Source of the DNA: Anaerolineaceae bacterium
GTDB taxonomy: Bacteria; Chloroflexota; Anaerolineae; Anaerolineales; Anaerolineaceae
Assembly: GCA_016841365.1 (NCBI GenBank)
Contig: JAENZI010000011.1
Location: 1 to 64,000 of the forward strand
Direction: 5' to 3'
Length of the DNA stretch: 64,000 bases
In this document: positions 1-64,000 of the stretch, piece by piece
Numbering within the stretch: position 1 is the stretch's first letter
How the letters are laid out: every line of letters starts with the position of its first letter
The notes under the pieces: model-generated
What the model was told of the DNA's origin: nothing
Database searches by the model: none
The model's input: the letters and a program-made list of their open reading frames with translations, nothing else
Program-made: the position numbers and the translations under genes

Positions 1-30
1 GAAATAGTGCGTAGTTTGTCCCTCATTCGT

Positions 31-72
31 CACGCCTATGGCGTGCCACCTTCCCCCAAGGGAAGGCTTTTT
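31..72 (+). repeat. Double hairpin, terminator-like or dispersed repeat
   Basis: Two adjacent perfect hairpins: CACGCC/GGCGTG with a 3-nt loop (31-45), then CCTTCCC/GGGAAGG with loop CCAA (49-66) followed by CTTTTT. The second has the form of a rho-independent terminator for a plus-strand gene lying left of the window. The tight pair also resembles intergenic repeats found in many copies in some anaerobes; that comparison is from memory. No gene is visible in 1-246. Confidence 0.5.
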
Positions 73-152
73 CGTGTATGTTGCTCTTTTTTCGGCTTCT
101 TCCAGCACCTGAAAGTGTACCGCTGCGCTTCAGGATAAGGCTTTGAATTCTT

Positions 153-193
153 AAATAAAAATCGATCCCCGAGAAAACACTTCCCAGGGATCG
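153..193 (-). terminator. Rho-independent terminator of lpdA
   Basis: Read on the minus strand, CGATCCC (193-187) pairs with GGGATCG (169-163) and is followed at once by a T-rich tail (162-153). It lies about 50 bp past the lpdA stop codon. Confidence 0.7.
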
Positions 194-246
194 GTTTGTT
201 TGGGGATTTTGGTCCGCCTGTTAGTTCTATTTTAGCAAAAAATTGA

Positions 247-1644
247 TCAGATGTGAACTGCCTTACCCATCGCCTGTTCTGCAGCTTCCATGATCGCCTC
301 AGACAGGGTCGGGTGGGCATGCACATTGCGCCCGATTTCATGGGTGGTCAGCTCGAAGCGCTGCGCCAGGGTCAGCTCGGGCAGTAATTCAGACACATCC
401 GGCCCGACCATCTGAGCACCGAGGATCTCGCCATATTTCTTATCGCTGATGACCTTCACAAACCCCTGGTAATCGCCTAAACCGAGGGCTTTGCCGTTTG
501 CCTGCAGCGGGAACTCGCCTACTGCCACGTCATAGCCCTTTTCCTTAGCTTCAGCCTCTGTGTAACCAAAGGAAGCCGTTTGCGGGAAGCAATAGGTTGC
601 CCTGGGCATCATGTCATAATCCAATGTGACGGTTTCAACACCGGCAATATTTTCTGCGGCAACGATGCCCATCGCCGAAGCGACATGCGCCAGGAGCAGC
701 TTGCCGGTCACATCGCCAATTGCCCAAATGCCTTCTACATTGGTAGCCATGCGATCATCTACTTCAATAAAGCCGCGTTTGTCGATATTAACGCCAACCT
801 CTTCCAGCCCCAAGCCTTTGCTGTTGGGGCGGAAGCCAATCGCAACCAGGGTCAGATCAGCTTCGATGGTTTCTTCGCCATCTTCTGTCTGCACTTTTAC
901 TTTTGTGCCCTTATCGGTCGTTTCTACACCCTGAACCTTGGATTTGGTCATCGTCTTGATGCCGCGTTTTTGATAGGCTTTTTCAATTTCCTTGCTGACG
1001 GCTTCATCTTCTACGGGCAGTAAGTGATCAAGCATTTCCACGATGGTCACTTCCACGCCATAGGCATTCCACACGGTGGCAAATTCAACACCGATTGCGC
1101 CGCCGCCGATAATCACCACAGAACCCGGTAGTTTATCACTCAGGATGGCGGCTTCGTAATCAACTACTTTTTCGCCATCCAGCTCAACACCGGGCACGGT
1201 GAAGGGATGTGACCCAGTGGCAATGATAATATTTTTGGCTTTGAGGGTTTCAGTATCGCCCTCATCCGGGGTGACTTCAATAGTGTCTTTCGCAGTCAGC
1301 TTTGCGCTGCCCATGATGACATCAACATTGTTTTTCTTCATCAAGAAACCAACCCCGCGCACCAATCGGTCTGATACTTTGCGGCTGCGCTTGTGAGCAA
1401 CGCTGTAGTCAAGTTCGAGGTTGTCAAATTTGAAGCCAAATTCCTTGCCCCGTTCACGCAGTGTGTGCGCGACATCAGCACTTTTGATCAGGGCTTTGGA
1501 GGGGATACAGCCAATGTTCAGGCACACCCCGCCGAGGAACCTTTTTTCGACAATGGCAGTCTTCAGGCCAAGTTGCGTACTGCGGATTGCGGAAACGTAT
1601 CCGCCGGGACCAGCACCAATAACAACAACATCATATTCTTTCAT
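247..1644 (-). CDS. lpdA: Dihydrolipoyl dehydrogenase
   Basis: FAD-dependent dihydrolipoamide dehydrogenase, the E3 component that reoxidises protein-bound dihydrolipoamide with NAD+ in 2-oxoacid dehydrogenase and glycine-cleavage complexes. The 465-aa length is normal. Visible motifs are the N-terminal FAD fold GAGPGG (10-15), the redox disulfide Cys41/Cys46 in GGVCLNIGCIPSK, the central NAD-binding GGGAIG, and the C-terminal His-Glu pair in HAHPTLSEAIMEAAE. The partner E1/E2 or gcv genes are not nearby, so the gene appears to be monocistronic. A minus-strand TATAAT lies upstream near 1718 without a good -35 box. A terminator follows the gene. Confidence 0.96.
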   Translation of the reverse strand: MKEYDVVVIGAGPGGYVSAIRSTQLGLKTAIVEKRFLGGVCLNIGCIPSKALIKSADVAHTLRERGKEFGFKFDNLELDYSVAHKRSRKVSDRLVRGVGFLMKKNNVDVIMGSAKLTAKDTIEVTPDEGDTETLKAKNIIIATGSHPFTVPGVELDGEKVVDYEAAILSDKLPGSVVIIGGGAIGVEFATVWNAYGVEVTIVEMLDHLLPVEDEAVSKEIEKAYQKRGIKTMTKSKVQGVETTDKGTKVKVQTEDGEETIEADLTLVAIGFRPNSKGLGLEEVGVNIDKRGFIEVDDRMATNVEGIWAIGDVTGKLLLAHVASAMGIVAAENIAGVETVTLDYDMMPRATYCFPQTASFGYTEAEAKEKGYDVAVGEFPLQANGKALGLGDYQGFVKVISDKKYGEILGAQMVGPDVSELLPELTLAQRFELTTHEIGRNVHAHPTLSEAIMEAAEQAMGKAVHI

Positions 1645-1791
1645 TAAGGACTCTCGCTTTCTTTTAGATTTTTTTCAAGATCATTATCGATCACTCTGTA
1701 GTATTTGTCTGTTTCATTATAATACCTTTAATTTTTGAGATTTGCTTGGGATAAGATATGCGGGTTTGAAGTGTTTTATTAATTAAGATCG

Positions 1792-2130
1792 GTGACCAGT
1801 AGGCAACTGGATTCCACCACCATCAGACCGGATTATCTCAAATGGACATTGAAGGATTTCCCGGAGTCCATCACTAGAGAAATGTTGAGAATTATCCGGC
1901 AGAAGACATCTCGCAGGATTTTTAGAGTGTTTCCAAATTTGATGACATCTGGCGGGGATGGTGATTTCTGGTCCTCTGGCTACCTGGTGGATAAGCAGAA
2001 TCGGGAGTTCTCCACCCAGGCATTAATGACACATATAGCCAAAAATAGGCTTCCAAAGGCACCTATCAAAAAAGTTGATCAGCAGAGAAGAATCAAAAAT
2101 TTGGTTAAGGAAAACCCTTGCCATAATTAA
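1792..2130 (+). pseudogene. Degenerate IS200/REP-type transposase remnant
   Basis: Only the C-terminal half of a Y1 (HUH) transposase of the IS200/IS605 or REP-associated type can be recognised: an FPNL segment, then GDFWSSGYLV, then ALMTHIAKNR. In intact relatives these segments read roughly lWgg.fWs.GYfv and then v.kYi..Q, where the Tyr is catalytic. Here the aligned residue is His, and the upstream HUH motif is absent. The GTG start at 1792 has no convincing ribosome-binding site. I read this as a decayed or domesticated fragment; a functional small protein is less likely. Confidence 0.55.
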
Positions 2131-2155
2131 ATAATTATGCTATATTTATCTCTGT

Positions 2156-2190
2156 CAAACGTCTGGGTGCCCCCCTCACCCAGGCGTTTG
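2156..2190 (+). repeat. Long perfect hairpin after the transposase remnant
   Basis: A 14-pair stem, with one T-G pair and a C-rich 7-nt loop, pairs 2156-2169 with 2177-2190. No T-run follows, so it is a poor intrinsic terminator. It sits 26 nt past the IS200-like remnant, where such elements carry subterminal palindromes. Confidence 0.5.
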
Positions 2191-2287
2191 GCGCTTTAAT
2201 GGGCAAAAATTCCCAAATTACCGATTAAAGATACAATTATTTTGTAAGAACACCTGAAATTGTGGTGTGATTGAATGGAAAGCCGCT

Positions 2288-2938
2288 GTGACTGTTTTTG
2301 AAATTCGCCAATGCTCAAATCCTGATTGTGGATTGCGCATCCCGATTGACCCGGAAGTCCATAAGGGCGAATACTGCCCGTTGTGCGGTGCGCCGATGGC
2401 GTGCGCCGTGCCGGCTTATATCAATTATCGTCCAGCGCATCAACCTGGTTCTGCTGAAAATGGGCTGGTGGTCGTGCTGGATAACATCCGCAGCGGTCAC
2501 AATGTCGGTTCGATCTTCAGGACTGCCGATGGGGTGGGCGTGAGGCATATACACCTGTCCGGCTTGACACCCAGGCCAGACAAGAATACAGACATCAGTA
2601 AAACAGCTTTGGGTGCTGAGGAAACAATCCCCTGGTCTTATCATCCTGATGCAACTGTGTTGGCTCAGAACCTGCGTGAAAAAGGTGTGCAATTGTTGGC
2701 TTTGGAAAGCACGCAAGAATCTATTGCTTTGTTTGACTACAAAGTTGAACAGACTGCGGGGAAGGTTTATGCCCTGGTTGTTGGCAATGAGCGGGCAGGT
2801 GTTGACCCGGGTCTGATCAAATTGTCCGATGCTGTTATCCACCTGCCGATGGTGGGCGAAAAGTCGTCATTTAATGTGTCCGTTGCCTTTGGGATAGCTG
2901 CCTATTGGCTATCGCACAAAATGATGGTGAGTAAATAA
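2288..2938 (+). CDS. SpoU/TrmH-family RNA 2'-O-methyltransferase
   Basis: A SPOUT-fold methyltransferase that moves a methyl group from S-adenosylmethionine to a ribose 2'-OH of rRNA or tRNA. An N-terminal zinc ribbon (CSNPDC, then YCPLCG) precedes the SpoU domain. The three family motifs are present: NVGSIFRTADGVGV (motif 1), NERAGV (motif 2) and LPMVGEKSSFNVSVAFGIA (motif 3). I place the start at GTG 2288 (MTVFEIRQC), which has a GGAAAG-like site just upstream. An in-frame GTG at 2267 would add seven residues that do not look conserved. The RNA target cannot be read from the sequence. Confidence 0.88.
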   Translation: MTVFEIRQCSNPDCGLRIPIDPEVHKGEYCPLCGAPMACAVPAYINYRPAHQPGSAENGLVVVLDNIRSGHNVGSIFRTADGVGVRHIHLSGLTPRPDKNTDISKTALGAEETIPWSYHPDATVLAQNLREKGVQLLALESTQESIALFDYKVEQTAGKVYALVVGNERAGVDPGLIKLSDAVIHLPMVGEKSSFNVSVAFGIAAYWLSHKMMVSK

Positions 2939-2978
2939 TTGAAAATTTATTTTATTTAGGATTCAAGGAAATTTAAGT

Positions 2979-3920
2979 ATGATCGAAACAAAACAGCTTA
3001 CAAAGATCTTCAAAATAAAGAAAAGCCCCGATGTGCCGGCTGTAGTTGACCTGACTCTTTCGGTTGCAGAGGGAGAGGTGTTTGGTTTTTTGGGACCAAA
3101 CGGCGCCGGTAAAACCACCACGGTGCGCATGCTGACCAGCCTGATCGGGCCGACTTCAGGCGCAGCGTGGGTCAATGGGTTTAAGGTAGGTGAGAAGGAT
3201 CAGGATATCCGGCGTTCTGTGGGGATCCTGACAGAAAGCCCGGGTTTATATGAGCGGCTCAGCGCAGTAAAGAACCTGGCGATTTACGCCAACCTGTATG
3301 ATGTTGAACAGGTTGACCGTCAGGTTGAAAAATACCTGCGGATGCTGGGGCTTTGGAGCCGGCGGGATGACCCAGTTGGTAGTTTTTCAAAGGGTATGCG
3401 CCAGAAATTAGCCATAGCGCGGGCGCTGCTGCATGAACCCAAACTGCTTTTCTTGGATGAGCCGACCAGCGGTTTGGACCCTGAAGCTGCCCGGCTCGTG
3501 CGGTCGTTTGTGCAAGAATTATCGGAACAGGGGCGCACGATCTTCTTGTGCACCCACAACCTCAACGAGGCAGACCGCTTATGTGACCGGATCGGGATCT
3601 TTAAATCGCGGTTGATCGAGATCGATACGCCTGAAAACCTTCGGAAAAAGTTGTTTGGCCGCAAAGTGGTCTTTCATTTACGTGAGATCAACCCGCGATG
3701 GATCGACTCAATCAAAGCATTCGCAGGTGTGGAGAATGTTCAGCCGGTGGACGAGAAACTGGTTGTGAGTATGGATAATCCGCAAGTTTTGAATCCACAA
3801 ATCATCCGCATGCTTGTAGAGTCGGGCGCCGATGTGCAATTTGTGGGTGAATTGCGGCATTCGCTGGAAGAAATTTATCTGCAAACGATGCGAGAAACTG
3901 AACAGGAAGGGCAGGCATGA
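2979..3920 (+). CDS. ABC transporter ATP-binding protein
   Basis: Cytoplasmic ATPase of an ABC-2 type exporter, 313 aa. Walker A is GPNGAGKT (39-46), the ABC signature is in FSKGMRQKLAIARALL, and Walker B plus the D-loop is LLFLDEPTSGLDPEAA, followed by a switch His in CTHNLNEADRL. The roughly 80-residue C-terminal extension past the switch is typical of the CcmA/NatA-like drug or sodium exporter ATPases. Its stop overlaps the start of the permease gene, so the two are translationally coupled. The substrate is unknown. Confidence 0.93.
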   Translation: MIETKQLTKIFKIKKSPDVPAVVDLTLSVAEGEVFGFLGPNGAGKTTTVRMLTSLIGPTSGAAWVNGFKVGEKDQDIRRSVGILTESPGLYERLSAVKNLAIYANLYDVEQVDRQVEKYLRMLGLWSRRDDPVGSFSKGMRQKLAIARALLHEPKLLFLDEPTSGLDPEAARLVRSFVQELSEQGRTIFLCTHNLNEADRLCDRIGIFKSRLIEIDTPENLRKKLFGRKVVFHLREINPRWIDSIKAFAGVENVQPVDEKLVVSMDNPQVLNPQIIRMLVESGADVQFVGELRHSLEEIYLQTMRETEQEGQA

Positions 3921-4717
3921 TGAAACACATCAAAACGATCGTTGGCAAAGAGTGGGCTGAGGTCTTCAAAAACCGGATGGTGCTGTTCACTTTAATCTTT
4001 ATGCCGCTGATATTCACCATTCTGCCCTTAGCCATGTTGTATTTCACCGGGCAGGGTATGGATGAGATGGCGAGTGTCACCACAGCGGATGTCCCGGCAG
4101 AGTTTTTATCGGTTTGCGGAGAGGGGATGGGCGCTAACGAATGCATGCAAATTTATGTTGTCAACCAATTCTTATTATTGTTTATGATGATCCCGGTGAT
4201 CATCCCGGTGACGATCGCGGCATACAGCGTTGTGGGTGAAAAGACAACCCATAGCCTTGAACCGCTGTTAGCAACCCCCATCACCACCTTTGAGTTGTTG
4301 GCAGGCAAGAGCCTGGCTGCAGCGCTCCCGGCGATCATCGTCGGCTGGGCGGCGTTTGGTCTCTTCCTTGGGGCACTGCCGTTGATTGGGGTGACCCGCG
4401 CAGTGTTTGCATATATCGCAAGCCCAACCTGGCTGCTGGCAATTTTTGTGGCGGGGCCATTGATGGCGATCGCTGCAGTTAACCTGGCGATCTTTATTTC
4501 GTCGCGTGTGAATGACCCGCGTACTGCCGAGCAGATTTCAGCGCTGTTGATCATCCCGATATTGGGCCTACTCTTCGCCCAGCTGGCTGGCGTGATTGTG
4601 ATCAATGTGATGGTGATGATGAGCTTTATCGGCGGGATGGCACTCCTGGATGTTGGTATGGTCTACTTAGGCACAACCATCTTTCAAAGGGAAACGATTC
4701 TGACCCGCTGGAAGTGA
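3917..4717 (+). CDS. ABC-2 type transporter permease
   Basis: Membrane partner of the preceding ATPase, sharing a 4-bp ATGA overlap with it. The 266-aa protein has about six hydrophobic segments: one near residues 20-45, a hydrophilic extracellular loop carrying two Cys (about 60-85), then a bundle of helices from about 85 to the C-terminus. The early sequence KTIVGKEWAEVFKNR is the usual amphipathic entry helix of ABC-2 permeases. A half-size permease of this kind would dimerise. The transported substrate is not evident. Confidence 0.88.
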   Translation: MMKHIKTIVGKEWAEVFKNRMVLFTLIFMPLIFTILPLAMLYFTGQGMDEMASVTTADVPAEFLSVCGEGMGANECMQIYVVNQFLLLFMMIPVIIPVTIAAYSVVGEKTTHSLEPLLATPITTFELLAGKSLAAALPAIIVGWAAFGLFLGALPLIGVTRAVFAYIASPTWLLAIFVAGPLMAIAAVNLAIFISSRVNDPRTAEQISALLIIPILGLLFAQLAGVIVINVMVMMSFIGGMALLDVGMVYLGTTIFQRETILTRWK

Positions 4718-4822
4718 TTGAAAGGTTTGGCGGCTGGAGCATCAGGCGTGATAAGATCATCAACGAGTCTTCGTGCGTTTTTAGATGTATGATTCATGTT
4801 ACCTTGAGAAAAGAGGTCCAAA

Positions 4823-5758
4823 ATGGAGATCAAATATCGGACTTATCAATCAGAGGATGATTTTTGGCGCATGCGGGCTTTTTTGCGCGAAGTGTTCGTG
4901 CTAAATGATTTCAGGGAACGCGCCTGGCATGTAGCACGTCTGGAATATGCCCGCTGGCACACGGTCTTGAATTGCGCCAACCTTACCTTACATGATGTTG
5001 CGCACCTTTGGGAGGCTGATGGGAAGTTGATCGCGATTGCCATGCCTGATGGCGGCCTGGATGAAGCACATTTCATGATCCATCCGCAATACGACAGCAG
5101 GGTATTGGAAGAAGAGATGCTGGCTGTTGCAGAAGAAAAGCTCTCAATTAAAAAGGATAACGGCGAACAACTTCTGGCTGTGTGGGCGATGGAGGATGAT
5201 CACCTGCGCCGGGAAATGCTGGCAGATCATGGATATGAGCGCAAAGGCTGGGTGGAAACCCAGCACCGGCGTGATCTGACGCTTCCTATCCCTGAGGTGG
5301 AGGGGCCGGAAGGCTATACATTGCGCTCACTTGGGGATGGATTGGAACTTCTGGAACGCTGTTATGCCTCTGGATTGGGGTTCCATCAGGGGGACATTAA
5401 GATTGCGGTCGAAAACCGTGATGATGTAACCTGGTATCGCAATATTCAAACAGCCCCGCTTTACCGGCGTGATCTCGACCTGGTGGCTGTAGCATCCGAC
5501 GGTTCCATTGCGTCCTTCTGCACCATCTGGTTTGATGATGTCACCCGCAGCGCTTATTTTGAACCGGTTGCGACTGTGCCAGCGCACCAGCGCCGAGGGT
5601 TGAGCCGGGCATTGCTCACCATGGGCTTGCACCGTCTGAAGCGCATGGGCTGCCTGTGGGCGACCGTGGCAGGCTTTGAGCCCGGACCGAACAGGCTTTA
5701 TGAAACAACAGTCGGGTCTGAGTATGGTCATTACCAATCTTGGGTAAAAACCTGGTAA
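4823..5758 (+). CDS. Tandem GNAT-family N-acetyltransferase
   Basis: A 311-aa protein with two GNAT-like halves. The N-terminal half (about 1-150) is divergent. The C-terminal half contains AYFEPVATVPAHQRRGLSRA followed by a helix, which is the acetyl-CoA pyrophosphate-binding region. The family would acetylate an amine on a small molecule or protein, but nothing here names the substrate. An AGAGG-type ribosome-binding site precedes the ATG. It leads a run of small accessory enzymes, and the next gene follows after 12 bp. Confidence 0.82.
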   Translation: MEIKYRTYQSEDDFWRMRAFLREVFVLNDFRERAWHVARLEYARWHTVLNCANLTLHDVAHLWEADGKLIAIAMPDGGLDEAHFMIHPQYDSRVLEEEMLAVAEEKLSIKKDNGEQLLAVWAMEDDHLRREMLADHGYERKGWVETQHRRDLTLPIPEVEGPEGYTLRSLGDGLELLERCYASGLGFHQGDIKIAVENRDDVTWYRNIQTAPLYRRDLDLVAVASDGSIASFCTIWFDDVTRSAYFEPVATVPAHQRRGLSRALLTMGLHRLKRMGCLWATVAGFEPGPNRLYETTVGSEYGHYQSWVKTW

Positions 5759-5770
5759 AAGGAATTTACA

Positions 5771-6199
5771 ATGGAACCTCGCATCAGTATTATCACCCTG
5801 GGTGTTGCCGATCTCGAGCGGTCTTACCGTTTTTATCGTGAGGGTTTGGGGTTTCCGACGGAAGGTAAACTAGAGGATGGGATTCTTTTCTTCCAGACCT
5901 GGGGCACGCGCCTGGCACTCTATCCGCTGGAAGGATTGGTGGAGGATATTTCACCAGATATACCTCATGAACGATCAGGTTTCACAGGCATCACCCTGGC
6001 GCATAATACCCGCACCAAAGATGAGGTTGATGATGTATTATGTTTGGCAGAAATGGCAGGCGGAATAATTCTCAAACCAGCCCAAAAGGCTTTTTGGGGC
6101 GGTTACCACGGCTATTTTGCTGACCCCGATGGCTATAATTGGGAGGTCGCCTGGTTTGAGGAATGGCAATTCAATCCAGATGGCAGCCTGGTTGTATGA
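5771..6199 (+). CDS. VOC (glyoxalase/bleomycin-resistance) family protein
   Basis: A 142-aa vicinal-oxygen-chelate protein with the paired beta-alpha-beta-beta-beta layout. Its start, ISIITLGVADLERSYRFY, and its end, FADPDGYNWEVAWFEEWQ, are the standard opening and closing segments of the family. Possible metal ligands include the Glu in WEVAW. VOC proteins can be lyases, dioxygenases or binding proteins, so the reaction cannot be assigned. It sits 12 bp after the GNAT gene and is probably cotranscribed. Confidence 0.85.
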   Translation: MEPRISIITLGVADLERSYRFYREGLGFPTEGKLEDGILFFQTWGTRLALYPLEGLVEDISPDIPHERSGFTGITLAHNTRTKDEVDDVLCLAEMAGGIILKPAQKAFWGGYHGYFADPDGYNWEVAWFEEWQFNPDGSLVV

Positions 6200-6259
6200 A
6201 CCATTCCATAATTCTTTGAGTGAACCCAACGCATCATTTATTTATTCAATGGAGGAAGC

Positions 6260-6745
6260 ATGATCAGAAAAGAAGATTACGCAAAGATGTTGACAGGGGA
6301 ATATGAAATTCTGAAACAACAGACTGCTGATATAACACATCAAGACAGCCTGCTGCAGCCTCAACCAGGCGGCAATTCTATGAATTGGGTGTTAGGGCAC
6401 CTCGTTGATAACCTGATTCAAATCCTAAAAGTGTTAGGCGGCGAACTGCCGGATGGATTGCCGAATTTAAGCCACTATGGCTACGGCTCTGAACCAGTGA
6501 AGGGCGATGAACAAGGTGTCCTTCCACTACCGGAGTTGATTGACGCTTATGGATCTCTCACCGATCAAATTATCAGCAGACTCGATCAAATGACCGAAGA
6601 AGATTTTGATAAGGAGATGGATTTCTGGCAGGATAAATCCCGCCGGGGTTATGTGGCGTTCTTCTACTTTTTCCATAACACCTACCACCTTGGGCAGTTG
6701 GAACAACTCCGCAACCTGGCTGGAAAAACGGAAAAGGTAATATAA
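6260..6745 (+). CDS. DinB-family protein
   Basis: A 161-aa four-helix-bundle protein of the DinB/YfiT group. The three-His metal site is visible: one His in NWVLGHLVDN and two in FHNTYHLGQL near the C-terminus. The family includes bacillithiol/mycothiol-dependent transferases and proteins of unknown role. A GGAGGAA ribosome-binding site precedes the ATG. Neighbouring small enzymes suggest an accessory or detoxification role, which is inference. Confidence 0.86.
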   Translation: MIRKEDYAKMLTGEYEILKQQTADITHQDSLLQPQPGGNSMNWVLGHLVDNLIQILKVLGGELPDGLPNLSHYGYGSEPVKGDEQGVLPLPELIDAYGSLTDQIISRLDQMTEEDFDKEMDFWQDKSRRGYVAFFYFFHNTYHLGQLEQLRNLAGKTEKVI

Positions 6746-6812
6746 ACCAGGTTTGCTTTTCCACCTGGTGCAAAAGTTTTTGTTTGTTGTGATAATTTGA
6801 AAGGATATTATC

Positions 6813-7838
6813 ATGTCCTGCGATGATTATGTCACCTCATCTACGCTTGATTGGTTGCTGGAACCACAAGAACCAGGTGTGCGCTATCTTGCCCTTCGCG
6901 ACCTTGCAAGGCTCTCTTCAGATGACCCCATCCTTATTTCTGCTCGTTTGCAAGCGCATCAGGAGGGACCGATTGCAGAAGTCCTTGAGCATATGCAGCC
7001 AGAAGGGTTTTGGGAAAAACCCGGCCCCGGATATGGTCCAAAATATCGTTCAACCGTATGGGCGCTGATCCTTCTGGCACAATTAGGCGCATCCGTCAAG
7101 GAGGACGAGCGGATAAGTCGTGCCTGTCAATATCTTCTTGATAACGCCTGGGCTGATGGGGGCACTTTTTCTTATAACGGCAGACCTTCTGGCACATTGG
7201 ACTGTCTTCAGGGGAACCTGTGCTGGGCGTTGACTGCGTTGGGGTGTGAAGACGATCGCCTTTCTCAGGCGTTTGAGTGGATGGCTCGCAGTGTGACGGG
7301 TGAAGGTGTTGCCCCAAAGGAAGAAAAGAAGGCAGATGTCCGTTATTATGCCTACCAATCCGGGCCAGATTTCAAATGCGGGGCAAATTACGATTTGCCC
7401 TGTGCCTGGGGGGCAGCGAAAATTATGTTAGCCTTCAGTCAGTTGCCTAAAGAAAGCCAATCCAGCCTGATCCGACGGGCGATCAAAAGAGGTGTTGACT
7501 TTATCTTCAGTGTTGAGCCTACCACTGCCAGTTGGCCGTATAAGGAAGGTATTAACAGCGGTTGGTGGAAATTCGGGTTTCCCATTTTTTATATCACCGA
7601 CCTTTTGCAGGTGGCTGAGGCAATGACTGCCTTAGGCTACGGGGATGATCACCGCCTATCAAAGCTGACCCAGCTCATCAAGGATAAAGCTGACCCGCAA
7701 GGTAGATGGGTATTAGAATATCAATACGGCAGTAAAACCTGGGGCAGCTATGGCAGGAAAGGTGCCCCTAATAAATGGGTAACCCTGCGAGCCCTTAGAG
7801 TCTTAAGTAATAGTGCAGGTAAAGGAGCCTCAAAATGA
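6813..7838 (+). CDS. Prenyltransferase/squalene-cyclase-like alpha/alpha-barrel protein
   Basis: A 341-aa protein made of paired helices ending in Gly- and Trp-rich turns (PEGFWEKPG, NAWADGGTFSYNG, DPQGRWVLEYQYGSKTW). This is the alpha/alpha toroid found in squalene cyclases and protein prenyltransferase beta subunits. The catalytic DXDD motif of true cyclases is not visible, so cyclase activity is doubtful. No signal peptide is present. Its stop overlaps the start of the next gene by 4 bp. Homologues are often annotated vaguely; I assign only the fold. Confidence 0.7.
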   Translation: MSCDDYVTSSTLDWLLEPQEPGVRYLALRDLARLSSDDPILISARLQAHQEGPIAEVLEHMQPEGFWEKPGPGYGPKYRSTVWALILLAQLGASVKEDERISRACQYLLDNAWADGGTFSYNGRPSGTLDCLQGNLCWALTALGCEDDRLSQAFEWMARSVTGEGVAPKEEKKADVRYYAYQSGPDFKCGANYDLPCAWGAAKIMLAFSQLPKESQSSLIRRAIKRGVDFIFSVEPTTASWPYKEGINSGWWKFGFPIFYITDLLQVAEAMTALGYGDDHRLSKLTQLIKDKADPQGRWVLEYQYGSKTWGSYGRKGAPNKWVTLRALRVLSNSAGKGASK

Positions 7839-8230
7839 AAGGCCAGAAAGAAAATTGGATTTTTGGTAATAAGAATTCATCGGTTTTGGTTAAGATCTTA
7901 CGGTGGGTTGCTCGGATCTGGGGCCTGTTTGCCCTGATACTTGCTTTATTAGTTGTATTTACGCCTGACCCATATCAGGTTCGTCCGATCACTGCAATGG
8001 AAGTTTTTATGTTGAGCTTTTGGGGTGTTGCCATTCTTGGATTGATTTTGGCATGGAGATGGGAGCGGTTTGGCGCGGTGCTGACACTCATCACGATGCC
8101 GGTTCGCGAAGTAGTATATTTCCTGCTTCATCGAGGATGGACAATCAATTTTTTGCTTATTTGGGCGTTGGTCATACCACCTGCATTGATGTTCCTTTTC
8201 GCATGGTATAAGGATCATCAAAAGAGCTGA
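7835..8230 (+). CDS. Small integral membrane protein
   Basis: A 131-aa protein with four hydrophobic segments separated by short charged loops. I do not recognise a catalytic motif. The short Arg-rich loop WRWERFGA between helices two and three suggests a positive-inside orientation. It is translationally coupled (ATGA) to the alpha/alpha-barrel gene and so probably part of the same functional unit. Function unknown. Confidence 0.7.
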   Translation: MKGQKENWIFGNKNSSVLVKILRWVARIWGLFALILALLVVFTPDPYQVRPITAMEVFMLSFWGVAILGLILAWRWERFGAVLTLITMPVREVVYFLLHRGWTINFLLIWALVIPPALMFLFAWYKDHQKS

Positions 8231-8287
8231 CTCAACCGCTCTCCAAAGTTTTAGAAACGATATTCGTCTAACATCACACAGGGAAAA

Positions 8288-9106
8288 ATGACAATCAAAA
8301 TAATTCAAACAAGATTTCAAAGCCATATTTCGATGCAAGCAAAAGGTATCATCATTTTACTGATCATAATTGGGTTATTCTTAATCCCGTCCAGCGGCGC
8401 AGCCGCGCAGGACGACGATTTTAACATCAATGTCAGAAGAGATTTCGGTTACGGTATGGGGAATACCATTCAAGGCAGATTTACTGTACGCTTGATCGGT
8501 GAAGAAGCAGTTGTTGACACAGTGTCCTTTTTAATTGATGATGAGATATTCGCGACGGTTGATTCAGCTCCCTTCAAATATCAATTTTCCACGGAAGATT
8601 TCGAGCCTGGTTATCATCAATTAGCGGCAAAGGTTCATTTTGCGGATGGTAGTGTTGAAACGACACCTGCTGCTCAATTTCGTTTCCTTAGTTCAACAGA
8701 GGCAAATCGCCAAATTAGAGACCTGATGCTCGTCTTGGGCGGCGTCGTAATTGGTGCTGTGTTGATCACGGCATTTGTTCAATCTTTATTGACCAAAAAA
8801 ACATCAAATCACACACCATCTACAGGCAAGCCGCGCAGTTATGGTGTGTTGGGTGGGACGATCTGCCCAAAATGCGGCAAGCCTTTCCCGCGCCATATTT
8901 GGGGCATGAACCTGGTGGTCGGCAGGCTCGACCGCTGTGAGCATTGCGGCAAATGGGTGATGACAGTTCGGGCAACACCCGCAGCTCTCAGCGCTGCAGA
9001 ACAGTTGGAAGACATTGCGGAATCTGAACCAGAGGGTGAAATGCATTCACCCCAGCCGGATGCAGTGGATGAGATTGACGACACCAAGTATTTTGACGAG
9101 ATCTGA
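8288..9106 (+). CDS. Membrane protein with extracellular Ig-like domain and cytoplasmic zinc ribbon
   Basis: A 272-aa protein. After a signal segment ending near SSGAAAQ come an exported beta-rich domain (about 40-140, with VDTVSFLIDDEIFATVDSAP typical of Ig-like/Big folds), one transmembrane helix (about 145-170), and a zinc ribbon with two CxxC knuckles (CPKCGKPF and CEHCGKW). An acidic tail ends the protein. The layout could link an outside signal to an inner partner, but this is speculation. The start at 8288 is supported by AGGGA; an internal ATG at 8333 would also give a good signal peptide. Confidence 0.65.
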   Translation: MTIKIIQTRFQSHISMQAKGIIILLIIIGLFLIPSSGAAAQDDDFNINVRRDFGYGMGNTIQGRFTVRLIGEEAVVDTVSFLIDDEIFATVDSAPFKYQFSTEDFEPGYHQLAAKVHFADGSVETTPAAQFRFLSSTEANRQIRDLMLVLGGVVIGAVLITAFVQSLLTKKTSNHTPSTGKPRSYGVLGGTICPKCGKPFPRHIWGMNLVVGRLDRCEHCGKWVMTVRATPAALSAAEQLEDIAESEPEGEMHSPQPDAVDEIDDTKYFDEI

Positions 9107-9186
9107 GGCTGATTTATTTGATTTAGCAGCAGAAATGTCAGGGAGTTCCTGATAGCGATGTCTGTGATGTGTTTATTTTGGGGTTG

Positions 9187-9215
9187 TTGTATGCGACCCA
9201 TCCGCGTGGTAGAAT
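9187..9215 (+). promoter_or_regulatory. Likely promoter of pdxST
   Basis: TTGTAT and TAGAAT are separated by 17 bp, about 30 bp ahead of the pdxS start, which has a GGAGGTG ribosome-binding site. The -10 box is good and the -35 box is weak. Confidence 0.45.
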
Positions 9216-9244
9216 TCGTGTGAATCAAATTCGTTGGAGGTGTT

Positions 9245-10132
9245 ATGGAACAAGAGGTCGCAACATTTAAAGTTAAAAAAGGGTTGGCACAAATGTTAAA
9301 AGGCGGCGTGATCATGGATGTGGTCACCCCCGAACATGCCAAAATCGCCGAGGACGCTGGTGCAGTCGCAGTGATGGCGCTTGAACGCGTGCCGGCAGAT
9401 ATTCGTGCTGACGGCGGAGTTGCCCGCATGAGCGACCCTGAGTTAATCTTGCAGATCATGGATACTGTTTCCATCCCGGTGATGGCGAAAGTGCGGATCG
9501 GGCATTTTGTTGAAGCCCAGATTCTTGAATCATTGGGTGTGGATTACATTGATGAATCGGAAGTTTTAACCCCGGCAGATGAGAGCTATCACATCAATAA
9601 GCACAACTTTAAAGTGCCATTTGTATGTGGCTGCCGAAACTTGGGTGAAGCCTTGCGTCGCATTGGTGAGGGTGCCGCAATGATCCGCACCAAAGGCGAA
9701 GCTGGCACCGGTGACGTTGTCGAAGCGGTCCGCCATGCCCGAACGGTTTTGGGCGATATTCGGCGTTTGCAGAGCATGCCCGAAGAAGAACTGATGTCCT
9801 TCGCCAAAGAGATCGGCGCTCCCCTGGATATCATCAAAGAAACACGGGAGCTGGGACGCATGCCTGTGGTCAACTTTGCCGCTGGCGGGATTGCAACCCC
9901 TGCCGATGCCGCATTGATGATGCAGCTTGGCGTGGACGGCGTTTTTGTCGGCTCCGGCATTTTTAAGTCGGGTGACCCGGCGAAACGTGCGAATGCCATT
10001 GTCAAGGCAACCACGCATTACAACGACCCTGCTATCCTGGCTGAGGTGAGCCGTAACCTGGGTGAACCGATGGTTGGGCGCCAGGTAACTGATATCCCTG
10101 AAGCAGAATTGATTGCCACCCGCGGGTGGTAG
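9245..10132 (+). CDS. pdxS: Pyridoxal 5'-phosphate synthase lyase subunit PdxS
   Basis: Catalytic subunit of the deoxyxylulose-independent vitamin B6 pathway. It condenses ribose 5-phosphate, glyceraldehyde 3-phosphate and ammonia into pyridoxal phosphate inside a dodecamer. The length (295 aa) is normal. The TIM-barrel motifs are intact: [11 protein letters not shown] with the first segment, the catalytic Lys in [10 protein letters not shown], the second Lys in [10 protein letters not shown], and the phosphate-binding loops [11 protein letters not shown] and [10 protein letters not shown]. pdxT follows 31 bp downstream, the usual pairing. Confidence 0.97.
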
Positions 10133-10163
10133 TCTCGGCCTGCGCAGGTTGATCAACACGCAC

Positions 10164-10739
10164 ATGGAAATTGGGATTCTTGCCCTGCAGGGCGATTTCA
10201 GTGAGCATCATGACATTCTGCAGTCACTTGGCGTTTCGCCGCGATTGGTCAAGCTGCCCCGTGATCTTTCCGGTCTTGATGGGCTGATCATCCCGGGTGG
10301 CGAATCAACCACGATCGGCAAATTGGCAGAGGCTTTTGACCTGATGACGCCACTGCGCCAATTTAGCAAAGAACATGCCGTATGGGGCACCTGTGCAGGT
10401 GCGATATTTCTTTCGAAGGATGCCCAGCGCAGCCAACCATTATTGAATGCCATGGATATCACGGTTGCTCGCAATGCTTTTGGCCGGCAGGTGGATAGTT
10501 TTGAGATTCGATTGCCCGCCCCGTTTCTGAAAGATGGGAAAGAAAAGCCTTTCCCTGCTGTGTTTATCCGTGCGCCTATCATCACCTCGGTATATGGTGA
10601 TGCGCAGGTCTTATTAACCTTAGCAGATGGTCGGATTGTCGCCGCCCAGCAAGGGCGTTTACTGGCGACATCCTTCCATCCTGAATTAACGTCTGATACT
10701 CGATTTCACCAGTATTTTGTGGAGTTAGCCACATCATAG
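10164..10739 (+). CDS. pdxT: Pyridoxal 5'-phosphate synthase glutaminase subunit PdxT
   Basis: Class I glutamine amidotransferase that supplies ammonia to PdxS. The 191-aa protein starts at MEIGILALQGDF, the conserved family N-terminus. An in-frame upstream start at 10113 lies inside pdxS and is not needed. The triad is visible: Cys in WGTCAGAIFL, and His and Glu in SFHPEL. The oxyanion region IIPGGESTTIG is also present. Confidence 0.96.
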   Translation: MEIGILALQGDFSEHHDILQSLGVSPRLVKLPRDLSGLDGLIIPGGESTTIGKLAEAFDLMTPLRQFSKEHAVWGTCAGAIFLSKDAQRSQPLLNAMDITVARNAFGRQVDSFEIRLPAPFLKDGKEKPFPAVFIRAPIITSVYGDAQVLLTLADGRIVAAQQGRLLATSFHPELTSDTRFHQYFVELATS

Positions 10740-10795
10740 ATGTAAAACCGATCTCCTGGACTGACTGGCCATTTATCTTCCGTCACCGCCGCCAA

Positions 10796-11689
10796 TTGAA
10801 AAGCCTGGATAACATCCTGGCATTGACTCGAGGTGCGCCTCTTACCTTAACGCACCTTTTATCTGCTGTCCGTCCGATGGATCATGCCTTTACTGGCATT
10901 TTTGACCCTGATGATGGCTCAGATAGGGTCGTCGGCCAGGTTCTCCTGCCTTCTGGTAATGACAGCGCGCATCTCAACTATTTACTGCTGACTGAAAACG
11001 CAGCCTCGCATGGTTTGGTGCACTTGTTGGAAGGGTTGATCTATCGGGCTGGGCAATGGGGCGCAAAACAAGTGGTCGCTGAGATAGATATCGATTCAGA
11101 GCACTTTCCACTCTTTCGGCAAGCGGGTTTCGCTGTTCTGATGAAAGAGCGGGTTTTTCGCTGCCAAAAGGTATCGAATGAGGTTGTACCTCTTAGAAAA
11201 GCATGGCGGATTTGGACCCACGAGGATATTCACGCGATGCGCCGTCTTTATCTTTCAGTGGTTCCGGCGTTGATCCAACCGGTAGAGCCTCTGACGCGGC
11301 AGGAAATGCTGGGTTTGGTGTATGTCAATAAAGTAGGGCAATTACAGGCTTATGCAGACCTGGTTTATGGCCCGGCAGGCGCCTGGGTGCTGCCCGTTGT
11401 CCATCCGCAGGTCGATGTGGCGGTAAGCGATTTATTGCAAGCGATGTTAGCTGATCTGCCGGAAGTGAACGGCCGACCTATTTATGTGACTGCCCGTTCT
11501 TACCAACCCTGGATTGAAGAAGCCATGCAGCAGATATCTGCTGAAGCATGGCCGGAACAAGCCTGCATGATCAGATATTTAACCCTGCGTCAACGGGCAG
11601 AAGCGGAATTCTCCTTTTCCGCAGTGGAAAATGGCAAGCCAGAACCGACTTTCCCGGTGACATCCATTAAAACCAACCAGCAAGAGTGA
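10796..11689 (+). CDS. GNAT-like acetyltransferase fold protein (start uncertain)
   Basis: A 297-aa protein whose middle (about 60-125) has GNAT-like strand-helix order: LNYLLLTE, GLIYRAGQWGAKQVVAEID, then FRQAGFAV. No clear acetyl-CoA P-loop is seen, so it may not be an active transferase. The TTG at 10796 is the first usable start, but the same frame stays open upstream to the end of pdxT and encodes a protein-like stretch (PISWTDWPFIFRHRRQ). The true start may overlap pdxT and use a rare codon. Cotranscription with pdxST is likely. Confidence 0.6.
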   Translation: MKSLDNILALTRGAPLTLTHLLSAVRPMDHAFTGIFDPDDGSDRVVGQVLLPSGNDSAHLNYLLLTENAASHGLVHLLEGLIYRAGQWGAKQVVAEIDIDSEHFPLFRQAGFAVLMKERVFRCQKVSNEVVPLRKAWRIWTHEDIHAMRRLYLSVVPALIQPVEPLTRQEMLGLVYVNKVGQLQAYADLVYGPAGAWVLPVVHPQVDVAVSDLLQAMLADLPEVNGRPIYVTARSYQPWIEEAMQQISAEAWPEQACMIRYLTLRQRAEAEFSFSAVENGKPEPTFPVTSIKTNQQE

Positions 11690-11783
11690 TGTTTTCAGTG
11701 GGATTAGTTTTCAAAGACGTTGTTAATATTAATCGGATACAATTATCCATTACGTAAATTGATTAGAAATTCAATAAGTAAAT

Positions 11784-13439
11784 ATGGGAAAAAATTTGGA
11801 AAATTATATACAAGAACATCAAAAAATCACCGATGATCTGGATCTGATGCTGGAAGTTTTACCAGAGCATATCTCGAAAGTTGTCCGAGAACTGGATGAC
11901 AGTGATAATCTTTTAGAGATCATCATGGACCTTGGACGCCGGCCAAAAGCGCGTTTTGTTGATCATGAGGCGGTTTTAAGCGACAAAGAGGTCACCTATG
12001 AGAATCTCGCCGAGATTACCAAGTCGATCAGTGAGTTTGACGCGGACAACCGCGCCGGTATTGAACGAACCCTGCACAGGATCTCTGCTATACGGAATCG
12101 TCATGGTGATGTGGTTGGGCTGACCTTCCGCATTGGCAGGGCGGTGTATGGTACCAGTGATATCATCCAGGATTTAATTGAGTCTGGCGCCAGCATCCTA
12201 ATTTTGGGGCGGCCGGGCGTCGGCAAGACGACGATCTTGCGAGAAGCAGCCCGGATCCTTGCGGAAACAGCGCGAGTGATCATTGTCGATACCAGCAACG
12301 AGATTGGTGGCGATGGTGACGTCCCGCATCCGGCAATTGGCGGTTCGCGCCGAATGCAGGTTGCTCAGCCTTCGCTTCAGCATGAGGTAATGATTGAGGC
12401 GGTAGAGAACCACAACCCCGAGGTGATTGTGATCGATGAGATTGGCCGGGAGTTGGAAGCAATGGCCGCCCGTACGATTGCGGAGCGCGGTGTGCAGTTG
12501 ATCGGCACGGCGCATGGCAACACGCTTGAAAACCTGTTGCTCAACCCCACCCTGTCCGACCTGGTGGGCGGCATCGAGTCTGTCACCCTGTCGGATGATG
12601 AGGCCCGGCGGCGCGGTACGCAGAAAACCGTGCTTGAGCGTCGGGCGCCACCCACATTTGATGTGCTGGTGGAAATCCAGGATCGCAACCGGATTGCTGT
12701 ACAGAGCGATGTCTCTGCTGCGGTTGATGCCCTCTTACGGGGCTATCCCCTCCCGCCCGAGATCCGCTACCGGGATGATGAGAACAAGATTCACATACAG
12801 AAACCCTCAGCGCCTAAATTGAGCACTGCCGCACAGACGTTGAGCCGTTCCAACAAGCGCGACACAGCCCCCTTCAGCCGGTCGAGTGTCAACCAACGGG
12901 GGACGCAAGGTGAGGCTCAGACCCAAGTTTTAGAAGATTCCATGGAAATGGTTCAGGAAGAACGGCAGGCGCTTAAGCCGGTGGATATCTATCCCTTTGG
13001 TGTTGCCCGCAACAGGTTGTTGCAGGCTGCCAAGCAATTAAAGGTACCCGCCAGGATCGTCCGCAACTTAAAGGATGCGGATGCCCTGCTGACCCTGCGC
13101 CGTTATTACCGTGAGCGCCAGCAGCCTGTGACAGAAGCCGAGCAGCGCGGCATGCCCATCTTTGTGCTGCGGTCGAACACCAGCCAGCAGATGGAACAAT
13201 TCCTGGTGGATTTGTTCAACCTGTCCAATGCTGATGTGCAATCAACAGAAGAAAAAGCTGTAGTCGACCAAACACAGGCTGCCATCCAGGCCGTTTTGAA
13301 TGGCGAACGCTGGGTTGATCTCAACCCGGCATCGGCAACGATCCGCAGATTGCAACATGAGTTAGCGCGCCAGGCTGATTTGGTCTCACATTCTTATGGC
13401 AAAGAACCCAATCGACATGTAAGGATTTTCAGGGAGTAG
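11784..13439 (+). CDS. Ycf45/SpoIIIAA-like AAA ATPase with C-terminal R3H domain
   Basis: A 551-aa P-loop ATPase. It has an N-terminal helical region, Walker A GRPGVGKT (142-149), Walker B VIVIDE (214-219), and a basic Ser-rich linker (about 345-400). The C-terminal part ends in an R3H single-stranded nucleic-acid-binding domain (ATIRRLQHELARQADLVSHS with the R-x3-H signature). Relatives are Ycf45 of algal plastids and cyanobacteria and, more distantly, SpoIIIAA. The role in this lineage is unclear. tmk begins 2 bp after the stop codon, so the genes are cotranscribed. Confidence 0.85.
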   Translation: MGKNLENYIQEHQKITDDLDLMLEVLPEHISKVVRELDDSDNLLEIIMDLGRRPKARFVDHEAVLSDKEVTYENLAEITKSISEFDADNRAGIERTLHRISAIRNRHGDVVGLTFRIGRAVYGTSDIIQDLIESGASILILGRPGVGKTTILREAARILAETARVIIVDTSNEIGGDGDVPHPAIGGSRRMQVAQPSLQHEVMIEAVENHNPEVIVIDEIGRELEAMAARTIAERGVQLIGTAHGNTLENLLLNPTLSDLVGGIESVTLSDDEARRRGTQKTVLERRAPPTFDVLVEIQDRNRIAVQSDVSAAVDALLRGYPLPPEIRYRDDENKIHIQKPSAPKLSTAAQTLSRSNKRDTAPFSRSSVNQRGTQGEAQTQVLEDSMEMVQEERQALKPVDIYPFGVARNRLLQAAKQLKVPARIVRNLKDADALLTLRRYYRERQQPVTEAEQRGMPIFVLRSNTSQQMEQFLVDLFNLSNADVQSTEEKAVVDQTQAAIQAVLNGERWVDLNPASATIRRLQHELARQADLVSHSYGKEPNRHVRIFRE

Positions 13440-13441
13440 CG

Positions 13442-14083
13442 ATGTTCATCACCTTGGAAGGGCCTGAAGGCAGCGGCAAGACCTCTCAAATCCCGGCTTT
13501 AGCGGACTATCTGCGAGGCGAAGGCTTTGATGTGGTCGTCACCCGTGAACCGGGTGGTACACCTGTGGGGGATCAGATTCGTGACGTCTTGATGAATCTC
13601 AAAAATGTGTCGATTGTGCCCCGGACGGAAATCCTGCTGTTTTTGGCTGCCCGTGCCCAGCACGTGGATAAGTTGATCAAACCAGCGCTTGAAGCTGGGA
13701 AAATTGTGCTATGCGATCGCTTTGGCGATTCAACGATGGCATATCAGGGGTATGGACATCATGTCGATTTGGAAACACTACGATCGCTATTGGATTTTTC
13801 GACAGATGGACTGAAGCCTGATCTGACCCTACTATTGGATATTCCGATCGAGGCAGGCATGGCCCGCAAACATGAGAACGGCGTGGAATGGAACCGTCTG
13901 GATGCTTATGCAGAGGCGTTCCATCAACGCGTACGACAGGGCTACCGCGAACTGGTGAAGGCCGAACCGGAACGCTGGGTGGTGATCGATGCGGCACAAA
14001 GCAAGGAAGATGTTCAGCAAGCTATGCGCCAGGCGATCATTGAACGTCTCAGGCGTGAGGAAGATTGGCACCCTGGTGAATAA
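13442..14083 (+). CDS. tmk: Thymidylate kinase
   Basis: Phosphorylates dTMP to dTDP with ATP, an essential step of dTTP supply. The 213-aa protein has P-loop GPEGSGKT (7-14), the CDRFGDSTMAYQG segment with the family DR(F/Y) motif, and a lid region RKHENGVEWNR. It lies 2 bp downstream of the R3H ATPase gene. Confidence 0.96.
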   Translation: MFITLEGPEGSGKTSQIPALADYLRGEGFDVVVTREPGGTPVGDQIRDVLMNLKNVSIVPRTEILLFLAARAQHVDKLIKPALEAGKIVLCDRFGDSTMAYQGYGHHVDLETLRSLLDFSTDGLKPDLTLLLDIPIEAGMARKHENGVEWNRLDAYAEAFHQRVRQGYRELVKAEPERWVVIDAAQSKEDVQQAMRQAIIERLRREEDWHPGE

Positions 14084-14125
14084 TCAGCAGGGTGATTTGA
14101 TAATTTACTAAAAGGAAGGTTGTTT

Positions 14126-15397
14126 ATGACTAAGAAGATTTTATTTGTATATCTGGCAGGACTATTATTGCTTTCAGCCTGTTCACCCAAGACACCGGTT
14201 GCAACAGAGACAGCTCCTGTTGCGGAGACGGAAGCGCCTACAGAAGTCGTGGAGGAAACAGCGGCTGAAGTTAATATTGGTGATGGCAGTATGCCCTGTT
14301 CGACTGTTTTTGATTATCAAACAGATGCAGAAATTGACCAGTATCAGGCTGCATCTGATCAACAACCCCCCGTTACGGATGAGGACTGGATTTATGGCGA
14401 TCCGGATGCGCCGATCACATTTATTGAGTATGCAGATTTCCAGTGCCCCGCCTGCCCCAGCTTTTCACTTGGGGTTAAGCAATTGATTGAGCAGTTCCCT
14501 TCCGTGCGGGTTGTGTTCAGGCATTTGCCTTTACCCTCCATTCATGATAAAGCCTATATTTCTGCGATGGCAGCAGAAGCGGCTGGTGCCCAGGGCAAGT
14601 TCTTTGAGATGCACGATATCCTTTATATCAACCAGAATGTCTGGTCGGGTTTTTCGGGGGATGATTTTGTGGATTGGGCAATGACCCAGGCAGAAGCGCT
14701 TGACCTCGATCTTGCGCAGTTTGAAGCGGATATGCTTGACGAGGAAAAACGCGCTGAGCTGGAGGCGGTTACCGAAGCGCGGCTTGAAGCTGGTTTGCAT
14801 TACACACCCTTTGTTGTACTTAATGGACGCATCTGGCGTAATGGTAACCCCAACATCTATGGTTTGATTGGGATTTACGAGTTCGACGGCTATGAGGAAT
14901 GCCCGCCATGGGTCATTGAAGAAGATCAATCATACACTGCCCGTTTGGATACATCCGTCGGTCAGATTGATATTGAGCTCTTCCCTGAGGCAGCACCCAT
15001 GGCAGTTAATTCCTTTGTGTTTTTAGCCCAGAACGGTTGGTATGATGAGGTCTACTTCCACCGTGTTGAAGAGGATTTTGTTGCACAGGCTGGTGATCCT
15101 TCGGGTCTGGGCGTGGTTGGCCCGGGCTATACCTTTGCTAACGAGACCGGTAATGACCTGGAATACGACCGTGCAGGCTTGTTGGGGATGGCAAACGCCG
15201 GTGTGGATACCAATGGCAGTCAGTTCTTTATCACGCTTGCGCCGACGCCAAACCTGACAGGCGGATATACGATTTTTGGCGAAGTTACCGAGGAGAGTAT
15301 GGCAATATTGGATGAAATTGCCCTTCGGGACCCGGAAACAGCCGTTGGCTTTGACGGGATCACACAAATTCTTGGAATTGAGATTATTTCAGACTGA
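14126..15397 (+). CDS. Lipoprotein fusing a DsbA-like thioredoxin domain to a cyclophilin
   Basis: A 423-aa exported lipoprotein with two protein-folding domains. The signal peptide ends in lipobox LSAC with the lipidated Cys19, followed by a Thr/Glu/Ala-rich linker. Residues about 85-265 form a DsbA/DsbG-type thioredoxin domain with a CPAC redox site (Cys107, Cys110) and a cis-Pro in YTPF. Residues about 273-420 form a cyclophilin peptidyl-prolyl isomerase domain with the catalytic Arg313 in YFHRV, then AQAGDP and NGSQFFITL. It probably catalyses disulfide and proline isomerisation outside the membrane. The ATG at 14126 with GGAAGG upstream is preferred over the TTG at 14120. Confidence 0.88.
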   Translation: MTKKILFVYLAGLLLLSACSPKTPVATETAPVAETEAPTEVVEETAAEVNIGDGSMPCSTVFDYQTDAEIDQYQAASDQQPPVTDEDWIYGDPDAPITFIEYADFQCPACPSFSLGVKQLIEQFPSVRVVFRHLPLPSIHDKAYISAMAAEAAGAQGKFFEMHDILYINQNVWSGFSGDDFVDWAMTQAEALDLDLAQFEADMLDEEKRAELEAVTEARLEAGLHYTPFVVLNGRIWRNGNPNIYGLIGIYEFDGYEECPPWVIEEDQSYTARLDTSVGQIDIELFPEAAPMAVNSFVFLAQNGWYDEVYFHRVEEDFVAQAGDPSGLGVVGPGYTFANETGNDLEYDRAGLLGMANAGVDTNGSQFFITLAPTPNLTGGYTIFGEVTEESMAILDEIALRDPETAVGFDGITQILGIEIISD

Positions 15398-15417
15398 GAT
15401 TTAAAGGGTATGCCCTT

Positions 15418-16698
15418 ATGGTTGAAACCAATTCGTCATCAAAAAAATGGCATACTACAGCAACAATGTTGCTCAGTGGCCTGGGCGTTTTATACTTTTT
15501 GGTTCAATCCATAGGCCTTGGTCTGCTGGGCGCAACAGCATACATTTCAGGCCAGACCAACACATCACAAACTATTCCTGTGATGCTGCTGGTCTGGTCT
15601 TCTCTTTTATCCGCGCTGATGCTTTTGCCCGTTTTTCTGTTAAGTCTCTATCAAGTTCGTTCTAAACCCATTCCACGCTGGCTGGATACCGGACGCCCGG
15701 TTGTTTGGAAGGCGGCTTTGTGGTCGATTTTAATTTGGCCGCTGGTGATATTGGTCGGCTGGCTCGTGGCAGATCGTCCGTCCCTATCCGTGTTTGTTCT
15801 TGGCCCCCTGAATTTGCTGGTGGCTGGTTTGCCGGTTTTATTTATTTATACACTCGCCCAGCGAAATCTGGATGGGGGTTCACAGGCGCGGCGCTGGCGG
15901 ATTTTCGGCTTTAGCCTGGCGATTACACCCGTGATCATTATGATCGTGGAAATTATTGCAGTGCTGATCATCGCCGGAATAGGTGGTCTCTGGTTGCTCT
16001 ACCGGTTTTCGATCGACCCTGCTTTGGATCAGCAAATAACCGCACTGATCGATCAAATCAGGCTGGCTGGAGATGGAGACCCTGAACTGGTTTTGGAATT
16101 GCTCAAGCCCTATCTTACACAACCTGTGGTTGTATTTTGGGCGATTGCCATTTTTGGCGGCCTGATCCCGATCATTGAAGAGATTCTCAAACCGATCGCT
16201 TTATGGAGCCTGGCTGGGCGTAAACCTTCTCCGCAGGAGGGATTTGTCGGCGGTCTGTTGTGCGGTGCAGGCTTTGCCCTGATGGAGAATGTACTTTATC
16301 TATCCTCTGCTATGGTTGTGGAGGATTGGTTATATATGGCGACCGGTCGGGCTGGCACAGGGGTGCTGCATATGCTCGCATCGGGTCTGGTGGGCTGGGG
16401 ATTGGCGCGTGCCTGGCGAGATGGAAAATGGTTTTTTCAGGGGCTGACCCTGTTAGGCGCATTCCTTCTGCACGGGTTTTGGAATGCCCTTGCCCTGGTG
16501 GTGGGCGTGCTGCCGTTATTTATTGTTGATTCCGAAATGACCTTGGGGCAGACGTTCTTGTTCAATACGCCGATGATCGTGTTATTGATCCTTTCGATGG
16601 CAGCGATGATCATGATTAACCGGAAATTGCGGCGGCAAGGTGCATCAAATGCGAGCGGCGAGGATGATATTGAAGTACAGAAGGTATTGAATGCATAA
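15418..16698 (+). CDS. PrsW-family intramembrane protease
   Basis: A 426-aa polytopic membrane protein with about nine to ten hydrophobic segments. The PrsW/CPBP-like motifs are visible: EEILKP (Glu254-Glu255), GAGFALMENVLY and HGFWNALAL. In Bacillus subtilis PrsW cleaves an anti-sigma factor; in other lineages the substrates are unknown. No anti-sigma gene is adjacent. The stop overlaps the start of plsC by 8 bp, suggesting a shared transcript. Confidence 0.85.
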   Translation: MVETNSSSKKWHTTATMLLSGLGVLYFLVQSIGLGLLGATAYISGQTNTSQTIPVMLLVWSSLLSALMLLPVFLLSLYQVRSKPIPRWLDTGRPVVWKAALWSILIWPLVILVGWLVADRPSLSVFVLGPLNLLVAGLPVLFIYTLAQRNLDGGSQARRWRIFGFSLAITPVIIMIVEIIAVLIIAGIGGLWLLYRFSIDPALDQQITALIDQIRLAGDGDPELVLELLKPYLTQPVVVFWAIAIFGGLIPIIEEILKPIALWSLAGRKPSPQEGFVGGLLCGAGFALMENVLYLSSAMVVEDWLYMATGRAGTGVLHMLASGLVGWGLARAWRDGKWFFQGLTLLGAFLLHGFWNALALVVGVLPLFIVDSEMTLGQTFLFNTPMIVLLILSMAAMIMINRKLRRQGASNASGEDDIEVQKVLNA

Positions 16699-17368
16699 AC
16701 AACCTTTTCTTGGTCCAATCAAATTTCTTGTTAAGAAATTGACCAAATTTAATGTGATTGGTGGAGAGAACATCCCTGAAGTAGGCGGTGTTTTAATCAC
16801 CACCAACCACCGCAGCCGGTTAGATACGCCTTTGTTGGTGGCGATTACTGAGCGCAAGGACTTGGTGGCAATTGTCGCAAAGAAATATCAAGAGAAGCCA
16901 TTTTTTAAGTGGGTTTTGGAACGGGTTGGCACGATGGTCTGGATGGACCGCGAAAAAACCGATTTTGGGGCTATTCGTGAAGCGCTAATGCATCTGCGCA
17001 AGGGGCGCATTGTAGGGATTGCACCTGAGGGTACACGCAGCAGCGAGGCGGGCACATTGCTGGAAGGCAAGCAAGGCGCAGCATTGATGGCTGGGCAGGC
17101 AGGCGTGCCGATTGTGCCGGTGGGGATTGTTGGGTCGAGGGAAGTTTATTCTCACTGGGAAAAATTACGGCGTCCCCCGGTCACTGTTCGGGTGGGGAAG
17201 CCCTACACGCTGCCGCCGATGGATCGGGAAAACCGGCAGGAATGGCTCTCTCAGTACACCGTTGAGATCATGTGCCAGATTGCGGCACAATTGCCGCCAG
17301 AATTGCGTGGGTTTTACGCCGATCACCCGCGTGTGAAGGCATTGCTTGCGGAACAGGAAGCAGAATAA
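16691..17368 (+). CDS. plsC: 1-acyl-sn-glycerol-3-phosphate acyltransferase
   Basis: Acylates lysophosphatidic acid to phosphatidic acid at the inner face of the membrane. The 225-aa protein has acyltransferase motif I NHRSRLD (NHx4D), the motif II region VWMDREKTDFGAIREAL, and motif III APEGTRS. The short form without a long N-terminal membrane segment is common. The start overlaps the end of the PrsW-like gene. Confidence 0.9.
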   Translation: MHKQPFLGPIKFLVKKLTKFNVIGGENIPEVGGVLITTNHRSRLDTPLLVAITERKDLVAIVAKKYQEKPFFKWVLERVGTMVWMDREKTDFGAIREALMHLRKGRIVGIAPEGTRSSEAGTLLEGKQGAALMAGQAGVPIVPVGIVGSREVYSHWEKLRRPPVTVRVGKPYTLPPMDRENRQEWLSQYTVEIMCQIAAQLPPELRGFYADHPRVKALLAEQEAE

Positions 17369-17464
17369 CTGAAACCCTTGCATTGGCAGTGATATAAAAT
17401 TTCTCAGGTTTATTGTAAGCATTTGCTTTTGGTTGCTTGATTTTCTGAGTAAATCCCTTTTTGG

Positions 17465-17477
17465 TATAATCCAGTCA
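17465..17477 (+). promoter_or_regulatory. -10 box placing the transcription start at the ATG (leaderless)
   Basis: A perfect TATAAT (17465-17470) is followed by six bases and then the ATG of the next gene at 17477, exactly where transcription would be expected to start. No ribosome-binding site fits between them. A convincing -35 box is not seen. Confidence 0.5.
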
Positions 17478-17704
17478 TGCTTGAAGATCTTGCTATTGGC
17501 GATGTTGTCAGAATGCGCAAACCGCATCCCTGCGGGGGATATGAGTGGGTGGTTGTGCGGCTGGGCGCAGATATTGGGCTGGAATGTTTAACTTGCGGGC
17601 GCCGTGTGATGCTTGAACGGCGTGCCCTAAAACACCGGATGAAAAAACTGGTGCATAAAGCCGAAGATGAACCGGCAGCAGAGCCTCCGGAAACAAAACT
17701 TTGA
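17477..17704 (+). CDS. DUF951 family protein
   Basis: A small 75-aa protein matching the DUF951 family by its conserved layout: [18 protein letters not shown], then a [12 protein letters not shown] segment. The two-Cys knuckle CLTCG together with HPCGG suggests a metal or nucleic-acid site, which is inference. It is usually encoded near DNA-maintenance or translation genes and has no confirmed function. The mRNA appears to be leaderless. Confidence 0.85.
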
Positions 17705-17749
17705 AATTGTCTGACTTTGTTAAATCTGTTATCATAATAGTGAAATCAT

Positions 17750-18247
17750 ATGCCTATTTTAGATGATCGAATTTTTGAGTTTTTCAGCCATAGCCCGGAC
17801 CAAACCCGCCGGCTTGGCATTCACCTTGGCGGATACCTGCGCACAGGGGATGTCATTTGCCTGGAAGGGAATTTGGGATCAGGTAAGACAACCCTCGTCC
17901 AGGGGCTTGCCCAGGGATGGGGTGCGCTGGACCCGGTTTCAAGCCCGTCTTATGTGATTGTGAACGAATATCGACGTGCAGATGCCCAGCGTCTTTACCA
18001 CCTGGATGCCTATCGGCTGGAGAATGCTTTCGATGCGGAAATCCTGGACGTTGACCGGATGCTCTCGGACGGCCCCCTTGTCATCGAGTGGGCTGAGCGG
18101 ATCAAACCCATCTTGCCGGAGGAGCGCTTGTGGATCGTGTTCAAATACACTGGCATGGAGCATCGCTCACTGATGCTCAGGGCTGAGGGAGGACGTTTTG
18201 AAAAGATTGTTGAAAACCTGCGGCGAAAACTATATGGAGCCTTTTAG
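17750..18247 (+). CDS. tsaE: tRNA t6A biosynthesis ATPase TsaE
   Basis: ATPase required, with TsaB, TsaC and TsaD, to make N6-threonylcarbamoyladenosine at position 37 of ANN-decoding tRNAs. The 165-aa protein has P-loop EGNLGSGKTTLVQG, the switch region SSPSYVIVNEY and the Walker B-like LVIEWAERI. The last base of its stop codon is the first base of the tsaB GTG start. Confidence 0.94.
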   Translation: MPILDDRIFEFFSHSPDQTRRLGIHLGGYLRTGDVICLEGNLGSGKTTLVQGLAQGWGALDPVSSPSYVIVNEYRRADAQRLYHLDAYRLENAFDAEILDVDRMLSDGPLVIEWAERIKPILPEERLWIVFKYTGMEHRSLMLRAEGGRFEKIVENLRRKLYGAF

Positions 18248-18918
18248 TGTTACTGGCCATTGATACTTCTACTTCCTGGATCAGCCTGGCGTTGTATGAC
18301 GGCACATTTGTGCGATACGAGACGACCTGGCAAAGCAAGCATCATCACACGATTGAGCTGGCGCCTGCGATCGATACATTGTTCACCCAAACAGGGACCA
18401 GCAGCCATGATCTAACGGGTGTGGCTGTGGCAATTGGGCCGGGTTCTTTCACCAGCTTACGGATTGGCGTGGCGGCTGCCAAAGGTTTTTCTCTGGCACT
18501 GCGCCTTCCATTGGCAGGCGTGCCATCGCTGGATGTACTTGTAGCAGCCCAACCACTGGATGAAAAACCTTTAATTGCCGTATTGCAGGCTGGGCGGCGC
18601 AGACTGGCTTTTGCACCCTACCAGGTGGTGGATTGTGCCTGGCAGCAACAAGCTGAGCCGATGGTTATTGACCCCAAGGAACTGGTCAAAGGTATCACCG
18701 AGCCGACCCTGATCTGTGGCGAACTTTCAGAGGATGCCCGTACAATCATTGGGCGGCGCTGGAAGAATGCGATTCTGTCATCGCCAGCGAATTGTTTGCG
18801 CCGGGCAGGGTTCCTGGCAGAAATCGGCTGGCAGCGCATTGTTGACGATCAAGCTGATGACCCATTCAGTTTAGCGCCTATTTACCTGAGCACATCCAAT
18901 AACCCCATACCAGCATAA
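18247..18918 (+). CDS. tsaB: tRNA t6A biosynthesis protein TsaB
   Basis: Inactive ASKHA-fold partner that scaffolds TsaD in the t6A complex. The 223-aa protein has the N-terminal MLLAIDTSTSWISLAL and the dimer-interface segment VAIGPGSFTSLRIGVAAAKG. A GTG start overlaps the tsaE stop by one base, and rimI follows after a single base. tsaD and tsaC are not in the window. Confidence 0.94.
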   Translation: MLLAIDTSTSWISLALYDGTFVRYETTWQSKHHHTIELAPAIDTLFTQTGTSSHDLTGVAVAIGPGSFTSLRIGVAAAKGFSLALRLPLAGVPSLDVLVAAQPLDEKPLIAVLQAGRRRLAFAPYQVVDCAWQQQAEPMVIDPKELVKGITEPTLICGELSEDARTIIGRRWKNAILSSPANCLRRAGFLAEIGWQRIVDDQADDPFSLAPIYLSTSNNPIPA

Positions 18919-18919
18919 C

Positions 18920-19435
18920 ATGCCCGGGGAGGTTCAATCCTCGCAGATCGTGATCCGTTCGATGACCCTGGCAGATATTTCTGCCGTGGCAGCAATCGAT
19001 CGTGTTTGTTTCCCCACCCCCTGGCCGAAAGAAGCTTTTTTATATGAGCTTACGCAAAGGCTGGATTCCCTCTGTAGGGTAGCTGAATGGGCAGGCCCTA
19101 ATGAACGAATCCTCGTCGGGACGATTGTCGTCTGGTTGGTCGGAGATATCGCTCACATTGCTACGCTTGCCATCGAACCTGGGTTTCGCCGGAAAGGAAT
19201 TGGGCAAGCCCTGCTTGCTCTAACCCTGATAGAGAGTATGGCTCGTGGTGCTCACCGTGCATTGCTTGAAGTGCGGGAGAGCAACGTTAGCGCTCAGCGA
19301 CTTTATCGAAAATTTGGGTTCCGGGAGGCAGGTCGAAAGCCAGATTATTATCAAGATACACATGAAGATGCTGTGGTGATGACCCTTTTGCCCTTAGCAC
19401 GGGAATCGCTTGCCGAGTTGGCAGGTTATGGATAA
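18920..19435 (+). CDS. rimI: Ribosomal protein S18 alanine N-acetyltransferase RimI
   Basis: GNAT enzyme of 171 aa that acetylates the N-terminus of ribosomal protein S18 and related substrates. The acetyl-CoA loop is IEPGFRRKGIGQALL, with the R/QxxGxG signature, followed by LEVRESNVSAQRLYRKFGF. It is the third gene of tsaE-tsaB-rimI, an arrangement widely conserved in bacteria. Confidence 0.92.
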   Translation: MPGEVQSSQIVIRSMTLADISAVAAIDRVCFPTPWPKEAFLYELTQRLDSLCRVAEWAGPNERILVGTIVVWLVGDIAHIATLAIEPGFRRKGIGQALLALTLIESMARGAHRALLEVRESNVSAQRLYRKFGFREAGRKPDYYQDTHEDAVVMTLLPLARESLAELAGYG

Positions 19436-19473
19436 GATTATCACTGTATTGCACTAAAGACTGGAGGTCAATT

Positions 19474-20130
19474 TTGAAGCCAGAGGAAATCCTGAAGGAG
19501 ATAGCAGAGCAAACAGCCGTGTGCACACGCTGCAAACTTCACCACTCGCGGAAGAATGCTGTCCCGGGGAGCGGCAACCCGCACGCCAGCGTGATGTTCA
19601 TTGGGGAAGGCCCCGGATTTCATGAGAATGAACAGGGTTTACCCTTTGTGGGAGCGGCTGGCCAATTTTTGGATGAACTGCTGACCGAAGCGGGATTAAC
19701 CCGCGAGGATGTCTTTATCACGAATGTGGTTAAGTGCCGACCTCCCGGAAATCGAGACCCGCAGGAAGATGAATTAGAAGCATGTAAACCGTTCTTAGAA
19801 AGGCAAATCGCCGCAATCAACCCCGATGTGATTGTGACATTGGGGCGGATCTCAATGGGCTATTTTATCAACAACGGCAGGATAAGTGCCATTCACGGGC
19901 GGTCTTTCTGGTCTGGCGGACGGATGGCTGTGCCCATGTATCATCCGGCGGCTGCACTGCATCAACCATCTCTGCGGGATGTGGTAAAAGAAGACTTTGC
20001 GAAACTGCCAGCATATATCAAACAGGCGCAGGATACCCGTAAGAACAACACTGATCTGGTTTTGCCCACTCAAGAAGATCCTGAAGAAGAGCGTGATGAA
20101 GGCAACGCACAGCAGCTTAGTCTGTTTTAG
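19474..20130 (+). CDS. Family 4 (Fe-S) uracil-DNA glycosylase
   Basis: Removes uracil from DNA to start base-excision repair. The 218-aa protein carries the four 4Fe-4S ligands in two pairs (CTRC near residue 17, and Cys in VVKCRPPGN and LEACKPF). It also has catalytic motif GEGPGFHENEQGLPFVG and the DNA-binding loop MYHPAAALHQP. Translation starts at a TTG with GGAGG just upstream. The last 30 residues are acidic and probably disordered. Confidence 0.94.
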   Translation: MKPEEILKEIAEQTAVCTRCKLHHSRKNAVPGSGNPHASVMFIGEGPGFHENEQGLPFVGAAGQFLDELLTEAGLTREDVFITNVVKCRPPGNRDPQEDELEACKPFLERQIAAINPDVIVTLGRISMGYFINNGRISAIHGRSFWSGGRMAVPMYHPAAALHQPSLRDVVKEDFAKLPAYIKQAQDTRKNNTDLVLPTQEDPEEERDEGNAQQLSLF

Positions 20131-20204
20131 GCGGATGGGCAGTAAACAAGCTGGTTGTGATAAAATAAAACTCTGAAATTTTTCCTGTAATCAAGGAATC
20201 CAAT

Positions 20205-21524
20205 ATGCAAAACACTAAAGATGATTTACTGAAAAAGTTAAACGATCATACTGCTCGGGTGGGTGTGGTCGGGATTGGTTATGTCGGATTGCCGTTGGCT
20301 GTGGTGTTTGCTGAAGCCGGGTTTGACGTGATCGGCGTTGACCCCGAAAAAGAAAAGGTGAACGCCATCAATCGCGGCGAGAGCTACATCCTCGATGTCG
20401 ATTCTGCGCGGGTGAAGGCGCTGGTCGATGCTGGGAAGCTAAAAGCCAGCACCGATTACGCTGCGCTTGAGAATGTGGATGCAGTTTCGATTTGCGTCCC
20501 CACACCACTGCGCAAGACAGGAGACCCTGACCTTTCTTATATCGCATCTGCCAGCAAATCGCTTGCACCGCATTTGCACCCGGGCATGGTGATCGTGCTT
20601 GAATCCAGCACATATCCCGGGACGACCCGCGAGATGGTTTTGCCAGAGCTGGAGGCAGTCAGTGGGCTTAAAGTTTGCGAGGATTTCTTTTTAGCTTTTT
20701 CGCCTGAAAGGGTGGACCCGGGACGTGAAGATTGGACAACGATCAACACGCCTAAAGTGATTGGTGGGATCACGGCTGATTGCGGCGAAGTGGCTGCCGC
20801 CTGGTATGGCGAAGCGCTGGAAACGATTGTGCCAGTATCCACCTGCGAGGTGGCTGAGATGGCAAAACTCCTCGAAAACACTTTCCGCATGATCAATATC
20901 GGTTTGGTCAATGAGCTGGCAATCATGTGCGACCGTCTGAAGGTGGATGTGTGGGAAGTGATCGACGCGGCCGCTACCAAACCCTTTGGTTTTATGAAAT
21001 TCACCCCCGGACCAGGTTTGGGCGGGCACTGCATCCCGATTGATCCTTTATACCTCTCGTGGAAATTGCGTTCGCTAAATTACAATGCCCGCTTTATCGA
21101 ATTGGCATCTGAAATTAACACGAATATGCCCCGTTACACCCTCAGCAAGATCCAGGATGCGCTGAATATTCAGCAGAAGGCGGTGAATGGGAGCCGTGTG
21201 CTGATTTTGGGCGCGGCTTATAAACCGGATATTGATGACTTGCGGGAATCGCCGGCGTTGGATGTGATCCACCTGCTGCAAGAAAAAGGCGCCGATGTGG
21301 CTTATCATGATCCATATATCCCGCACCTGGACCATGACAACATCCGGTTGGATTCTGTCAACGATTTGATGGCTGAAGTAGCTGCGGCTGATTGCGTGGC
21401 GATCATCACCAATCACAGCGCCTACGATTACCCGGCGATCCTTGCCGCCGCCCAAATGGTGGTGGATACCCGCAATGCGCTCGGCAAGGCGGGTAAAGAC
21501 AATCCAAAAGTGGTCAGGCTCTAA
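20205..21524 (+). CDS. UDP-sugar 6-dehydrogenase (UDP-GlcNAc/WbpA type)
   Basis: NAD-dependent oxidation of a UDP-hexose or UDP-N-acetylhexosamine to the uronic acid. The 439-aa protein has the N-terminal Rossmann motif GIGYVG, the catalytic Cys in GPGLGGHCIPIDP, and the C-terminal UDP-binding domain starting at SRVLILGAAYKPD. It resembles the WbpA/WecC subfamily more than plain UDP-glucose dehydrogenase, but the exact substrate is not certain. The last base of its stop codon is the first base of the epimerase start. Together with the flippase it forms a surface-polysaccharide operon. Confidence 0.9.
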   Translation: MQNTKDDLLKKLNDHTARVGVVGIGYVGLPLAVVFAEAGFDVIGVDPEKEKVNAINRGESYILDVDSARVKALVDAGKLKASTDYAALENVDAVSICVPTPLRKTGDPDLSYIASASKSLAPHLHPGMVIVLESSTYPGTTREMVLPELEAVSGLKVCEDFFLAFSPERVDPGREDWTTINTPKVIGGITADCGEVAAAWYGEALETIVPVSTCEVAEMAKLLENTFRMINIGLVNELAIMCDRLKVDVWEVIDAAATKPFGFMKFTPGPGLGGHCIPIDPLYLSWKLRSLNYNARFIELASEINTNMPRYTLSKIQDALNIQQKAVNGSRVLILGAAYKPDIDDLRESPALDVIHLLQEKGADVAYHDPYIPHLDHDNIRLDSVNDLMAEVAAADCVAIITNHSAYDYPAILAAAQMVVDTRNALGKAGKDNPKVVRL

Positions 21525-22504
21525 TGGCAAATTACCTTCTGACCGGTGCTGCCGGCTTTATTGGGTCCCGTGTGGCGCAATTCCTGCTGGAAGATGGCCA
21601 CAGCGTGTATGGCGTGGATATTATCAATGACGCATATGATGTGCGTCTGAAGGAATATCGTTTAGGGAAACTTGTCGGGCGAGAGAATTTTCACTTTCGC
21701 AAATGGGATGTCTCAGACAAGGCGATTATTGAGGCGTTAAAAGATTGGCTGCCCGAGCAGATCGCCGGGGTAATTAACCTGGCAGCCTGGGCTGGCACCC
21801 GTCTGAGCCTTTCGAACCCCTGGATTTATATTGATACCAACATCACCGGCACCCTGAATATGCTTGAGTTGTGCCGTCAGATGGACATACCGAAATTTGT
21901 GTTGGCATCCTCGTCGAGTGTATATGGCCATGTTTCCCGCCCGCCCTACGAAGAAAGTGACGATACAGCTCACCCACTGCAGCCTTACGCTGCCACAAAA
22001 AAGGGGGCAGAGGCCATGGCGCATGCTTACCATCACCTGTACGGGGTTGATGTGACGGTGCTGCGTTATTTTACGGTGTATGGCCCTGCTGGCCGGCCGC
22101 AAATGGTCATGTTCAGGTTCTGCAAGTGGATAGCCGAAAATCAGCCTGTGGTGATTAACGGTAATGGTGAGCAGACCCGCGGCTTTACCTATCTTGATGA
22201 TATCGCCCGCGGCACGATTCTGGCGCTGAAACCTGTAGGGTATGAAATCCTCAATTTGGGCGGACATCAGGTGGTCACGATTAACCGCATGATCGAGATG
22301 CTGGAAGAGCGCATCGGCAAGAAAGCCATGGTCACCTATCAAGACTTTCATCCCGCAGATGTATGGGAGAACCATGCCAATGTCAGCCAGGCCAGAGCGG
22401 TGTTGGGCTGGAAGCCCGAAGTCAGCCTGGAAGACGGCATGACACGCCTGGTGGATTGGTATATGCAGGAGCGTGCATGGGCGAGCCAGATCGAAACCCC
22501 ATGA
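21524..22504 (+). CDS. NAD-dependent nucleotide-sugar epimerase
   Basis: An extended-SDR enzyme of 326 aa that probably inverts C4 of the UDP-uronic acid made by the preceding dehydrogenase. It has NAD motif TGAAGFIGS, catalytic Ser in SSSSVYG, and the Tyr-Lys pair in YAATKKG. The substrate-binding C-terminal part includes YGPAGRPQM and GFTYLDDIARG. It is most similar in pattern to UDP-glucuronate 4-epimerases. It overlaps both neighbours by one to four bases, indicating tight translational coupling. Confidence 0.9.
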   Translation: MANYLLTGAAGFIGSRVAQFLLEDGHSVYGVDIINDAYDVRLKEYRLGKLVGRENFHFRKWDVSDKAIIEALKDWLPEQIAGVINLAAWAGTRLSLSNPWIYIDTNITGTLNMLELCRQMDIPKFVLASSSSVYGHVSRPPYEESDDTAHPLQPYAATKKGAEAMAHAYHHLYGVDVTVLRYFTVYGPAGRPQMVMFRFCKWIAENQPVVINGNGEQTRGFTYLDDIARGTILALKPVGYEILNLGGHQVVTINRMIEMLEERIGKKAMVTYQDFHPADVWENHANVSQARAVLGWKPEVSLEDGMTRLVDWYMQERAWASQIETP

Positions 22505-23874
22505 GACGCTTTCTTGCGGGCGTCAGAACCTGGGGGAAAGATGTCATTCTAAAACGCGTCATCGGTAATTCAGCATATTTGTTTGGCAGCCAGGCGATCA
22601 GCGCGGTGCTGAGCATCCTCACAGCGAACCTGTTAGGTGTGGCCAGTTTCGGCGAGCTGGGTGTGGTGATCGGTTTTGTGACCAATATCAACCGCTTGCT
22701 TTCCTTTCGGATGGCAGATTTTGTCGTCCGTTATGTGGGCGGTTTTTTAGCTGATGATAAACGCAAGAACGCTGCGGCCGTCATCAAAGTGGCAGCGCTG
22801 GCTGAACTGGGGACATCGCTGTTGGCTTATGGCGTGTTGGTGCTCCTTGCGGGTTGGGGTGCCGAAAGCTTTGTCAAAGACCCCGCCACCCGCCCGCTGT
22901 TTATCATTTATGGGCTCGCAATTTTAGGTAATGTGATGGCAGAAACGGCTACCGGTGCGCTGCATGTTACCGGGCATTTCCGTTCACAGGCGTTGTTGAA
23001 TCTATTGCAGAGTGTGATCACCGCCGGGCTATTCTTAGTGGTTTTCTTAAACCAGGGTGGCATCTTCGAAGTGATGCTGGTCTACCTGGCAGGAAAAATG
23101 ATTTTGGGGATCGGGCCGGTATTGCTGGCATTGTACTGGCTGCCAAAAAGCTTGGGGAAGCACTGGTGGCGTACGCCGATCCGGGGCAACCTGCCTGATC
23201 GGAAACCCATGCTCAAGTTTGCCATCAATGCCAACTTCAGCAGCACCGTCACCATATTGGCACGGGATAGCGAGGTGTTGTGGGTTAGCTATTTCTTCGA
23301 TACTACCGTGGCTGGCTATTTCAAGGTGGCATTGGCTGTGATCAACCTGATGGTAATGCCGATCACACCTTTCATCAGCACTACCTTCCCAGAGATCACC
23401 CGCCACATTGCCCGGCGCGAATGGGCAAGGCTCAAACGTTTGCTGGCACGGGTCACAACGATATCGGGTGTGTGGACTGTCAGCGTGATTGCCGGGTTGT
23501 TGTTATTAGGACGCCAACTGTTATTCTCTGAATGGTCGCTCTTTGGGCGCACAATTTACATTTACAAAGAGGCTTATGGACCGGCTTATGGCGTGCTGCT
23601 GGTCTTGTTGATCGGGTTTGGGGTGGCAAACGTCTTTTTTTGGGATCGCACATTGCTGCTTTCATTTGGAAAAGCAGAGATACCTTTGCGGGTGAGCTTC
23701 TTCGCTATGCTTGGGAAGGTGATCCTGGCCTTTTTAATCGTTCCTGTGTTGGGATTTTTGGCAGAGGCGGCGTTATTCAGTGCGTATTTTGTAGTATCTG
23801 TGGGGGTGCTGGTGCTGCACGGTCTGGGAGAGATCCGACGCCGTGAGTCTTTAGATTTGGAAACCGCCGGGTAA
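22501..23874 (+). CDS. Polysaccharide flippase (Wzx/MATE-like)
   Basis: A 457-aa polytopic membrane protein with 12-14 helices, of the polysaccharide biosynthesis (MOP) superfamily, which flips lipid-linked sugar units across the membrane. The opening VIGNSAYLFGSQAISAVLSILTA split across a Ser-rich first helix is typical. I place the start at ATG 22501, where ATGA overlaps the epimerase stop; a longer frame back to 22363 is only open sequence inside the epimerase gene. The polymerase and glycosyltransferases are not in the window. Confidence 0.88.
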   Translation: MRRFLAGVRTWGKDVILKRVIGNSAYLFGSQAISAVLSILTANLLGVASFGELGVVIGFVTNINRLLSFRMADFVVRYVGGFLADDKRKNAAAVIKVAALAELGTSLLAYGVLVLLAGWGAESFVKDPATRPLFIIYGLAILGNVMAETATGALHVTGHFRSQALLNLLQSVITAGLFLVVFLNQGGIFEVMLVYLAGKMILGIGPVLLALYWLPKSLGKHWWRTPIRGNLPDRKPMLKFAINANFSSTVTILARDSEVLWVSYFFDTTVAGYFKVALAVINLMVMPITPFISTTFPEITRHIARREWARLKRLLARVTTISGVWTVSVIAGLLLLGRQLLFSEWSLFGRTIYIYKEAYGPAYGVLLVLLIGFGVANVFFWDRTLLLSFGKAEIPLRVSFFAMLGKVILAFLIVPVLGFLAEAALFSAYFVVSVGVLVLHGLGEIRRRESLDLETAG

Positions 23875-23990
23875 TTTTCTGATCGGATGAGACAGTTTCA
23901 TCATGGGGGAAACATGAGGTTCATCTTCAATGCAATCATTGACATCAATAATGATAAAATCTTTACCATATTCCATTAATTAAAGGAGAG

Positions 23991-25145
23991 ATGATGGACG
24001 CCCAACAGACCCCCTCCCCGATGCAGCAGATTGCAAATATGCTCCAGCCCTGGCTTTCCGCGATTGAAGATCCGCGACGGGCGCAAGAGGCGGTTTTGCA
24101 GCGCCTTATGGCGATTTATGCTCAAACAACCTACGGTCAGGCGCATCATGCGGACTATGTAGGCAGTATCGCCGCGTTTCGAGAGGCTTTCCCCATCGCT
24201 ACTTATGAGGATTACCAGCCGCTCATCGAGCGTGTGATGGCAGGAGAAAATGGCTTGCTGTTGAATGAACCGGTGGCGGGCTGGGCGATCACTCGCGGAA
24301 CAACAAAGGGCACAACTAAATACATCCCGATGACGCCCACAGATATTGAAATGCGGGTTTCAGCCGGACGGGCGGTGATGATGTATGCAGTCCAAACACA
24401 ATCGCCAGCGGTGTTTGGGGGCGTCAATCTCAACCTCAATTTTCCATCAGTGGTTGGCACACTTAAGGTTGGCGACCGTGAACTGGAATATGGTTACAGC
24501 TCGGGCATTTATACCCGGTTTGTCTCGCACAAGACCCCGGTGCGTTCCGTTCCTTCACAGGAGGAAATTGATGCCTTGGGTGGGAGCAAAGCCTGGTCTA
24601 CCTGGGAAAAGCGGTTTGATCTGGCTTATGAACGCTGCCTGGACCAGAGGGTGACCCTCGTTGGCGGCGTAGCGCCAACGGCAGTTGCTTTTGGCCGCTA
24701 TCTTTGGAAGAAACACCGCTGTTACCCAAAAGATCTTTGGCAGGTGTTGGTAATGACACTGGGCAGTTCACCCGGCATTAACACCTACCGGGCAGGTACC
24801 CTCAGAGCGCTTTATGGACGTCAGGCTGCCATCCGCGAGATCTATGGGGCAACCGAGGGAATGTTTGGCCAGCAAATGGATGATAAACGTGCCTGGGTAC
24901 CGAATTATGATTTGTTCTTTTTTGAGGTGAGAACGCGGAGAGGCGTCAAGATGCTGTATGAGATGCAGCTGGGTGAAACCGGCAGCCTGGTCGTCTCGAC
25001 GCCTGTTTTAGCAAGGTATGAAATTGGGGATTTGATCCGCGCTTACCAGCCCCCTTATTTCCGGTGCATTGGGCGCGACCGCTGGTACACGCCAATGATG
25101 CACACTTGGCGTATGGTCAAAACACTGGATTTTGGACGACTTTGA
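23991..25145 (+). CDS. Short GH3-family acyl-adenylate-forming enzyme
   Basis: A GH3-like adenylating enzyme, the ANL superfamily branch known from plant auxin-amino acid synthetases. The three ATP/AMP-binding segments are recognisable: TRGTTKGTTKYIPMT (P-loop-like), EIYGATEGM, and ARYEIGDLIRAY. At 384 aa it lacks most of the mobile C-terminal domain of the usual 500-600-aa enzymes. An AAAGGAGAG site precedes the ATG. It sits alone after the flippase gene. Substrate and product are unknown. Confidence 0.75.
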   Translation: MMDAQQTPSPMQQIANMLQPWLSAIEDPRRAQEAVLQRLMAIYAQTTYGQAHHADYVGSIAAFREAFPIATYEDYQPLIERVMAGENGLLLNEPVAGWAITRGTTKGTTKYIPMTPTDIEMRVSAGRAVMMYAVQTQSPAVFGGVNLNLNFPSVVGTLKVGDRELEYGYSSGIYTRFVSHKTPVRSVPSQEEIDALGGSKAWSTWEKRFDLAYERCLDQRVTLVGGVAPTAVAFGRYLWKKHRCYPKDLWQVLVMTLGSSPGINTYRAGTLRALYGRQAAIREIYGATEGMFGQQMDDKRAWVPNYDLFFFEVRTRRGVKMLYEMQLGETGSLVVSTPVLARYEIGDLIRAYQPPYFRCIGRDRWYTPMMHTWRMVKTLDFGRL

Positions 25146-25152
25146 ATTCGTT

Positions 25153-25638
25153 TTAACGATGTCGGATCAAGGCTGATGCCAGTGCGGACAGCCCCATTGC
25201 AATCAGCACAAAGGGCCACACAATTTCCCAGCCGATAATCATTCCCAGACCAATCCCGATGAAGATGGCTGCCAGGAAGAAATTCCCGCCGGTGGAAGAC
25301 CGATAAGCGGGCACAAAGGTGCGCACGATCGCTTCAAGGAAGACTAATACGCCTGCACCCAGGAAGATCAGTGACCACCTGCTCAGGCTGGTGATCGTGA
25401 CATCTCCGATGGTGATCGGTTCAGCCCGGATTTGATCCAGCCAGCCCAGGTTTGAGGCGAGAAATACCAGCCCAGCCCAGATCAGGATCAATGCCCATAC
25501 AAGGGAGCTTAATGGATCCTGGTTGTGTTTTTCTTCTTGCTTTTCGTCTTCTTTTTCGTATTTCTCTTTCGTTTTTTCTTCAAATTCTGGTTCACTAAAA
25601 CGCCGAGGTTCGTAGGGTTTCTTGTGTTGATCTGTCAT
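25153..25638 (-). CDS. Small membrane protein with charged N-terminus
   Basis: A 161-aa protein. The first 45 residues are extremely rich in Lys and Glu and cytoplasmic in character. They are followed by four hydrophobic helices, the last two connected by GLGMIIGWE. The pattern resembles LiaF/DUF-type N-terminal membrane domains, but no named family can be assigned. It converges with the GH3 gene with only 7 bp between the stops. An AAAGGAT ribosome-binding site precedes the start. Confidence 0.65.
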   Translation of the reverse strand: MTDQHKKPYEPRRFSEPEFEEKTKEKYEKEDEKQEEKHNQDPLSSLVWALILIWAGLVFLASNLGWLDQIRAEPITIGDVTITSLSRWSLIFLGAGVLVFLEAIVRTFVPAYRSSTGGNFFLAAIFIGIGLGMIIGWEIVWPFVLIAMGLSALASALIRHR

Positions 25639-25748
25639 GGTGTTATCCTTTTTTGATAAATGCCAATTAACTTGTTATGATTTTATTTTAGCAGAATCAA
25701 TGCTGTGGTGCCTTATATTTTCTGGGGTTATGCAACCTGAAAGACCTG

Positions 25749-25783
25749 TTGATTAAGCGTGTTGAATTGCTACAATGTAGGGA
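25749..25783 (+). promoter_or_regulatory. Promoter-like sequence with ATG at the predicted +1
   Basis: TTGATT (25749-25754) and TACAAT (25771-25776) are 16 bp apart, and an ATG starts six bases after the -10 box. The reading frame from this ATG ends after 22 codons, inside the antisense end of the next gene. It may drive an antisense RNA or mark a lost leaderless gene. Confidence 0.35.
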
Positions 25784-25814
25784 TGAATGATGCGGTGTAT
25801 GCAAAAGTGTCCGA

Positions 25815-26132
25815 TCAAGGTTGCCAATCACCGATGTCTTGCCAGCAATAGTCGAGGTGTTCTGCCATCACCGGCTTGAGCTTGCGTTTGACATGGGACC
25901 GGGCAGCATCCATCAGTTCTAACCCACCGATTTGGTCCAGGCGTTTACCGATCTCGCGTGCCCCGGTGTGATGGCAGCGGACGTTGAACGGACCGCCAGG
26001 TTGGAGCGATAGAAAATCATCCAGTTCGCCAATTTTCACCAGTTTCTTGAGGAGGCGCTTAACTTCTTGCTTTTGGTCAGCGGGTAAATTACGAATGGCT
26101 GGGTGACCGAACAGTGCTTCCCAAATACTCAT
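25815..26132 (-). CDS. Hypothetical protein, helical
   Basis: A 105-aa protein of unknown function. It is mostly helical and charged, with a leucine- and lysine-rich middle (QEVKRLLKKLVKIGELDDF) and several His/Cys residues (VRCHHTGAREIG, LDYCWQD) that could bind a metal. An AAGGAACA ribosome-binding site and a minus-strand TATAAT near 26174-26179 lie upstream, which supports it as a real gene. No neighbour suggests its role. Confidence 0.6.
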   Translation of the reverse strand: MSIWEALFGHPAIRNLPADQKQEVKRLLKKLVKIGELDDFLSLQPGGPFNVRCHHTGAREIGKRLDQIGGLELMDAARSHVKRKLKPVMAEHLDYCWQDIGDWQP

Positions 26133-26248
26133 AGGTTTGTGTTCCTTTTTTCTAATGTCTGTTCTTTATTATAGACGAATTTAACGCGATTGATTGTGGA
26201 TTCTCTATCTGTGGTGATAAATTTTGCATTATTCTGATACTACCGGCT

Positions 26249-26254
26249 TATAAT
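26249..26254 (+). promoter_or_regulatory. -10 box of the SDR gene
   Basis: A perfect TATAAT lies about 80 bp before the SDR start. The best -35 candidate, TTGCAT (26224-26229), is 19 bp away, so the promoter call is only moderate. Confidence 0.35.
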
Positions 26255-26330
26255 GGATCTCATAATCGGACAATAGCTCCTGAATAAGGAAATTAATGGG
26301 TTGGAAAACGAATCATAGGAAGGAAATTCT

Positions 26331-27119
26331 TTGACTAATAAAAATCAGACAGCATTAATCACTGGGCCGACCAGCGGGATTGGCGAGCAGTTCGCGCTTC
26401 AAATGGCGGAATCGGGGTATCACCTGGTGCTCGTTTCCAGGAGTGAAGCAAAATTAGCGGCGTTGAGCAAAAAACTTTCCCACGCGCATGGGGTTAAAAC
26501 CCATTATATTATCGCGGATCTGTCAGACCCTGAAGCACCAGATCGGATCTTTGAAGAAACTTCACGCCTTGAGATTGCGGTTGACATTTTAGTGAATAAC
26601 GCTGGTTTCGATGTATATGCGCCTTTTGTCGAGTCGGACTGGCAGGACACGCAAAACCTGATCAACGTTAATGTGATGGCAGTTGTTCGGCTGACGCATC
26701 TCTACCTGCCAGGTATGATTGCGCGCAACGCTGGTCATGTGGTCAACGTGGGTTCGATTGGCTCGTTCATCCCGGGGCCGAACAACGCTGTCTATGCTGC
26801 CACAAAAGCCTTCGTACTCAGTTTTTCTGAGACGATCGCCGAGGAATTGCGCGAGACGAAAGTCGGTGTCACATGCCTCTGCCCTGGTGCAGTGGATACT
26901 GCCTTTGCAGATAAGTCGAACCTTCACAGCACACCTTTATTCAAATATACGGCAATGGATCCTCAATCAGTCGCAGAAGCAGGCGTTCGGGCAATGCACC
27001 AAAATAAGCGTGTGGATGTACCCGGATTGGTCAATAAGGTGGCAGTTTATTTATCTCGATTTGCGCCGCGCCGACTGGTTACAAAGCTATCCAAACGAGC
27101 CATGGCGCGAGAAGAATGA
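26331..27119 (+). CDS. Short-chain dehydrogenase/reductase
   Basis: A classical SDR oxidoreductase of 262 aa. The cofactor loop is TGPTSGIGEQFA, followed by NNAG, a catalytic Ser in NVGSIGSF and the YAATK active-site pair. A conserved PG segment follows in CLCPGAVDT. The Ser-Arg after the second strand (VSRSE) suggests NADP(H) preference. The TTG start is supported by AGGAAGGAAA upstream. The substrate is unknown. Confidence 0.9.
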   Translation: MTNKNQTALITGPTSGIGEQFALQMAESGYHLVLVSRSEAKLAALSKKLSHAHGVKTHYIIADLSDPEAPDRIFEETSRLEIAVDILVNNAGFDVYAPFVESDWQDTQNLINVNVMAVVRLTHLYLPGMIARNAGHVVNVGSIGSFIPGPNNAVYAATKAFVLSFSETIAEELRETKVGVTCLCPGAVDTAFADKSNLHSTPLFKYTAMDPQSVAEAGVRAMHQNKRVDVPGLVNKVAVYLSRFAPRRLVTKLSKRAMAREE

Positions 27120-27217
27120 TAAGGGACTGTCCGTAAAATAATTCTTATGTACTTCTTATTTACACTGGCTATATTAACAGCAGTTTTGATCACTTTATTC
27201 TGAGGGAGAAAGTCCAT

Positions 27218-29098
27218 ATGACTGAAGAAAATCCACAGGTTGAAGGGCACAACGTCCCTTTTAAAGCGGAAACCAAGCAATTACTGAACATCCTGATTCA
27301 CTCGCTTTACACAGAGCGGGAAATTTTCTTGCGGGAGTTGATCTCTAATGCATCCGATGCGTTGGCTCGCCTGGATTTTGTAATGTTAACAGAGCGGGAG
27401 GTGCTCGACCCCGAGCAGCCGCCTGAAATCCGCATCCGTACTGATAAGGATCAAAACCTTTTGATCATTGAGGATACGGGCATCGGCATGACCCGCGATG
27501 AACTGGTCGACAACCTGGGCACGATTGCCCATTCCGGCGCAAAGGCATTTGTTGAGGCAGCCGAAGAAACAGATCGCAACCTGGCAGATATCATTGGTCA
27601 ATTTGGCGTCGGGTTTTATTCGGCGTTCATGGTTGCCGAATCGATCCGGGTGACCTCACGCTCCTATCAGCCCGATGCAGAACCGGCAGCCTGGATCGCC
27701 TTTGGCGAGGATACCTATCGCCTTGAATCTGCAGAACGCGAAAAACGCGGTACTGAGGTACGCATCAAGCTCAAAGAGGACGCACTCGAGTTTTTGGAGG
27801 AATCACGTCTGCGCCAGGTGATCAAGCGCCATTCTGATTTTGTCCAATATCCAATTTTTCTTGGCGAATCGGAAGACCCCGTCAACCGGCAGACGGCGCT
27901 CTGGCGGCAGAACCCGCGTGAGGTTGATCAAGATGCCTATCAGGAGTTTTATAAGCAATTCACGTTGGATTTCACCGACCCTATAGCGCATGAGCATATG
28001 GTGGTGGATGCACCTGCGCAGATGTATGCACTCTTATTTCTGCCCAAGAACCCGCAAAATCTGGTGTTTTCGCCGCGCAAGGAACCCGGTCTGAAACTGT
28101 ACGCCCGTAAGGTGCTCATTCAAGAGTTTTGTAACGATTTATTGCCCCAATATCTGAACTTTATTGAGGGAGTCGTCGATTCGGAAGATTTGCCGTTGAA
28201 TGTGTCACGTGAGAGCGTGCAATCTAATAGGGTGATGGCATTGCTCAAACGCCTGGTTACAGGGAAGGCTTTGGATATGCTGGCATCGATTGCACAAGAC
28301 CAGCCGGAAGACTATATTGCCTTTTGGGAGGCGTATGGCATCCGCTTGAAGGAAGGTGTGGCAATTGAGCAGAATGAACCGGAAAAACTATTCCCTCTGT
28401 TGCGCTTCCATACCAGTAAGGATCCGGCGAGATGGTCCTCATTCGCAGATTATCTTGAACGGGCACAGCCCGACCAGAAGGAAATATATTATTTCTTGGG
28501 TGATGACCCCAGCGCCATCCGCTATAGCCCGCATATGGACGCCTTCCGCAAGGCGGATATTGAAGTATTGGTGATGACAGACCCCGTTGATCCCTTTATG
28601 TTATTGCAACTCAAAGCATTTGAAGAACACCCGTTGGTGAATGTGGCGGATGCTGAGCTCCCGGAGGAGGCATTGCAGGAGCCGGATTCTGAAGCAACCG
28701 AGCCTGAAAACCTCGAGATTGAGAAGGACCTGACCGAGCGGATCAAGGCTGTCTTAGAAGAACGGGTGAGTGAAGTGCGCATTACCAGGCGCCTGACGGA
28801 TTCGCCTGCCCGGCTGGTCGACCCTGAGGGTGCACCGGAGCAATCCGTGCAGCGTGTTTACCAGATGATGGATAAGACGTTTGAGCTGCCCAAGAAGGTG
28901 CTTGAGATCAACCCGCGCCATCCGATTATGAAGCGATTGGCGGATTTGCCAGCGGATGATGCAAGATTCGATCTGGTGGTGGAACAAGTTTACGAAAACA
29001 CACTGCTGATCGAGGGTTTGCATCCGGACCCGGTCAGTATGGTTGGTCGCATCCAGGAACTGATCGTCAGCGCGCTGGATAAAGGCGCCGAAAAATAA
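27218..29098 (+). CDS. htpG: Molecular chaperone HtpG (Hsp90)
   Basis: ATP-dependent bacterial Hsp90 homodimer that remodels client proteins with DnaK. The 626-aa protein has an N-terminal GHKL ATPase with the ELISNASDAL, DTGIGM and GQFGVGFYSAFM segments, a middle domain with the catalytic Arg region DLPLNVSRESVQSN, and a C-terminal dimerisation domain. An acidic linker lies near residues 490-510. A GAGGGAGAAAG ribosome-binding site precedes the ATG. I see no CIRCE element upstream, so heat-shock control is not shown. Confidence 0.97.
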   Translation: MTEENPQVEGHNVPFKAETKQLLNILIHSLYTEREIFLRELISNASDALARLDFVMLTEREVLDPEQPPEIRIRTDKDQNLLIIEDTGIGMTRDELVDNLGTIAHSGAKAFVEAAEETDRNLADIIGQFGVGFYSAFMVAESIRVTSRSYQPDAEPAAWIAFGEDTYRLESAEREKRGTEVRIKLKEDALEFLEESRLRQVIKRHSDFVQYPIFLGESEDPVNRQTALWRQNPREVDQDAYQEFYKQFTLDFTDPIAHEHMVVDAPAQMYALLFLPKNPQNLVFSPRKEPGLKLYARKVLIQEFCNDLLPQYLNFIEGVVDSEDLPLNVSRESVQSNRVMALLKRLVTGKALDMLASIAQDQPEDYIAFWEAYGIRLKEGVAIEQNEPEKLFPLLRFHTSKDPARWSSFADYLERAQPDQKEIYYFLGDDPSAIRYSPHMDAFRKADIEVLVMTDPVDPFMLLQLKAFEEHPLVNVADAELPEEALQEPDSEATEPENLEIEKDLTERIKAVLEERVSEVRITRRLTDSPARLVDPEGAPEQSVQRVYQMMDKTFELPKKVLEINPRHPIMKRLADLPADDARFDLVVEQVYENTLLIEGLHPDPVSMVGRIQELIVSALDKGAEK

Positions 29099-29112
29099 AG
29101 GTCGGAGTGGGT

Positions 29113-30324
29113 TCAGCCCTCCCAGGCGATGATGGTGCTTTCTCCCTGGCCCACGCCGACGCACAGGGTGGCTAATCCATAGAACGGCTTTGGTGCAGTT
29201 GCAGCCCTGCGGCGCATTTCATACAGTAATGTGGTCACGATCCTTGCGCCAGAGCATCCCAGGGGGTGGCCAAGGGCTACTGCACCGCCGTTCACATTGG
29301 TGATCTCATGGTTTAAACCCAGTTCTTTCATCACCGCCAGCGCCTGAACTGCAAAGGCTTCATTAAGTTCAGCCAGTTTAATATCGTTAATCGTCAGCCC
29401 TGCCCGTTGCAGGGCTTTTTTCGTCGCAGGTATGGGGCCAAGCCCCATTACACCGGGTTGAACACCTGCAGACGCCATGCTTACAATACGTGCCATTGGT
29501 TTTAGTCTCAGTTCACGAGCTTTTGATTCACTCATTACCAGCAAAGCTGCCGCGCCATCATTCAAACCTGAGCTGTTACCGGCTGTGACGGTGCCGTTCT
29601 TTTTGAAAGCAGGCCGCAGCCGGCTGAGCGCTTCCATTGTTGTGTCGTATCGCGGTCGTTCATCGGTATCAAAGATCACCGGGTCGCCTTTACGCTGTGG
29701 GATTGGCACAGGCAGGATTTCCTCGCTGAATTTACCGGAATCAATAGCAGCAACTGCTCGCTGGTGGCTTTTAAGTGCAAAGTGGTCCTGTTCCTCGCGC
29801 GAGATACCGGTCATTTCGGCAATATTCTCTGCTGTGATTCCCAGGGGTTCCGTACTGTAACGTTCTGCCATACGCGGGTTGATAAACCGCCATCCGAGGG
29901 TGGTGTCATGTGCGGTCAGATCGCCAACCAAACTTGTGGCTTTGGGGAGGGCATAAGGTGCCCGGCTCATACTTTCCACTCCGCCTGCAATAAACACCTC
30001 GCCATCGCCCGCGCGGATCGAACGTGCAGCAAAGTTGATCGCCGCTAGTCCAGATGCACACAGGCGGTTGATCGTCACTCCGGGCACAGTCACTGGCAGA
30101 TCGGCTAACAGGGCAGCCATCCGGGCAATATCCCGGTTGTCTTCCCCTGCCTGGTTAGCGCATCCCAGGTAAACTTCCTCAATCAAATTGGGGTCAAGGG
30201 CATTCCTTTCGACGATGGCTTTGATGACCATTGCTGCCAAATCGTCAGGCCTTGTGGTGGCAAGCGCACCGCCTAAATTACCGATGGGTGTTCGGATAGC
30301 GTCAACAATCACAGCTTCGGGCAT
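29113..30324 (-). CDS. Acetyl-CoA acyltransferase (thiolase)
   Basis: A biosynthetic/degradative thiolase of 403 aa that cleaves or forms 3-ketoacyl-CoA. The nucleophilic Cys lies in [12 protein letters not shown], and the His and second Cys in [17 protein letters not shown]. The C-terminal [13 protein letters not shown] matches the GxG motif. Unlike the thiolase-like protein at 44.6 kb, all catalytic residues are present. It converges with htpG. An AGGAGAG site precedes the start. Other fatty-acid oxidation genes are not adjacent. Confidence 0.93.
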
Positions 30325-30461
30325 TGGTTCTCTCCTGAACTTGTTAGATGTGTAGATTTTACCACTGGGCGAGGGTCCGTTGGGTTTGTCATTTCCTTAT
30401 TCAATTGGCATTACAATTAATTCAGTCAGGCTCCCAAGAGGAAGCTCAGATTGGTATTAGT

Positions 30462-31244
30462 ATGGTTGATGAATTTGTTGAATTGAATATTGAAAAATTT
30501 GGAGCATTAATCGTCCTGCATGAGCGCTTTAAAGCGCTGAATCCGGCACTTGAAAAATGCTATCCGGTGGCGGTTGTGGAGGATGACCAGTTCTTGATCT
30601 TCGACCTTGACCCGGATGGCGAAGATTATCAATTCATCAAACGCACGCCAACCCCCATGCCAGTGCCCACTGGTGTTCGGGCGGCTTTTCAGCTTGAGGA
30701 TTATGGCGGGCGAATCGTGAGTGTGGTCACCCCTGAGGTATTTGATTCGCTGGGTGGATATGTGACGCTGCTGCATGAGTTTGTCCATTGCTTTCAGTAT
30801 GAGACCTGTGAGCAGTCGATCAAAATGGGGTTGGATATTGCCCGGCAGGCGCAAGAAAGTGGGGATTTTATGTGGGAGATTGAACACCCCTTCCCTTACA
30901 CTGCCCACGCCTTTAACATCCCCTATGCCGATTACCTTGCAGGGTTAGAGAATGAGGATGAAGAGCAAGTGAGTAAAGCTCGCAAGGCGCTTCAAACTTA
31001 CCTGGGTGTGCATGATTATGAGTATATGGTCTGGCAAGAATGGAAGGAAGGATTTGCCCGTTGGGTTGAAAACACAGTCAGGCTGGCATTGGCGTTGCCC
31101 GAAAACAAAGGGGGCATGGAACCGACTTTCAGCAGGGTGACATTTTATGCCGGCGGGGAAGCCCGCATCAAATCATTAAGTAAGACAGAGCCTGAATTGC
31201 TCAGCGACCTGCCCAAATTATTCAAACGGATGTATGCAATCTGA
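30462..31244 (+). CDS. Putative HExxH zinc metalloprotease-like protein
   Basis: A 260-aa protein without signal peptide or transmembrane helix. The motif LLHEFVHCFQYE contains HExxH, and about 100 residues later WQEWKEGFARWVEN offers a Glu that could be the third zinc ligand. This arrangement fits zincin-type proteins, but no named peptidase family is recognisable. I choose ATG 30462 (MVDEFVELN), with AGAGGAAG about 25 bp upstream; the open frame further upstream has hydrophobic but unlikely coding content. Function inferred only. Confidence 0.6.
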   Translation: MVDEFVELNIEKFGALIVLHERFKALNPALEKCYPVAVVEDDQFLIFDLDPDGEDYQFIKRTPTPMPVPTGVRAAFQLEDYGGRIVSVVTPEVFDSLGGYVTLLHEFVHCFQYETCEQSIKMGLDIARQAQESGDFMWEIEHPFPYTAHAFNIPYADYLAGLENEDEEQVSKARKALQTYLGVHDYEYMVWQEWKEGFARWVENTVRLALALPENKGGMEPTFSRVTFYAGGEARIKSLSKTEPELLSDLPKLFKRMYAI

Positions 31245-31362
31245 TCCCGACTGATATTGTGGGTGACTGTTTTAGGCATTTTTTATGAGGATGAATATCA
31301 CTATCAAAATTGTGACCCCATAGAGCTTGGGGAACAGAGCTAGGGTGAATTTTGGAGTATAC

Positions 31363-31406
31363 TATAATCGCATGTCCTGAGATCCTCACCAAATCAATGA
31401 CAGGAC
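31363..31406 (+). promoter_or_regulatory. -10 box and leader hairpin of the 2-oxoacid oxidoreductase operon
   Basis: TATAAT at 31363-31368 is followed by a possible leader stem pairing GTCCTG (31374-31379) with CAGGAC (31401-31406). The -35 box is not clear. The first gene starts at 31442 after an AAGGAGG ribosome-binding site. Confidence 0.4.
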
Positions 31407-31441
31407 GTTCCAATTTATCAACTTAATAAGGAGGTTCGTTA

Positions 31442-31681
31442 ATGCCCGCGAAGGGATATATTGAAGTCAACGAGTTATACTGCAAGGCTTGTGAGCTATG
31501 TGTAACGGATTGCCCGTTTGATGTTTTAGCCCTGGATATGGATCGGTTAACGCCTAAGGGATATCATCCTGCTCACATGGTCAACCCCGAAGCCTGCACA
31601 GGATGTGGTATTTGTGCGACGGTTTGCCCGGATGCTGCCATAACAGTTTATCGATACGAGAGACAGAAGACGGAGGCTTAG
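31442..31681 (+). CDS. 2-Oxoacid:ferredoxin oxidoreductase, ferredoxin (delta) subunit
   Basis: A 79-aa 2[4Fe-4S] ferredoxin-like subunit. Two CxxCxxCxxxC clusters are intact: CKACELCVTDCP and CTGCGICATVCP. It passes electrons from the thiamine-bound intermediate to external ferredoxin. It is the first gene of the four-gene operon and ends one base before the alpha-subunit ATG. Confidence 0.93.
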   Translation: MPAKGYIEVNELYCKACELCVTDCPFDVLALDMDRLTPKGYHPAHMVNPEACTGCGICATVCPDAAITVYRYERQKTEA

Positions 31682-31682
31682 G

Positions 31683-32798
31683 ATGGCAAAGGAACTGATC
31701 AAGGGTAATACCGCTGTTGCCGAGGCTGCCCTACGCGCTGGCCTACAGGCATATTTTGGATATCCCATTACACCCCAAACAGAGCTGCTTGAGCATCTTT
31801 CGGCCCGCATGCCGGAGTTAGGGCGTCCCTTTGTCCAGGCTGAATCTGAACTGGGTGCGATCAATATGGTCTACGGCGCAGCCTGCACGGGCAAACGTGT
31901 GATGACCTCATCTTCCAGCCCGGGCGTCAGCCTGATGATGGAAGGCCTTTCATATATCGCTGGCACGGAAGTGCCGGCTGTGCTGGTTGATGTGGTGCGC
32001 GGCGGCCCGGGTTTGGGGAATATTGCTCCCGCTCAGGGCGATTATAACCAAATCGTTCACGGCGGCGGTCATGGTGATTATCACATGCTTGTTCTCGCCC
32101 CTGCTAGCGTGCAGGAGGCGGTCGACCTGACTGTTTTGGCATTTGATCTGGCAGAGAAATACCGCAATTTGGTCGCTGTTCTGCTGGATGGCAGCATTGG
32201 TCAGATGATGGAACCGGCCGAATTACCCCCCATGCAGCCGCTGAAAGACGACGTTCCAGATTGGGCGGTACGCGGCACACAGGGCGGTGAGAAACGCATC
32301 TTAACTTCAATCAACCTGGATCCGCCAGCGCAGGAGGTGATGAACTTGCGTTTGATGACCCGCTGGCAGGAAATCGAGAAGAACGAAGTTCGTTATAAGG
32401 GTTATTTCCTGGATGATGCTGAGTATATCGTGGTTGGTTTTGGCACTGCGGGACGGGTTTCACTTTCAGCAGTACGGGCGGCACGCGAAAAAGGTATCAA
32501 AGTTGGGCTGCTGCGTCCGATTACGGTGGCACCCTTCCCCAATGATGTTTTAGATGAATTGACCGAACAGGCTAAGGCCTTTTTAGTGGTTGAAATGAAT
32601 GCCGGGCAAATGCTGGAAGACGTACGCCTTGTGGTGCGCGGCCGGAAACCCGTTGAATTCTTCGGACGAATGGGCGGTGTTGTGCCCTTCCCGGATGAAG
32701 TGCTAACAGAAATTGAACGTCTGGTCAAAGAACCGCTAACCACAGAAGGGCACCCGCGGGATCGTTGGCTTGCTCGACTTCGTGAGACGATAGGATAA
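31683..32798 (+). CDS. 2-Oxoacid:ferredoxin oxidoreductase alpha subunit (VorB/KorA type)
   Basis: The pyruvate/2-oxoacid:ferredoxin oxidoreductase domain I plus II subunit, 371 aa. Typical segments are [48 protein letters not shown] and [17 protein letters not shown]. The sequence is closest in pattern to subunits annotated as 3-methyl-2-oxobutanoate or 2-oxoglutarate oxidoreductases; the substrate cannot be fixed by eye. The complex decarboxylates a 2-oxoacid to the acyl-CoA and reduces ferredoxin, consistent with an anaerobe. Confidence 0.92.
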
Positions 32799-32808
32799 GG
32801 AGATAAAA

Positions 32809-33588
32809 ATGGTCGTTACAGATAAACCAACAAAAATCGTTTACCATCGCCCACAAGCGCTTGAAAACGTTGTCACCCACTACTGCCCGGGATGTACCCA
32901 TGGCGTTGCCCATCGCCTGGTGGCAGAAGTATTAGATGAAATGGGTGAAACCGAAAACACGATTGGCGTGGCTTCGGTTGGCTGTTCGGTTTTTGCTTAC
33001 AATTATTTTGATATTGACTTTGTCGAGGCTGCTCACGGGCGGGCGCCCGCGATGGCTACTGGCATCAAACGGGTGTATCCAGACCGGACCGTCTTCACCT
33101 ACCAGGGTGATGGTGATCTGGCTTCGATTGGCACAGCGGAGATCGTACATGCCGCCGGCAGGGGTGAACGCTTAACAGTGATTTTCATCAATAATGCCAA
33201 CTATGGCATGACAGGCGGTCAGATGGCACCTACCACACTCCCCGGTCAGAAGACCTCTTCTTCACCGACAGGGCGCGATGTCAAACGGCAGGGTTTCCCC
33301 ATTCAGATGGCGGAAATGCTTTCCACACTGGAAGGCGCATCATATGTGGTCCGCCGCAGTTTGCATAACTCCCGTGAGGTCCGCCGTGCGAAGAAAGCCA
33401 TCCGAACCGCTTTTGAGGTTCAGAAGCACGACCTGGGCTTCTCACTGGTGGAATTGCTTTCAACCTGCCCGACCAACTGGGGTATGACCCCGCCGCAAGC
33501 GCGTGAATGGATTGATTCAACGATGATCAATGCATTTCCGTTAGGTGATTATAAAATTTCATCTGCTGTCGCGGATCTTGAGATTTAG
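32809..33588 (+). CDS. 2-Oxoacid:ferredoxin oxidoreductase beta subunit (TPP-binding)
   Basis: The 259-aa thiamine pyrophosphate-binding subunit. CPGCTHG at the N-terminus and the TPP/Mg motif [14 protein letters not shown], followed by [14 protein letters not shown], are diagnostic. It forms the active site with the alpha subunit. It lies 10 bp after the alpha gene with an AAGGAGA ribosome-binding site. Confidence 0.94.
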
Positions 33589-33599
33589 GAGAGAAAAAC

Positions 33600-34154
33600 A
33601 TGCAACAAGAAGTAATTATTGCTGGGTTTGGTGGTCAGGGCGTTCTTTTTGCTGGGCAACTGCTCTCATATTGCGCAATGGATGAAGGTAAAGAGGTGAC
33701 CTGGATACCTTCTTATGGCCCCGAAATGCGCGGTGGGACAGCGAACTGCACTGTGGTGATTTCTGATGATGAAATTGGTTCACCATTGGTCAAGAATCCC
33801 ACCGCAGTGATTGCGATGAACCTGCCTTCACTGGAAAAATTTGAGCCGTTGGTTAAAAAGGGCGGTGTCTTGGTGGTGAATGCTTCTATGGTCAACCGGG
33901 AAGTGACACGTCAGGATATCAAAGTCGTCAGCCTCCCCGCCAATGATATTGCTGAAGAGATCGGTTCTCCCCGCTCCGTGAACATGATCATGCTGGGTGC
34001 CATGCTGGCAAATATGGATTTGCTTTCATTGGACGCGATGGATCGGGCATTGGACGCACATTTACCTGAACGGCATAAGAAGTTTTTGGCTGGCAACAAA
34101 GCCGCATTGCGCAAAGGCGCAGAGTATCTCGCCAGTGAACCCGTTGAAGCCTGA
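33600..34154 (+). CDS. 2-Oxoacid:ferredoxin oxidoreductase gamma subunit
   Basis: The 184-aa gamma subunit with [14 protein letters not shown] and the segment [19 protein letters not shown], both conserved in this subunit. It helps bind CoA. It is the last gene of the operon, 11 bp after the beta gene, and is followed by a strong terminator. Confidence 0.94.
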
Positions 34155-34177
34155 GTAAGGCTGTTTATTACTTACAT

Positions 34178-34213
34178 ACCCCGGGGAGGACCTGCCCCGG
34201 GGTTTTTGTTTTT
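34178..34213 (+). terminator. Rho-independent terminator of the oxidoreductase operon
   Basis: A 9-bp perfect GC-rich stem (34178-34186 with 34195-34203) with an 8-nt loop is followed by a run of T. It lies 24 bp after the gamma-subunit stop codon. Confidence 0.9.
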
Positions 34214-34311
34214 CACTGTGGATTAGCCGTTATAATTAGGTGTACTTTTTTCAACCATATGTCATAAAATAATGGTTGCCCGATCTCATTCTCGAGTCAA
34301 TGGAAAATCTT

Positions 34312-35511
34312 ATGAAAATTCGCATGTCTTCCCCAGACCTTACTGATGCAGACCGCCAGGCGGTGATGGACGTTGTTAATACACCAAACCTTTCGATGGG
34401 ACCAAAAATTGACGCTTTTGAAAAAGCGTTTTGTGATTTAACGGGTGCCAAACACGCCATCGGCGTTAATTCAGGCACGGCTGGTTTGCACTTATGTGTG
34501 CGTGCTGCCGACATAGGCGTGGGTGATATTGTGATCACAACCCCCTTTTCATTTGTTGCCTCTACCAATGTGATCCTGTTTGAAAAGGCTGTGCCAGTCT
34601 TTGTGGATGTGGACCCATTGACGGGGAATATTGACACGAAGCGATTGGAGCAGGCTGTGGATGATTTATTCCTGGGTGGGGATGCAGCTCTCAAATGGCT
34701 GCCGCGCCAGTTGCCGTTGGTAAATCGCGGTGCGCTCAAATCCGTCAAAGCCGTCTTGCCTGTGGATGTATTTGGACAGCCAGCTGATTACGACCCGATC
34801 AACGCAATCGCCAGCCGTTATAACCTGACCGTTATTGAGGACTCTTGCGAAGCATTGGGAGGTGAATACAAGGGTAAGCCTGCCGGTATGTTAGGGGATT
34901 ATGGTGTTTTTGCGTTTTATCCAAACAAGCAGATCACCACCGGCGAGGGCGGGATGATCATCACGGACGATGACCGGGCAGCAGAATTTATGCGGGCGCT
35001 GCGCAACCAGGGGCGTGCCCCGGGGGATACCTGGTTGCAGCATACCCACCTCGGTTACAACTATCGTTTGGATGAGATGAGCGCAGCGTTAGGCCTCTCA
35101 CAGATGGAGCGGCTGGAGGCGTTACTAAAAAGCCGTGCACAAGTGGCAGAGTGGTATGCCCATCATCTGGCACAGATCGAAGAAGTGACCCCGCCGCAGT
35201 TGGTGGAAAACACCACGCAGGTCAGCTGGTTTGTGTATGTGATCCGGGTGGATAAGTCAATCAACCGCGACCGGCTGGCGCAGATGCTTGAAAATGACGG
35301 CGTGCCTGTTCGCCCATATTTTGCGCCCATTCATTTACAGCCATATATGGTCAATATGTTCGGTTACCAACACGGTGATTACCCGGTGACCGAAGACCTT
35401 GGCGAGCGCAGCCTGGCACTACCCTTCTCGGGAAGGATGACGGAAGAAGAAGTGGTTACCGTCTGCCAGCGGATTGCAGATGCCCTGGTGGCTGCACAAA
35501 AACTGGACTGA
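34312..35511 (+). CDS. DegT/DnrJ/EryC1/StrS-family PLP aminotransferase
   Basis: A pyridoxal-phosphate enzyme of about 400 aa that usually transaminates a keto-sugar nucleotide. Visible features are GVNSGTAGLHL (PLP phosphate region), DSCEALGGEYKG, and the Schiff-base Lys in FYPNKQITTGEGGM. The start is ambiguous: TTG 34276, ATG 34300 and ATG 34312 are in frame. I prefer 34312 (MKIRMSSPDL), which matches the usual family N-terminus and has GGAAAA upstream. Sugar-nucleotide genes lie elsewhere (20-23 kb), so the pathway is not defined here. Confidence 0.88.
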   Translation: MKIRMSSPDLTDADRQAVMDVVNTPNLSMGPKIDAFEKAFCDLTGAKHAIGVNSGTAGLHLCVRAADIGVGDIVITTPFSFVASTNVILFEKAVPVFVDVDPLTGNIDTKRLEQAVDDLFLGGDAALKWLPRQLPLVNRGALKSVKAVLPVDVFGQPADYDPINAIASRYNLTVIEDSCEALGGEYKGKPAGMLGDYGVFAFYPNKQITTGEGGMIITDDDRAAEFMRALRNQGRAPGDTWLQHTHLGYNYRLDEMSAALGLSQMERLEALLKSRAQVAEWYAHHLAQIEEVTPPQLVENTTQVSWFVYVIRVDKSINRDRLAQMLENDGVPVRPYFAPIHLQPYMVNMFGYQHGDYPVTEDLGERSLALPFSGRMTEEEVVTVCQRIADALVAAQKLD

Positions 35512-35526
35512 TCCCTTTGGATTGTG

Positions 35527-36411
35527 ATGGAAAAAGAATTTAATCCCCCCCTGCGATTTGGAACAATTTTCCATATGGGTATGATCCTAATCTCAGGCGG
35601 TGTCGGTGCGTATTTTTTCTACATTGCCACACAGGATCTCTCAGGTGTGGATTTTTTGCTGCACATGGTGATTGCACTGGTGGCGCTGGCGCCTTTGCCC
35701 CTGCTGGTCTACCGTTTATATGCCCTGGTCAATGCGGTGTATATGCTGCGGCGTGAGGGCTTGCAAATTCGCTGGGGACTGCGGCGCGAGGACATCCCTT
35801 TGGGCAAGATTGAGTGGATGCGCCCCGCGACGGAGCTGGGCTTTAGATTACCCTTGCCCTGGCTGAGGTGGCCGGGTGCGATCATCGGCAGCAGGCGTGT
35901 GCCAGAGTTGGGTATCGTCGAATTTATCGCGTCGGATCTCGCCCACATGATCCTCGTGGCAACGCCTGAAAAAATCTATGCCGTTTCACCCTCCGAAGAT
36001 CACCAATTTATGTCTCATTTCCAGCAGATCAATGAGCTGGGCAGCCTGACGCTGCTTGAACCCCAATCGGTTTACCCGGCTATTTTGCTGGGGCGCGTGT
36101 GGGAGGATAAACTTTCCCGGATCCTGATATTTTCTGGTTTCGGAGCAGGGTTGATCCTGCTGCTGGTGACCGCTATAGCCGTGCCAGGGTTGGAAACCAT
36201 CGCCTGGACGGGCAGCGGTGAACCCGCGCCGGCAGAGCGTTTGCTGCTGCTGCCGGTCTTGGATGGCATCATCTGGTTGTTCAACCTGCTTTTAGGGATA
36301 TTTTTATTCCGGCGCGGCGGCAATCTGCGTTTGGGGGCTTATATGCTGTGGGGGAGCGCAGCACTGACCGGCGCCTTGCTCTTGATCGGGACCCTGGTGT
36401 TGATTCTTTGA
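35527..36411 (+). CDS. PH-domain-like membrane protein
   Basis: A 294-aa protein with two N-terminal transmembrane helices (about 18-35 and 45-67), a soluble beta-rich region (about 75-165) resembling the bacterial PH (bPH) domain, and two or three C-terminal helices. The bPH-like strands include LRREGLQIRWGLRREDIPLG and the region ending EKIYAVSPSE. Function is unknown in this family. It starts 15 bp after the aminotransferase. I use the ATG at 35527, not the GTG one codon earlier. Confidence 0.65.
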   Translation: MEKEFNPPLRFGTIFHMGMILISGGVGAYFFYIATQDLSGVDFLLHMVIALVALAPLPLLVYRLYALVNAVYMLRREGLQIRWGLRREDIPLGKIEWMRPATELGFRLPLPWLRWPGAIIGSRRVPELGIVEFIASDLAHMILVATPEKIYAVSPSEDHQFMSHFQQINELGSLTLLEPQSVYPAILLGRVWEDKLSRILIFSGFGAGLILLLVTAIAVPGLETIAWTGSGEPAPAERLLLLPVLDGIIWLFNLLLGIFLFRRGGNLRLGAYMLWGSAALTGALLLIGTLVLIL

Positions 36412-36475
36412 TTGTCCCTTTCTTATAAGGGGATATTGTCTGCGTTTTTTGTCATCTTTCCAATAACCAGTAAAA

Positions 36476-36533
36476 ACTGCTCATCCTTGCTATAGCTGCG
36501 GTGTTAAACCGGTAGTGCATCCAGATGAGCAGT
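36476..36533 (-). terminator. Large structured element downstream of pepT
   Basis: Perfect 10-bp inverted repeats (36476-36485 and 36524-36533) enclose 38 nt that can form an inner stem around CGGT/ACCG. On the minus strand the outer stem is followed by TTTT, so it can terminate pepT transcription. It is unusually elaborate for a plain terminator and may be a structured RNA. Confidence 0.5.
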
Positions 36534-36572
36534 CTTGCTGTTTGACCTTTTGTTGTGCGATTTGCTTAAATT

Positions 36573-37802
36573 TTAATTCTGAGCGATGAGTTCTGCCAGT
36601 TTTACTAAAACTTCCACCGCTTTTTCCATAGCAAAGGTAGGGATGAACTCATACTTGCCATGCCCGTAGTGCCCGCCGGTAAAGATGTTGGGGGTGGGCA
36701 AACCCATATAGGATAAGCGGCTGCCGTCCGTCCCGCCGCGGACGGGATCGATCTTGGGCGTCAGCCCGACGGCTTTGATCGCTTCGATTGCCGTTTGCAT
36801 GATCTGAGGGTGCGGTTCGACCTGTTCGCGCATGTTGTAATATTGTTCTTCGAGGGTTAGCTCGATTACCTCATCGCCATATTTTTCATTCATGAACCGA
36901 ACAGCGGATTCCAGCAGCGCTTTTTTCGCTTCGAATTTTTCGCGATCGTGATCGCGAATGATGTATGCCATGCTGGCTTCTTCGACCGTGCCGCCAAACT
37001 GGTAGATGTGGAAGAAACCCTCATATTTTTCAGTGAATTCGGGGCGTTCGAAAACCGGCAGGAGGTCGTTCAATTCCATACCGATCAGCAGGGCGTTGCG
37101 CATCTTGAGTTTGGCTTTACCCGGGTGCACGTTGCGTCCGTGAATGATCAGCTCAGCACCGGCTGCATTGAAGTTTTCGAATTGCACCTCGCCAACCTCA
37201 CCGCCGTCAACCGTGTAGGCAAAATCTGCGCCGAATTTTTCAACATCAAAAAAGTCTACTCCGCTGCCGACTTCCTCATCTGGTGTAAATCCAATCTTGA
37301 TCGTGCCGTGTTTGATCTCAGGATGGTCGAGCAAGTAGGCGATGGCAGTCATGATCTCGGCGATGCCTGCTTTGTCATCTGCCCCCAGCAGGGTGGTGCC
37401 GTCGGTGGTGATCAGGGTTTTGCCGATATATTTTTTGAGGTCCGGGAACTCCTCTGGTGACATAGTGATCCCTTTTTCAGCGTTCAGGATCACGGTGCCG
37501 CCGTCATAATTTTCCACAAATTGCGGGTTGACATCCTTGCCCGAAAGATCGGGGCTGGTATCCATATGTGCCAATAATCCAACGACCGGGATATGTTCGT
37601 ATTCAATATTGGCGGGCAGGGTGGCTGTCACATACCCGTTTTTGTCTGTGGTCGCATCTGCCAACCCCAGTGCTTTGAGCTCTTCTGTTAATAACTTAGC
37701 CAGGTCAAGTTGTTTGAGGGTACTGGGGTAAGTGTCGGATTTTCGGGCGGATTCGGTATCAATTTTAATGTAGCGGAGAAAGCGTTCAACGACTGGTTGC
37801 AT
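36573..37802 (-). CDS. pepT: Peptidase T (tripeptide aminopeptidase)
   Basis: A cytoplasmic di-zinc M20B aminopeptidase that removes the N-terminal residue of tripeptides. The 409-aa length is standard. Metal and catalytic segments are LLAHMDTSPD, GADDKAGIAEIM, TPDEEVGSG and the terminal GGHYGHGKYEFIP. A GAGGTG ribosome-binding site precedes the ATG, and a minus-strand extended -10 box (TGATACAAT, near 37850-37858) is a plausible promoter. Confidence 0.95.
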   Translation of the reverse strand: MQPVVERFLRYIKIDTESARKSDTYPSTLKQLDLAKLLTEELKALGLADATTDKNGYVTATLPANIEYEHIPVVGLLAHMDTSPDLSGKDVNPQFVENYDGGTVILNAEKGITMSPEEFPDLKKYIGKTLITTDGTTLLGADDKAGIAEIMTAIAYLLDHPEIKHGTIKIGFTPDEEVGSGVDFFDVEKFGADFAYTVDGGEVGEVQFENFNAAGAELIIHGRNVHPGKAKLKMRNALLIGMELNDLLPVFERPEFTEKYEGFFHIYQFGGTVEEASMAYIIRDHDREKFEAKKALLESAVRFMNEKYGDEVIELTLEEQYYNMREQVEPHPQIMQTAIEAIKAVGLTPKIDPVRGGTDGSRLSYMGLPTPNIFTGGHYGHGKYEFIPTFAMEKAVEVLVKLAELIAQN

Positions 37803-37942
37803 AAAACACCTCGCGGATAGTAATTGTGTGATTGGTCATTTTCAACAGAATTGTATCACAGGGCAGGTATGGCACAGAATTGATTACTTCTATAGTAAGA
37901 TTGGATTTGTAAATCGATGGTCAGAAGTGCGGATGAGGGAAG

Positions 37943-38791
37943 ATGAAGAAAAATACTTCACAGTCAAAACACATCAGTAAACGAGCCTGGTTGTTGCTTA
38001 TTGTAATCTTATTGATCGCCGTTATTGCAGGTGTGGTTTGGCTGATACGATCATCATCTCCTGATGAGCCGGGACTTGGGAACCTGACGCCATATATGAC
38101 TTACGAGGTGGTGCAGGCGTACCCGCACGACGCGCAAGCTTTTACTCAGGGTTTGGTCTATTGGGATGGTTTTCTGTATGAGAGCACCGGGTTATACGGG
38201 GAATCCAGCTTGCGGAAAGTTGAAGTAGACACCGGTAGGGTGGTGATGCAGGTTGATCTGCCCCCCCAGTATTTTGCGGAAGGCCTGGCGCTGTGGGAAG
38301 ACCGCCTGGTGCAGTTAACCTGGCAAGAGGGGACAGGTTTTATTTATGATATTTCAGATTTTTCGCAAACAGGGCAATTCACTTACCCGACCGAAGGCTG
38401 GGGATTGACCCATGATGGAGAGCGGTTGATCTTGAGTGACGGTTCGGATACGCTTTACTTCCTTGACCCGGACACATTTGCATTTATGGACTCGGTGAGA
38501 GTCACGTTTGAGGGCGAAGGCGTCACAAGGTTAAATGAGTTGGGATTTATTGATGGGCAGGTGTTTGCCAATATCTGGCAGACGGATCAGATTATCCGCA
38601 TTGACCCTTCGAGTGGCGAGGTGCTCGGTTGGATAGATCTGGCAGGGATCTTGCCGGATGACGCACGCAGACCAGAGACGGATGTGCTGAACGGGATTGC
38701 TTATGATTCAAAAAACAACCGTCTATTCATCACCGGTAAGCTTTGGCCTTTTCTCTACGAGATCCGTTTGATCCCGGTTGAGGTGGAATAA
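37943..38791 (+). CDS. Glutaminyl-peptide cyclotransferase (glutamine cyclase), membrane-anchored
   Basis: A 282-aa enzyme of the papaya-type five-bladed beta-propeller glutamine cyclases, which convert N-terminal Gln of peptides to pyroglutamate. One transmembrane anchor (about 14-34) exports it. Conserved segments are PHDAQAFTQGLVYWDG, LYESTGLYGESSLR, EGLALWEDRLVQLTW and the final LNGIAYD. It is flanked by pepT, but in the opposite direction, so the link may be coincidental. A GAGGGAAG site precedes the start. Confidence 0.9.
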   Translation: MKKNTSQSKHISKRAWLLLIVILLIAVIAGVVWLIRSSSPDEPGLGNLTPYMTYEVVQAYPHDAQAFTQGLVYWDGFLYESTGLYGESSLRKVEVDTGRVVMQVDLPPQYFAEGLALWEDRLVQLTWQEGTGFIYDISDFSQTGQFTYPTEGWGLTHDGERLILSDGSDTLYFLDPDTFAFMDSVRVTFEGEGVTRLNELGFIDGQVFANIWQTDQIIRIDPSSGEVLGWIDLAGILPDDARRPETDVLNGIAYDSKNNRLFITGKLWPFLYEIRLIPVEVE

Positions 38792-38807
38792 AAGATTAAA
38801 GAATCAA

Positions 38808-38844
38808 CAAAGGCGTCCAATGCAATTAGGACGCCTTTGTTTTT
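38808..38844 (+). terminator. Rho-independent terminator of the glutamine cyclase gene
   Basis: An 11-bp perfect stem (38808-38818 with 38829-38839) with a 10-nt loop is followed by TTTTT. It sits between convergent genes and could also slow transcription from hsp20. Confidence 0.9.
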
Positions 38845-38858
38845 GTGTTCAATGATGT

Positions 38859-39350
38859 TTACTTATTCTTTGATTTGCCTTCGATGACGTTCTGTTTCTC
38901 AGCGCCTTTGATTTCAATCCGGCGGGGTTTGACCTCTTCCTTCTTGGGAAGATGGATCTTCAATACGCCGTTTTCAGTTTCGGCATCGATGCCTTCAACA
39001 TCCACAGTGCCGGGCATTGAAATCGTGCGCGAGAATGTGCCATAGCGCCGTTCTCGCAGATGATAGCGGCCTTCTTCACCCTTTTCCTCTCGTTCATCAC
39101 GCATCTCAGCTTTGATCGAAAGGCTATTTTCGGTATAGGTGATTTCGATATCATCGGGGTTGATGCCGGCAACATCGGCTTTGACGACAAACTCATCCTC
39201 ATTTTCGATAACATCCAGCGGGATGCGCAGGTTCAAAGGTTCGCCGAAGCCAAGCTCGCCATCATCATACAGGTTGTTCAGCATGCGCTCCATGGTGCGG
39301 TTCCAAGAAAGCATTTCTCGAATAGGGTCACGTCGAATTAAGTTGGCCAA
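38859..39350 (-). CDS. Hsp20/alpha-crystallin small heat-shock protein
   Basis: An ATP-independent holdase of 163 aa. The alpha-crystallin domain spans about residues 48-145, with the edge strand before YGTFSRTISMPGTVD and the C-terminal LPK segment. The N-terminal arm contains EMLSWNRTMERMLNN. The TTG start is supported by a perfect GGAGGT ribosome-binding site seven bases upstream. I do not see a CIRCE or other heat-shock operator. Confidence 0.92.
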   Translation of the reverse strand: MANLIRRDPIREMLSWNRTMERMLNNLYDDGELGFGEPLNLRIPLDVIENEDEFVVKADVAGINPDDIEITYTENSLSIKAEMRDEREEKGEEGRYHLRERRYGTFSRTISMPGTVDVEGIDAETENGVLKIHLPKKEEVKPRRIEIKGAEKQNVIEGKSKNK

Positions 39351-39499
39351 AGGTTACCTCCAATCTTATGATTTATAACTTGATTACGTTTTAACTATTT
39401 ACGCTTTAAATTTAAAAAACAAATGTATGAAATTCGTCAAAATAAAGTAAGCAAAATATAAAAATGTTGATTATCGAGGGGGGTAAAGAATAAAGCGTT

Positions 39500-40273
39500 T
39501 TATGACCGTTCTTCTTGCGTTTTTTCAACAACCCAAAAGTGCGAAAGCCCTAAACGCTGCAGGGGAGTCTTTTCCAGCCACTGCAACACGTTTCTGAGGA
39601 TTTTGCCGAAAGCAGGCCGCCGGGCGATGATGTTGTCGTAAGCGCCAAAGATGGTTTTGCGTTCAATGAATTTCACGGGCAAATCGCGAAATAGTTTTCT
39701 GAGACCTTGCCGTGTGTAAACATTGACATGCGGTGCCAGTTTATCCCGCCATTGGCGGGGCAGGTAGTTGATCAACGGGATGTTCCCGAAGTGATAATTC
39801 CCCCGCCAATAGAAGCCATGTGTCTCAAAGGGATAGCCGCGGTTGGGGCAAAACAGCACCAACCGACCACCCGGGCGCAGAACCCGCACAATTTCATTGA
39901 TGGCTGCCTGGTCATCATTCACGTGTTCCAGCACTTCATGGCTCAGCACAAAGTCAAACCTGTTGGATGGGAAGGGGAGCGTTTCTCCTGCGCCATTCAC
40001 CACTTTTTCATTCTTTGTTTTGGCTTCGACAAGCCGTTCAAATTCAATATCCAGGCCAATCACGCTGGCGAATGGTTCCTGCATGTGATCGAGATACATC
40101 CCAACGCCGCAGCCATCCACCAGTGCCGTGCCCGATGTTCTTTCGCCGACTGCGTCAAGGATCATCTCAAAGCGACGGCGCTGGCCATCACGCCATACAT
40201 AGGATGGCTCGCCGCGCAGGGCAGCCTTTTCCATATTGCGGGGTTGGACGGTCGCGTTTTCTCGCATTGTCAA
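39500..40273 (-). CDS. Class I SAM-dependent methyltransferase
   Basis: A 257-aa methyltransferase of the type 11 (UbiE/COQ5-like) fold. SAM-binding motif I is ALVDGCGVGMYLDHM, with the acidic end of strand 2 in GLDIEFERL and the motif II region FDFVLSHEVLEHV. The C-terminal part contains several aromatic segments that could bind a membrane or lipid substrate. Its start overlaps the stop of the histidine kinase gene by 4 bp, so it is probably translated from the kinase mRNA. The substrate is unknown. Confidence 0.85.
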   Translation of the reverse strand: MTMRENATVQPRNMEKAALRGEPSYVWRDGQRRRFEMILDAVGERTSGTALVDGCGVGMYLDHMQEPFASVIGLDIEFERLVEAKTKNEKVVNGAGETLPFPSNRFDFVLSHEVLEHVNDDQAAINEIVRVLRPGGRLVLFCPNRGYPFETHGFYWRGNYHFGNIPLINYLPRQWRDKLAPHVNVYTRQGLRKLFRDLPVKFIERKTIFGAYDNIIARRPAFGKILRNVLQWLEKTPLQRLGLSHFWVVEKTQEERS

Positions 40274-41964
40274 TCATTCTCCTGGGTGTAGGGCATCCAC
40301 ACCAGGATGGTTGTGCCTTTACCAGGTTCTGTTGTAATTTCAAGATCGCCGCCCACGTTGCGGGCGCGGGTTTGCATGTTTGAGATGCCGTGTCCAAGCG
40401 TGAATTGCATTTTTTGAGGGTCAAATCCCCTGCCATCATCATGCACTTCCATTAATACGCGGTCCGAGGTTGTCCAAACATTGACCTTTACCGAATTTGC
40501 CTGTGCATGCTTGGCGATGTTAGCCAAAGCTTCCTGACAGATGTGGAAGAGTGCAATTGCATAGGAATCTGGCAGCGATTCCAGTCCTTCTGCTGGCCCA
40601 GTTAGATGGGTTTCCACCAGTGAGTTGGTGCGGAATTCCGTCACCAGCCGCTGCAAGCCCTTCATCAGGTCTTCTTCGTATAGCTGGCGCGGGCGCATAT
40701 CCATGATGAAGGCGCGCAGGTCGCGGATGGTGCTGTTTAAGTCTTCAATGGATTGGTTGATGCGTTTGCGCGATTGTTCTGGTTCTTCACTCATGAGCAG
40801 ACGGGCGTGTTCCAGAGTCAGCCCAACAGCATAGATGGATTGGATGATGCCATCGTGCAAATCCATGCCGATGCGGTCGCGTTCTTCTAAAACGGCGAGC
40901 CTGCGCCCCTGAATGTTCAGGCGCACATTCTCGATGGTGGTGCCGACCCATGAGGCAATCGAAGACAGCAGTTGCTGGTCCATAGCATCCAGCGGGGCTT
41001 CTTGCGCCATAGCAATGCTCATCACGCCCAATACCTCACTGCGGGAAGTCAGCGGGAAACAAGCGACCTGATGAATGCCCTGTGCTGTGAGGGCATCGTT
41101 CCTCAAGTACGCGTCCTGTGTATAGGGGAGGTTGACCGAAACGGGTTGCCCGCTGCGGGCAGTTTGACCGATCAGTGATTCTTTGTGGGTGAAGCGGTCT
41201 TTCTTCCAAATTGCCAGTTCAGCTGAACCCTGCCCCAAAGTCTTGTAGAGGGTGTTATGGTCCTCTTCGCTCAAGTATATTTCGCCGATTTCCACATTAA
41301 AGTAATTGATCACGCGATTTAACGCTGTTCGCAAAAGTTCATCAAGTTCTGTAATGGAGGCAAGCGTTGAGGCGAGGTTGTTGAGCAGCGCCAGGTCTTG
41401 ATTGCGGCGGGTCAGCGTTCGGTCACGCTCTTTTAATTCATCGTATGAATGGGCGTTGGAAATAGCCACGGCAGCATAAGCAGCCAGGGTTTCGATCACA
41501 CGTTCATCGTCGGCAGTAAAGGTGCCTGAGTCAACTTTTTCGGCAAGGTAAATCTGCCCCAACTGCTGGTTGCCCAAATGAATTGGCATCCCCAACAGGG
41601 AAGTCGTCATGGTTTGATCTTCATCCGATTCAAACGTTCCGGATTGTTTCCGGACATAATCCACGCGGATGGGGGTTTCGGTATCTGAGATCACATCGAT
41701 CAGACCCAGGGCTTGCGGCGGGTTGTTGGTTTGGGGAACGTTACCTTCATCCATGCCAACGGAAATGAAGCGGGCAATTTGCCCATCATCACCCCGCACG
41801 CTGATTGCTGCATAGGTAGCCCCTGCCTGTTCACACGCAATGCGGGCGATCCGTTTGAGCAGAGAATCGATGGAAATGTCCTGCACAAGTTCCAGGCTGG
41901 CGCGATGCAGCGCAGCCAGGCGGTCTTCGATTTGCTCGCAAGATAAGGTGGTATCAACGATCAT
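40270..41964 (-). CDS. GAF-domain sensor histidine kinase (HisKA_3 type)
   Basis: A soluble NarX/LiaS-class kinase of 564 aa. Two GAF domains (about 20-170 and 195-345) could bind a small ligand or sense redox state. The dimerisation box carries the phospho-acceptor His370 in DLHDGIIQS. The ATPase has CQEALANIAKHA (N box), DDGRGFDP (G1) and GHGISNMQTRA. No transmembrane segment is present. No response-regulator gene lies next to it. A TAAAAT box lies nine bases before the ATG, so the leader would be very short. Confidence 0.92.
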   Translation of the reverse strand: MIVDTTLSCEQIEDRLAALHRASLELVQDISIDSLLKRIARIACEQAGATYAAISVRGDDGQIARFISVGMDEGNVPQTNNPPQALGLIDVISDTETPIRVDYVRKQSGTFESDEDQTMTTSLLGMPIHLGNQQLGQIYLAEKVDSGTFTADDERVIETLAAYAAVAISNAHSYDELKERDRTLTRRNQDLALLNNLASTLASITELDELLRTALNRVINYFNVEIGEIYLSEEDHNTLYKTLGQGSAELAIWKKDRFTHKESLIGQTARSGQPVSVNLPYTQDAYLRNDALTAQGIHQVACFPLTSRSEVLGVMSIAMAQEAPLDAMDQQLLSSIASWVGTTIENVRLNIQGRRLAVLEERDRIGMDLHDGIIQSIYAVGLTLEHARLLMSEEPEQSRKRINQSIEDLNSTIRDLRAFIMDMRPRQLYEEDLMKGLQRLVTEFRTNSLVETHLTGPAEGLESLPDSYAIALFHICQEALANIAKHAQANSVKVNVWTTSDRVLMEVHDDGRGFDPQKMQFTLGHGISNMQTRARNVGGDLEITTEPGKGTTILVWMPYTQEND

Positions 41965-42119
41965 AGCGCGCTAATTTTACCTCGAAAAGCCTGAAAAGGT
42001 ATTTTATGCGATCGGGTGGACGCTTGGATATTTTGCGTGAGTTCCATGCAGTATTCTATCTAATTGCCCGAATTTAATGGGAATTTTTCTAAAACAGTCG
42101 ATTATTTCGGTAATTTGAT

Positions 42120-42246
42120 AGCTTTTGGGAGGGTCAATCCGGTATAAGTTAACCGGTAAGTTGCGAAAACTTTTTTGAGGTGCGTCAGCACGTTGAAAAT
42201 AAATGGAATGTGATAAAAATAATTATAACGAGGAGACAGGTGAAAA
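42120..42246 (+). promoter_or_regulatory. Leader/regulatory region of the HMG-CoA operon
   Basis: An inverted repeat pairs CCGGT (42139-42143) with ACCGG (42152-42156). It is followed by a small stem AAGTT/AACTT with a T-run (42158-42177) that looks like a weak attenuator. A TTGAAA and AT-rich stretch near 42193-42225 may be the promoter. A GAGGAGACAGG ribosome-binding site precedes the ATG at 42247. Nothing else was recognised in the 282-bp gap. Confidence 0.35.
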
Positions 42247-43545
42247 ATGTCTTCAAATGCGAAGGAAAAAAAGAAATTCTATAACCTCAACCGGGAAGCG
42301 CGCTTAGCGCAGCTGGCAGAATCCTTTGGCTTGACCGAATCGGATGTTGCGGCATTAAGCGGCGCGCAGGGGTTGACGCCAGAGCTGGCTGACCGGATGA
42401 TCGAGAACGTGGTGGGGGTATTCAGTTTGCCGTTAGGTATTGCCCAAAATTTCAGGGTCAACGGGCGTGATGTGCCCGTCCCGATGGTGGTGGAAGAACC
42501 TTCGATCGTGGCGGGGGCTTCATTTATGGCTAAGCTGGCACTCAACACAGGCGGCTTTTTCGCGCAGTCGACCGCGCCAGAGATGATTGGTCAGATCCAG
42601 ATCCTCGATCTGGACGATCCGCCAGCCGCCCGGGTCAAACTGCTGGCAGAAAAAGACTCCCTGCTGGCACAGGCGGCAGAGGTTGACTCGGTGTTGATGG
42701 AATTAGGGGGCGGTCCCAAGGATTTTGAGGTGCGCTTGATCGAGGATTCGCCGATTGGCGTCTTTCTTGTGGCTCATCTTATCTATGATGTGCGTGATGC
42801 GATGGGGGCTAACGCGGTCAACACTGCCGTGGAACGATTAGCGCCAAGAATCGAGCAAATTACAGGCGGACGTGTTCTGCTGCGGATACTCTCGAACTTA
42901 GCAGATCGACGCCTGGCGTGGGCGAGGGTGACCATCCGCACCGAAGACCTGGCGTTCGATGCGTTCACGGGGGAGCAGGTGCGGGATGGGATCATCGAAG
43001 CCTGGGCGTTTGCTGCTGCGGACCCTTACCGCGCCGCGACGCACAACAAGGGCATTATGAATGGGGTTGATCCGATCGTGATCGCTACCGGGAACGATTG
43101 GCGCGCCATTGAAGCCGGGGCGCATGCTTACGCTGCCAGGCACGGCAGGTATCAGTCCTTATCCACATGGGAGGTGGATTCTGATGGGAATTTGGTGGGG
43201 ATGTTGGAGATGCCTCTGGCGGTGGGTACGGTTGGGGGTGCCACCCAGGTACACCCGGCAGCCAAAGCCAGCCTGCGTTTGATGGGGGTGGAAAAAGCAA
43301 CAGAACTGGCAGAGGTGATCGTTTCGGTTGGTCTGGCGCAGAACCTGGCTGCGCTGCGGGCGTTGGCAACTGAAGGCATCCAGCGCGGTCATATGAGCCT
43401 GCACGCCAGGCAGGTGGCTGCTGCCGCTGGCGCTGACGGTATGCAAATCGATCGGCTGGCAGAACGTTTGGTGGCGGATAAAACAATCCGCATTGATTAT
43501 GCCAGGCAAGTTTTAGAGGAATGGAGTGAGCAATCAGATGACTGA
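42247..43545 (+). CDS. mvaA: Hydroxymethylglutaryl-CoA reductase (class II)
   Basis: Interconverts HMG-CoA and mevalonate with NAD(P)H. At 432 aa it is the compact class II form. Key segments are the catalytic Glu in EEPSIVAGASF, DAMGANAVNT, the Lys in HNKGIMNG, Asp in ATGNDWRAIEAGAH and the flap His near GHMSLHARQVA. The next two genes are HMG-CoA synthase and a thiolase-like gene, so the operon should lead to mevalonate for isoprenoids. It overlaps the HMG-CoA synthase gene by 20 bp. Confidence 0.95.
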   Translation: MSSNAKEKKKFYNLNREARLAQLAESFGLTESDVAALSGAQGLTPELADRMIENVVGVFSLPLGIAQNFRVNGRDVPVPMVVEEPSIVAGASFMAKLALNTGGFFAQSTAPEMIGQIQILDLDDPPAARVKLLAEKDSLLAQAAEVDSVLMELGGGPKDFEVRLIEDSPIGVFLVAHLIYDVRDAMGANAVNTAVERLAPRIEQITGGRVLLRILSNLADRRLAWARVTIRTEDLAFDAFTGEQVRDGIIEAWAFAAADPYRAATHNKGIMNGVDPIVIATGNDWRAIEAGAHAYAARHGRYQSLSTWEVDSDGNLVGMLEMPLAVGTVGGATQVHPAAKASLRLMGVEKATELAEVIVSVGLAQNLAALRALATEGIQRGHMSLHARQVAAAAGADGMQIDRLAERLVADKTIRIDYARQVLEEWSEQSDD

Positions 43546-44614
43546 ATCAGTGCACGAAGGAATCATTAATAAACCGATCCGCCCAGTTGGGATTATTGGC
43601 TATGGCGCGTATATCCCCCGCTATCGTTTACCAGGGACAGAAATCTCTCAGATATGGAAGGGTGAGCCATCTCCCGGGCCGGTGAAGGAAAAAGCTGTTG
43701 CCGGGCTGGATGAAGATGTGATCACCATGTCGATTGAGGCTTCACGCAATGCCCTTGCACGGGCTGGCATTGACCCGCTGTTGCTGCGGGCGGTATGGGT
43801 GGGTTCTGAATCCCATCCTTATGCAGTCAAGCCTTCAGGCACGATTGTAGCCGAAGCTATTGGCGCTTCGGCAAACATCCAGGCTGGCGATTGGGAGTTT
43901 GCCTGCAAGGCTGGCTCCGAAGCGGTTGTGGCTGCTATGGGCTTGGTAGGGTCCCAAATGGGAGAGTATGCTCTGGCGATCGGGATGGATACCGCCCAGG
44001 GTAAACCGGGGGATGCATTAGAATACACTGCATCATCTGGCGGAGCGGCTTTCATCATTGGGCCTGCTGATCAAGCCTTAGCATCGATTGATGCGCATTA
44101 CTCCTACGTGACGGATACCCCTGATTTTTGGCGGCGGGCGCATCAAAAATATCCCGAACATGGTCAGCGCTTCACCGGCGACCCGGCGTATTTCCATCAT
44201 ATCCTCTCTGCTTCAAGCACCTTGATGAAGCATGAAGGGATGGCGGCCGAAGATTTTCGGTTTGCGATCTTCCATCAACCCAATCAAAAATTCCCAGAAC
44301 GGGTAGCAAAACAGCTTGGTTTCAAACCAGAACAGATCAAAGATGGCTTGCTCTCCCCGGTGATCGGAAACACGTATGCCGGTGCCTCACTGGTGGGTTT
44401 GACGGCGGTATTGGATATTGCCTCTCCCGGGGATCGAATTTTGGTCACGTCATATGGATCTGGCGCAGGGTCGGATTCCTTTATCATCACCGTCAAAGAG
44501 GCTTTGCTTGAACGCCGTGAGAAAGCCTTGAGCACGCAGAATTATATCGCCCGGCGGACGGAAATCGATTATGCAACATATGTCCGTTTTCGCGGCAAGA
44601 TTGCGATGAGGTGA
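43526..44614 (+). CDS. Hydroxymethylglutaryl-CoA synthase (archaeal-like)
   Basis: Condenses acetyl-CoA with acetoacetyl-CoA to HMG-CoA. The 362-aa protein has the opening GIIGYGAYIPRYRL, the catalytic Cys127 in WEFACKAGSEA, and the later FAIFHQPNQKFP and GNTYAGASLVGL segments with the expected His and Asn. The length and pattern match the short archaeal type. The GTG at 43526 has AGAGGA five bases upstream; ATG 43538 is an alternative start. It overlaps both neighbouring genes. Confidence 0.93.
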   Translation: MSNQMTESVHEGIINKPIRPVGIIGYGAYIPRYRLPGTEISQIWKGEPSPGPVKEKAVAGLDEDVITMSIEASRNALARAGIDPLLLRAVWVGSESHPYAVKPSGTIVAEAIGASANIQAGDWEFACKAGSEAVVAAMGLVGSQMGEYALAIGMDTAQGKPGDALEYTASSGGAAFIIGPADQALASIDAHYSYVTDTPDFWRRAHQKYPEHGQRFTGDPAYFHHILSASSTLMKHEGMAAEDFRFAIFHQPNQKFPERVAKQLGFKPEQIKDGLLSPVIGNTYAGASLVGLTAVLDIASPGDRILVTSYGSGAGSDSFIITVKEALLERREKALSTQNYIARRTEIDYATYVRFRGKIAMR

Positions 44615-44616
44615 GT

Positions 44617-45786
44617 ATGCCCAGGACACATTCTGAAGTGATTGTTGCTGGTATTGGGCAAACCCCTGTAGGAGAACATTGGGATCTCTCATTGCGGCAG
44701 CTTGCCACACATGCAATTTTTGATGCCCTTGATCAGGCTGCGGGACTCAGGCCGCAGGTGATGTATGTCGGCAATATGCTGGCGGCGACAGCATCACGCC
44801 AGGCAAACTTGGGCGCATTATTGACGGAGAACGCAGGTCTGAGCGGGATTGAAGGTGTGACCGTAGAGGCAGCTGATGCTTCGGGCGGTGCAGCACTGCG
44901 CATGGCTTACCTGGCGGTGCTTTCTGGTGCAGTGGATGTCGCTATTGCGGTGGGTGTTGAGAAATACACCGATGTGATCGGCCCCGAATCAGAAACGCTG
45001 CTTTCCCAAATGCTGGATGCGGATTTTGAGGCTGCTCAGGGGCTGACGCCTATCAGTTTGGCTGGTTTGCTATTTCACCGTTACCTTGCGGAATATTCTG
45101 CCGATAGAGCCGCTTTTGGCGGCTTCCCGGAAGTTGCCCATGCCAATGGCGCCACGAACCTGAATGCTATGTTTCAGAGGGCAATGGGTGCTGGCGTCTA
45201 TCAGAAGCGAGCGTCAAAAGATGCCCAGGTATTGAACCTGTTTGATGTTGCACCCTATGCTGATGGGGCGGCGGCTGTAATTTTAGCGCGGGAAGATGCC
45301 TTGCCAGAAGGTTGGCCAGAAAAACGCGTGCGCCTGATTGGGTCGTCACTGGTGACCGACACACTCTCCATCCATGACCGGCCGGCACCTCTGGTCTGGG
45401 ATGCCGCCAGGCTTTCGGTTGAACGCGCCTGCCGTGCGGCGGGGGTGATGCCGAAGGACTTGGATTTCTTTGAAGTGCATGACGCCACGTCACTTCATGC
45501 AGCCCTATCACTGGAGGCAGCAGGGTTTGCGTCGCAGGGCCAGGGCTGGATGCTGGCAAAGGATGATGTAATTGGTCTGTCGGGGCAGATCCCGATCTCG
45601 ACATTTGGCGGGCTGAAAGCGCGCGGACATCCCTTAGGTGCGACCGGCATTTACCAGGCGGTAGAGGCCGTTCTGCAGTTGCGCGGCGAGGCAGGCGCTA
45701 ACCAGGTTCAAGGCGCCAGACTAGGGTTAATCCAAAATTTGGGCGGCATGGCTGCCACAGCGGCAGCTCATATTCTGGCAATTTAA
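44617..45786 (+). CDS. Thiolase-fold protein with Asp in place of the catalytic Cys
   Basis: An SCP2-type thiolase-like protein of 389 aa. In archaea the gene in this position supplies acetoacetyl-CoA to HMG-CoA synthase in one complex. Here the nucleophile segment reads VEAADASGGAALRMAY, where active relatives have Cys at the Asp87 position. The codon is GAT (44875-44877), two changes from TGT. The other catalytic regions, FEVHDATSLHAA and ARGHPLGATG, are kept. It may be inactive, structural, or catalyse a different step. The ATG at 44617 follows GAGGTGA; a GTG at 44611 overlaps the synthase stop. Confidence 0.85.
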   Translation: MPRTHSEVIVAGIGQTPVGEHWDLSLRQLATHAIFDALDQAAGLRPQVMYVGNMLAATASRQANLGALLTENAGLSGIEGVTVEAADASGGAALRMAYLAVLSGAVDVAIAVGVEKYTDVIGPESETLLSQMLDADFEAAQGLTPISLAGLLFHRYLAEYSADRAAFGGFPEVAHANGATNLNAMFQRAMGAGVYQKRASKDAQVLNLFDVAPYADGAAAVILAREDALPEGWPEKRVRLIGSSLVTDTLSIHDRPAPLVWDAARLSVERACRAAGVMPKDLDFFEVHDATSLHAALSLEAAGFASQGQGWMLAKDDVIGLSGQIPISTFGGLKARGHPLGATGIYQAVEAVLQLRGEAGANQVQGARLGLIQNLGGMAATAAAHILAI

Positions 45787-45795
45787 ATTATTTTT

Positions 45796-45833
45796 TGAGG
45801 GGGAAAACCTCATTTTTTACGCCTTTCAGGCGT
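45796..45833 (+). terminator. Terminator region of the HMG-CoA operon
   Basis: The stem TGAGG/CCTCA (45796-45800 with 45808-45812) is followed by TTTTTT. A second hairpin ACGCC/GGCGT follows at 45819-45833. The LacI operon promoter starts 5 bp later. Confidence 0.65.
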
Positions 45834-45838
45834 GATTC

Positions 45839-45867
45839 TTGACATTCAACCTGTCTGTGTTTATACT
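45839..45867 (+). promoter_or_regulatory. Sigma-70 promoter of the LacI-controlled operon
   Basis: TTGACA (45839-45844) and TATACT (45862-45867) are separated by exactly 17 bp. This is the strongest promoter match in the window. Confidence 0.85.
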
Positions 45868-45868
45868 A

Positions 45869-45884
45869 TGGAAAACGTTTACCA
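45869..45884 (+). promoter_or_regulatory. LacI-family operator overlapping the transcription start
   Basis: TGGAAAACGTTTACCA is a near-perfect palindrome centred on CG, the classic LacI/GalR half-site arrangement. It starts two bases after the -10 box and covers the expected +1. A bound repressor would block transcription of its own gene and the downstream operon. Confidence 0.8.
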
Positions 45885-45930
45885 TTAACACTCAAGTTTA
45901 GCCACTTTCAACGGGGAAGGCGACTGATTT

Positions 45931-46980
45931 ATGACAAAGAGCAGCGGCAGGGCATCGAAGCGGCGCACGAAGATCAATGACGTCGCAAAGCGGGCTGGGG
46001 TTTCGATTTCTACTGTCTCGCGTGTGATCAGCAACAGCACCCATCCCGTCAACGACCAAACCCGGGAGCGGGTTTTGCGAGCAGCCCACGAGTTGGATTA
46101 TGCGCCCAGCGCCCTGGCTAAGGCGATGGTAACAAAAAAATCTTTTATGGTCGGGGTCATCGTCGGTGATACGATGGACCCCTTTTTTGCGGCGATTGTG
46201 CGTGGGGTAGAGGATGTAGGCCGCGAAAAGGGCTTTCTGGTCATCGTTGCCAATTCAGACCGTAAACCAGATCTGGAATATCAATACATTAAAACGCTCA
46301 ATGACTACCAGGCGGACGGGATCATCTTTGCGGGGGGCGGTTTGAAGGATGAGGAATATCTCGAGAACGTCACCAAAACCCTCGAAAAATTTCAAAATCG
46401 TGACGCCCCGGTGATGACGCTGGGTAACCATCTTTTCCCCTCTTATGGAGTGATGGTTGACAATGAGATGATCATCTATGATGCCGCGCAATACCTGATC
46501 AAACTTGGTCATCGCAAAATTGGTTATATCACTGGTCCGGACAATATCACCACATCCGAATTACGTCTGGTCGGATATTCGAGAGCCATGCAGGAGATCG
46601 GCGAAAAAGAATGGATCTTTGCCGGGGATTATATGTATGACGGCGGTCTGCATGCAGCAGAGGAAATTGTCGCACTTAATGAAAAGCCCACCGCGATTTT
46701 AGCTTCCAATGACCGGATGGCGATCGGCTGTGCTGTCGGATTAAAAAAACTTGGCGTCCGCATCCCCGCGGATATTTCACTGATCAGCGTGGGCGGGATC
46801 ACGTCCACCGAATTTATTTCGCCTCCGATTACGTCTATCTACCTGCCGTTATATGACCTGGGCGCAGAAGCCATGCGCAAATTGATTCGGATCAGGGAAG
46901 GCAAAGAAGAACGGTTGGGGAAGACGATCCTCAAGCACGGCCTTGTTGAACGTGCGTCTACCGCACCTCTAAATAATTAA
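45931..46980 (+). CDS. LacI-family transcriptional regulator
   Basis: A 349-aa repressor-type regulator. The HTH (about 14-36) reads KINDVAKRAGVSISTVSRVI, followed by the hinge region SALAKAMVTKKSF. A periplasmic-binding-protein-like ligand domain (about 70-345) contains GVIVGDTMDPFFA, ITGPDNITTSELRLVGY and AILASNDRMAIG. It is the first gene of its operon and probably controls it through the operator just upstream. The ligand would be a substrate or intermediate of the following genes and is unknown. Confidence 0.95.
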   Translation: MTKSSGRASKRRTKINDVAKRAGVSISTVSRVISNSTHPVNDQTRERVLRAAHELDYAPSALAKAMVTKKSFMVGVIVGDTMDPFFAAIVRGVEDVGREKGFLVIVANSDRKPDLEYQYIKTLNDYQADGIIFAGGGLKDEEYLENVTKTLEKFQNRDAPVMTLGNHLFPSYGVMVDNEMIIYDAAQYLIKLGHRKIGYITGPDNITTSELRLVGYSRAMQEIGEKEWIFAGDYMYDGGLHAAEEIVALNEKPTAILASNDRMAIGCAVGLKKLGVRIPADISLISVGGITSTEFISPPITSIYLPLYDLGAEAMRKLIRIREGKEERLGKTILKHGLVERASTAPLNN

Positions 46981-46988
46981 AGGAGCTT

Positions 46989-47993
46989 ATGATGAAATTC
47001 GGGTTTATTCCAGTTGAAGGCGGCGCATATTATGATCAATTTTTAGATGAAGTATTGCTCGGCGAAGAGTTGGGTTTTGATTCGGTTTGGCTGGATGAAC
47101 ATCATGGGGTCAAAGACCACTATTGGCCTTCACCCCTGGTCTGTTTCGCGGGGATTGCCACACGCACCAGCCGTATCCTGTTTGGGACAGATGTGATCGT
47201 GATGCCCTTTTACCACCCGGTGAGGGTGGCTGAGGATGTGGCCATGCTCGACATCATGTCTGGCGGGCGGGTTATTTTAGGTGCCGCAATTGGCTATAAA
47301 CCGGATGAATTTGAACTCTACCAGGTTCCGTTGGAGAAACGCGGTGCGCGGTTTGAGGAAGCCGTTCAGTTGATCAAAAAATTGTGGACTGAGGAAGAAG
47401 TCCATTTCGAGGGGAATTATTACCAGGTGCATGGGCTAAAAATTGAGCCAAAACCCATCAGCAAGCCGCATCCGCCGATCTGGTTGGGCGGTTGGGGCAA
47501 ACTTTCACTGGCACGAGCGGCAAAATATGGTGATGCCTGGATCCCTGGGCCGACGGCAAATTTGCATAAATTACTGAGCGCACAAAAGCTTTATCGTGAG
47601 AATTTGCAAAAGGCTGGTAAGGATGTTCACAGCCCTGAAACACCGCTGACTCGCGAAGTGGTGATCGCAGAGACGGATGCGGCAGCCCGAGAGGTGGCTG
47701 AGAAGCATTTGTTGATCAATTACCGTGACGAATACGGCGGCGGCGAGTGGCAGCACCCATTGATTGGTAAAGAAGATGAAGCAGCCGTGGATGTGTTTGA
47801 GTCGATTGCCAAGGACCGGTTTTTGGTCGGCAGCCCCGAGACGGTGATTGAGAAGATCCACCATTTGCAGGGGACATTTGGGGTGGACCATCTCATCTGC
47901 CGCCTGTATTTCCCGGGAATTCCCCATGAATTTATCGTCAAAGAATTGAATTTGCTTGCCCGGGAGGTTATCCCGGAATTTCGTGCCGAATAA
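46989..47993 (+). CDS. LLM-class flavin-dependent oxidoreductase
   Basis: A luciferase-like TIM-barrel enzyme of 334 aa that uses FMN or F420. Typical segments are GEELGFDSVWLDEHHGVKD, LGAAIGYKPDEFELYQV and PHPPIWLGGWGKLSLARAAK. Whether it acts as an oxygen-dependent monooxygenase or a dehydrogenase cannot be decided from the sequence. It follows the regulator after 8 bp with an AAAGGAG site, and is the first enzyme of the LacI operon. Confidence 0.88.
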   Translation: MMKFGFIPVEGGAYYDQFLDEVLLGEELGFDSVWLDEHHGVKDHYWPSPLVCFAGIATRTSRILFGTDVIVMPFYHPVRVAEDVAMLDIMSGGRVILGAAIGYKPDEFELYQVPLEKRGARFEEAVQLIKKLWTEEEVHFEGNYYQVHGLKIEPKPISKPHPPIWLGGWGKLSLARAAKYGDAWIPGPTANLHKLLSAQKLYRENLQKAGKDVHSPETPLTREVVIAETDAAAREVAEKHLLINYRDEYGGGEWQHPLIGKEDEAAVDVFESIAKDRFLVGSPETVIEKIHHLQGTFGVDHLICRLYFPGIPHEFIVKELNLLAREVIPEFRAE

Positions 47994-48014
47994 TTTTTAG
48001 GTCGGGAGGATCAT

Positions 48015-48740
48015 TTGTTAGATCAAAATTCAACCAGCAGAGAGATCAGGGAAAATAAACCCAAAATTGCTATTTTGGGCATTGGTGCTATTGAACAGCA
48101 CGGACGCCATTTACGGATCGCCACGGATTGGTCGCAGGTGCGAGCGATCAGTCAAGCGGTTGCCCAGGAACTGGACGCCAGGGAACTGGACGCACTTCTG
48201 CTGCCAGCCATCCCATATAGCATGAGTGAGTGCCACGGCTTGATGCCCGGCGTGGTTTACCTGAAACCGCAGACGTTATCGGAGGTCGTGATGGATATTG
48301 CCCGGTCAGTCCGGGAATTGGGTATTCCGTTGATGTTGATCCTCAATGGGCATGGCGGGAACTTTATTTTAGAACCAACTATAGAGAAATTAAACCGGGA
48401 GTATCCTGACTTTCAAATTATTATGCCGCCCGAGGTGTGGGCGCCAGCCGAAGGAGGAGAAGCCATTTTTGAGTCCTTTGGCGCAGGGATTCACGCAGAA
48501 GAAATGGAAACCTCCATGCAGCTTTATCTGGCCCCCGAATATGTGGGCGATGAGCAGGTGGACGTGATCCCGGAGGTTGGCAGGGAATTCCTCGACTATA
48601 CGGTGATGAAAAAAATCAGCCCGGATGGTATTTGGGGATTGCCAAAATTGGGAAAAGCAGAAAAAGGCGAAAAGGCGATCCTTTCATCGGCGAAATCCAT
48701 CGTTGCTTTTGTGCAAAAAGCGCAGGAGGTGTTGCGATGA
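48015..48740 (+). CDS. Creatininase-family amidohydrolase 1
   Basis: A 241-aa metal-dependent hydrolase of the creatininase/MftE/FAPy-deformylase fold. Metal ligands are expected in GAIEQHGRHLRIATDW, NGHGGN and HAEEMETS. The family opens cyclic amides or removes formyl groups. Translation starts at TTG 48015 with GGGAGGA directly upstream. Its end overlaps the second creatininase gene by 4 bp, so the two paralogues are made together and may form a heteromer. Confidence 0.88.
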   Translation: MLDQNSTSREIRENKPKIAILGIGAIEQHGRHLRIATDWSQVRAISQAVAQELDARELDALLLPAIPYSMSECHGLMPGVVYLKPQTLSEVVMDIARSVRELGIPLMLILNGHGGNFILEPTIEKLNREYPDFQIIMPPEVWAPAEGGEAIFESFGAGIHAEEMETSMQLYLAPEYVGDEQVDVIPEVGREFLDYTVMKKISPDGIWGLPKLGKAEKGEKAILSSAKSIVAFVQKAQEVLR

Positions 48741-49507
48741 TATTGACTGAAAACAATAACGCCTGGGATTTTGATAAACACCGTCCAGAGATAGCACTGC
48801 TGCCGCTGGTTTGTTTTGAACCGCACAGCGACGATCTGCCATTGGGCACAGATAACATTCTGATGAACGCCATCAGCAGGGGTGTGGCAGAGCGGTTAGA
48901 AGAAACAACCTTTCTGTTGCCTGCCTGGCCTTTTGGCACATCGGGTTACCTGGCGGGTCAGCCTGGTGTGATCTCCCTGGATCATGAAACCTTATGGCAT
49001 GTGGTGCGCGATATTGCCGTCTCGCTCAATGAACGCGGCATCCACAAGGTGGTGGTGCTGAATAACCACGGCTCAGCGATGACCGGCACGATCAAGCCCA
49101 TCGGCAACTTCATCACCAAAACGGCAGTCAGGCAGTTGAATTACGAAGAGCCTGGCATTCAGGCGATTTGGGTTCAACCGTTTTCGGCAGCGCGTGAGCG
49201 CCTGATGGAGATATTTGACTCTGCAGCGGATGAACTGCATGTAGGCGCCGTTGAGCTTTCGCTGCTGATGCATTTGATGCCGGAAAAATCATGGCCGATC
49301 CCGGAAGATTTTGTGCCCGATGTGAACCCTTCCTATCTGCAGTTCAAGCCGCTGGCGCATTTTTCACCCAATGGCGTTTGGGGCAGGCCCAGCCAGGCTG
49401 ATGCGCAAAAGGGTGCAACCGCATTGGAAATCATTATTGACGGAACGGTGAAATATATCCAAAAGACCTATCGCCAGTTGGAAAAGCTTTCAGAGAAGGC
49501 AGCGTAA
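48737..49507 (+). CDS. Creatininase-family amidohydrolase 2
   Basis: A 256-aa paralogue of the preceding enzyme. The metal-ligand pattern is kept but the surroundings differ: FEPHSDDLPLGTDN, LNNHGSAMTG and DELHVGAVELSLL. I use the ATG at 48737, overlapping the stop of the first gene (ATGA); the frame is open further upstream but only inside that gene. The difference between the two copies suggests two related substrates or a heteromeric enzyme, which is inference. Confidence 0.85.
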   Translation: MILTENNNAWDFDKHRPEIALLPLVCFEPHSDDLPLGTDNILMNAISRGVAERLEETTFLLPAWPFGTSGYLAGQPGVISLDHETLWHVVRDIAVSLNERGIHKVVVLNNHGSAMTGTIKPIGNFITKTAVRQLNYEEPGIQAIWVQPFSAARERLMEIFDSAADELHVGAVELSLLMHLMPEKSWPIPEDFVPDVNPSYLQFKPLAHFSPNGVWGRPSQADAQKGATALEIIIDGTVKYIQKTYRQLEKLSEKAA

Positions 49508-49517
49508 AGGATTTAGG

Positions 49518-50390
49518 ATGTTGAAACCCAGTATTGTCACCGATGAGATCAGCGCCGATTTTGCCACAGCTGTAGAGCTGGGCACTTCATGGGGCATCCA
49601 TGATTTTGAACTGCGCGGCTATGGCGAAAACCGTGCGCCGCTGCTGAGTGATTATCAGAAAACGCGTGTGCGGGAAGTGCTTGACGCGAATGCTGCCCGC
49701 TTGGTCGCGATCTCGCCCGGGTTGTTCAAGTTTCCATTTCCCTCTACCAGTCGGAACGTGTTCCCCGTGGCGGCGATTGACCATGCCATTTTCCAGGATT
49801 GGAAACACAGCAGAGACCTGCTGGGTTTTCATCTCAACGAACTTTTACCGCGTGCGATTGATTTTGCCCGCGAGTTCGACGTGAGGACTATTGTCAGCTT
49901 TGGCTTTGCCCGGGGCACTTTTAAAGGACATTTACCGCCCGATGAATTGGTTGAGATTTTATACCGGGCAGCGGAGCGGATCGGCGCAGCAGGCCTGGCC
50001 CTGGCTATCGAAGTCGAGGATGGTTTCTGGGCAGATACCGGCGCAAATACGGCAGCCCTGCTCAGTGCAGTCAATCACCCTGCACTGCGGGTTAATTGGG
50101 ACCCGGGCAATGCCTTTCAGGCGGGTGAATCCCCCTTCCCCGAAGGGTATGCCCACATCCGGGACACCATCACGCATGTGCACTTCAAGGATATTGTTGA
50201 AGAAGCTAACGGGTTTTTTGAATACCGGGTGGAAGGTGCGATTGATTGGTCCGGCCAGATCAAAGCGCTCGTCGACGATGGGTATGACGGTTTTATTTCG
50301 GTTGAGACCCACATGTCCCCGCAGGTTGCCAATGCCCGGGCGGCGACACGCCGGTTGTTACGATTGATTGAAACAGCGACCGCTGATTAG
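49518..50390 (+). CDS. Sugar phosphate isomerase/epimerase-like TIM barrel
   Basis: An AP-endonuclease-2/xylose-isomerase-like barrel of 290 aa. Candidate metal ligands are Glu in AIEVEDGFWA, Asp in VNWDPGNAF, His in HVHFKDIVEE and Glu in ISVETHMS. Such enzymes isomerise or epimerise keto sugars or inositol derivatives, or act as dehydratases. It lies 10 bp after the second creatininase gene, inside the LacI operon. Confidence 0.87.
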   Translation: MLKPSIVTDEISADFATAVELGTSWGIHDFELRGYGENRAPLLSDYQKTRVREVLDANAARLVAISPGLFKFPFPSTSRNVFPVAAIDHAIFQDWKHSRDLLGFHLNELLPRAIDFAREFDVRTIVSFGFARGTFKGHLPPDELVEILYRAAERIGAAGLALAIEVEDGFWADTGANTAALLSAVNHPALRVNWDPGNAFQAGESPFPEGYAHIRDTITHVHFKDIVEEANGFFEYRVEGAIDWSGQIKALVDDGYDGFISVETHMSPQVANARAATRRLLRLIETATAD

Positions 50391-50415
50391 AATGATGGAA
50401 AAAAGGAGAAATTTA

Positions 50416-51342
50416 ATGGATCATAATGATATCAAAGGCATGATCCCCGCAACGATTTTGCCGATGGACGAGAACTTCAAGCCAGATTACGAGGCCTATG
50501 GGGATTATTTAGAGTGGTTGATTGGTGAGAACGCAGTGGCGTTTGCGATTAACATGGATACGGGGGAAGGCCCCCAGTTGAGCCTTGAAGAACGCTTGCT
50601 GGCCGCCGAAAAAGCGGTGGCGGTAGGCAAGGGGCGAGTCAAGGTATTGGGCGGCGTAATGGGATCGACCACCCAAGGCGCGGTTGAACTGGCAAAGATG
50701 TACCGCGATGCCGGTGTGGACGGCCTGGTCGTGTTCCCTAATGCGGCATTTCGCAATGACCCGCTTGACCCGAGGATCCCGATTTCATACCACCGTGCGA
50801 TCGCTGAAGAAAGCGGCTTGCCGATCGTGTTATTCCAGTTGGCACCGGTATTTGGCGGCGTGTTGTATTCCCCTGAAACACTGACGCAATTACTGCGACT
50901 GCCCCAGGTGATCGGCATCAAAGAAGCCAGTTTTGATGCGCAGGTTTATGCGAAAACTGTTGCACTTGTGAAAGACCTTGGCCGGCCGGTAACCCTGCTC
51001 ACTGGCAATGACCGCTTTATCCTTGAAAGCATCTTGATGGGCGCGGAAGGCGCACTGCTGGGTTTTGGCGCTATCGGCTGCGGTATGGTTGCTGGACTGC
51101 TGAAAGCTGTCGCCTCCGGCCAGCATTATCAGGCTGTGATGGAACGAGAACGCGTGCAGGGTTTTATGGACCTGATCTACGCTGACCCGGTGCTTGATTA
51201 TCGTGCGCGCTGTAAGGTTGCCCTTGGGCATGTGGGCGTCATTTCACAGGATTTGACTTTCGTCCGCCCGCCCCTGCTGCAGATCGGCGAAGAAGAATCA
51301 GCCAGGATCAAAGAGGGGCTCAAGCAGGTCGGGATGATCTAG
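50416..51342 (+). CDS. DapA-family aldolase/lyase with altered active site
   Basis: A class I (Schiff-base) aldolase of the dihydrodipicolinate synthase family, 308 aa. The Schiff-base Lys169 is kept in IGIKEAS. The usual active-site Tyr segment (YNxP) is replaced by LFQLAP with Phe140, and the GTTGE loop reads DTGEG. It is therefore unlikely to be DapA itself. Many such paralogues cleave or dehydrate 2-keto-3-deoxy sugar acids. I choose ATG 50416 with AAAGGAGAAA upstream; the open frame from 50368 overlaps the previous gene. It is the last gene of the LacI operon. Confidence 0.88.
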   Translation: MDHNDIKGMIPATILPMDENFKPDYEAYGDYLEWLIGENAVAFAINMDTGEGPQLSLEERLLAAEKAVAVGKGRVKVLGGVMGSTTQGAVELAKMYRDAGVDGLVVFPNAAFRNDPLDPRIPISYHRAIAEESGLPIVLFQLAPVFGGVLYSPETLTQLLRLPQVIGIKEASFDAQVYAKTVALVKDLGRPVTLLTGNDRFILESILMGAEGALLGFGAIGCGMVAGLLKAVASGQHYQAVMERERVQGFMDLIYADPVLDYRARCKVALGHVGVISQDLTFVRPPLLQIGEEESARIKEGLKQVGMI

Positions 51343-51363
51343 TCTGCATTACTTTGAAGCGTT

Positions 51364-51400
51364 GGTCAGGCGGGAACCTGCACGCCTGACCTTTTTATTT
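51364..51400 (+). terminator. Rho-independent terminator of the LacI operon
   Basis: A 9-bp perfect stem (51364-51372 with 51383-51391) with a 10-nt loop is followed by a T-rich tail. It lies 21 bp after the last operon gene and defines the 3' end of a roughly 5.5-kb transcription unit. Confidence 0.9.
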
Positions 51401-51480
51401 AACAGACGAAGGCTGCAGGGCTGGTTAAATCGGTGTTAGAATCAGAAAAATAACGAGGATCACGGCTTAGGAGCTATCAG

Positions 51481-52500
51481 ATGAAAATTCTAGTCACCGG
51501 CGGCGCCGGTTATATTGGCAGCACAATTTGTTCTGCCCTAAAAGATCATGGGCATACCCCCATCATCCTCGATTCGTTGATCACGGGGCGGGAAGAGTTT
51601 ACGCACGAGCATATCTTTTATCATGGAGATATTGGCGATAAAGCCATCGTCGCGCAGGTATTTGCAGAGCATCCCGAGATTTTCGCCACCATCCACTGTG
51701 CTGCCCTGATCGTCGTCCCTGAGTCTGTAGAAAAGCCCTACGACTATTACAAAGAGAATGTCATCAAGTCGATGAATTTCTTCTACCAACTGGCAGAATT
51801 GGGCTACCCCCGGGTGGTGTTCAGCTCATCAGCCGCCATTTATGATGTCGTGCCCGGGTTCATGGTTACTGAGGAATCACCCCTCAAGCCCAACAGCCCC
51901 TATTCGCGCACCAAGTATATGATGGAAATGATCTTGCAGGATTTCACCCACGCCTACGACCTTCGGGGAATCGCTCTGCGTTATTTCAACCCGATCGGTG
52001 CCGACCCGCAGATGCGCACCGGTATGCATATCAAAGAGCCGAGCCATATTTTGGGGAAATTGGTTGAGGTGGCATTAGGTGTCTCGCCCGTGTTTAACAT
52101 CACCGGCACCGATTGGCCTACCCGTGACGGCACGGGCATCCGGGATTACATTCATGTGTGGGATCTGGCTTTAGCGCATATCAAAGCCGTGGAGCAGTTT
52201 GACGCCGTCATCACGGCAGATGCTGACCTAGAAACACCCTATGTGGTGATTAATCTGGGCACAGGCAACGGCGTGACGGTGCGTGAGATGGTGGATGCCT
52301 TTGAGAAGATCTATGGGCAGGAGATCAATAAAGCCGAAAAGCCGCCGCGCCCGGGTGATGTAGCAGGTGCGTATGCCAATGCTAATAAGGCGCTTGAACT
52401 GCTGGGTTGGGAAGCTGAAAAATCCATTGAAGATGGGATCGCCGACGCCTTGCGCTGGGGCGAGATCAGGGATGAGATTTTAAATTTTGAGGGGGAATAA
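51481..52500 (+). CDS. galE: UDP-glucose 4-epimerase
   Basis: Interconverts UDP-glucose and UDP-galactose with bound NAD. The 339-aa protein has GGAGYIGS at the N-terminus, catalytic Ser in VFSSSAAIYD, and the Tyr-Lys pair in YSRTKYMME. The substrate region NPIGADPQMRTG and the RDGTGIRDYIHVWDLA motif are typical of GalE. A TAGAAT box lies about 40 bp upstream. The gene converges with msrQ. Confidence 0.92.
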   Translation: MKILVTGGAGYIGSTICSALKDHGHTPIILDSLITGREEFTHEHIFYHGDIGDKAIVAQVFAEHPEIFATIHCAALIVVPESVEKPYDYYKENVIKSMNFFYQLAELGYPRVVFSSSAAIYDVVPGFMVTEESPLKPNSPYSRTKYMMEMILQDFTHAYDLRGIALRYFNPIGADPQMRTGMHIKEPSHILGKLVEVALGVSPVFNITGTDWPTRDGTGIRDYIHVWDLALAHIKAVEQFDAVITADADLETPYVVINLGTGNGVTVREMVDAFEKIYGQEINKAEKPPRPGDVAGAYANANKALELLGWEAEKSIEDGIADALRWGEIRDEILNFEGE

Positions 52501-52525
52501 ACCTGGGATACTCAGATTTCTCAAG

Positions 52526-53191
52526 TTAATCCAGGTCTGGTTCTGGCTTGGATGAACGCCCCCACCATTTTTTGAGATTCCTATAGATTACGGGAATGCG
52601 CAGCAGGAACACCACCAGCAATACACCTGCAGCGATCAGCGGGGCGGTATAAGCACCCTGCAGGCTGAACAGATCACCCTTGACCGCCAGCAGGTAATGG
52701 GCAATTACTAACAGCGCGGCCGCATACACCAGGCGGTGCAGCCAGACCCAGCCTTTACCCCACTTACGCTGAATCGTTTTAAATGAGGTCACAGCCAGAA
52801 CCAGCAAAATCACCAGGGCGGCTAAACCCAATAGGATGAAGGGTTTATTGGCGATCTCAGACCAGATCAAGGGCAGGTTGAACCCGTAATCCCAGATGGC
52901 GAAGGCGGCAAAATGCAAGCCGGCATACAGCGCAGCATATAACCCCAGCGGTTTGCGAAATTTCTTGACCCAGGGAAGTTTGAAGACTTGCGCCGCGGGT
53001 GTGCATGTGAGGGAAAGCAGCAAAAAGATCACAGCCGCACGGCCGGTGAAGCGCATCACGGTTTCGACCGGGTTGAACCCCAGGTTGTTCAACAGAGCAG
53101 AGATCACCAAGTATGCGATTGGCAGCCAGGCACCTGCGTGGATGAATACCTGCAGCCATTTCTGCCAGCCTGCCTTGCCCCGTTTTACCAT
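52526..53191 (-). CDS. msrQ: MsrQ-like heme membrane subunit of MsrPQ
   Basis: A 221-aa integral membrane protein with six helices in the ferric-reductase-like fold. It supplies electrons to MsrP for repair of methionine sulfoxide in exported proteins. Heme-ligand His residues are visible in LYAALYAGLHF, WLHRLVYAA and VIAHYLLAV. The C-terminus is basic. It follows msrP by 32 bp on the minus strand, the usual gene order. Confidence 0.9.
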   Translation of the reverse strand: MVKRGKAGWQKWLQVFIHAGAWLPIAYLVISALLNNLGFNPVETVMRFTGRAAVIFLLLSLTCTPAAQVFKLPWVKKFRKPLGLYAALYAGLHFAAFAIWDYGFNLPLIWSEIANKPFILLGLAALVILLVLAVTSFKTIQRKWGKGWVWLHRLVYAAALLVIAHYLLAVKGDLFSLQGAYTAPLIAAGVLLVVFLLRIPVIYRNLKKWWGRSSKPEPDLD

Positions 53192-53223
53192 GATCTCTTT
53201 TCCGTTTCCGTGGGTTTTGTAGA

Positions 53224-54168
53224 TTAATATTGTTCCGTCAGGTCCATGCCTTCATACAGCGAGCCGACCGCTTCGGCATAACCGTTCATAAACAGGGTCT
53301 CCCGCCGGCCAGTCTCGCCGATCCGCCGCTCTGTGGCCTGTGACCAGCGTGGATGATCCACATTTGGGTTGACGTTGGCATAAAAGCCATACTCCTGCGG
53401 GGCGATCGTATTCCACAGGGTGGGCGGCTGGTCTGGCACAAGCGAGATACGCACGATGGATTTGATGCTTTTGAACCCATACTTCCACGGCACAACCAGC
53501 CTGACGGGCGCACCGTTCTGCGGGGGCAGTGGTTCATCATATAATCCGGTGGCCAGGATGGTCAGGTCGTGCATGGCTTCATCCAGGCGCAAACCTTCAC
53601 GGTAGGGGAAGGGGAACAGGTCTGAGTTGGCGTTTTCCATTTGCCCCGGCACCAGCGCGCTGGTGAAGGCCACAAAGCGAGCCTCATCCGTGGGCTGTAC
53701 TTCCTCAAGCAGTTTGTGCAGCGGGAACCCCTGCCAGGGGATGACCATGGACCAGCCTTCCACGCAGCGCATGCGGTAGATGCGTTCTTCCTGTTCGAAG
53801 CCCGAGAGAATCTCATCCAGGCTGAAGGTGCGTGGGTTTTCGACCAACCCATCCACCGTCACTGACCAGGGTTGGGTGATGAAGTCCTGCGCCAGATCGT
53901 CCACGGTTTCTTTGTTGGTGGTGAACTCGTAAAAATTGCAATAGCCCGTGACGGCGTCGTAGTCGGTGAGTGCGTCGCCCAAGGCATCTGAGCCGGGGGC
54001 GGCTGTCCCGGGGGTGCTTTCAAGCGCGCCCGGGGCGCACCCTGCCAAAAAAGCGCCCAGCCCCACAATCCCCATTTGCTTGAGGAATTGGCGCCGGGTT
54101 TGATAGAGATGTTTTGGCGTGATCTCTTCTGGGCTGATCGGGATTGAACGATACGGTTTTTGTTCCAT
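53224..54168 (-). CDS. msrP: MsrP-like molybdopterin methionine sulfoxide reductase, Tat lipoprotein
   Basis: The molybdopterin catalytic subunit that reduces methionine sulfoxide in extracytoplasmic proteins, 314 aa. A Tat signal (TRRQFL) is followed by a lipobox (LAGC), so the protein is probably exported folded and lipid-anchored. The molybdenum-ligand Cys135 lies in MRCVEGWSM. I choose ATG 54168 (MEQKPYRS), which has AAGAGGTG upstream; the longer start at 54186 adds only six residues. The gene lies between a rhodanese lipoprotein gene and msrQ. Confidence 0.92.
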   Translation of the reverse strand: MEQKPYRSIPISPEEITPKHLYQTRRQFLKQMGIVGLGAFLAGCAPGALESTPGTAAPGSDALGDALTDYDAVTGYCNFYEFTTNKETVDDLAQDFITQPWSVTVDGLVENPRTFSLDEILSGFEQEERIYRMRCVEGWSMVIPWQGFPLHKLLEEVQPTDEARFVAFTSALVPGQMENANSDLFPFPYREGLRLDEAMHDLTILATGLYDEPLPPQNGAPVRLVVPWKYGFKSIKSIVRISLVPDQPPTLWNTIAPQEYGFYANVNPNVDHPRWSQATERRIGETGRRETLFMNGYAEAVGSLYEGMDLTEQY

Positions 54169-54233
54169 GGTACACCTCTTGTGCATTGGTCATGCATGTG
54201 GATGGCATTCTTGCCTTATCTTTTGGCAAACGC

Positions 54234-54647
54234 TCAGGGTTGGGTCTCGAAGGGGAAACCGGCTGCCTGCCAGGCAATAAAGCCGCCATCCAGGTTCTTA
54301 AGGTTAGTATAACCGAGTTCTGCCAGCGTTTGGGCGGCTGTGCGGGACATATTGTCGCTGCGGCAATAGAGTACGATTTCAGCGTTCTTATCCTGGGGGA
54401 GTTTATCAAGCTGGTTGGCGATGTCGTTGTAGGGGATCGATAGATCGGTATCCGGGATATCGCCCTCAAAGGGGATGTGCGTGTTGACCAGCACAAAGGA
54501 ATCACGCCGTTCTGCTATCATATCCGCCAACGCTGCCGGGCTGATATCTTCGTAGGGCAGGCCGTTATTTGTGTTGAGGTCAGCCCCGGCGCAACCCGCA
54601 AGCATTATGCCTGCCAGCAAGACTAAAATTAGACCGAATTTTTTCAT
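54234..54647 (-). CDS. Rhodanese-domain lipoprotein
   Basis: A 137-aa exported protein with a lipoprotein signal (lipobox LAGC, Cys19) and one rhodanese domain (about 35-135). The active-site Cys95 is in [12 protein letters not shown], the persulfide-carrying loop, and a following GG segment is present. It probably handles sulfane sulfur outside the membrane. It is the first gene of a minus-strand operon with msrP and msrQ, 65 bp upstream of msrP. Confidence 0.9.
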
Positions 54648-54671
54648 TTCTTTCCTTTCTGTTTTATTAAT

Positions 54672-54706
54672 AAATTATACCAAAAATATCTAAATAGGTA
54701 TAATTT
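54672..54706. promoter_or_regulatory. Symmetric bidirectional promoter/operator
   Basis: A perfect 10-bp inverted repeat (54672-54681 with 54697-54706) places a TATAAT on each strand: minus at 54679-54674 towards the rhodanese-msrPQ operon, plus at 54699-54704 towards the site-2 protease. A factor binding the repeat could control both. Confidence 0.5.
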
Positions 54707-54743
54707 GTGTAGCGTTGATGCAGAAGATATGCCATCTTCGGCG

Positions 54744-54752
54744 TGATATAAT
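54744..54752 (+). promoter_or_regulatory. Extended -10 promoter of the site-2 protease gene
   Basis: TG-N-TATAAT (54744-54752) forms an extended -10 box, about 36 bp before the ATG at 54789, which has an AAAGG ribosome-binding site. No -35 box is needed for this class. Confidence 0.5.
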
Positions 54753-54788
54753 GAGCGACAGAAAAGTTTTTTATCAATTAAAGGTTTT

Positions 54789-55436
54789 ATGTTATTTAAT
54801 CTAACCCTCCCCACCCTGATTTCAAGAATCATCACGCTGCTGCTGGCGTTTACCTTCCATGAGTTTGCGCATGCAGCCACTGCCACCGCGTTGGGTGATT
54901 CAACACCCAGAAACCACGGCCGGCTGACCCTGAATCCGATCGCGCACCTGGACCCAATGGGCACGATCACCCTGCTGTTTGCCGGCTTTGGCTGGGCAAA
55001 ACCTGTGCCGGTGAACCCCTATGCCGTGCAGCGTAAGACCAACGCAGGCATGATGCTCGTCTCGCTGGCGGGGCCGGCGACCAACCTGCTGCTGGCCGTT
55101 CTGGCAGCCATGCCCCTGCGGTTCGGCTGGGTGCCGCTGCGAGCCTCGACCAGCGCCTTTTTGCCCTCCATGGGCACTTTTTTGCTGGAATTTTTGTCCA
55201 TCAATCTGGCATTGTTCTTCTTCAACCTGATCCCATTAGCCCCGCTGGATGGCGAAAAGGTGGTGACTTATTTTCTACCCGACCACTGGGTTGAATTTTA
55301 TGACCGCATCCGCCCCTACAGCCCTTTGATACTGCTGGCAGTTGTTTTCTTGCTGCCCATGTTTGGCATTGACCTGATCGGTCTGATCATCCGGCGGCCA
55401 ATGAACAGCCTGGCGCTGTTCCTGATCGGACGTTGA
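54789..55436 (+). CDS. Site-2 protease family (M50) membrane metalloprotease
   Basis: A 215-aa intramembrane zinc protease. The HExxH motif lies inside a helix ([13 protein letters not shown]) and the third ligand region is in [11 protein letters not shown]. About six helices are visible. Small M50 proteases of this shape cut membrane anti-sigma factors or signal peptides, but the substrate is not identifiable. A GIY-YIG gene follows after 4 bp, probably on the same transcript. Confidence 0.9.
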
Positions 55437-55440
55437 GCGC

Positions 55441-55716
55441 ATGCCCTTTTATTGCTACATGGTGCGCTGCGCCAACGACGCTTTTTATACCGGCTGGACG
55501 ACTGACCCCCTGCGGCGCGTGCATGAACACAATGCCGGGCGGGGTGCACGTTATACCCGTATGCATGGGCCGGTGGAATTGGTCTATGTAGAGGAGGTTG
55601 AAGATCACAGCGCAGCCCTCAAGCGCGAGGCGCAAATCAAGCGCTACGGGCATGCGCGCAAAGCCGCCCTGGCGGATGAGACATCACTGCCAGAGGAATT
55701 GCTGGGCGGAGATTAA
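55441..55716 (+). CDS. GIY-YIG nuclease-fold protein (UPF0213/YhbQ-like)
   Basis: A single-domain 91-aa GIY-YIG protein. The two strand motifs appear as FYCYMVRC and AFYTGWTTD, followed by the Arg in LRRVHEHN and a catalytic Glu-like residue in LKREAQIKRYG. YhbQ-type proteins are thought to act on nucleic acids, with unclear roles. It starts 4 bp after the site-2 protease. Confidence 0.88.
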   Translation: MPFYCYMVRCANDAFYTGWTTDPLRRVHEHNAGRGARYTRMHGPVELVYVEEVEDHSAALKREAQIKRYGHARKAALADETSLPEELLGGD

Positions 55717-55735
55717 GTCTTTTGTTTTATGGGGG

Positions 55736-56767
55736 TTATTTCAGGCGTGAGGATGTGAACAGCAGTAACGCGATCCCGAATACAGATACCGCAACCAATC
55801 CAATCCCAACCCACATGGTATCGCCGCTGAAGATGTTGGCGAAAAACCCGCCGCCCGCTTCAGGTTCTGGTGTGGGCGTCTGAAGCTGTGGGGTGGACGT
55901 GGCTGCCCGGGTGCGGGTGGCTGTAGGGGAAGGCGTGCGTGTGGGTGTAGCAGGTGTTTGGGTCAGGTCGGGCGTGTCTTCTACCTCCATTTGCGGCGGG
56001 ATGATGATCAACTCCTGGTTTTCGTAGATCGGCGACTCTTCCGTCAGGTTGTTGAGCGCCAGCAGGTCAGCCATCTCAATCCCGTAGGCATCTACAATGC
56101 CCCACAGCGTTTGCCCAAACTGCACAATGTGGATCACCGAGCCATCCGGGTTGGGGGTCGAGGTGATCACAGGTTGGATAAAGGGCACCGGGGTATTGGT
56201 CGGCCCGGCGGGGGTGGATGTTGGCCCACCCGGTGTAGCTGTTGGGCCGGTTGCGGTCGGCTGGGGGGCAACCCCGCTGGTGTGGCCGAAATTGACCACA
56301 TACACCGTCATCCCCTGCACATCCAGCGCCACGCCCGCGCCGAACTCGTTGTGCCAGGTGGTGAGCATGTTGCCCATGTGCGCCGCGTCATCCCACATCA
56401 CATAGATGCAGTCATACACCGTCAGGCTGTAACCGCGCGCCCAGTTTTCGGTGACCCAAATTTCAGCGCCTTCGCCATATCCCACGGCTAATGCCCGGTC
56501 ATAGGCAGTGCTGCCGTCTTCGCCAGTGTGACCGCCCGGGTTACCCGCAGCGATCCAGTTGGCATGGTTCTGTGCCGATTGCATCAGGTAGCTGTTGACT
56601 GCCAGCGGTGCTAACCCGTTGGCTGCGCGCAGATCGTTGATCTGCTGGTGCATCTCTGCTGCGGTGCCCGATTGTGCGTCCACCGCTTTGGGTGCGGCAA
56701 AAACCAGCGTCAGCAAACTGAGCATGGCAAGGATGGCGATCAGGTGTCGTTTTTGGGTTGGTTTCAT
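55736..56767 (-). CDS. Exported CAP-domain and LysM protein with C-terminal membrane anchor
   Basis: A 343-aa surface protein. A signal peptide ends near AVDAQ. A CAP/SCP domain (about 36-165) contains MHQQINDLRAANGLAPL, HTGEDGSTAYDRA and the NWARGYS segment. A Pro/Thr-rich linker follows (about 168-205), then a LysM domain (about 208-255, VIHIVQFGQTLWGIVDAYG), a second Pro/Thr-rich stretch and a transmembrane helix near the C-terminus. LysM suggests peptidoglycan binding. The role is unknown. It probably follows selD on one transcript, with a hairpin in between. Confidence 0.87.
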   Translation of the reverse strand: MKPTQKRHLIAILAMLSLLTLVFAAPKAVDAQSGTAAEMHQQINDLRAANGLAPLAVNSYLMQSAQNHANWIAAGNPGGHTGEDGSTAYDRALAVGYGEGAEIWVTENWARGYSLTVYDCIYVMWDDAAHMGNMLTTWHNEFGAGVALDVQGMTVYVVNFGHTSGVAPQPTATGPTATPGGPTSTPAGPTNTPVPFIQPVITSTPNPDGSVIHIVQFGQTLWGIVDAYGIEMADLLALNNLTEESPIYENQELIIIPPQMEVEDTPDLTQTPATPTRTPSPTATRTRAATSTPQLQTPTPEPEAGGGFFANIFSGDTMWVGIGLVAVSVFGIALLLFTSSRLK

Positions 56768-56783
56768 AAGGATTTTTAAAGAG

Positions 56784-56802
56784 CAGGGTTATTTGCCCTG
56801 CG
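56784..56802 (-). terminator. Hairpin between selD and the CAP gene
   Basis: GCAGGG/CCCTGC (56802-56797 with 56789-56784 on the minus strand) forms a perfect 6-bp stem. It is followed by TCTTT, a weak T-tract, so it may only partly stop selD transcription before the CAP gene. Confidence 0.4.
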
Positions 56803-56883
56803 GTTTGTGCCATTGAGAAAACCGATTCTACTCAAAAAACAGAAATATGACAAATCCGCACAGCAAGCGGCTGGGGATGGGTT

Positions 56884-57948
56884 TCAGGGTTGAACGTGGA
56901 TGCTATCTCCGGCGACGACCTCACCTACCACCCACGCTGGCTGCCCGGCATCTTGCGCCGCCTGAAGGAAGGCGTCCAACCTGTCCGCAGGCACGCCCAT
57001 CAGCAACCCGCCTGAGGTCTGCGGGTCATACAGCAGCATCTGGTATTCTTCGGGGATGGAGGGATTGAAGGTGACGTGAGAGTTGTAATACAGCTTGTTG
57101 TCGAACGCACCGCCCGGGAAGCGCCAGGCTTCGGCGTGCTTTTGGGCGCAGAACAGCATGGGGAATTGCTCGAACGAGAGCCGCAGACCCACGCCCGCGC
57201 TTTCTGCCATTTCCCACGCATGGCCTAAAAAGCCAAAACCGGTGATATCGGTGGCGGCTCGTAAACCGAACTCAACCGCCAGGCGGGCAGCATCACGGTT
57301 GAGCGCTTTCATCCACATTACCACTTCTTCTATATCATCGGGTGTAGCAGTCTGCCCTTTGAGGGCTGTGGTGGTCGTGCCGAAACCGAGCGGTTTGGTC
57401 AGCACCAGCCGGTCGCCAACCGCCAGGCCGTCTTTGCGCAGCAGGGCACCTTCCTCAGCAAAACCCAATGCCACCAGCCCGATCTTGGGCTCTTTGTCCT
57501 GGATGGTGTGTCCGCCGGCGATCACCGTGTTTGCCTCAGCGGATTTCTCCGCCAGGCCACGGATGATCTCGCGTGAGAGGCTCAAGTCCAGGTCCGGGGG
57601 CAGGGCGGCGACTGTCAGGGCCATGAAGGGCGTGGCACCCATGGCATACACATCCGAAAGGCTGTTGGCTGCGGCGATCGCGCCGTAATCGTAGGGGTCA
57701 TCCACCACGGGGGTAAAGAAATCAGTTGTCATCACCAGCACGCGCCCGCCCCCCAACCGCCAGACTGCGGCGTCATCGGGCGTTTCCAGGCCGATCAACA
57801 GGTCGGGGAGGTCAGCTTGATGATAAATTGTTTTGATTGGCTGCAGAACCTGCGCCAGCGCTTCTGCGCGTAATTTGGACGCTCAACCTGCGCAGCTTGA
57901 GAGTGTGGTCAGGCGGATTTGGCGTCCGGAGGGTGGGTTTTCGGGCAT
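56884..57948 (-). CDS. selD: Selenophosphate synthase, a selenoprotein with in-frame UGA at codon 22
   Basis: Makes selenophosphate from selenide and ATP for selenocysteine and selenouridine synthesis. A plain ORF gives only 304 aa from a TTG at 57798. Upstream the frame continues to ATG 57948 with AAAGGAA as ribosome-binding site, interrupted only by TGA at 57885-57883. Read as Sec, the N-terminus becomes SSCAGUASKL. U22 is at the catalytic Cys17 position of E. coli SelD and Lys25 at Lys20. Total length is 354 aa, normal for SelD. Later motifs include TTDFFTPVVDDPYDYG, AGGHTIQD and TDITGFGFLGHAWEM. A hairpin fitting a bacterial SECIS element follows the UGA. Confidence 0.93.
57843..57867 (-). 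promoter_or_regulatory. Candidate SECIS element in selD
   Basis: On the minus strand GCAGAA pairs with TTCTGC, then GCG pairs with CGC around a CTGG loop, with a three-base bulge on the 3' side. The loop starts 24 nt after the UGA, within the spacing known for bacterial SECIS hairpins. The loop contains G residues, as expected for SelB binding. Confidence 0.6.
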
Positions 57949-58130
57949 AAGTGCATTTCCTTTGGGCAAACAATTGATTGTGTTTGCATAAATTTGGCTA
58001 ATTATACTTCATCGGGGTGCACAGCAACCGATCTGAAACGTGCTTGCAATCTCATGCCGCAGGTTCAGCAGGTTGGCTGGTGAAGCATGCACAGGTCAAA
58101 TCGTTAACATTAATTTTCTGTGAAAAAACC

Positions 58131-58159
58131 TTGATTGAAATCGGGATATCCATTATAAT
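58131..58159 (+). promoter_or_regulatory. Likely promoter of the cohesin/dockerin gene
   Basis: TTGATT (58131-58136) and TATAAT (58154-58159) are 17 bp apart. Transcription from here would give a leader of about 520 nt before the ATG at 58685. Confidence 0.55.
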
Positions 58160-58367
58160 GACAATTGCATTAGGGAAAGATTAATTTGTTGTAGGATATT
58201 CTCGGGGGACCATCGGTTTTTGACCCGGGGAAATTGTAGCAGAAAGCGATGTATCATTTAATGATCTTTGCAGGGGTTATTTATCAATTGAATATTATTG
58301 ACCTATATAACGCCTTGATTGGTGATGGGTTGGCGCGTGCTGTTGAGAGCTGGTTTAAGACATAAGC

Positions 58368-58403
58368 CGGCTTTTTTGGTTAAAAGCCGCAGCGCGAAAG
58401 CGC
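58368..58403 (+). promoter_or_regulatory. Two adjacent leader hairpins
   Basis: CGGCTTTT/AAAAGCCG (58368-58375 with 58382-58389) has a 6-nt loop. GCGC/GCGC closed by a GAAA tetraloop follows at 58392-58403. They lie in the long leader of the secreted protein gene. I found no match to the c-di-GMP-I consensus. Confidence 0.45.
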
Positions 58404-58684
58404 CTGACTGGCAGATAAAACTTCTCGGAAGGAAAAAGTTATAATTGACGATCGATTGAACCATTTGGAAAGGAAGGAGGCGGTAGATCGGGAGTTAGTA
58501 GGAGAAAAAAGCAAGTGGACGTTCGCGCAGATAGGCGGGATGAAGATAGAGGTTCGGTCCACTGGCAAAAAATATTCGATGGACTGGGTGACGATGCCCA
58601 GCAGCTTGATTTCGGCATTTACGAAAGGGCTGAAGGAAAAGCATCAACAAAGTAGCTAAACACAATAGACGGAGGAAGTAAATC

Positions 58685-61600
58685 ATGAAAGTTCATAATT
58701 ATTTTATCAAAGCCTTTGGCGCACTGCTGGTCGCGGCGCTGCTGTTTGCAGCCCTGCCGACGGGTGCGGCCAAAGCTGATGCTGGTGGCGTTGATCCTGC
58801 TTTGCAGGCTGGAGCAGATCGGCTGGTGGCATTACAAAACAATGATGGCGGTTGGGATTGGCCTTTAGATGATGGGAATCCTGATAACGCATCACCCAAA
58901 AATACGATTGGACCTATTGGAATGGGTTTAGCCCAAGCTTATTTTCATACAGGTGACAGCGCACATCTGGCAGCCTTACAGGATGTTGGAACCTTCTTGC
59001 TGAATAAGACAGTATTTTCTGGGTCTGATGGATATCTTGCGGTACAGTTGGATAGTATTTTTGGTGTTACCACTTACACTTCCCATCTACAAACTAATTT
59101 TTATGATAAATTAGCTGCTGGAACCTATGTGGGGAGTGATGGTGTAACGACATTTGATACTGAAAGTTATGTTAATTACATTCGTAATTTTCGGACAGGA
59201 AAATCAGCCAATCTTGCAGCTTGGGACTTAGGATATAGTGTGGTAAGTGCTGCTTTATGCGGTGTCTCTGGCACAGAATTAGATTACTGGATTAATGGAC
59301 TCAAAGCTGAGATTGATGAGCTTGAAGCTTATGACGATGCTGATGGCTTGGAAATGTGGTATCTCACAGATGGCCTTGCTGGCGGTATTTATGGGCTATC
59401 TTTTGTCGGTGAGGAATTTGACCCAACATCTGGTTATGTTGCGGGTAAGACGAATTTAGCAGGAATTGCTGATGCATTGCTTGCACTTCAAAATAGCAGT
59501 GGCGGGTTTGTCTGGCATCCTGATTACACCTTGGAAAATGACCAAAATGAAAGCACGCAGAAGACAGCTTATGCTATCATTGCACTTCACACTTTGGATC
59601 ACAATGCTTATCTGACTCAAATTCAAACTGCTGCAGATTACCTCATGAGTATCCAACTTGCAACGGGGGGTTGGGATAATTATCCTGCTGTTGGGACCTA
59701 TGAAGCCTCTGGTGAAAATAACGAGATTACAGCAGAAGCATTATGGGGGATTCGTTTGGCATATCCATTGGATGAAATTTGGGTTTGCCCAACAGGTGAT
59801 TGCGGTCACCCAGGTGCACAATTTGCGACGATCCAGGGAGCAATTGATGCTGCCAGTGTTGGAGCTACGATCAATGTTGAGCCTGGCACGTATGTTGAAG
59901 GTCCAATTGGAGACCATGCCTTGGTTTTGGATGTACCTAATCTGACGGTGAAGTCCACTGCTGGTAGAGATGTAACAATTATCGATGCTGGTGGAGCAAG
60001 AGATGGTATATGGGTTCTTGAAAATCTCGGTACGGTTACTTTTGAAGGGTTTACCGTTCAAAACTTTGTGCAAAATGGTATTGTGCAGAGTTATACGCAA
60101 CGGGAAAACACCAGATTTGATGTACTAAATAACTTAGTTAAACCAACGGATGGATACCTGCGAAACGGTATTCAGGTTTCTGGTGATTATTCGGAAGTAA
60201 AGGGCAATACTGTGTATGGTGCGCCCATGGATGAGACCTGGTCCAGCACGGGTATTGGTGTAATTAATGCTACAGGGGTTGTTGTCAGTGGAAATACCAT
60301 TCAGGAAGATCCTGTCAATGAAACAGATCCTGAACTTGGAATAAATATCCAAACCCATAGCTATGCATATCCTGCAATCGCTAACAATGTAACGATAGAA
60401 TACAATTATGTCAGAAATGCAAGCAGTGCTATTTCGATTGCAGCTACTGAAAATGACCCTGTTTATCCTGTTACAAATATTACGATTGACAATAATACGT
60501 TCGAGGAAAATATAAGAGCAATAAACGTTCAAGATGTTGCTCTTGATGGTCTGACCATCACAAACAATATCATCGGATCAAATCGTGATGATCTGTTGGA
60601 TGTCGACGGACCGCAATACGGCTCAGGAATTTGGTTCTCAGAAGAATCAGCTACAGCTACCAATGTATCCATTACCGGGAATACATTTACCGATAATGAG
60701 ACCTATCAGGTCTTTGGTCACTCTGGTGCCCTCATAGATACTGCTGTTGTTCTCTCAACGAACACATTTGATAAAGCCGTTGTGATTGAGGGCGAACCTG
60801 TTATTTACAGCACTATTCAGGGTGCAATCGACGCCGCCAGTGATGGTGACATAATCAACGTATATCCTGGCGCGTATGAAGAAGCCCTTGAATTACACAC
60901 CCCGAATATCACCGTTCAATCAACAGGTGGCGCAGATGTAACCATCATTGACGTGCCGTTTGGGTCATTGACGACAGGTGTTAAAGTGCTTGCCAATATG
61001 GGCACAGTAACCTTTGATGGTTTCACAGTAAAAGACTTCACTGAAAGCGGCATAATTCAGGGGATGAGCGCACGCGAAGGTACAACCTTCCATGTCTTGA
61101 ACAATAAAGTTCTAACTTATGTTCCGACGGATGCAACTGCACCTTACTTACGCAACGGCATTCAGGTTTCTGGTGACGGTTCAACTGTCATTGGCAACTA
61201 TGTTGAAGGTGCCTATCTCACAGAAGATTATGGAAGCACAGGGATCTTAGTCGTCAACGCCAGCAATGTGGATGTTCTGAACAACGAAGTCAACGCCACA
61301 AGCTTTGGCATGGATTATGGTATTGGTATCGCCAACTGGAGTGGTACAGGCGAGATGACTAATATCCAAATTATAGGTAATACGATTACAGCTGCTGACT
61401 ATCCTCTCGATGTAACAGCTTATGCTGGGACAATTGGAGCCGGCATTGTAATCAATGAAAACAAAGTAACCAATTATATCGAACCGTTATGGGTAGGTGT
61501 GAATGGTGGAGTTTCTGTTGCTCAAGTTGATGCAACGCATAACTGGTGGGGTAGCATGTATGGTCCTCAAGGGGCAGTTACTGGTGATGTTCAAGTCATC

Positions 61601-63646
61601 CAATGGTGCGCCGATGAGACCTGCACAACCTTCCTGCCAGATGAGAACAACGAAATTCATCTTTCTGGCAACATCAACGTTCCCGGTGGGATTCAGGTTA
61701 ATGTTCCTGGAGTTACCTACTACCTGGCGAACGGCACGGTTATCCAGAATAGTTCGGCCTGTTTCGAAGTCAACGCGGACTACACCACGATCACAACCGA
61801 GAGCATCGGCGGCGCGGTGTGCAAGCCCACAGGCGACGATAACGGGATCAACGTTAACGGCGACCGGCTCAACATCGTGATTGAGGGCCTCGAGATCGAT
61901 GGCTCTGAACAGGTTCCTGTGACCACAGGCGTCACCCCCAACGGCATCGACTTTGACGGTACGGTGACTGACCTGGTGGTGCGTGACAACTTTATCCACG
62001 AAATGGCTGGCGATGGCATGTTCTTCGCAGCTCAGCCTGCCGGCACCGTCCAAATTCAGGGTAACCTGTTCAAGGATAACGGTGGCAACGGTATCGAAGC
62101 TGGTGCGTTCAACATCCCGGCAGAATACAATGCCTGGGGCCATGTGAACGGCGCTGCTGCTGGTGACGGCATCAGCTCTGGCGTGGACGCTGACCCATAT
62201 ACCCATGTGGACCTGTACATGGTCTCAACCAATCCCGATGTGGATAACTGGCTTAACCAGGTCTTTGTGGACGGCACGATCACCTATCAGGTGAAAACCC
62301 ACATGGTGAATGCGACTTCTGCAGATTTTGAGTTCAGCTATCCGACTGGTTTATTAACGAATCCGGTGGTCGCCAATGAAACAACCGCTTTTATTCCCCC
62401 GACGGGAACTGAATTGGTGATTGTGGATGGTGCTACAGGCGTGATCAGCTTTGATGGTTTCTCACTCTCAGAAGTTACAGGCGATATCGTATTGTTTGAG
62501 GTGACGTTTGATGCTGTTGGTACAGCCGGCGAGGCTGCCCTTGATTTTGATGACACCACTGATCTGTTTGGTATGTCACCTTCGACTGGGCCATCCAACA
62601 ATATTTATGCCACCGAGCTGGTTGACAGCACACTGGATGTGATTGATCGACCAGTGCTGACGATTACAAGTGGTTTAGATACTGATTTAATTGCTGGCCT
62701 TAGTAGACAAATTGATTCAACAATTACCAACCCACCAACAGGTGGTGAGTGGATTGAATCAATTGGTGATACGCCGCCTGCAGACACAGTTGGGTGGATT
62801 CGAATTTCTGATGTAAAAATTAATGAAATTGCTGAGTTACAGTTCTTGTGGCAAGTTGACGGAGAGTGGCATGATTTTACTGTGCAAGATGCCCCCGGCT
62901 ACCCTGCGCTTCAGGAAATTGGCGACGATGTTATTGCTCGTTTCTGTAATTGGGAATTTGGTTGTGAAATCCTGAACGACTGGTCAGATAGTGATTCCTA
63001 TCGAATTACATTCAAAGAGCCTGGTACGCACACTATCACAGTTGAAATCTATGACATGTTGGATGAACCCGCGAGTTATGGTAATGGAATACTGCTGACT
63101 TCTTTTGGCCCCGTTACCTTCGATGTGTTGGGCAATTTTGATGTCACCGGCACGATCTCGATGCAGGGCCGCTCGGTGCGCTCCGGTGTGCCGGTCACCC
63201 TGACCACGGGTCTCTACGATCCGATTACTGCCACCACCATCAACGTGATCAGCAATAACCTGCTCTTCACAGGTGTCAACGGCGGCACTTACACCATTAC
63301 CACACTCCAGCCCCGCTACCTGAACATCACGGATGCACAGGGCATCACGGTGGACATCGCCGGCGCTTATACCTTCGCCCAATCCCTTGAGCTGAAGGGC
63401 GGCAACGCCTTCTGGAAGACGATGATCGAACAAGAGGGTGTATTGGTATGGGATGGCACTTATGACAACTCGATAGATACCAGTGACGCATCGGTCGTCG
63501 GTACACAATACGGTACTGCCGGTGCAGGCATGGAGGACAACAGCGGTGACGTCAACTTTGACGGCATCGTCAATATCCTCGACCTCTCGCTGGTCGGCGG
63601 TAACTTCTTAGAGGATTCAACTGTTTATACAAGTTGGACGCCGTAG
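58685..63646 (+). CDS. Giant secreted protein: alpha/alpha-barrel, beta-helices, cohesin-like domain, dockerin
   Basis: A 1653-aa exported modular protein. Order: signal peptide (1-32); prenyltransferase/squalene-cyclase-like alpha/alpha repeats (about 35-365, with LQNNDGGWDW, LQNSSGGF and LATGGWDNY turns); two related right-handed beta-helix modules (about 375-700 and 704-985, each opening with TIQGAIDAAS); a third beta-helix-like region (about 990-1190); a cohesin-like domain (about 1195-1318, ADFEFSYP and GDIVLFEVTFDAVG); an Ig-like domain (about 1325-1480); a carboxypeptidase-regulatory-like domain (1483-1575, GTISMQGRSV); and a C-terminal dockerin with two calcium loops (about 1591-1641, the second being GDVNFDGIVNILD). 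The role is probably polysaccharide or surface binding, with self-assembly possible. A GGAGGAAG site precedes the ATG. Confidence 0.85.
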   Translation: MKVHNYFIKAFGALLVAALLFAALPTGAAKADAGGVDPALQAGADRLVALQNNDGGWDWPLDDGNPDNASPKNTIGPIGMGLAQAYFHTGDSAHLAALQDVGTFLLNKTVFSGSDGYLAVQLDSIFGVTTYTSHLQTNFYDKLAAGTYVGSDGVTTFDTESYVNYIRNFRTGKSANLAAWDLGYSVVSAALCGVSGTELDYWINGLKAEIDELEAYDDADGLEMWYLTDGLAGGIYGLSFVGEEFDPTSGYVAGKTNLAGIADALLALQNSSGGFVWHPDYTLENDQNESTQKTAYAIIALHTLDHNAYLTQIQTAADYLMSIQLATGGWDNYPAVGTYEASGENNEITAEALWGIRLAYPLDEIWVCPTGDCGHPGAQFATIQGAIDAASVGATINVEPGTYVEGPIGDHALVLDVPNLTVKSTAGRDVTIIDAGGARDGIWVLENLGTVTFEGFTVQNFVQNGIVQSYTQRENTRFDVLNNLVKPTDGYLRNGIQVSGDYSEVKGNTVYGAPMDETWSSTGIGVINATGVVVSGNTIQEDPVNETDPELGINIQTHSYAYPAIANNVTIEYNYVRNASSAISIAATENDPVYPVTNITIDNNTFEENIRAINVQDVALDGLTITNNIIGSNRDDLLDVDGPQYGSGIWFSEESATATNVSITGNTFTDNETYQVFGHSGALIDTAVVLSTNTFDKAVVIEGEPVIYSTIQGAIDAASDGDIINVYPGAYEEALELHTPNITVQSTGGADVTIIDVPFGSLTTGVKVLANMGTVTFDGFTVKDFTESGIIQGMSAREGTTFHVLNNKVLTYVPTDATAPYLRNGIQVSGDGSTVIGNYVEGAYLTEDYGSTGILVVNASNVDVLNNEVNATSFGMDYGIGIANWSGTGEMTNIQIIGNTITAADYPLDVTAYAGTIGAGIVINENKVTNYIEPLWVGVNGGVSVAQVDATHNWWGSMYGPQGAVTGDVQVIQWCADETCTTFLPDENNEIHLSGNINVPGGIQVNVPGVTYYLANGTVIQNSSACFEVNADYTTITTESIGGAVCKPTGDDNGINVNGDRLNIVIEGLEIDGSEQVPVTTGVTPNGIDFDGTVTDLVVRDNFIHEMAGDGMFFAAQPAGTVQIQGNLFKDNGGNGIEAGAFNIPAEYNAWGHVNGAAAGDGISSGVDADPYTHVDLYMVSTNPDVDNWLNQVFVDGTITYQVKTHMVNATSADFEFSYPTGLLTNPVVANETTAFIPPTGTELVIVDGATGVISFDGFSLSEVTGDIVLFEVTFDAVGTAGEAALDFDDTTDLFGMSPSTGPSNNIYATELVDSTLDVIDRPVLTITSGLDTDLIAGLSRQIDSTITNPPTGGEWIESIGDTPPADTVGWIRISDVKINEIAELQFLWQVDGEWHDFTVQDAPGYPALQEIGDDVIARFCNWEFGCEILNDWSDSDSYRITFKEPGTHTITVEIYDMLDEPASYGNGILLTSFGPVTFDVLGNFDVTGTISMQGRSVRSGVPVTLTTGLYDPITATTINVISNNLLFTGVNGGTYTITTLQPRYLNITDAQGITVDIAGAYTFAQSLELKGGNAFWKTMIEQEGVLVWDGTYDNSIDTSDASVVGTQYGTAGAGMEDNSGDVNFDGIVNILDLSLVGGNFLEDSTVYTSWTP

Positions 63647-63680
63647 CCTCTGGCCGTCAGTAACATTTTGATTCTCTAAA

Positions 63681-63713
63681 GGTGCAGGCTGGGTGAGACG
63701 CTCGGCCTGCACC
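63681..63713 (+). terminator. Stem-loop after the giant secreted protein gene
   Basis: A 9-bp perfect stem (63681-63689 with 63705-63713) has a 15-nt loop, 35 bp past the stop codon. The T-rich tract (63728-63736) is not immediately adjacent, so it may be a processing or weak termination site. Confidence 0.5.
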
Positions 63714-63805
63714 CACCCCTACAGGTATTATTTTTTGAAGGCATTTTCGCCTTATTCTACAAGCATCGTTCGAGTGGAAGGAGGGATGATCGATAAGAAA
63801 ACGAA

Positions 63806-63857
63806 AACCTGCGTGAGGTTAAATTCCTGATCAAACAAGGGTTAAATCCTGTTTGAT
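63806..63857 (+). promoter_or_regulatory. Leader hairpins of the gene at the right edge
   Basis: AACCT/AGGTT (63806-63820) and ATCAAACA/TGTTTGAT (63830-63857) form stems in the 277-bp gap between the two secreted-protein genes. No promoter was recognised, so the two genes may share a transcript. Confidence 0.35.
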
Positions 63858-63923
63858 GAAGGGAATTTTGCCTTGCAAACCTGAAACATTGTCGCAATTC
63901 TTTTTCGAGGAGGAACAAAAATT

Positions 63924-64000
63924 ATGTATGTACAAAAATTTATTCATAAAGCCACTGGCATTTTGGTGGTGCTTGCCATGCTGTTGGGCATGGTTCCTAT
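63924..64000 (+). CDS. Start of a second exported protein (cut by the window edge)
   Basis: An ATG at 63924 with GAGGAGGAA upstream opens a frame that runs off the window. The 25 visible codons encode a basic start (MYVQKFIHKATG) and a long hydrophobic core, a signal peptide similar in layout to that of the preceding giant protein. It is probably another secreted component of the same locus. The domain content cannot be seen. Confidence 0.75.
   Translation, partial: MYVQKFIHKATGILVVLAMLLGMVP

Follow-up and report, generated by a model that had tools for sequence, protein, structure and literature searches.

Several described systems approach the enzyme set considered here. Oxidation, hydrolysis and isomerisation or dehydration, followed by a lyase or dehydratase of the DapA family, make up the Weimberg, Dahms and uronate dehydrogenase routes, and IolN and IolO act together in one inositol route. 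For F420-linked oxidation, a review describes Fgd and Fsd as F420 sugar dehydrogenases acting on sugar phosphates, with Fsd weakly active on free sugars, and lists Fgd for Chloroflexi in one of its tables (PMC8498797). The locus compared with these systems lies in a 64,000-nucleotide stretch of an Anaerolineaceae contig, the whole of which is called the window below, and is a six-gene operon at 45839-51399 with promoter, operator, packed genes and terminator:

45796..45834, plus strand: two hairpins between the upstream thiolase gene and the operon promoter, assessed by folding against shuffles
45839..45867, plus strand: sigma-70-type promoter, TTGACA-17-TATACT, 11 of 12 consensus positions
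45869..45884, plus strand: LacI-type operator TGGAAAACGTTTACCA, one base 3′ of the -10 element, the sole exact match genome-wide (2.86 Mb)
45931..46980, plus strand: LacI-family regulator (PF00356 plus PF00532/PF13377)
46989..47993, plus strand: LLM oxidoreductase, probably F420-dependent (PF00296; TIGR03619)
48015..48740, plus strand: creatininase-family hydrolase 1, TTG start (PF02633)
48737..49507, plus strand: creatininase-family hydrolase 2 (PF02633), overlapping the creatininase 1 gene by 4 bases
49518..50390, plus strand: xylose-isomerase-like (AP_endonuc_2) isomerase, epimerase or dehydratase (PF01261)
50416..51342, plus strand: DapA-like class I lyase or aldolase, Phe-Gln at the position of the DHDPS tyrosine (PF00701)
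51364..51399, plus strand: intrinsic terminator, a 9-bp stem (hairpin 51364-51391) plus T run, -18.4 kcal/mol, z -3.95

The intergenic distances within the operon ranged from -4 to 25 bases, and all family names of its genes were upheld by the Pfam profile search. Promoter-like sites were at chance level in number across 9 kb (7 versus a shuffle mean of 8.5), and the operon promoter scored 11 among them while the 6 others scored 9. None of 200 shuffles matched the stability of the terminator, which is absent from the list of a general hairpin scan restricted to loops of 3-8. Of the two upstream hairpins, the first (45796-45812), which lies behind the thiolase gene and carries a T run, probably closes the preceding operon (-6.7 kcal/mol; 10 of 200 shuffles equally stable), and the second reached -9.5 kcal/mol, equalled by 0 of 200 shuffles. 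The promoter, operator, six tight genes and terminator claimed by the first-pass annotation were thus found in place, with coordinates, Pfam matches and folding in agreement, and its proposal of a single LacI-type catabolic unit is supported by this anatomy and by the recurrence of the family set in three relatives, G775, G210 and G340.

The operon is rare and patchy, an isomerase orthologue being found in 0 of 40 kin genomes. All six families are present on one contig of G775 (Chloroflexota) within ~15 kb, with a similar operator. Five of the six form one cluster in G210, its LLM relative sitting in a second cluster where no DapA-like gene was found in 19 kb; the G340 cluster holds four of the six with a similar operator, and no creatininase was found in 37 kb of G340. 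Despite the patchiness, the gene set with its similar operators is a conserved unit, and the scattering of orthologues that had been named beforehand as evidence against such a unit was not seen. The description of the operon as self-contained and lacking a transporter fared less evenly: it is true at this locus, but by-eye ABC-transporter genes lie inside the clusters of all three relatives (Rbs-type in G775), and other amidase families occur there as well, an isochorismatase-family protein in G340 and a nitrilase-family protein in G775. Because transporters are added in the relatives, and other amidases are exchanged or added there too, "self-contained" does not hold. The Dpp-type binding protein of G210 had no match in the present genome at E<=1e-40. 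Searches of an open-access library yielded neither a characterised operon with these families nor a description of such a pathway.

LLM relatives also occur in other surroundings. Those of G245 (63% identity) and G762 (57%) share their neighbourhood with two genes, one DapA-like and one Gfo/Idh-like. The DUF2264/LLM/Gfo-Idh clusters L112, L113 and L117 of Chloroflexota resemble the operon in that their LLM is 57-64% identical to that of the window, with a DapA-like gene in L112 and L117 and an AP_endonuc_2 gene, by test, in L112. They differ from it in having no creatininase and in carrying genes for DUF2264 and a deacetylase, which rest on a test in L112 and on by-eye labels in L113 and L117, as well as by-eye sugar ABC genes in L112.

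The regulator scored 62.7 bits against PF00356 and 105.1 bits against PF00532, both above cut-off, giving a helix-turn-helix and a periplasmic-binding-like domain, and reached the cut-off of none of the 18 named regulator models listed. Its counterparts in the G775, G210 and G340 clusters are 42-53% identical, and in G340 and G775 similar palindromes follow promoters assigned by eye. The weaker G210 site has 4 mismatches and was equalled in 183 of 5000 mononucleotide shuffles, yet it is a perfect palindrome. We infer that the LacI protein would repress the operon. In the operator search proposed in the first-pass annotation as a way to co-regulated transporters, 40 sites with up to 3 mismatches were found in the genome versus 46 for a reversed control pattern, so weak matches carry no meaning. 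Sites with 2 mismatches elsewhere were C19:64350 and C11:37458, and the former, AGGAAAACGTTTTCCA, is a near-perfect palindrome that precedes, by ~80 bases, an ABC operon labelled Liv-type by eye and holding two further creatininases. By eye, no -35/-10 elements lie directly before this site, and 8 LacI genes are present genome-wide; co-regulation of the C19 operon with the six-gene operon is therefore only suggestive.

Both hydrolases passed PF02633 (170.6 bits for creatininase 1 and 131.6 for creatininase 2; gathering score 31.3), and neither reached an equivalog of characterised function among the models compared. The scores were 74.3 and 72.3 bits for creatininase sensu stricto (TIGR04448, cut-off 235) and 89.4 and 81.5 bits for MftE (TIGR03964, cut-off 172); for the ArfB-type deformylase (NF033501, cut-off 180), creatininase 1 scored 37.4 bits and creatininase 2 had no match at E<=0.001. 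Aligned with creatininase 1q3k, creatininase 2 retains the Glu, His, Asp, His and later Glu, and the HYE motif, whose Glu we take to be a metal ligand, reads HGS in creatininase 2 (Glu to Ser) and HGG in creatininase 1. Creatininase 1 is 61% identical in G775 and 46% in G210, and creatininase 2 is 55% and 40% identical, respectively. In G210, only 1 of the 5 conserved positions of creatininase 2 remains and the protein looks inactive, which indicates that two hydrolyses are not universal. Amide or lactam opening by the operon enzymes is plausible but unproven.

The isomerase-like protein scored 85.7 bits against PF01261 (gathering score 31.1), and its predicted model (pLDDT 93.5) was closest to sugar isomerases, epimerases and dehydratases: Art22 gave Z 29.1 (rmsd 2.4, 254 aligned), and AtHYD, a 2-hydroxy-3-keto-glucal hydratase, gave Z 26.2 (rmsd 3.5, 270 aligned), tied with UlaE and AsbF. 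The IolE cut-off of 290 was far from reached (30.7 bits). For the DapA-like protein, Lys169 falls on the lysine of the GIKDA motif in DHDPS 3pud, so the Schiff-base lysine is retained. Phe140 stands at the YNVP tyrosine, FRN replaces YYN, and PVFGG replaces GRTG; these positions include the catalytic tyrosines of DHDPS and the arginine of its GRTG loop, and the Phe recurs in all 4 aligned orthologues. Assignment as the lysine-pathway DHDPS was rejected, given 111.6 bits versus 206.15 for TIGR00674 and the altered active site, and the model of KdgD (5-dehydro-4-deoxyglucarate dehydratase) was likewise missed (57.5 bits versus 373.95). Structure searches with the isomerase model and with the DapA-like model (pLDDT 86.3) each recovered the fold and singled out no single function.

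Our main reading, to which we give a probability of roughly 0.4, is that the LacI-repressed operon degrades a carbohydrate-derived, probably amide-bearing compound via an F420-dependent LLM enzyme, hydrolases, an isomerase and a Schiff-base lyase. An N-acylated or amidated sugar acid is one candidate substrate. At least one of the two creatininase-type metal hydrolases would cleave an amide, lactam or lactone bond; the LLM enzyme, as an F420-dependent dehydrogenase, would oxidise the sugar-like substrate; the xylose-isomerase-like enzyme would isomerise, epimerise or dehydrate the product; and the DapA-like lyase would split or dehydrate a 2-keto acid. The order proposed is amide hydrolysis, LLM oxidation, isomerisation or dehydration, and lyase cleavage. 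The use of F420, the nature of the substrate, the sequence of the steps and the target of each creatininase are inferred.

The window LLM passed the F420 subfamily model TIGR03619 (177.3 bits, cut-off 166.9), as did its relatives in G340 (175.9) and G775 (174.3), and the relative in G245 (locus L112) fell under it at 162.5 bits. The Fgd model TIGR03554 was not reached (63.5 bits, cut-off 420), and cofC, cofD and cofE each scored above cut-off in the genome. Judged from the subfamily model and, indirectly, from the cof genes, the window LLM is probably F420-dependent. An unlikely alternative reading makes it an FMN-dependent monooxygenase that opens an N-heterocycle or amide as RutA does, with amide hydrolysis (by creatininase here, by isochorismatase in G340), isomerisation and lyase steps to follow. 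Its best PDB sequence match is indeed a luciferase-like monooxygenase (7bip), accompanied by an alkanal monooxygenase chain with an F420 enzyme third; the G340 LLM adjoins the isochorismatase-family hydrolase, for which RutB and BiuH are the top models at 88 and 87 bits, a long way short of their cut-offs of 378 and 370; and terminal oxidase models are matched in G210, G340 and G775, so an oxygen-using LLM is possible in those genomes. The present genome, however, has no model match to a haem-copper (COX1) or cytochrome bd oxidase, so such an LLM fits poorly here; the top FMN-named family reached 118.8 bits versus 177.3 for the F420 subfamily; and LLM relatives adjoin sugar-type genes. Identity with RutA (TIGR03612, cut-off 498.3) was rejected, the model being absent from the best 25 of 33 families, the 25th at 48.8 bits, and the G775 LLM scoring 41.2 bits. 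F420 hydride transfer seems likelier than oxygenation. The main reading also draws on the LLM surroundings in G245 and G762, on the haloarchaeal gene contexts given below and on the further amidase families in the clusters of the relatives; the low TIGR03619 scores of the G245 and haloarchaeal LLMs, the lack of a DapA-like gene in the second G210 cluster and the state of the G210 creatininase 2 count against it.

A cyclitol or aminocyclitol route, in which an oxidised ring is opened by an IolN-like creatininase and epimerised by an IolO-like AP_endonuc_2 enzyme before the lyase acts, appears quite improbable. By their NCBIfam names IolN (creatininase-like) and IolO (AP_endonuc_2-like) are inositol-breakdown enzymes, and the G775 transporter is of the Rbs type; but the operon has no IolM-type dehydrogenase, and both identities were rejected, the creatininases scoring 47.8 and 43.4 bits against IolN (NF041098, cut-off 245) and the isomerase-like protein 27.5 bits against IolO (cut-off 300). 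A true IolN does exist in this genome, at C16 (506.6 bits), a point in favour of the route, and IolN and IolO are retained as an analogy. Slightly more improbable still is a 3-keto-glycoside route with the isomerase-like enzyme as a beta-eliminating lyase or hydratase and a Gfo/Idh-type oxidation encoded elsewhere: AtHYD is among the closest structures and by-eye Gfo/Idh-like genes lie in the G340 and DUF2264 clusters, but Art22 is closer, UlaE and AsbF equal AtHYD, and Gfo/Idh genes are missing from the operon. As improbable as the cyclitol route is a common promoter without a single linear pathway, the hydrolases detoxifying or recycling a compound other than the substrate of the LLM and lyase. 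The creatininase-free G340 locus, the separate G210 LLM cluster and the seemingly inactive G210 hydrolase agree with it; the recurrence of six families on one G775 contig with a similar operator speaks against it.

A wider version of the main reading, which we regard as doubtful, is an F420-linked, kinase-free route for amide-bearing sugar acids, whose core of LLM and Phe-Gln DapA-like protein would be common to Chloroflexota and haloarchaea and, in bacteria, stand under a conserved LacI/operator pair. N-acylated or amidated aminouronic acids are example substrates, whose two amide bonds would account for the two creatininase-family hydrolases. Among 15 haloarchaeal regions opened out of 38 plasmid records with an LLM match, sugar-type genes were present in 12 (by our own reading, on a broad criterion and without background control), a DHDPS-family gene was present in 5, F420 genes in 2, and a creatininase in none as far as the incomplete gene table lists genes. 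Phe-Gln and KEASF, as in the window DapA-like protein, were shared by 2 of the 7 haloarchaeal DHDPS-family proteins compared. The three haloarchaeal LLMs scanned scored 148-150 bits, under the TIGR03619 cut-off of 166.9, and three isomerase-labelled neighbours were 24-26% identical to the window isomerase over partial length only. When the isomerase and creatininase 2 served as plasmid queries, all matches were below 60% identity (23-34% among those listed), and the search with the DapA-like protein gave none at 1e-40.

If the main reading is true, the operon would offer a direct way to learn the role of F420 when Chloroflexota that seem to be anaerobic break down sugars. Functions could then be assigned to two subfamilies of creatininases and to a DapA subfamily that lacks the customary tyrosine. 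Compared with the known systems, it shares with IolN-IolO the pairing of a creatininase-family hydrolase with an AP_endonuc_2 enzyme, but its proteins lie far under the equivalog cut-offs and the genome encodes its true IolN at another locus. With RutA-RutB it shares an LLM beside an amide hydrolase, RutB being the best model of the G340 hydrolase; it differs in an LLM that is not RutA by model, in the hydrolase family present here, and in the additional DapA-like and isomerase genes. The oxidative, non-phosphorylative sugar and uronate routes comprise the step types proposed here, ending in a DapA-family enzyme, whereas in the operon an LLM replaces the NAD(P) dehydrogenase, the hydrolases are of the creatininase family, and an enolase- or IlvD-type sugar-acid dehydratase is absent. 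With the F420-dependent LLM class (TIGR03619; Fgd, Fsd) it has in common the Pfam family, a passed subfamily cut-off and, with Fgd and Fsd, which act on sugar phosphates, the proposed sugar oxidation by F420; it differs in that the window LLM is not Fgd by model and is linked to creatininases, an isomerase and a DapA-like lyase, without a kinase.

The genome carrying the operon comprises 2.86 Mb in 19 contigs and is 98% complete; the operon is flanked by a thiolase gene on one side and a galE-type gene on the other. Distances between its six genes range from -4 to 25 bases, and the genes are accompanied by the following control elements:

45839-45867, promoter
45869-45884, operator, TGGAAAACGTTTACCA
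51364-51399, strong terminator

With all of these present, the single transcription unit proposed in the first-pass annotation was upheld, and Pfam confirmed its family names: LacI, luciferase-like (LLM), two creatininases, AP_endonuc_2 (the isomerase) and a DHDPS-family protein (DapA-like). Since operon G+C (52%) is similar to that of the remaining window (51%), composition does not suggest recent import. Directly upstream (42247-45786), HMG-CoA reductase and HMG-CoA synthase genes, assigned by eye, precede the thiolase gene in an order resembling a mevalonate set, Pfam having been run on the second and third proteins only.

No isomerase orthologue was found in 40 genus, family and order relatives, many of them incomplete genomes; at E<=0.001 seven gave matches, every one of them weak (lowest E-value 2.3e-7). 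Among 396 genomes drawn across the class, the own genome included, orthologues (51-55% identity) occurred elsewhere only in G210 and G340, with weaker matches (E<=1e-15; best by E-value 36% identical) in 37 further genomes. The LLM was found at E<=1e-100 in five of the 396 (own, G210, G245, G340 and G368); for both isomerase carriers to fall within the other four LLM carriers, the chance probability is 7.7e-5, assuming independent genomes, which these are not. DapA-like matches at E<=1e-60 occurred in 12 of 400 phylum genomes including the own, the other 11 at 41-46% identity. The closest isomerases among named records were MAGs of Anaerolineae and other Chloroflexota, and searching genome contigs returned five loci, namely G210, G340 and:

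L078, Chloroflexota contig of G775, isomerase 54% identical
L079, Hyphomicrobiales contig, 44%
L080, short KSB1 contig, 38%

Gene neighbourhoods were then compared, with labels such as transporter or Gfo/Idh assigned by eye or from similarity to proteins labelled in that way, except where a family search is named. G775 carries all six families on one 32,413-base contig, spanning ~15 kb between the start of LacI and the end of the isomerase gene, in the order LacI, creatininase 2, Dpp-type ABC genes, DapA-like, LLM, creatininase 1, Rbs-type ABC genes, a nitrilase-family protein (assigned by family search) and isomerase. The G210 cluster comprises LacI, Dpp-type ABC genes, creatininases 1 and 2, isomerase and DapA-like; its LLM (63% identical) sits in a separate cluster with a Gfo/Idh-like gene and no DapA-like gene in 19 kb. 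G340 combines LacI, a glutamine-synthetase-family protein, a GMC oxidoreductase, a gluconate-2-dehydrogenase subunit 3 domain protein, aldehyde dehydrogenase, a class I amidotransferase, LLM, an isochorismatase-family protein (assigned by family search), isomerase, DapA-like, two Gfo/Idh-like genes and Liv-type transporter genes; the 37 kb inspected contain no creatininase. Identities to the window proteins were 42-53% for LacI (G775, G210, G340), 75-76% for LLM (G340, G775), 61 and 46% for creatininase 1, 55 and 40% for creatininase 2, 51-55% for the isomerase and 50-66% for DapA-like. Around the Hyphomicrobiales isomerase the families differ, and the DHDPS-type protein there is of another kind.

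As in G340, the LLM of G368 (79%), on a 3-kb contig, comes after genes of GMC, gluconate-dehydrogenase-subunit and amidotransferase type, and those of G245 (63%) and G762 (57%) accompany DapA-like and Gfo/Idh-like genes. Three Chloroflexota clusters (L112 of G245, L113, L117) hold LLM, DUF2264, deacetylase-like and Gfo/Idh-like genes, with DapA-like in L112 and L117 and a by-eye GntR-like gene in L112 and L113; family search named AP_endonuc_2, DUF2264 and polysaccharide deacetylase in L112, the corresponding L113 and L117 proteins being judged by eye only.

F420 is the likely cofactor of the operon LLM. Its best NCBIfam match was the F420-dependent TIGR03619, over cut-off, as for the G340 and G775 LLMs, the G245 relative scoring slightly under; comparison with PDB sequences was mixed, a luciferase-like monooxygenase ranking first and an F420 enzyme third. 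The own genome encodes CofC, CofD and CofE at one place, each over cut-off, and CofD was found in all five genomes searched, namely the own, G210, G340 and two genus mates. Another LLM of the own genome, a distant one (23% identity; L099:1-809, contig C3), adjoins cofC-cofD-cofE. COX1 matched in G210 and G340 and not in the own genome or two genus mates; cytochrome bd matched in G340 and G775 and not in the own genome, genus mates or G210.

Of 38 plasmid records matching the LLM at E<=1e-40, 31 bear haloarchaeal genus names; 15 regions (ranks 2-12, 14, 15, 19 and 24; rank 1 is unannotated) were examined. By product names, and as a count without a background rate, 12 of the 15 had sugar-type genes near the LLM (pectin enzymes, galactonate dehydratase, Gfo/Idh, sugar isomerase or DHDPS family), L150 and L159 chiefly for their DHDPS-family gene; L157, L161 and L163 had none. 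Within 8 kb, a DHDPS-family gene occurred in five regions (L150, L153, L154, L156, L159), galactonate dehydratase in five (L151, L153, L154, L155, L156), pectin enzymes in five (L151, L152, L153, L155, L158) and F420 genes in two (npdG in L153; cofC and npdG in L154); no creatininase was listed in the 15. On the Haloprofundus halobius megaplasmid (L154:6425-8987), cofC and npdG adjoin the LLM gene in a sugar-type cluster. Three haloarchaeal LLMs scanned gave TIGR03619 as best match, under cut-off. Seven of the nine DHDPS-family proteins encoded in these regions were compared with the window DapA-like protein; two (L150, L154; 30 and 33% identity) share its Phe-Gln and KEASF motifs, which five lack.

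Candidate operators were found behind by-eye promoters in G340 (TGGAAAACGTTTTCCA, at L120:2317 upstream of a Gfo-like gene and LacI, overlapping the mechanical 5' end of the Gfo-like ORF), G775 (TGGAAAACGATTTCCA) and G210 (AGGAAAGCGCTTTCCT), the window counterpart of all three being TGGAAAACGTTTACCA; mononucleotide shuffles equalled the site in 0/5000, 0/5000 and 183/5000 cases, respectively. On own-genome contig C19, a similar palindrome (0/5000 shuffles as good) precedes a Liv-type ABC operon including a NagB-like protein and two creatininases. Judged by sequence, it is a candidate second target of the operon's LacI; the eight LacI genes of this genome count against ready assignment. The C19 operon (L024:2351-17199, labels mostly by eye) also encodes an NAD-epimerase-like protein without NCBIfam match, an SDR, Gfo/Idh-like, PreA/PreT-like fusion, sulfolactate-dehydrogenase-type and KDPG-aldolase-like proteins.

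Neither creatininase reached a named equivalog cut-off. Aligned with creatininase 1q3k, creatininase 2 keeps the Glu, His, Asp, later His and Glu of the ETS motif, putative ligand positions, and not the Glu of HYE. Its G210 orthologue (L070:5994-6761) lost four of these five positions and, from the alignment, may be a partner subunit only, possibly a pseudoenzyme. The G340 isochorismatase-family protein best matched RutB and biuret hydrolase, and the G775 nitrilase-family protein an archaeal nitrilase, with N-carbamoylputrescine amidase next; each of these scores is far under its cut-off. Elsewhere in the own genome (C16, L025:7288-8253), a true IolN (506.6 vs 245 bits) neighbours two zinc alcohol dehydrogenases, an IolO-like protein scoring far under cut-off; proteins resembling aldehyde:ferredoxin oxidoreductase and RraA were labelled there by eye, and the whole is probably an inositol-type cluster.

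The core of LLM, isomerase and DapA-like lyase resembles an oxidative sugar route without a kinase, and the amidases of the clusters appear to adapt it to a substrate bearing an amide. We tentatively read the operon as an F420-type breakdown operon for an amide-bearing sugar derivative (probability about 0.4). The broader proposal, an F420-linked kinase-free route for amide-bearing sugar acids with a core common to Chloroflexota and haloarchaea and bacterial LacI/operator control, is more doubtful; both are rated slightly lower on account of the uncontrolled haloarchaeal context count. The separate LLM cluster of G210 speaks for, and the joint contig of G775 against, the rival that the operon genes do not form one linear pathway, which appears improbable, though slightly less so than at first estimate.

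The predicted folds were compared with known structures. The isomerase model (pLDDT 93.5) was nearest to Art22 (Z 29.1), followed by UlaE, SCO6571, AtHYD and AsbF, tied at Z 26-27. The DapA-like protein retains the lysine, with Phe replacing the tyrosine in all four orthologues aligned, and its model (pLDDT 86.3) resembles DHDPS and N-acetylneuraminate lyases.
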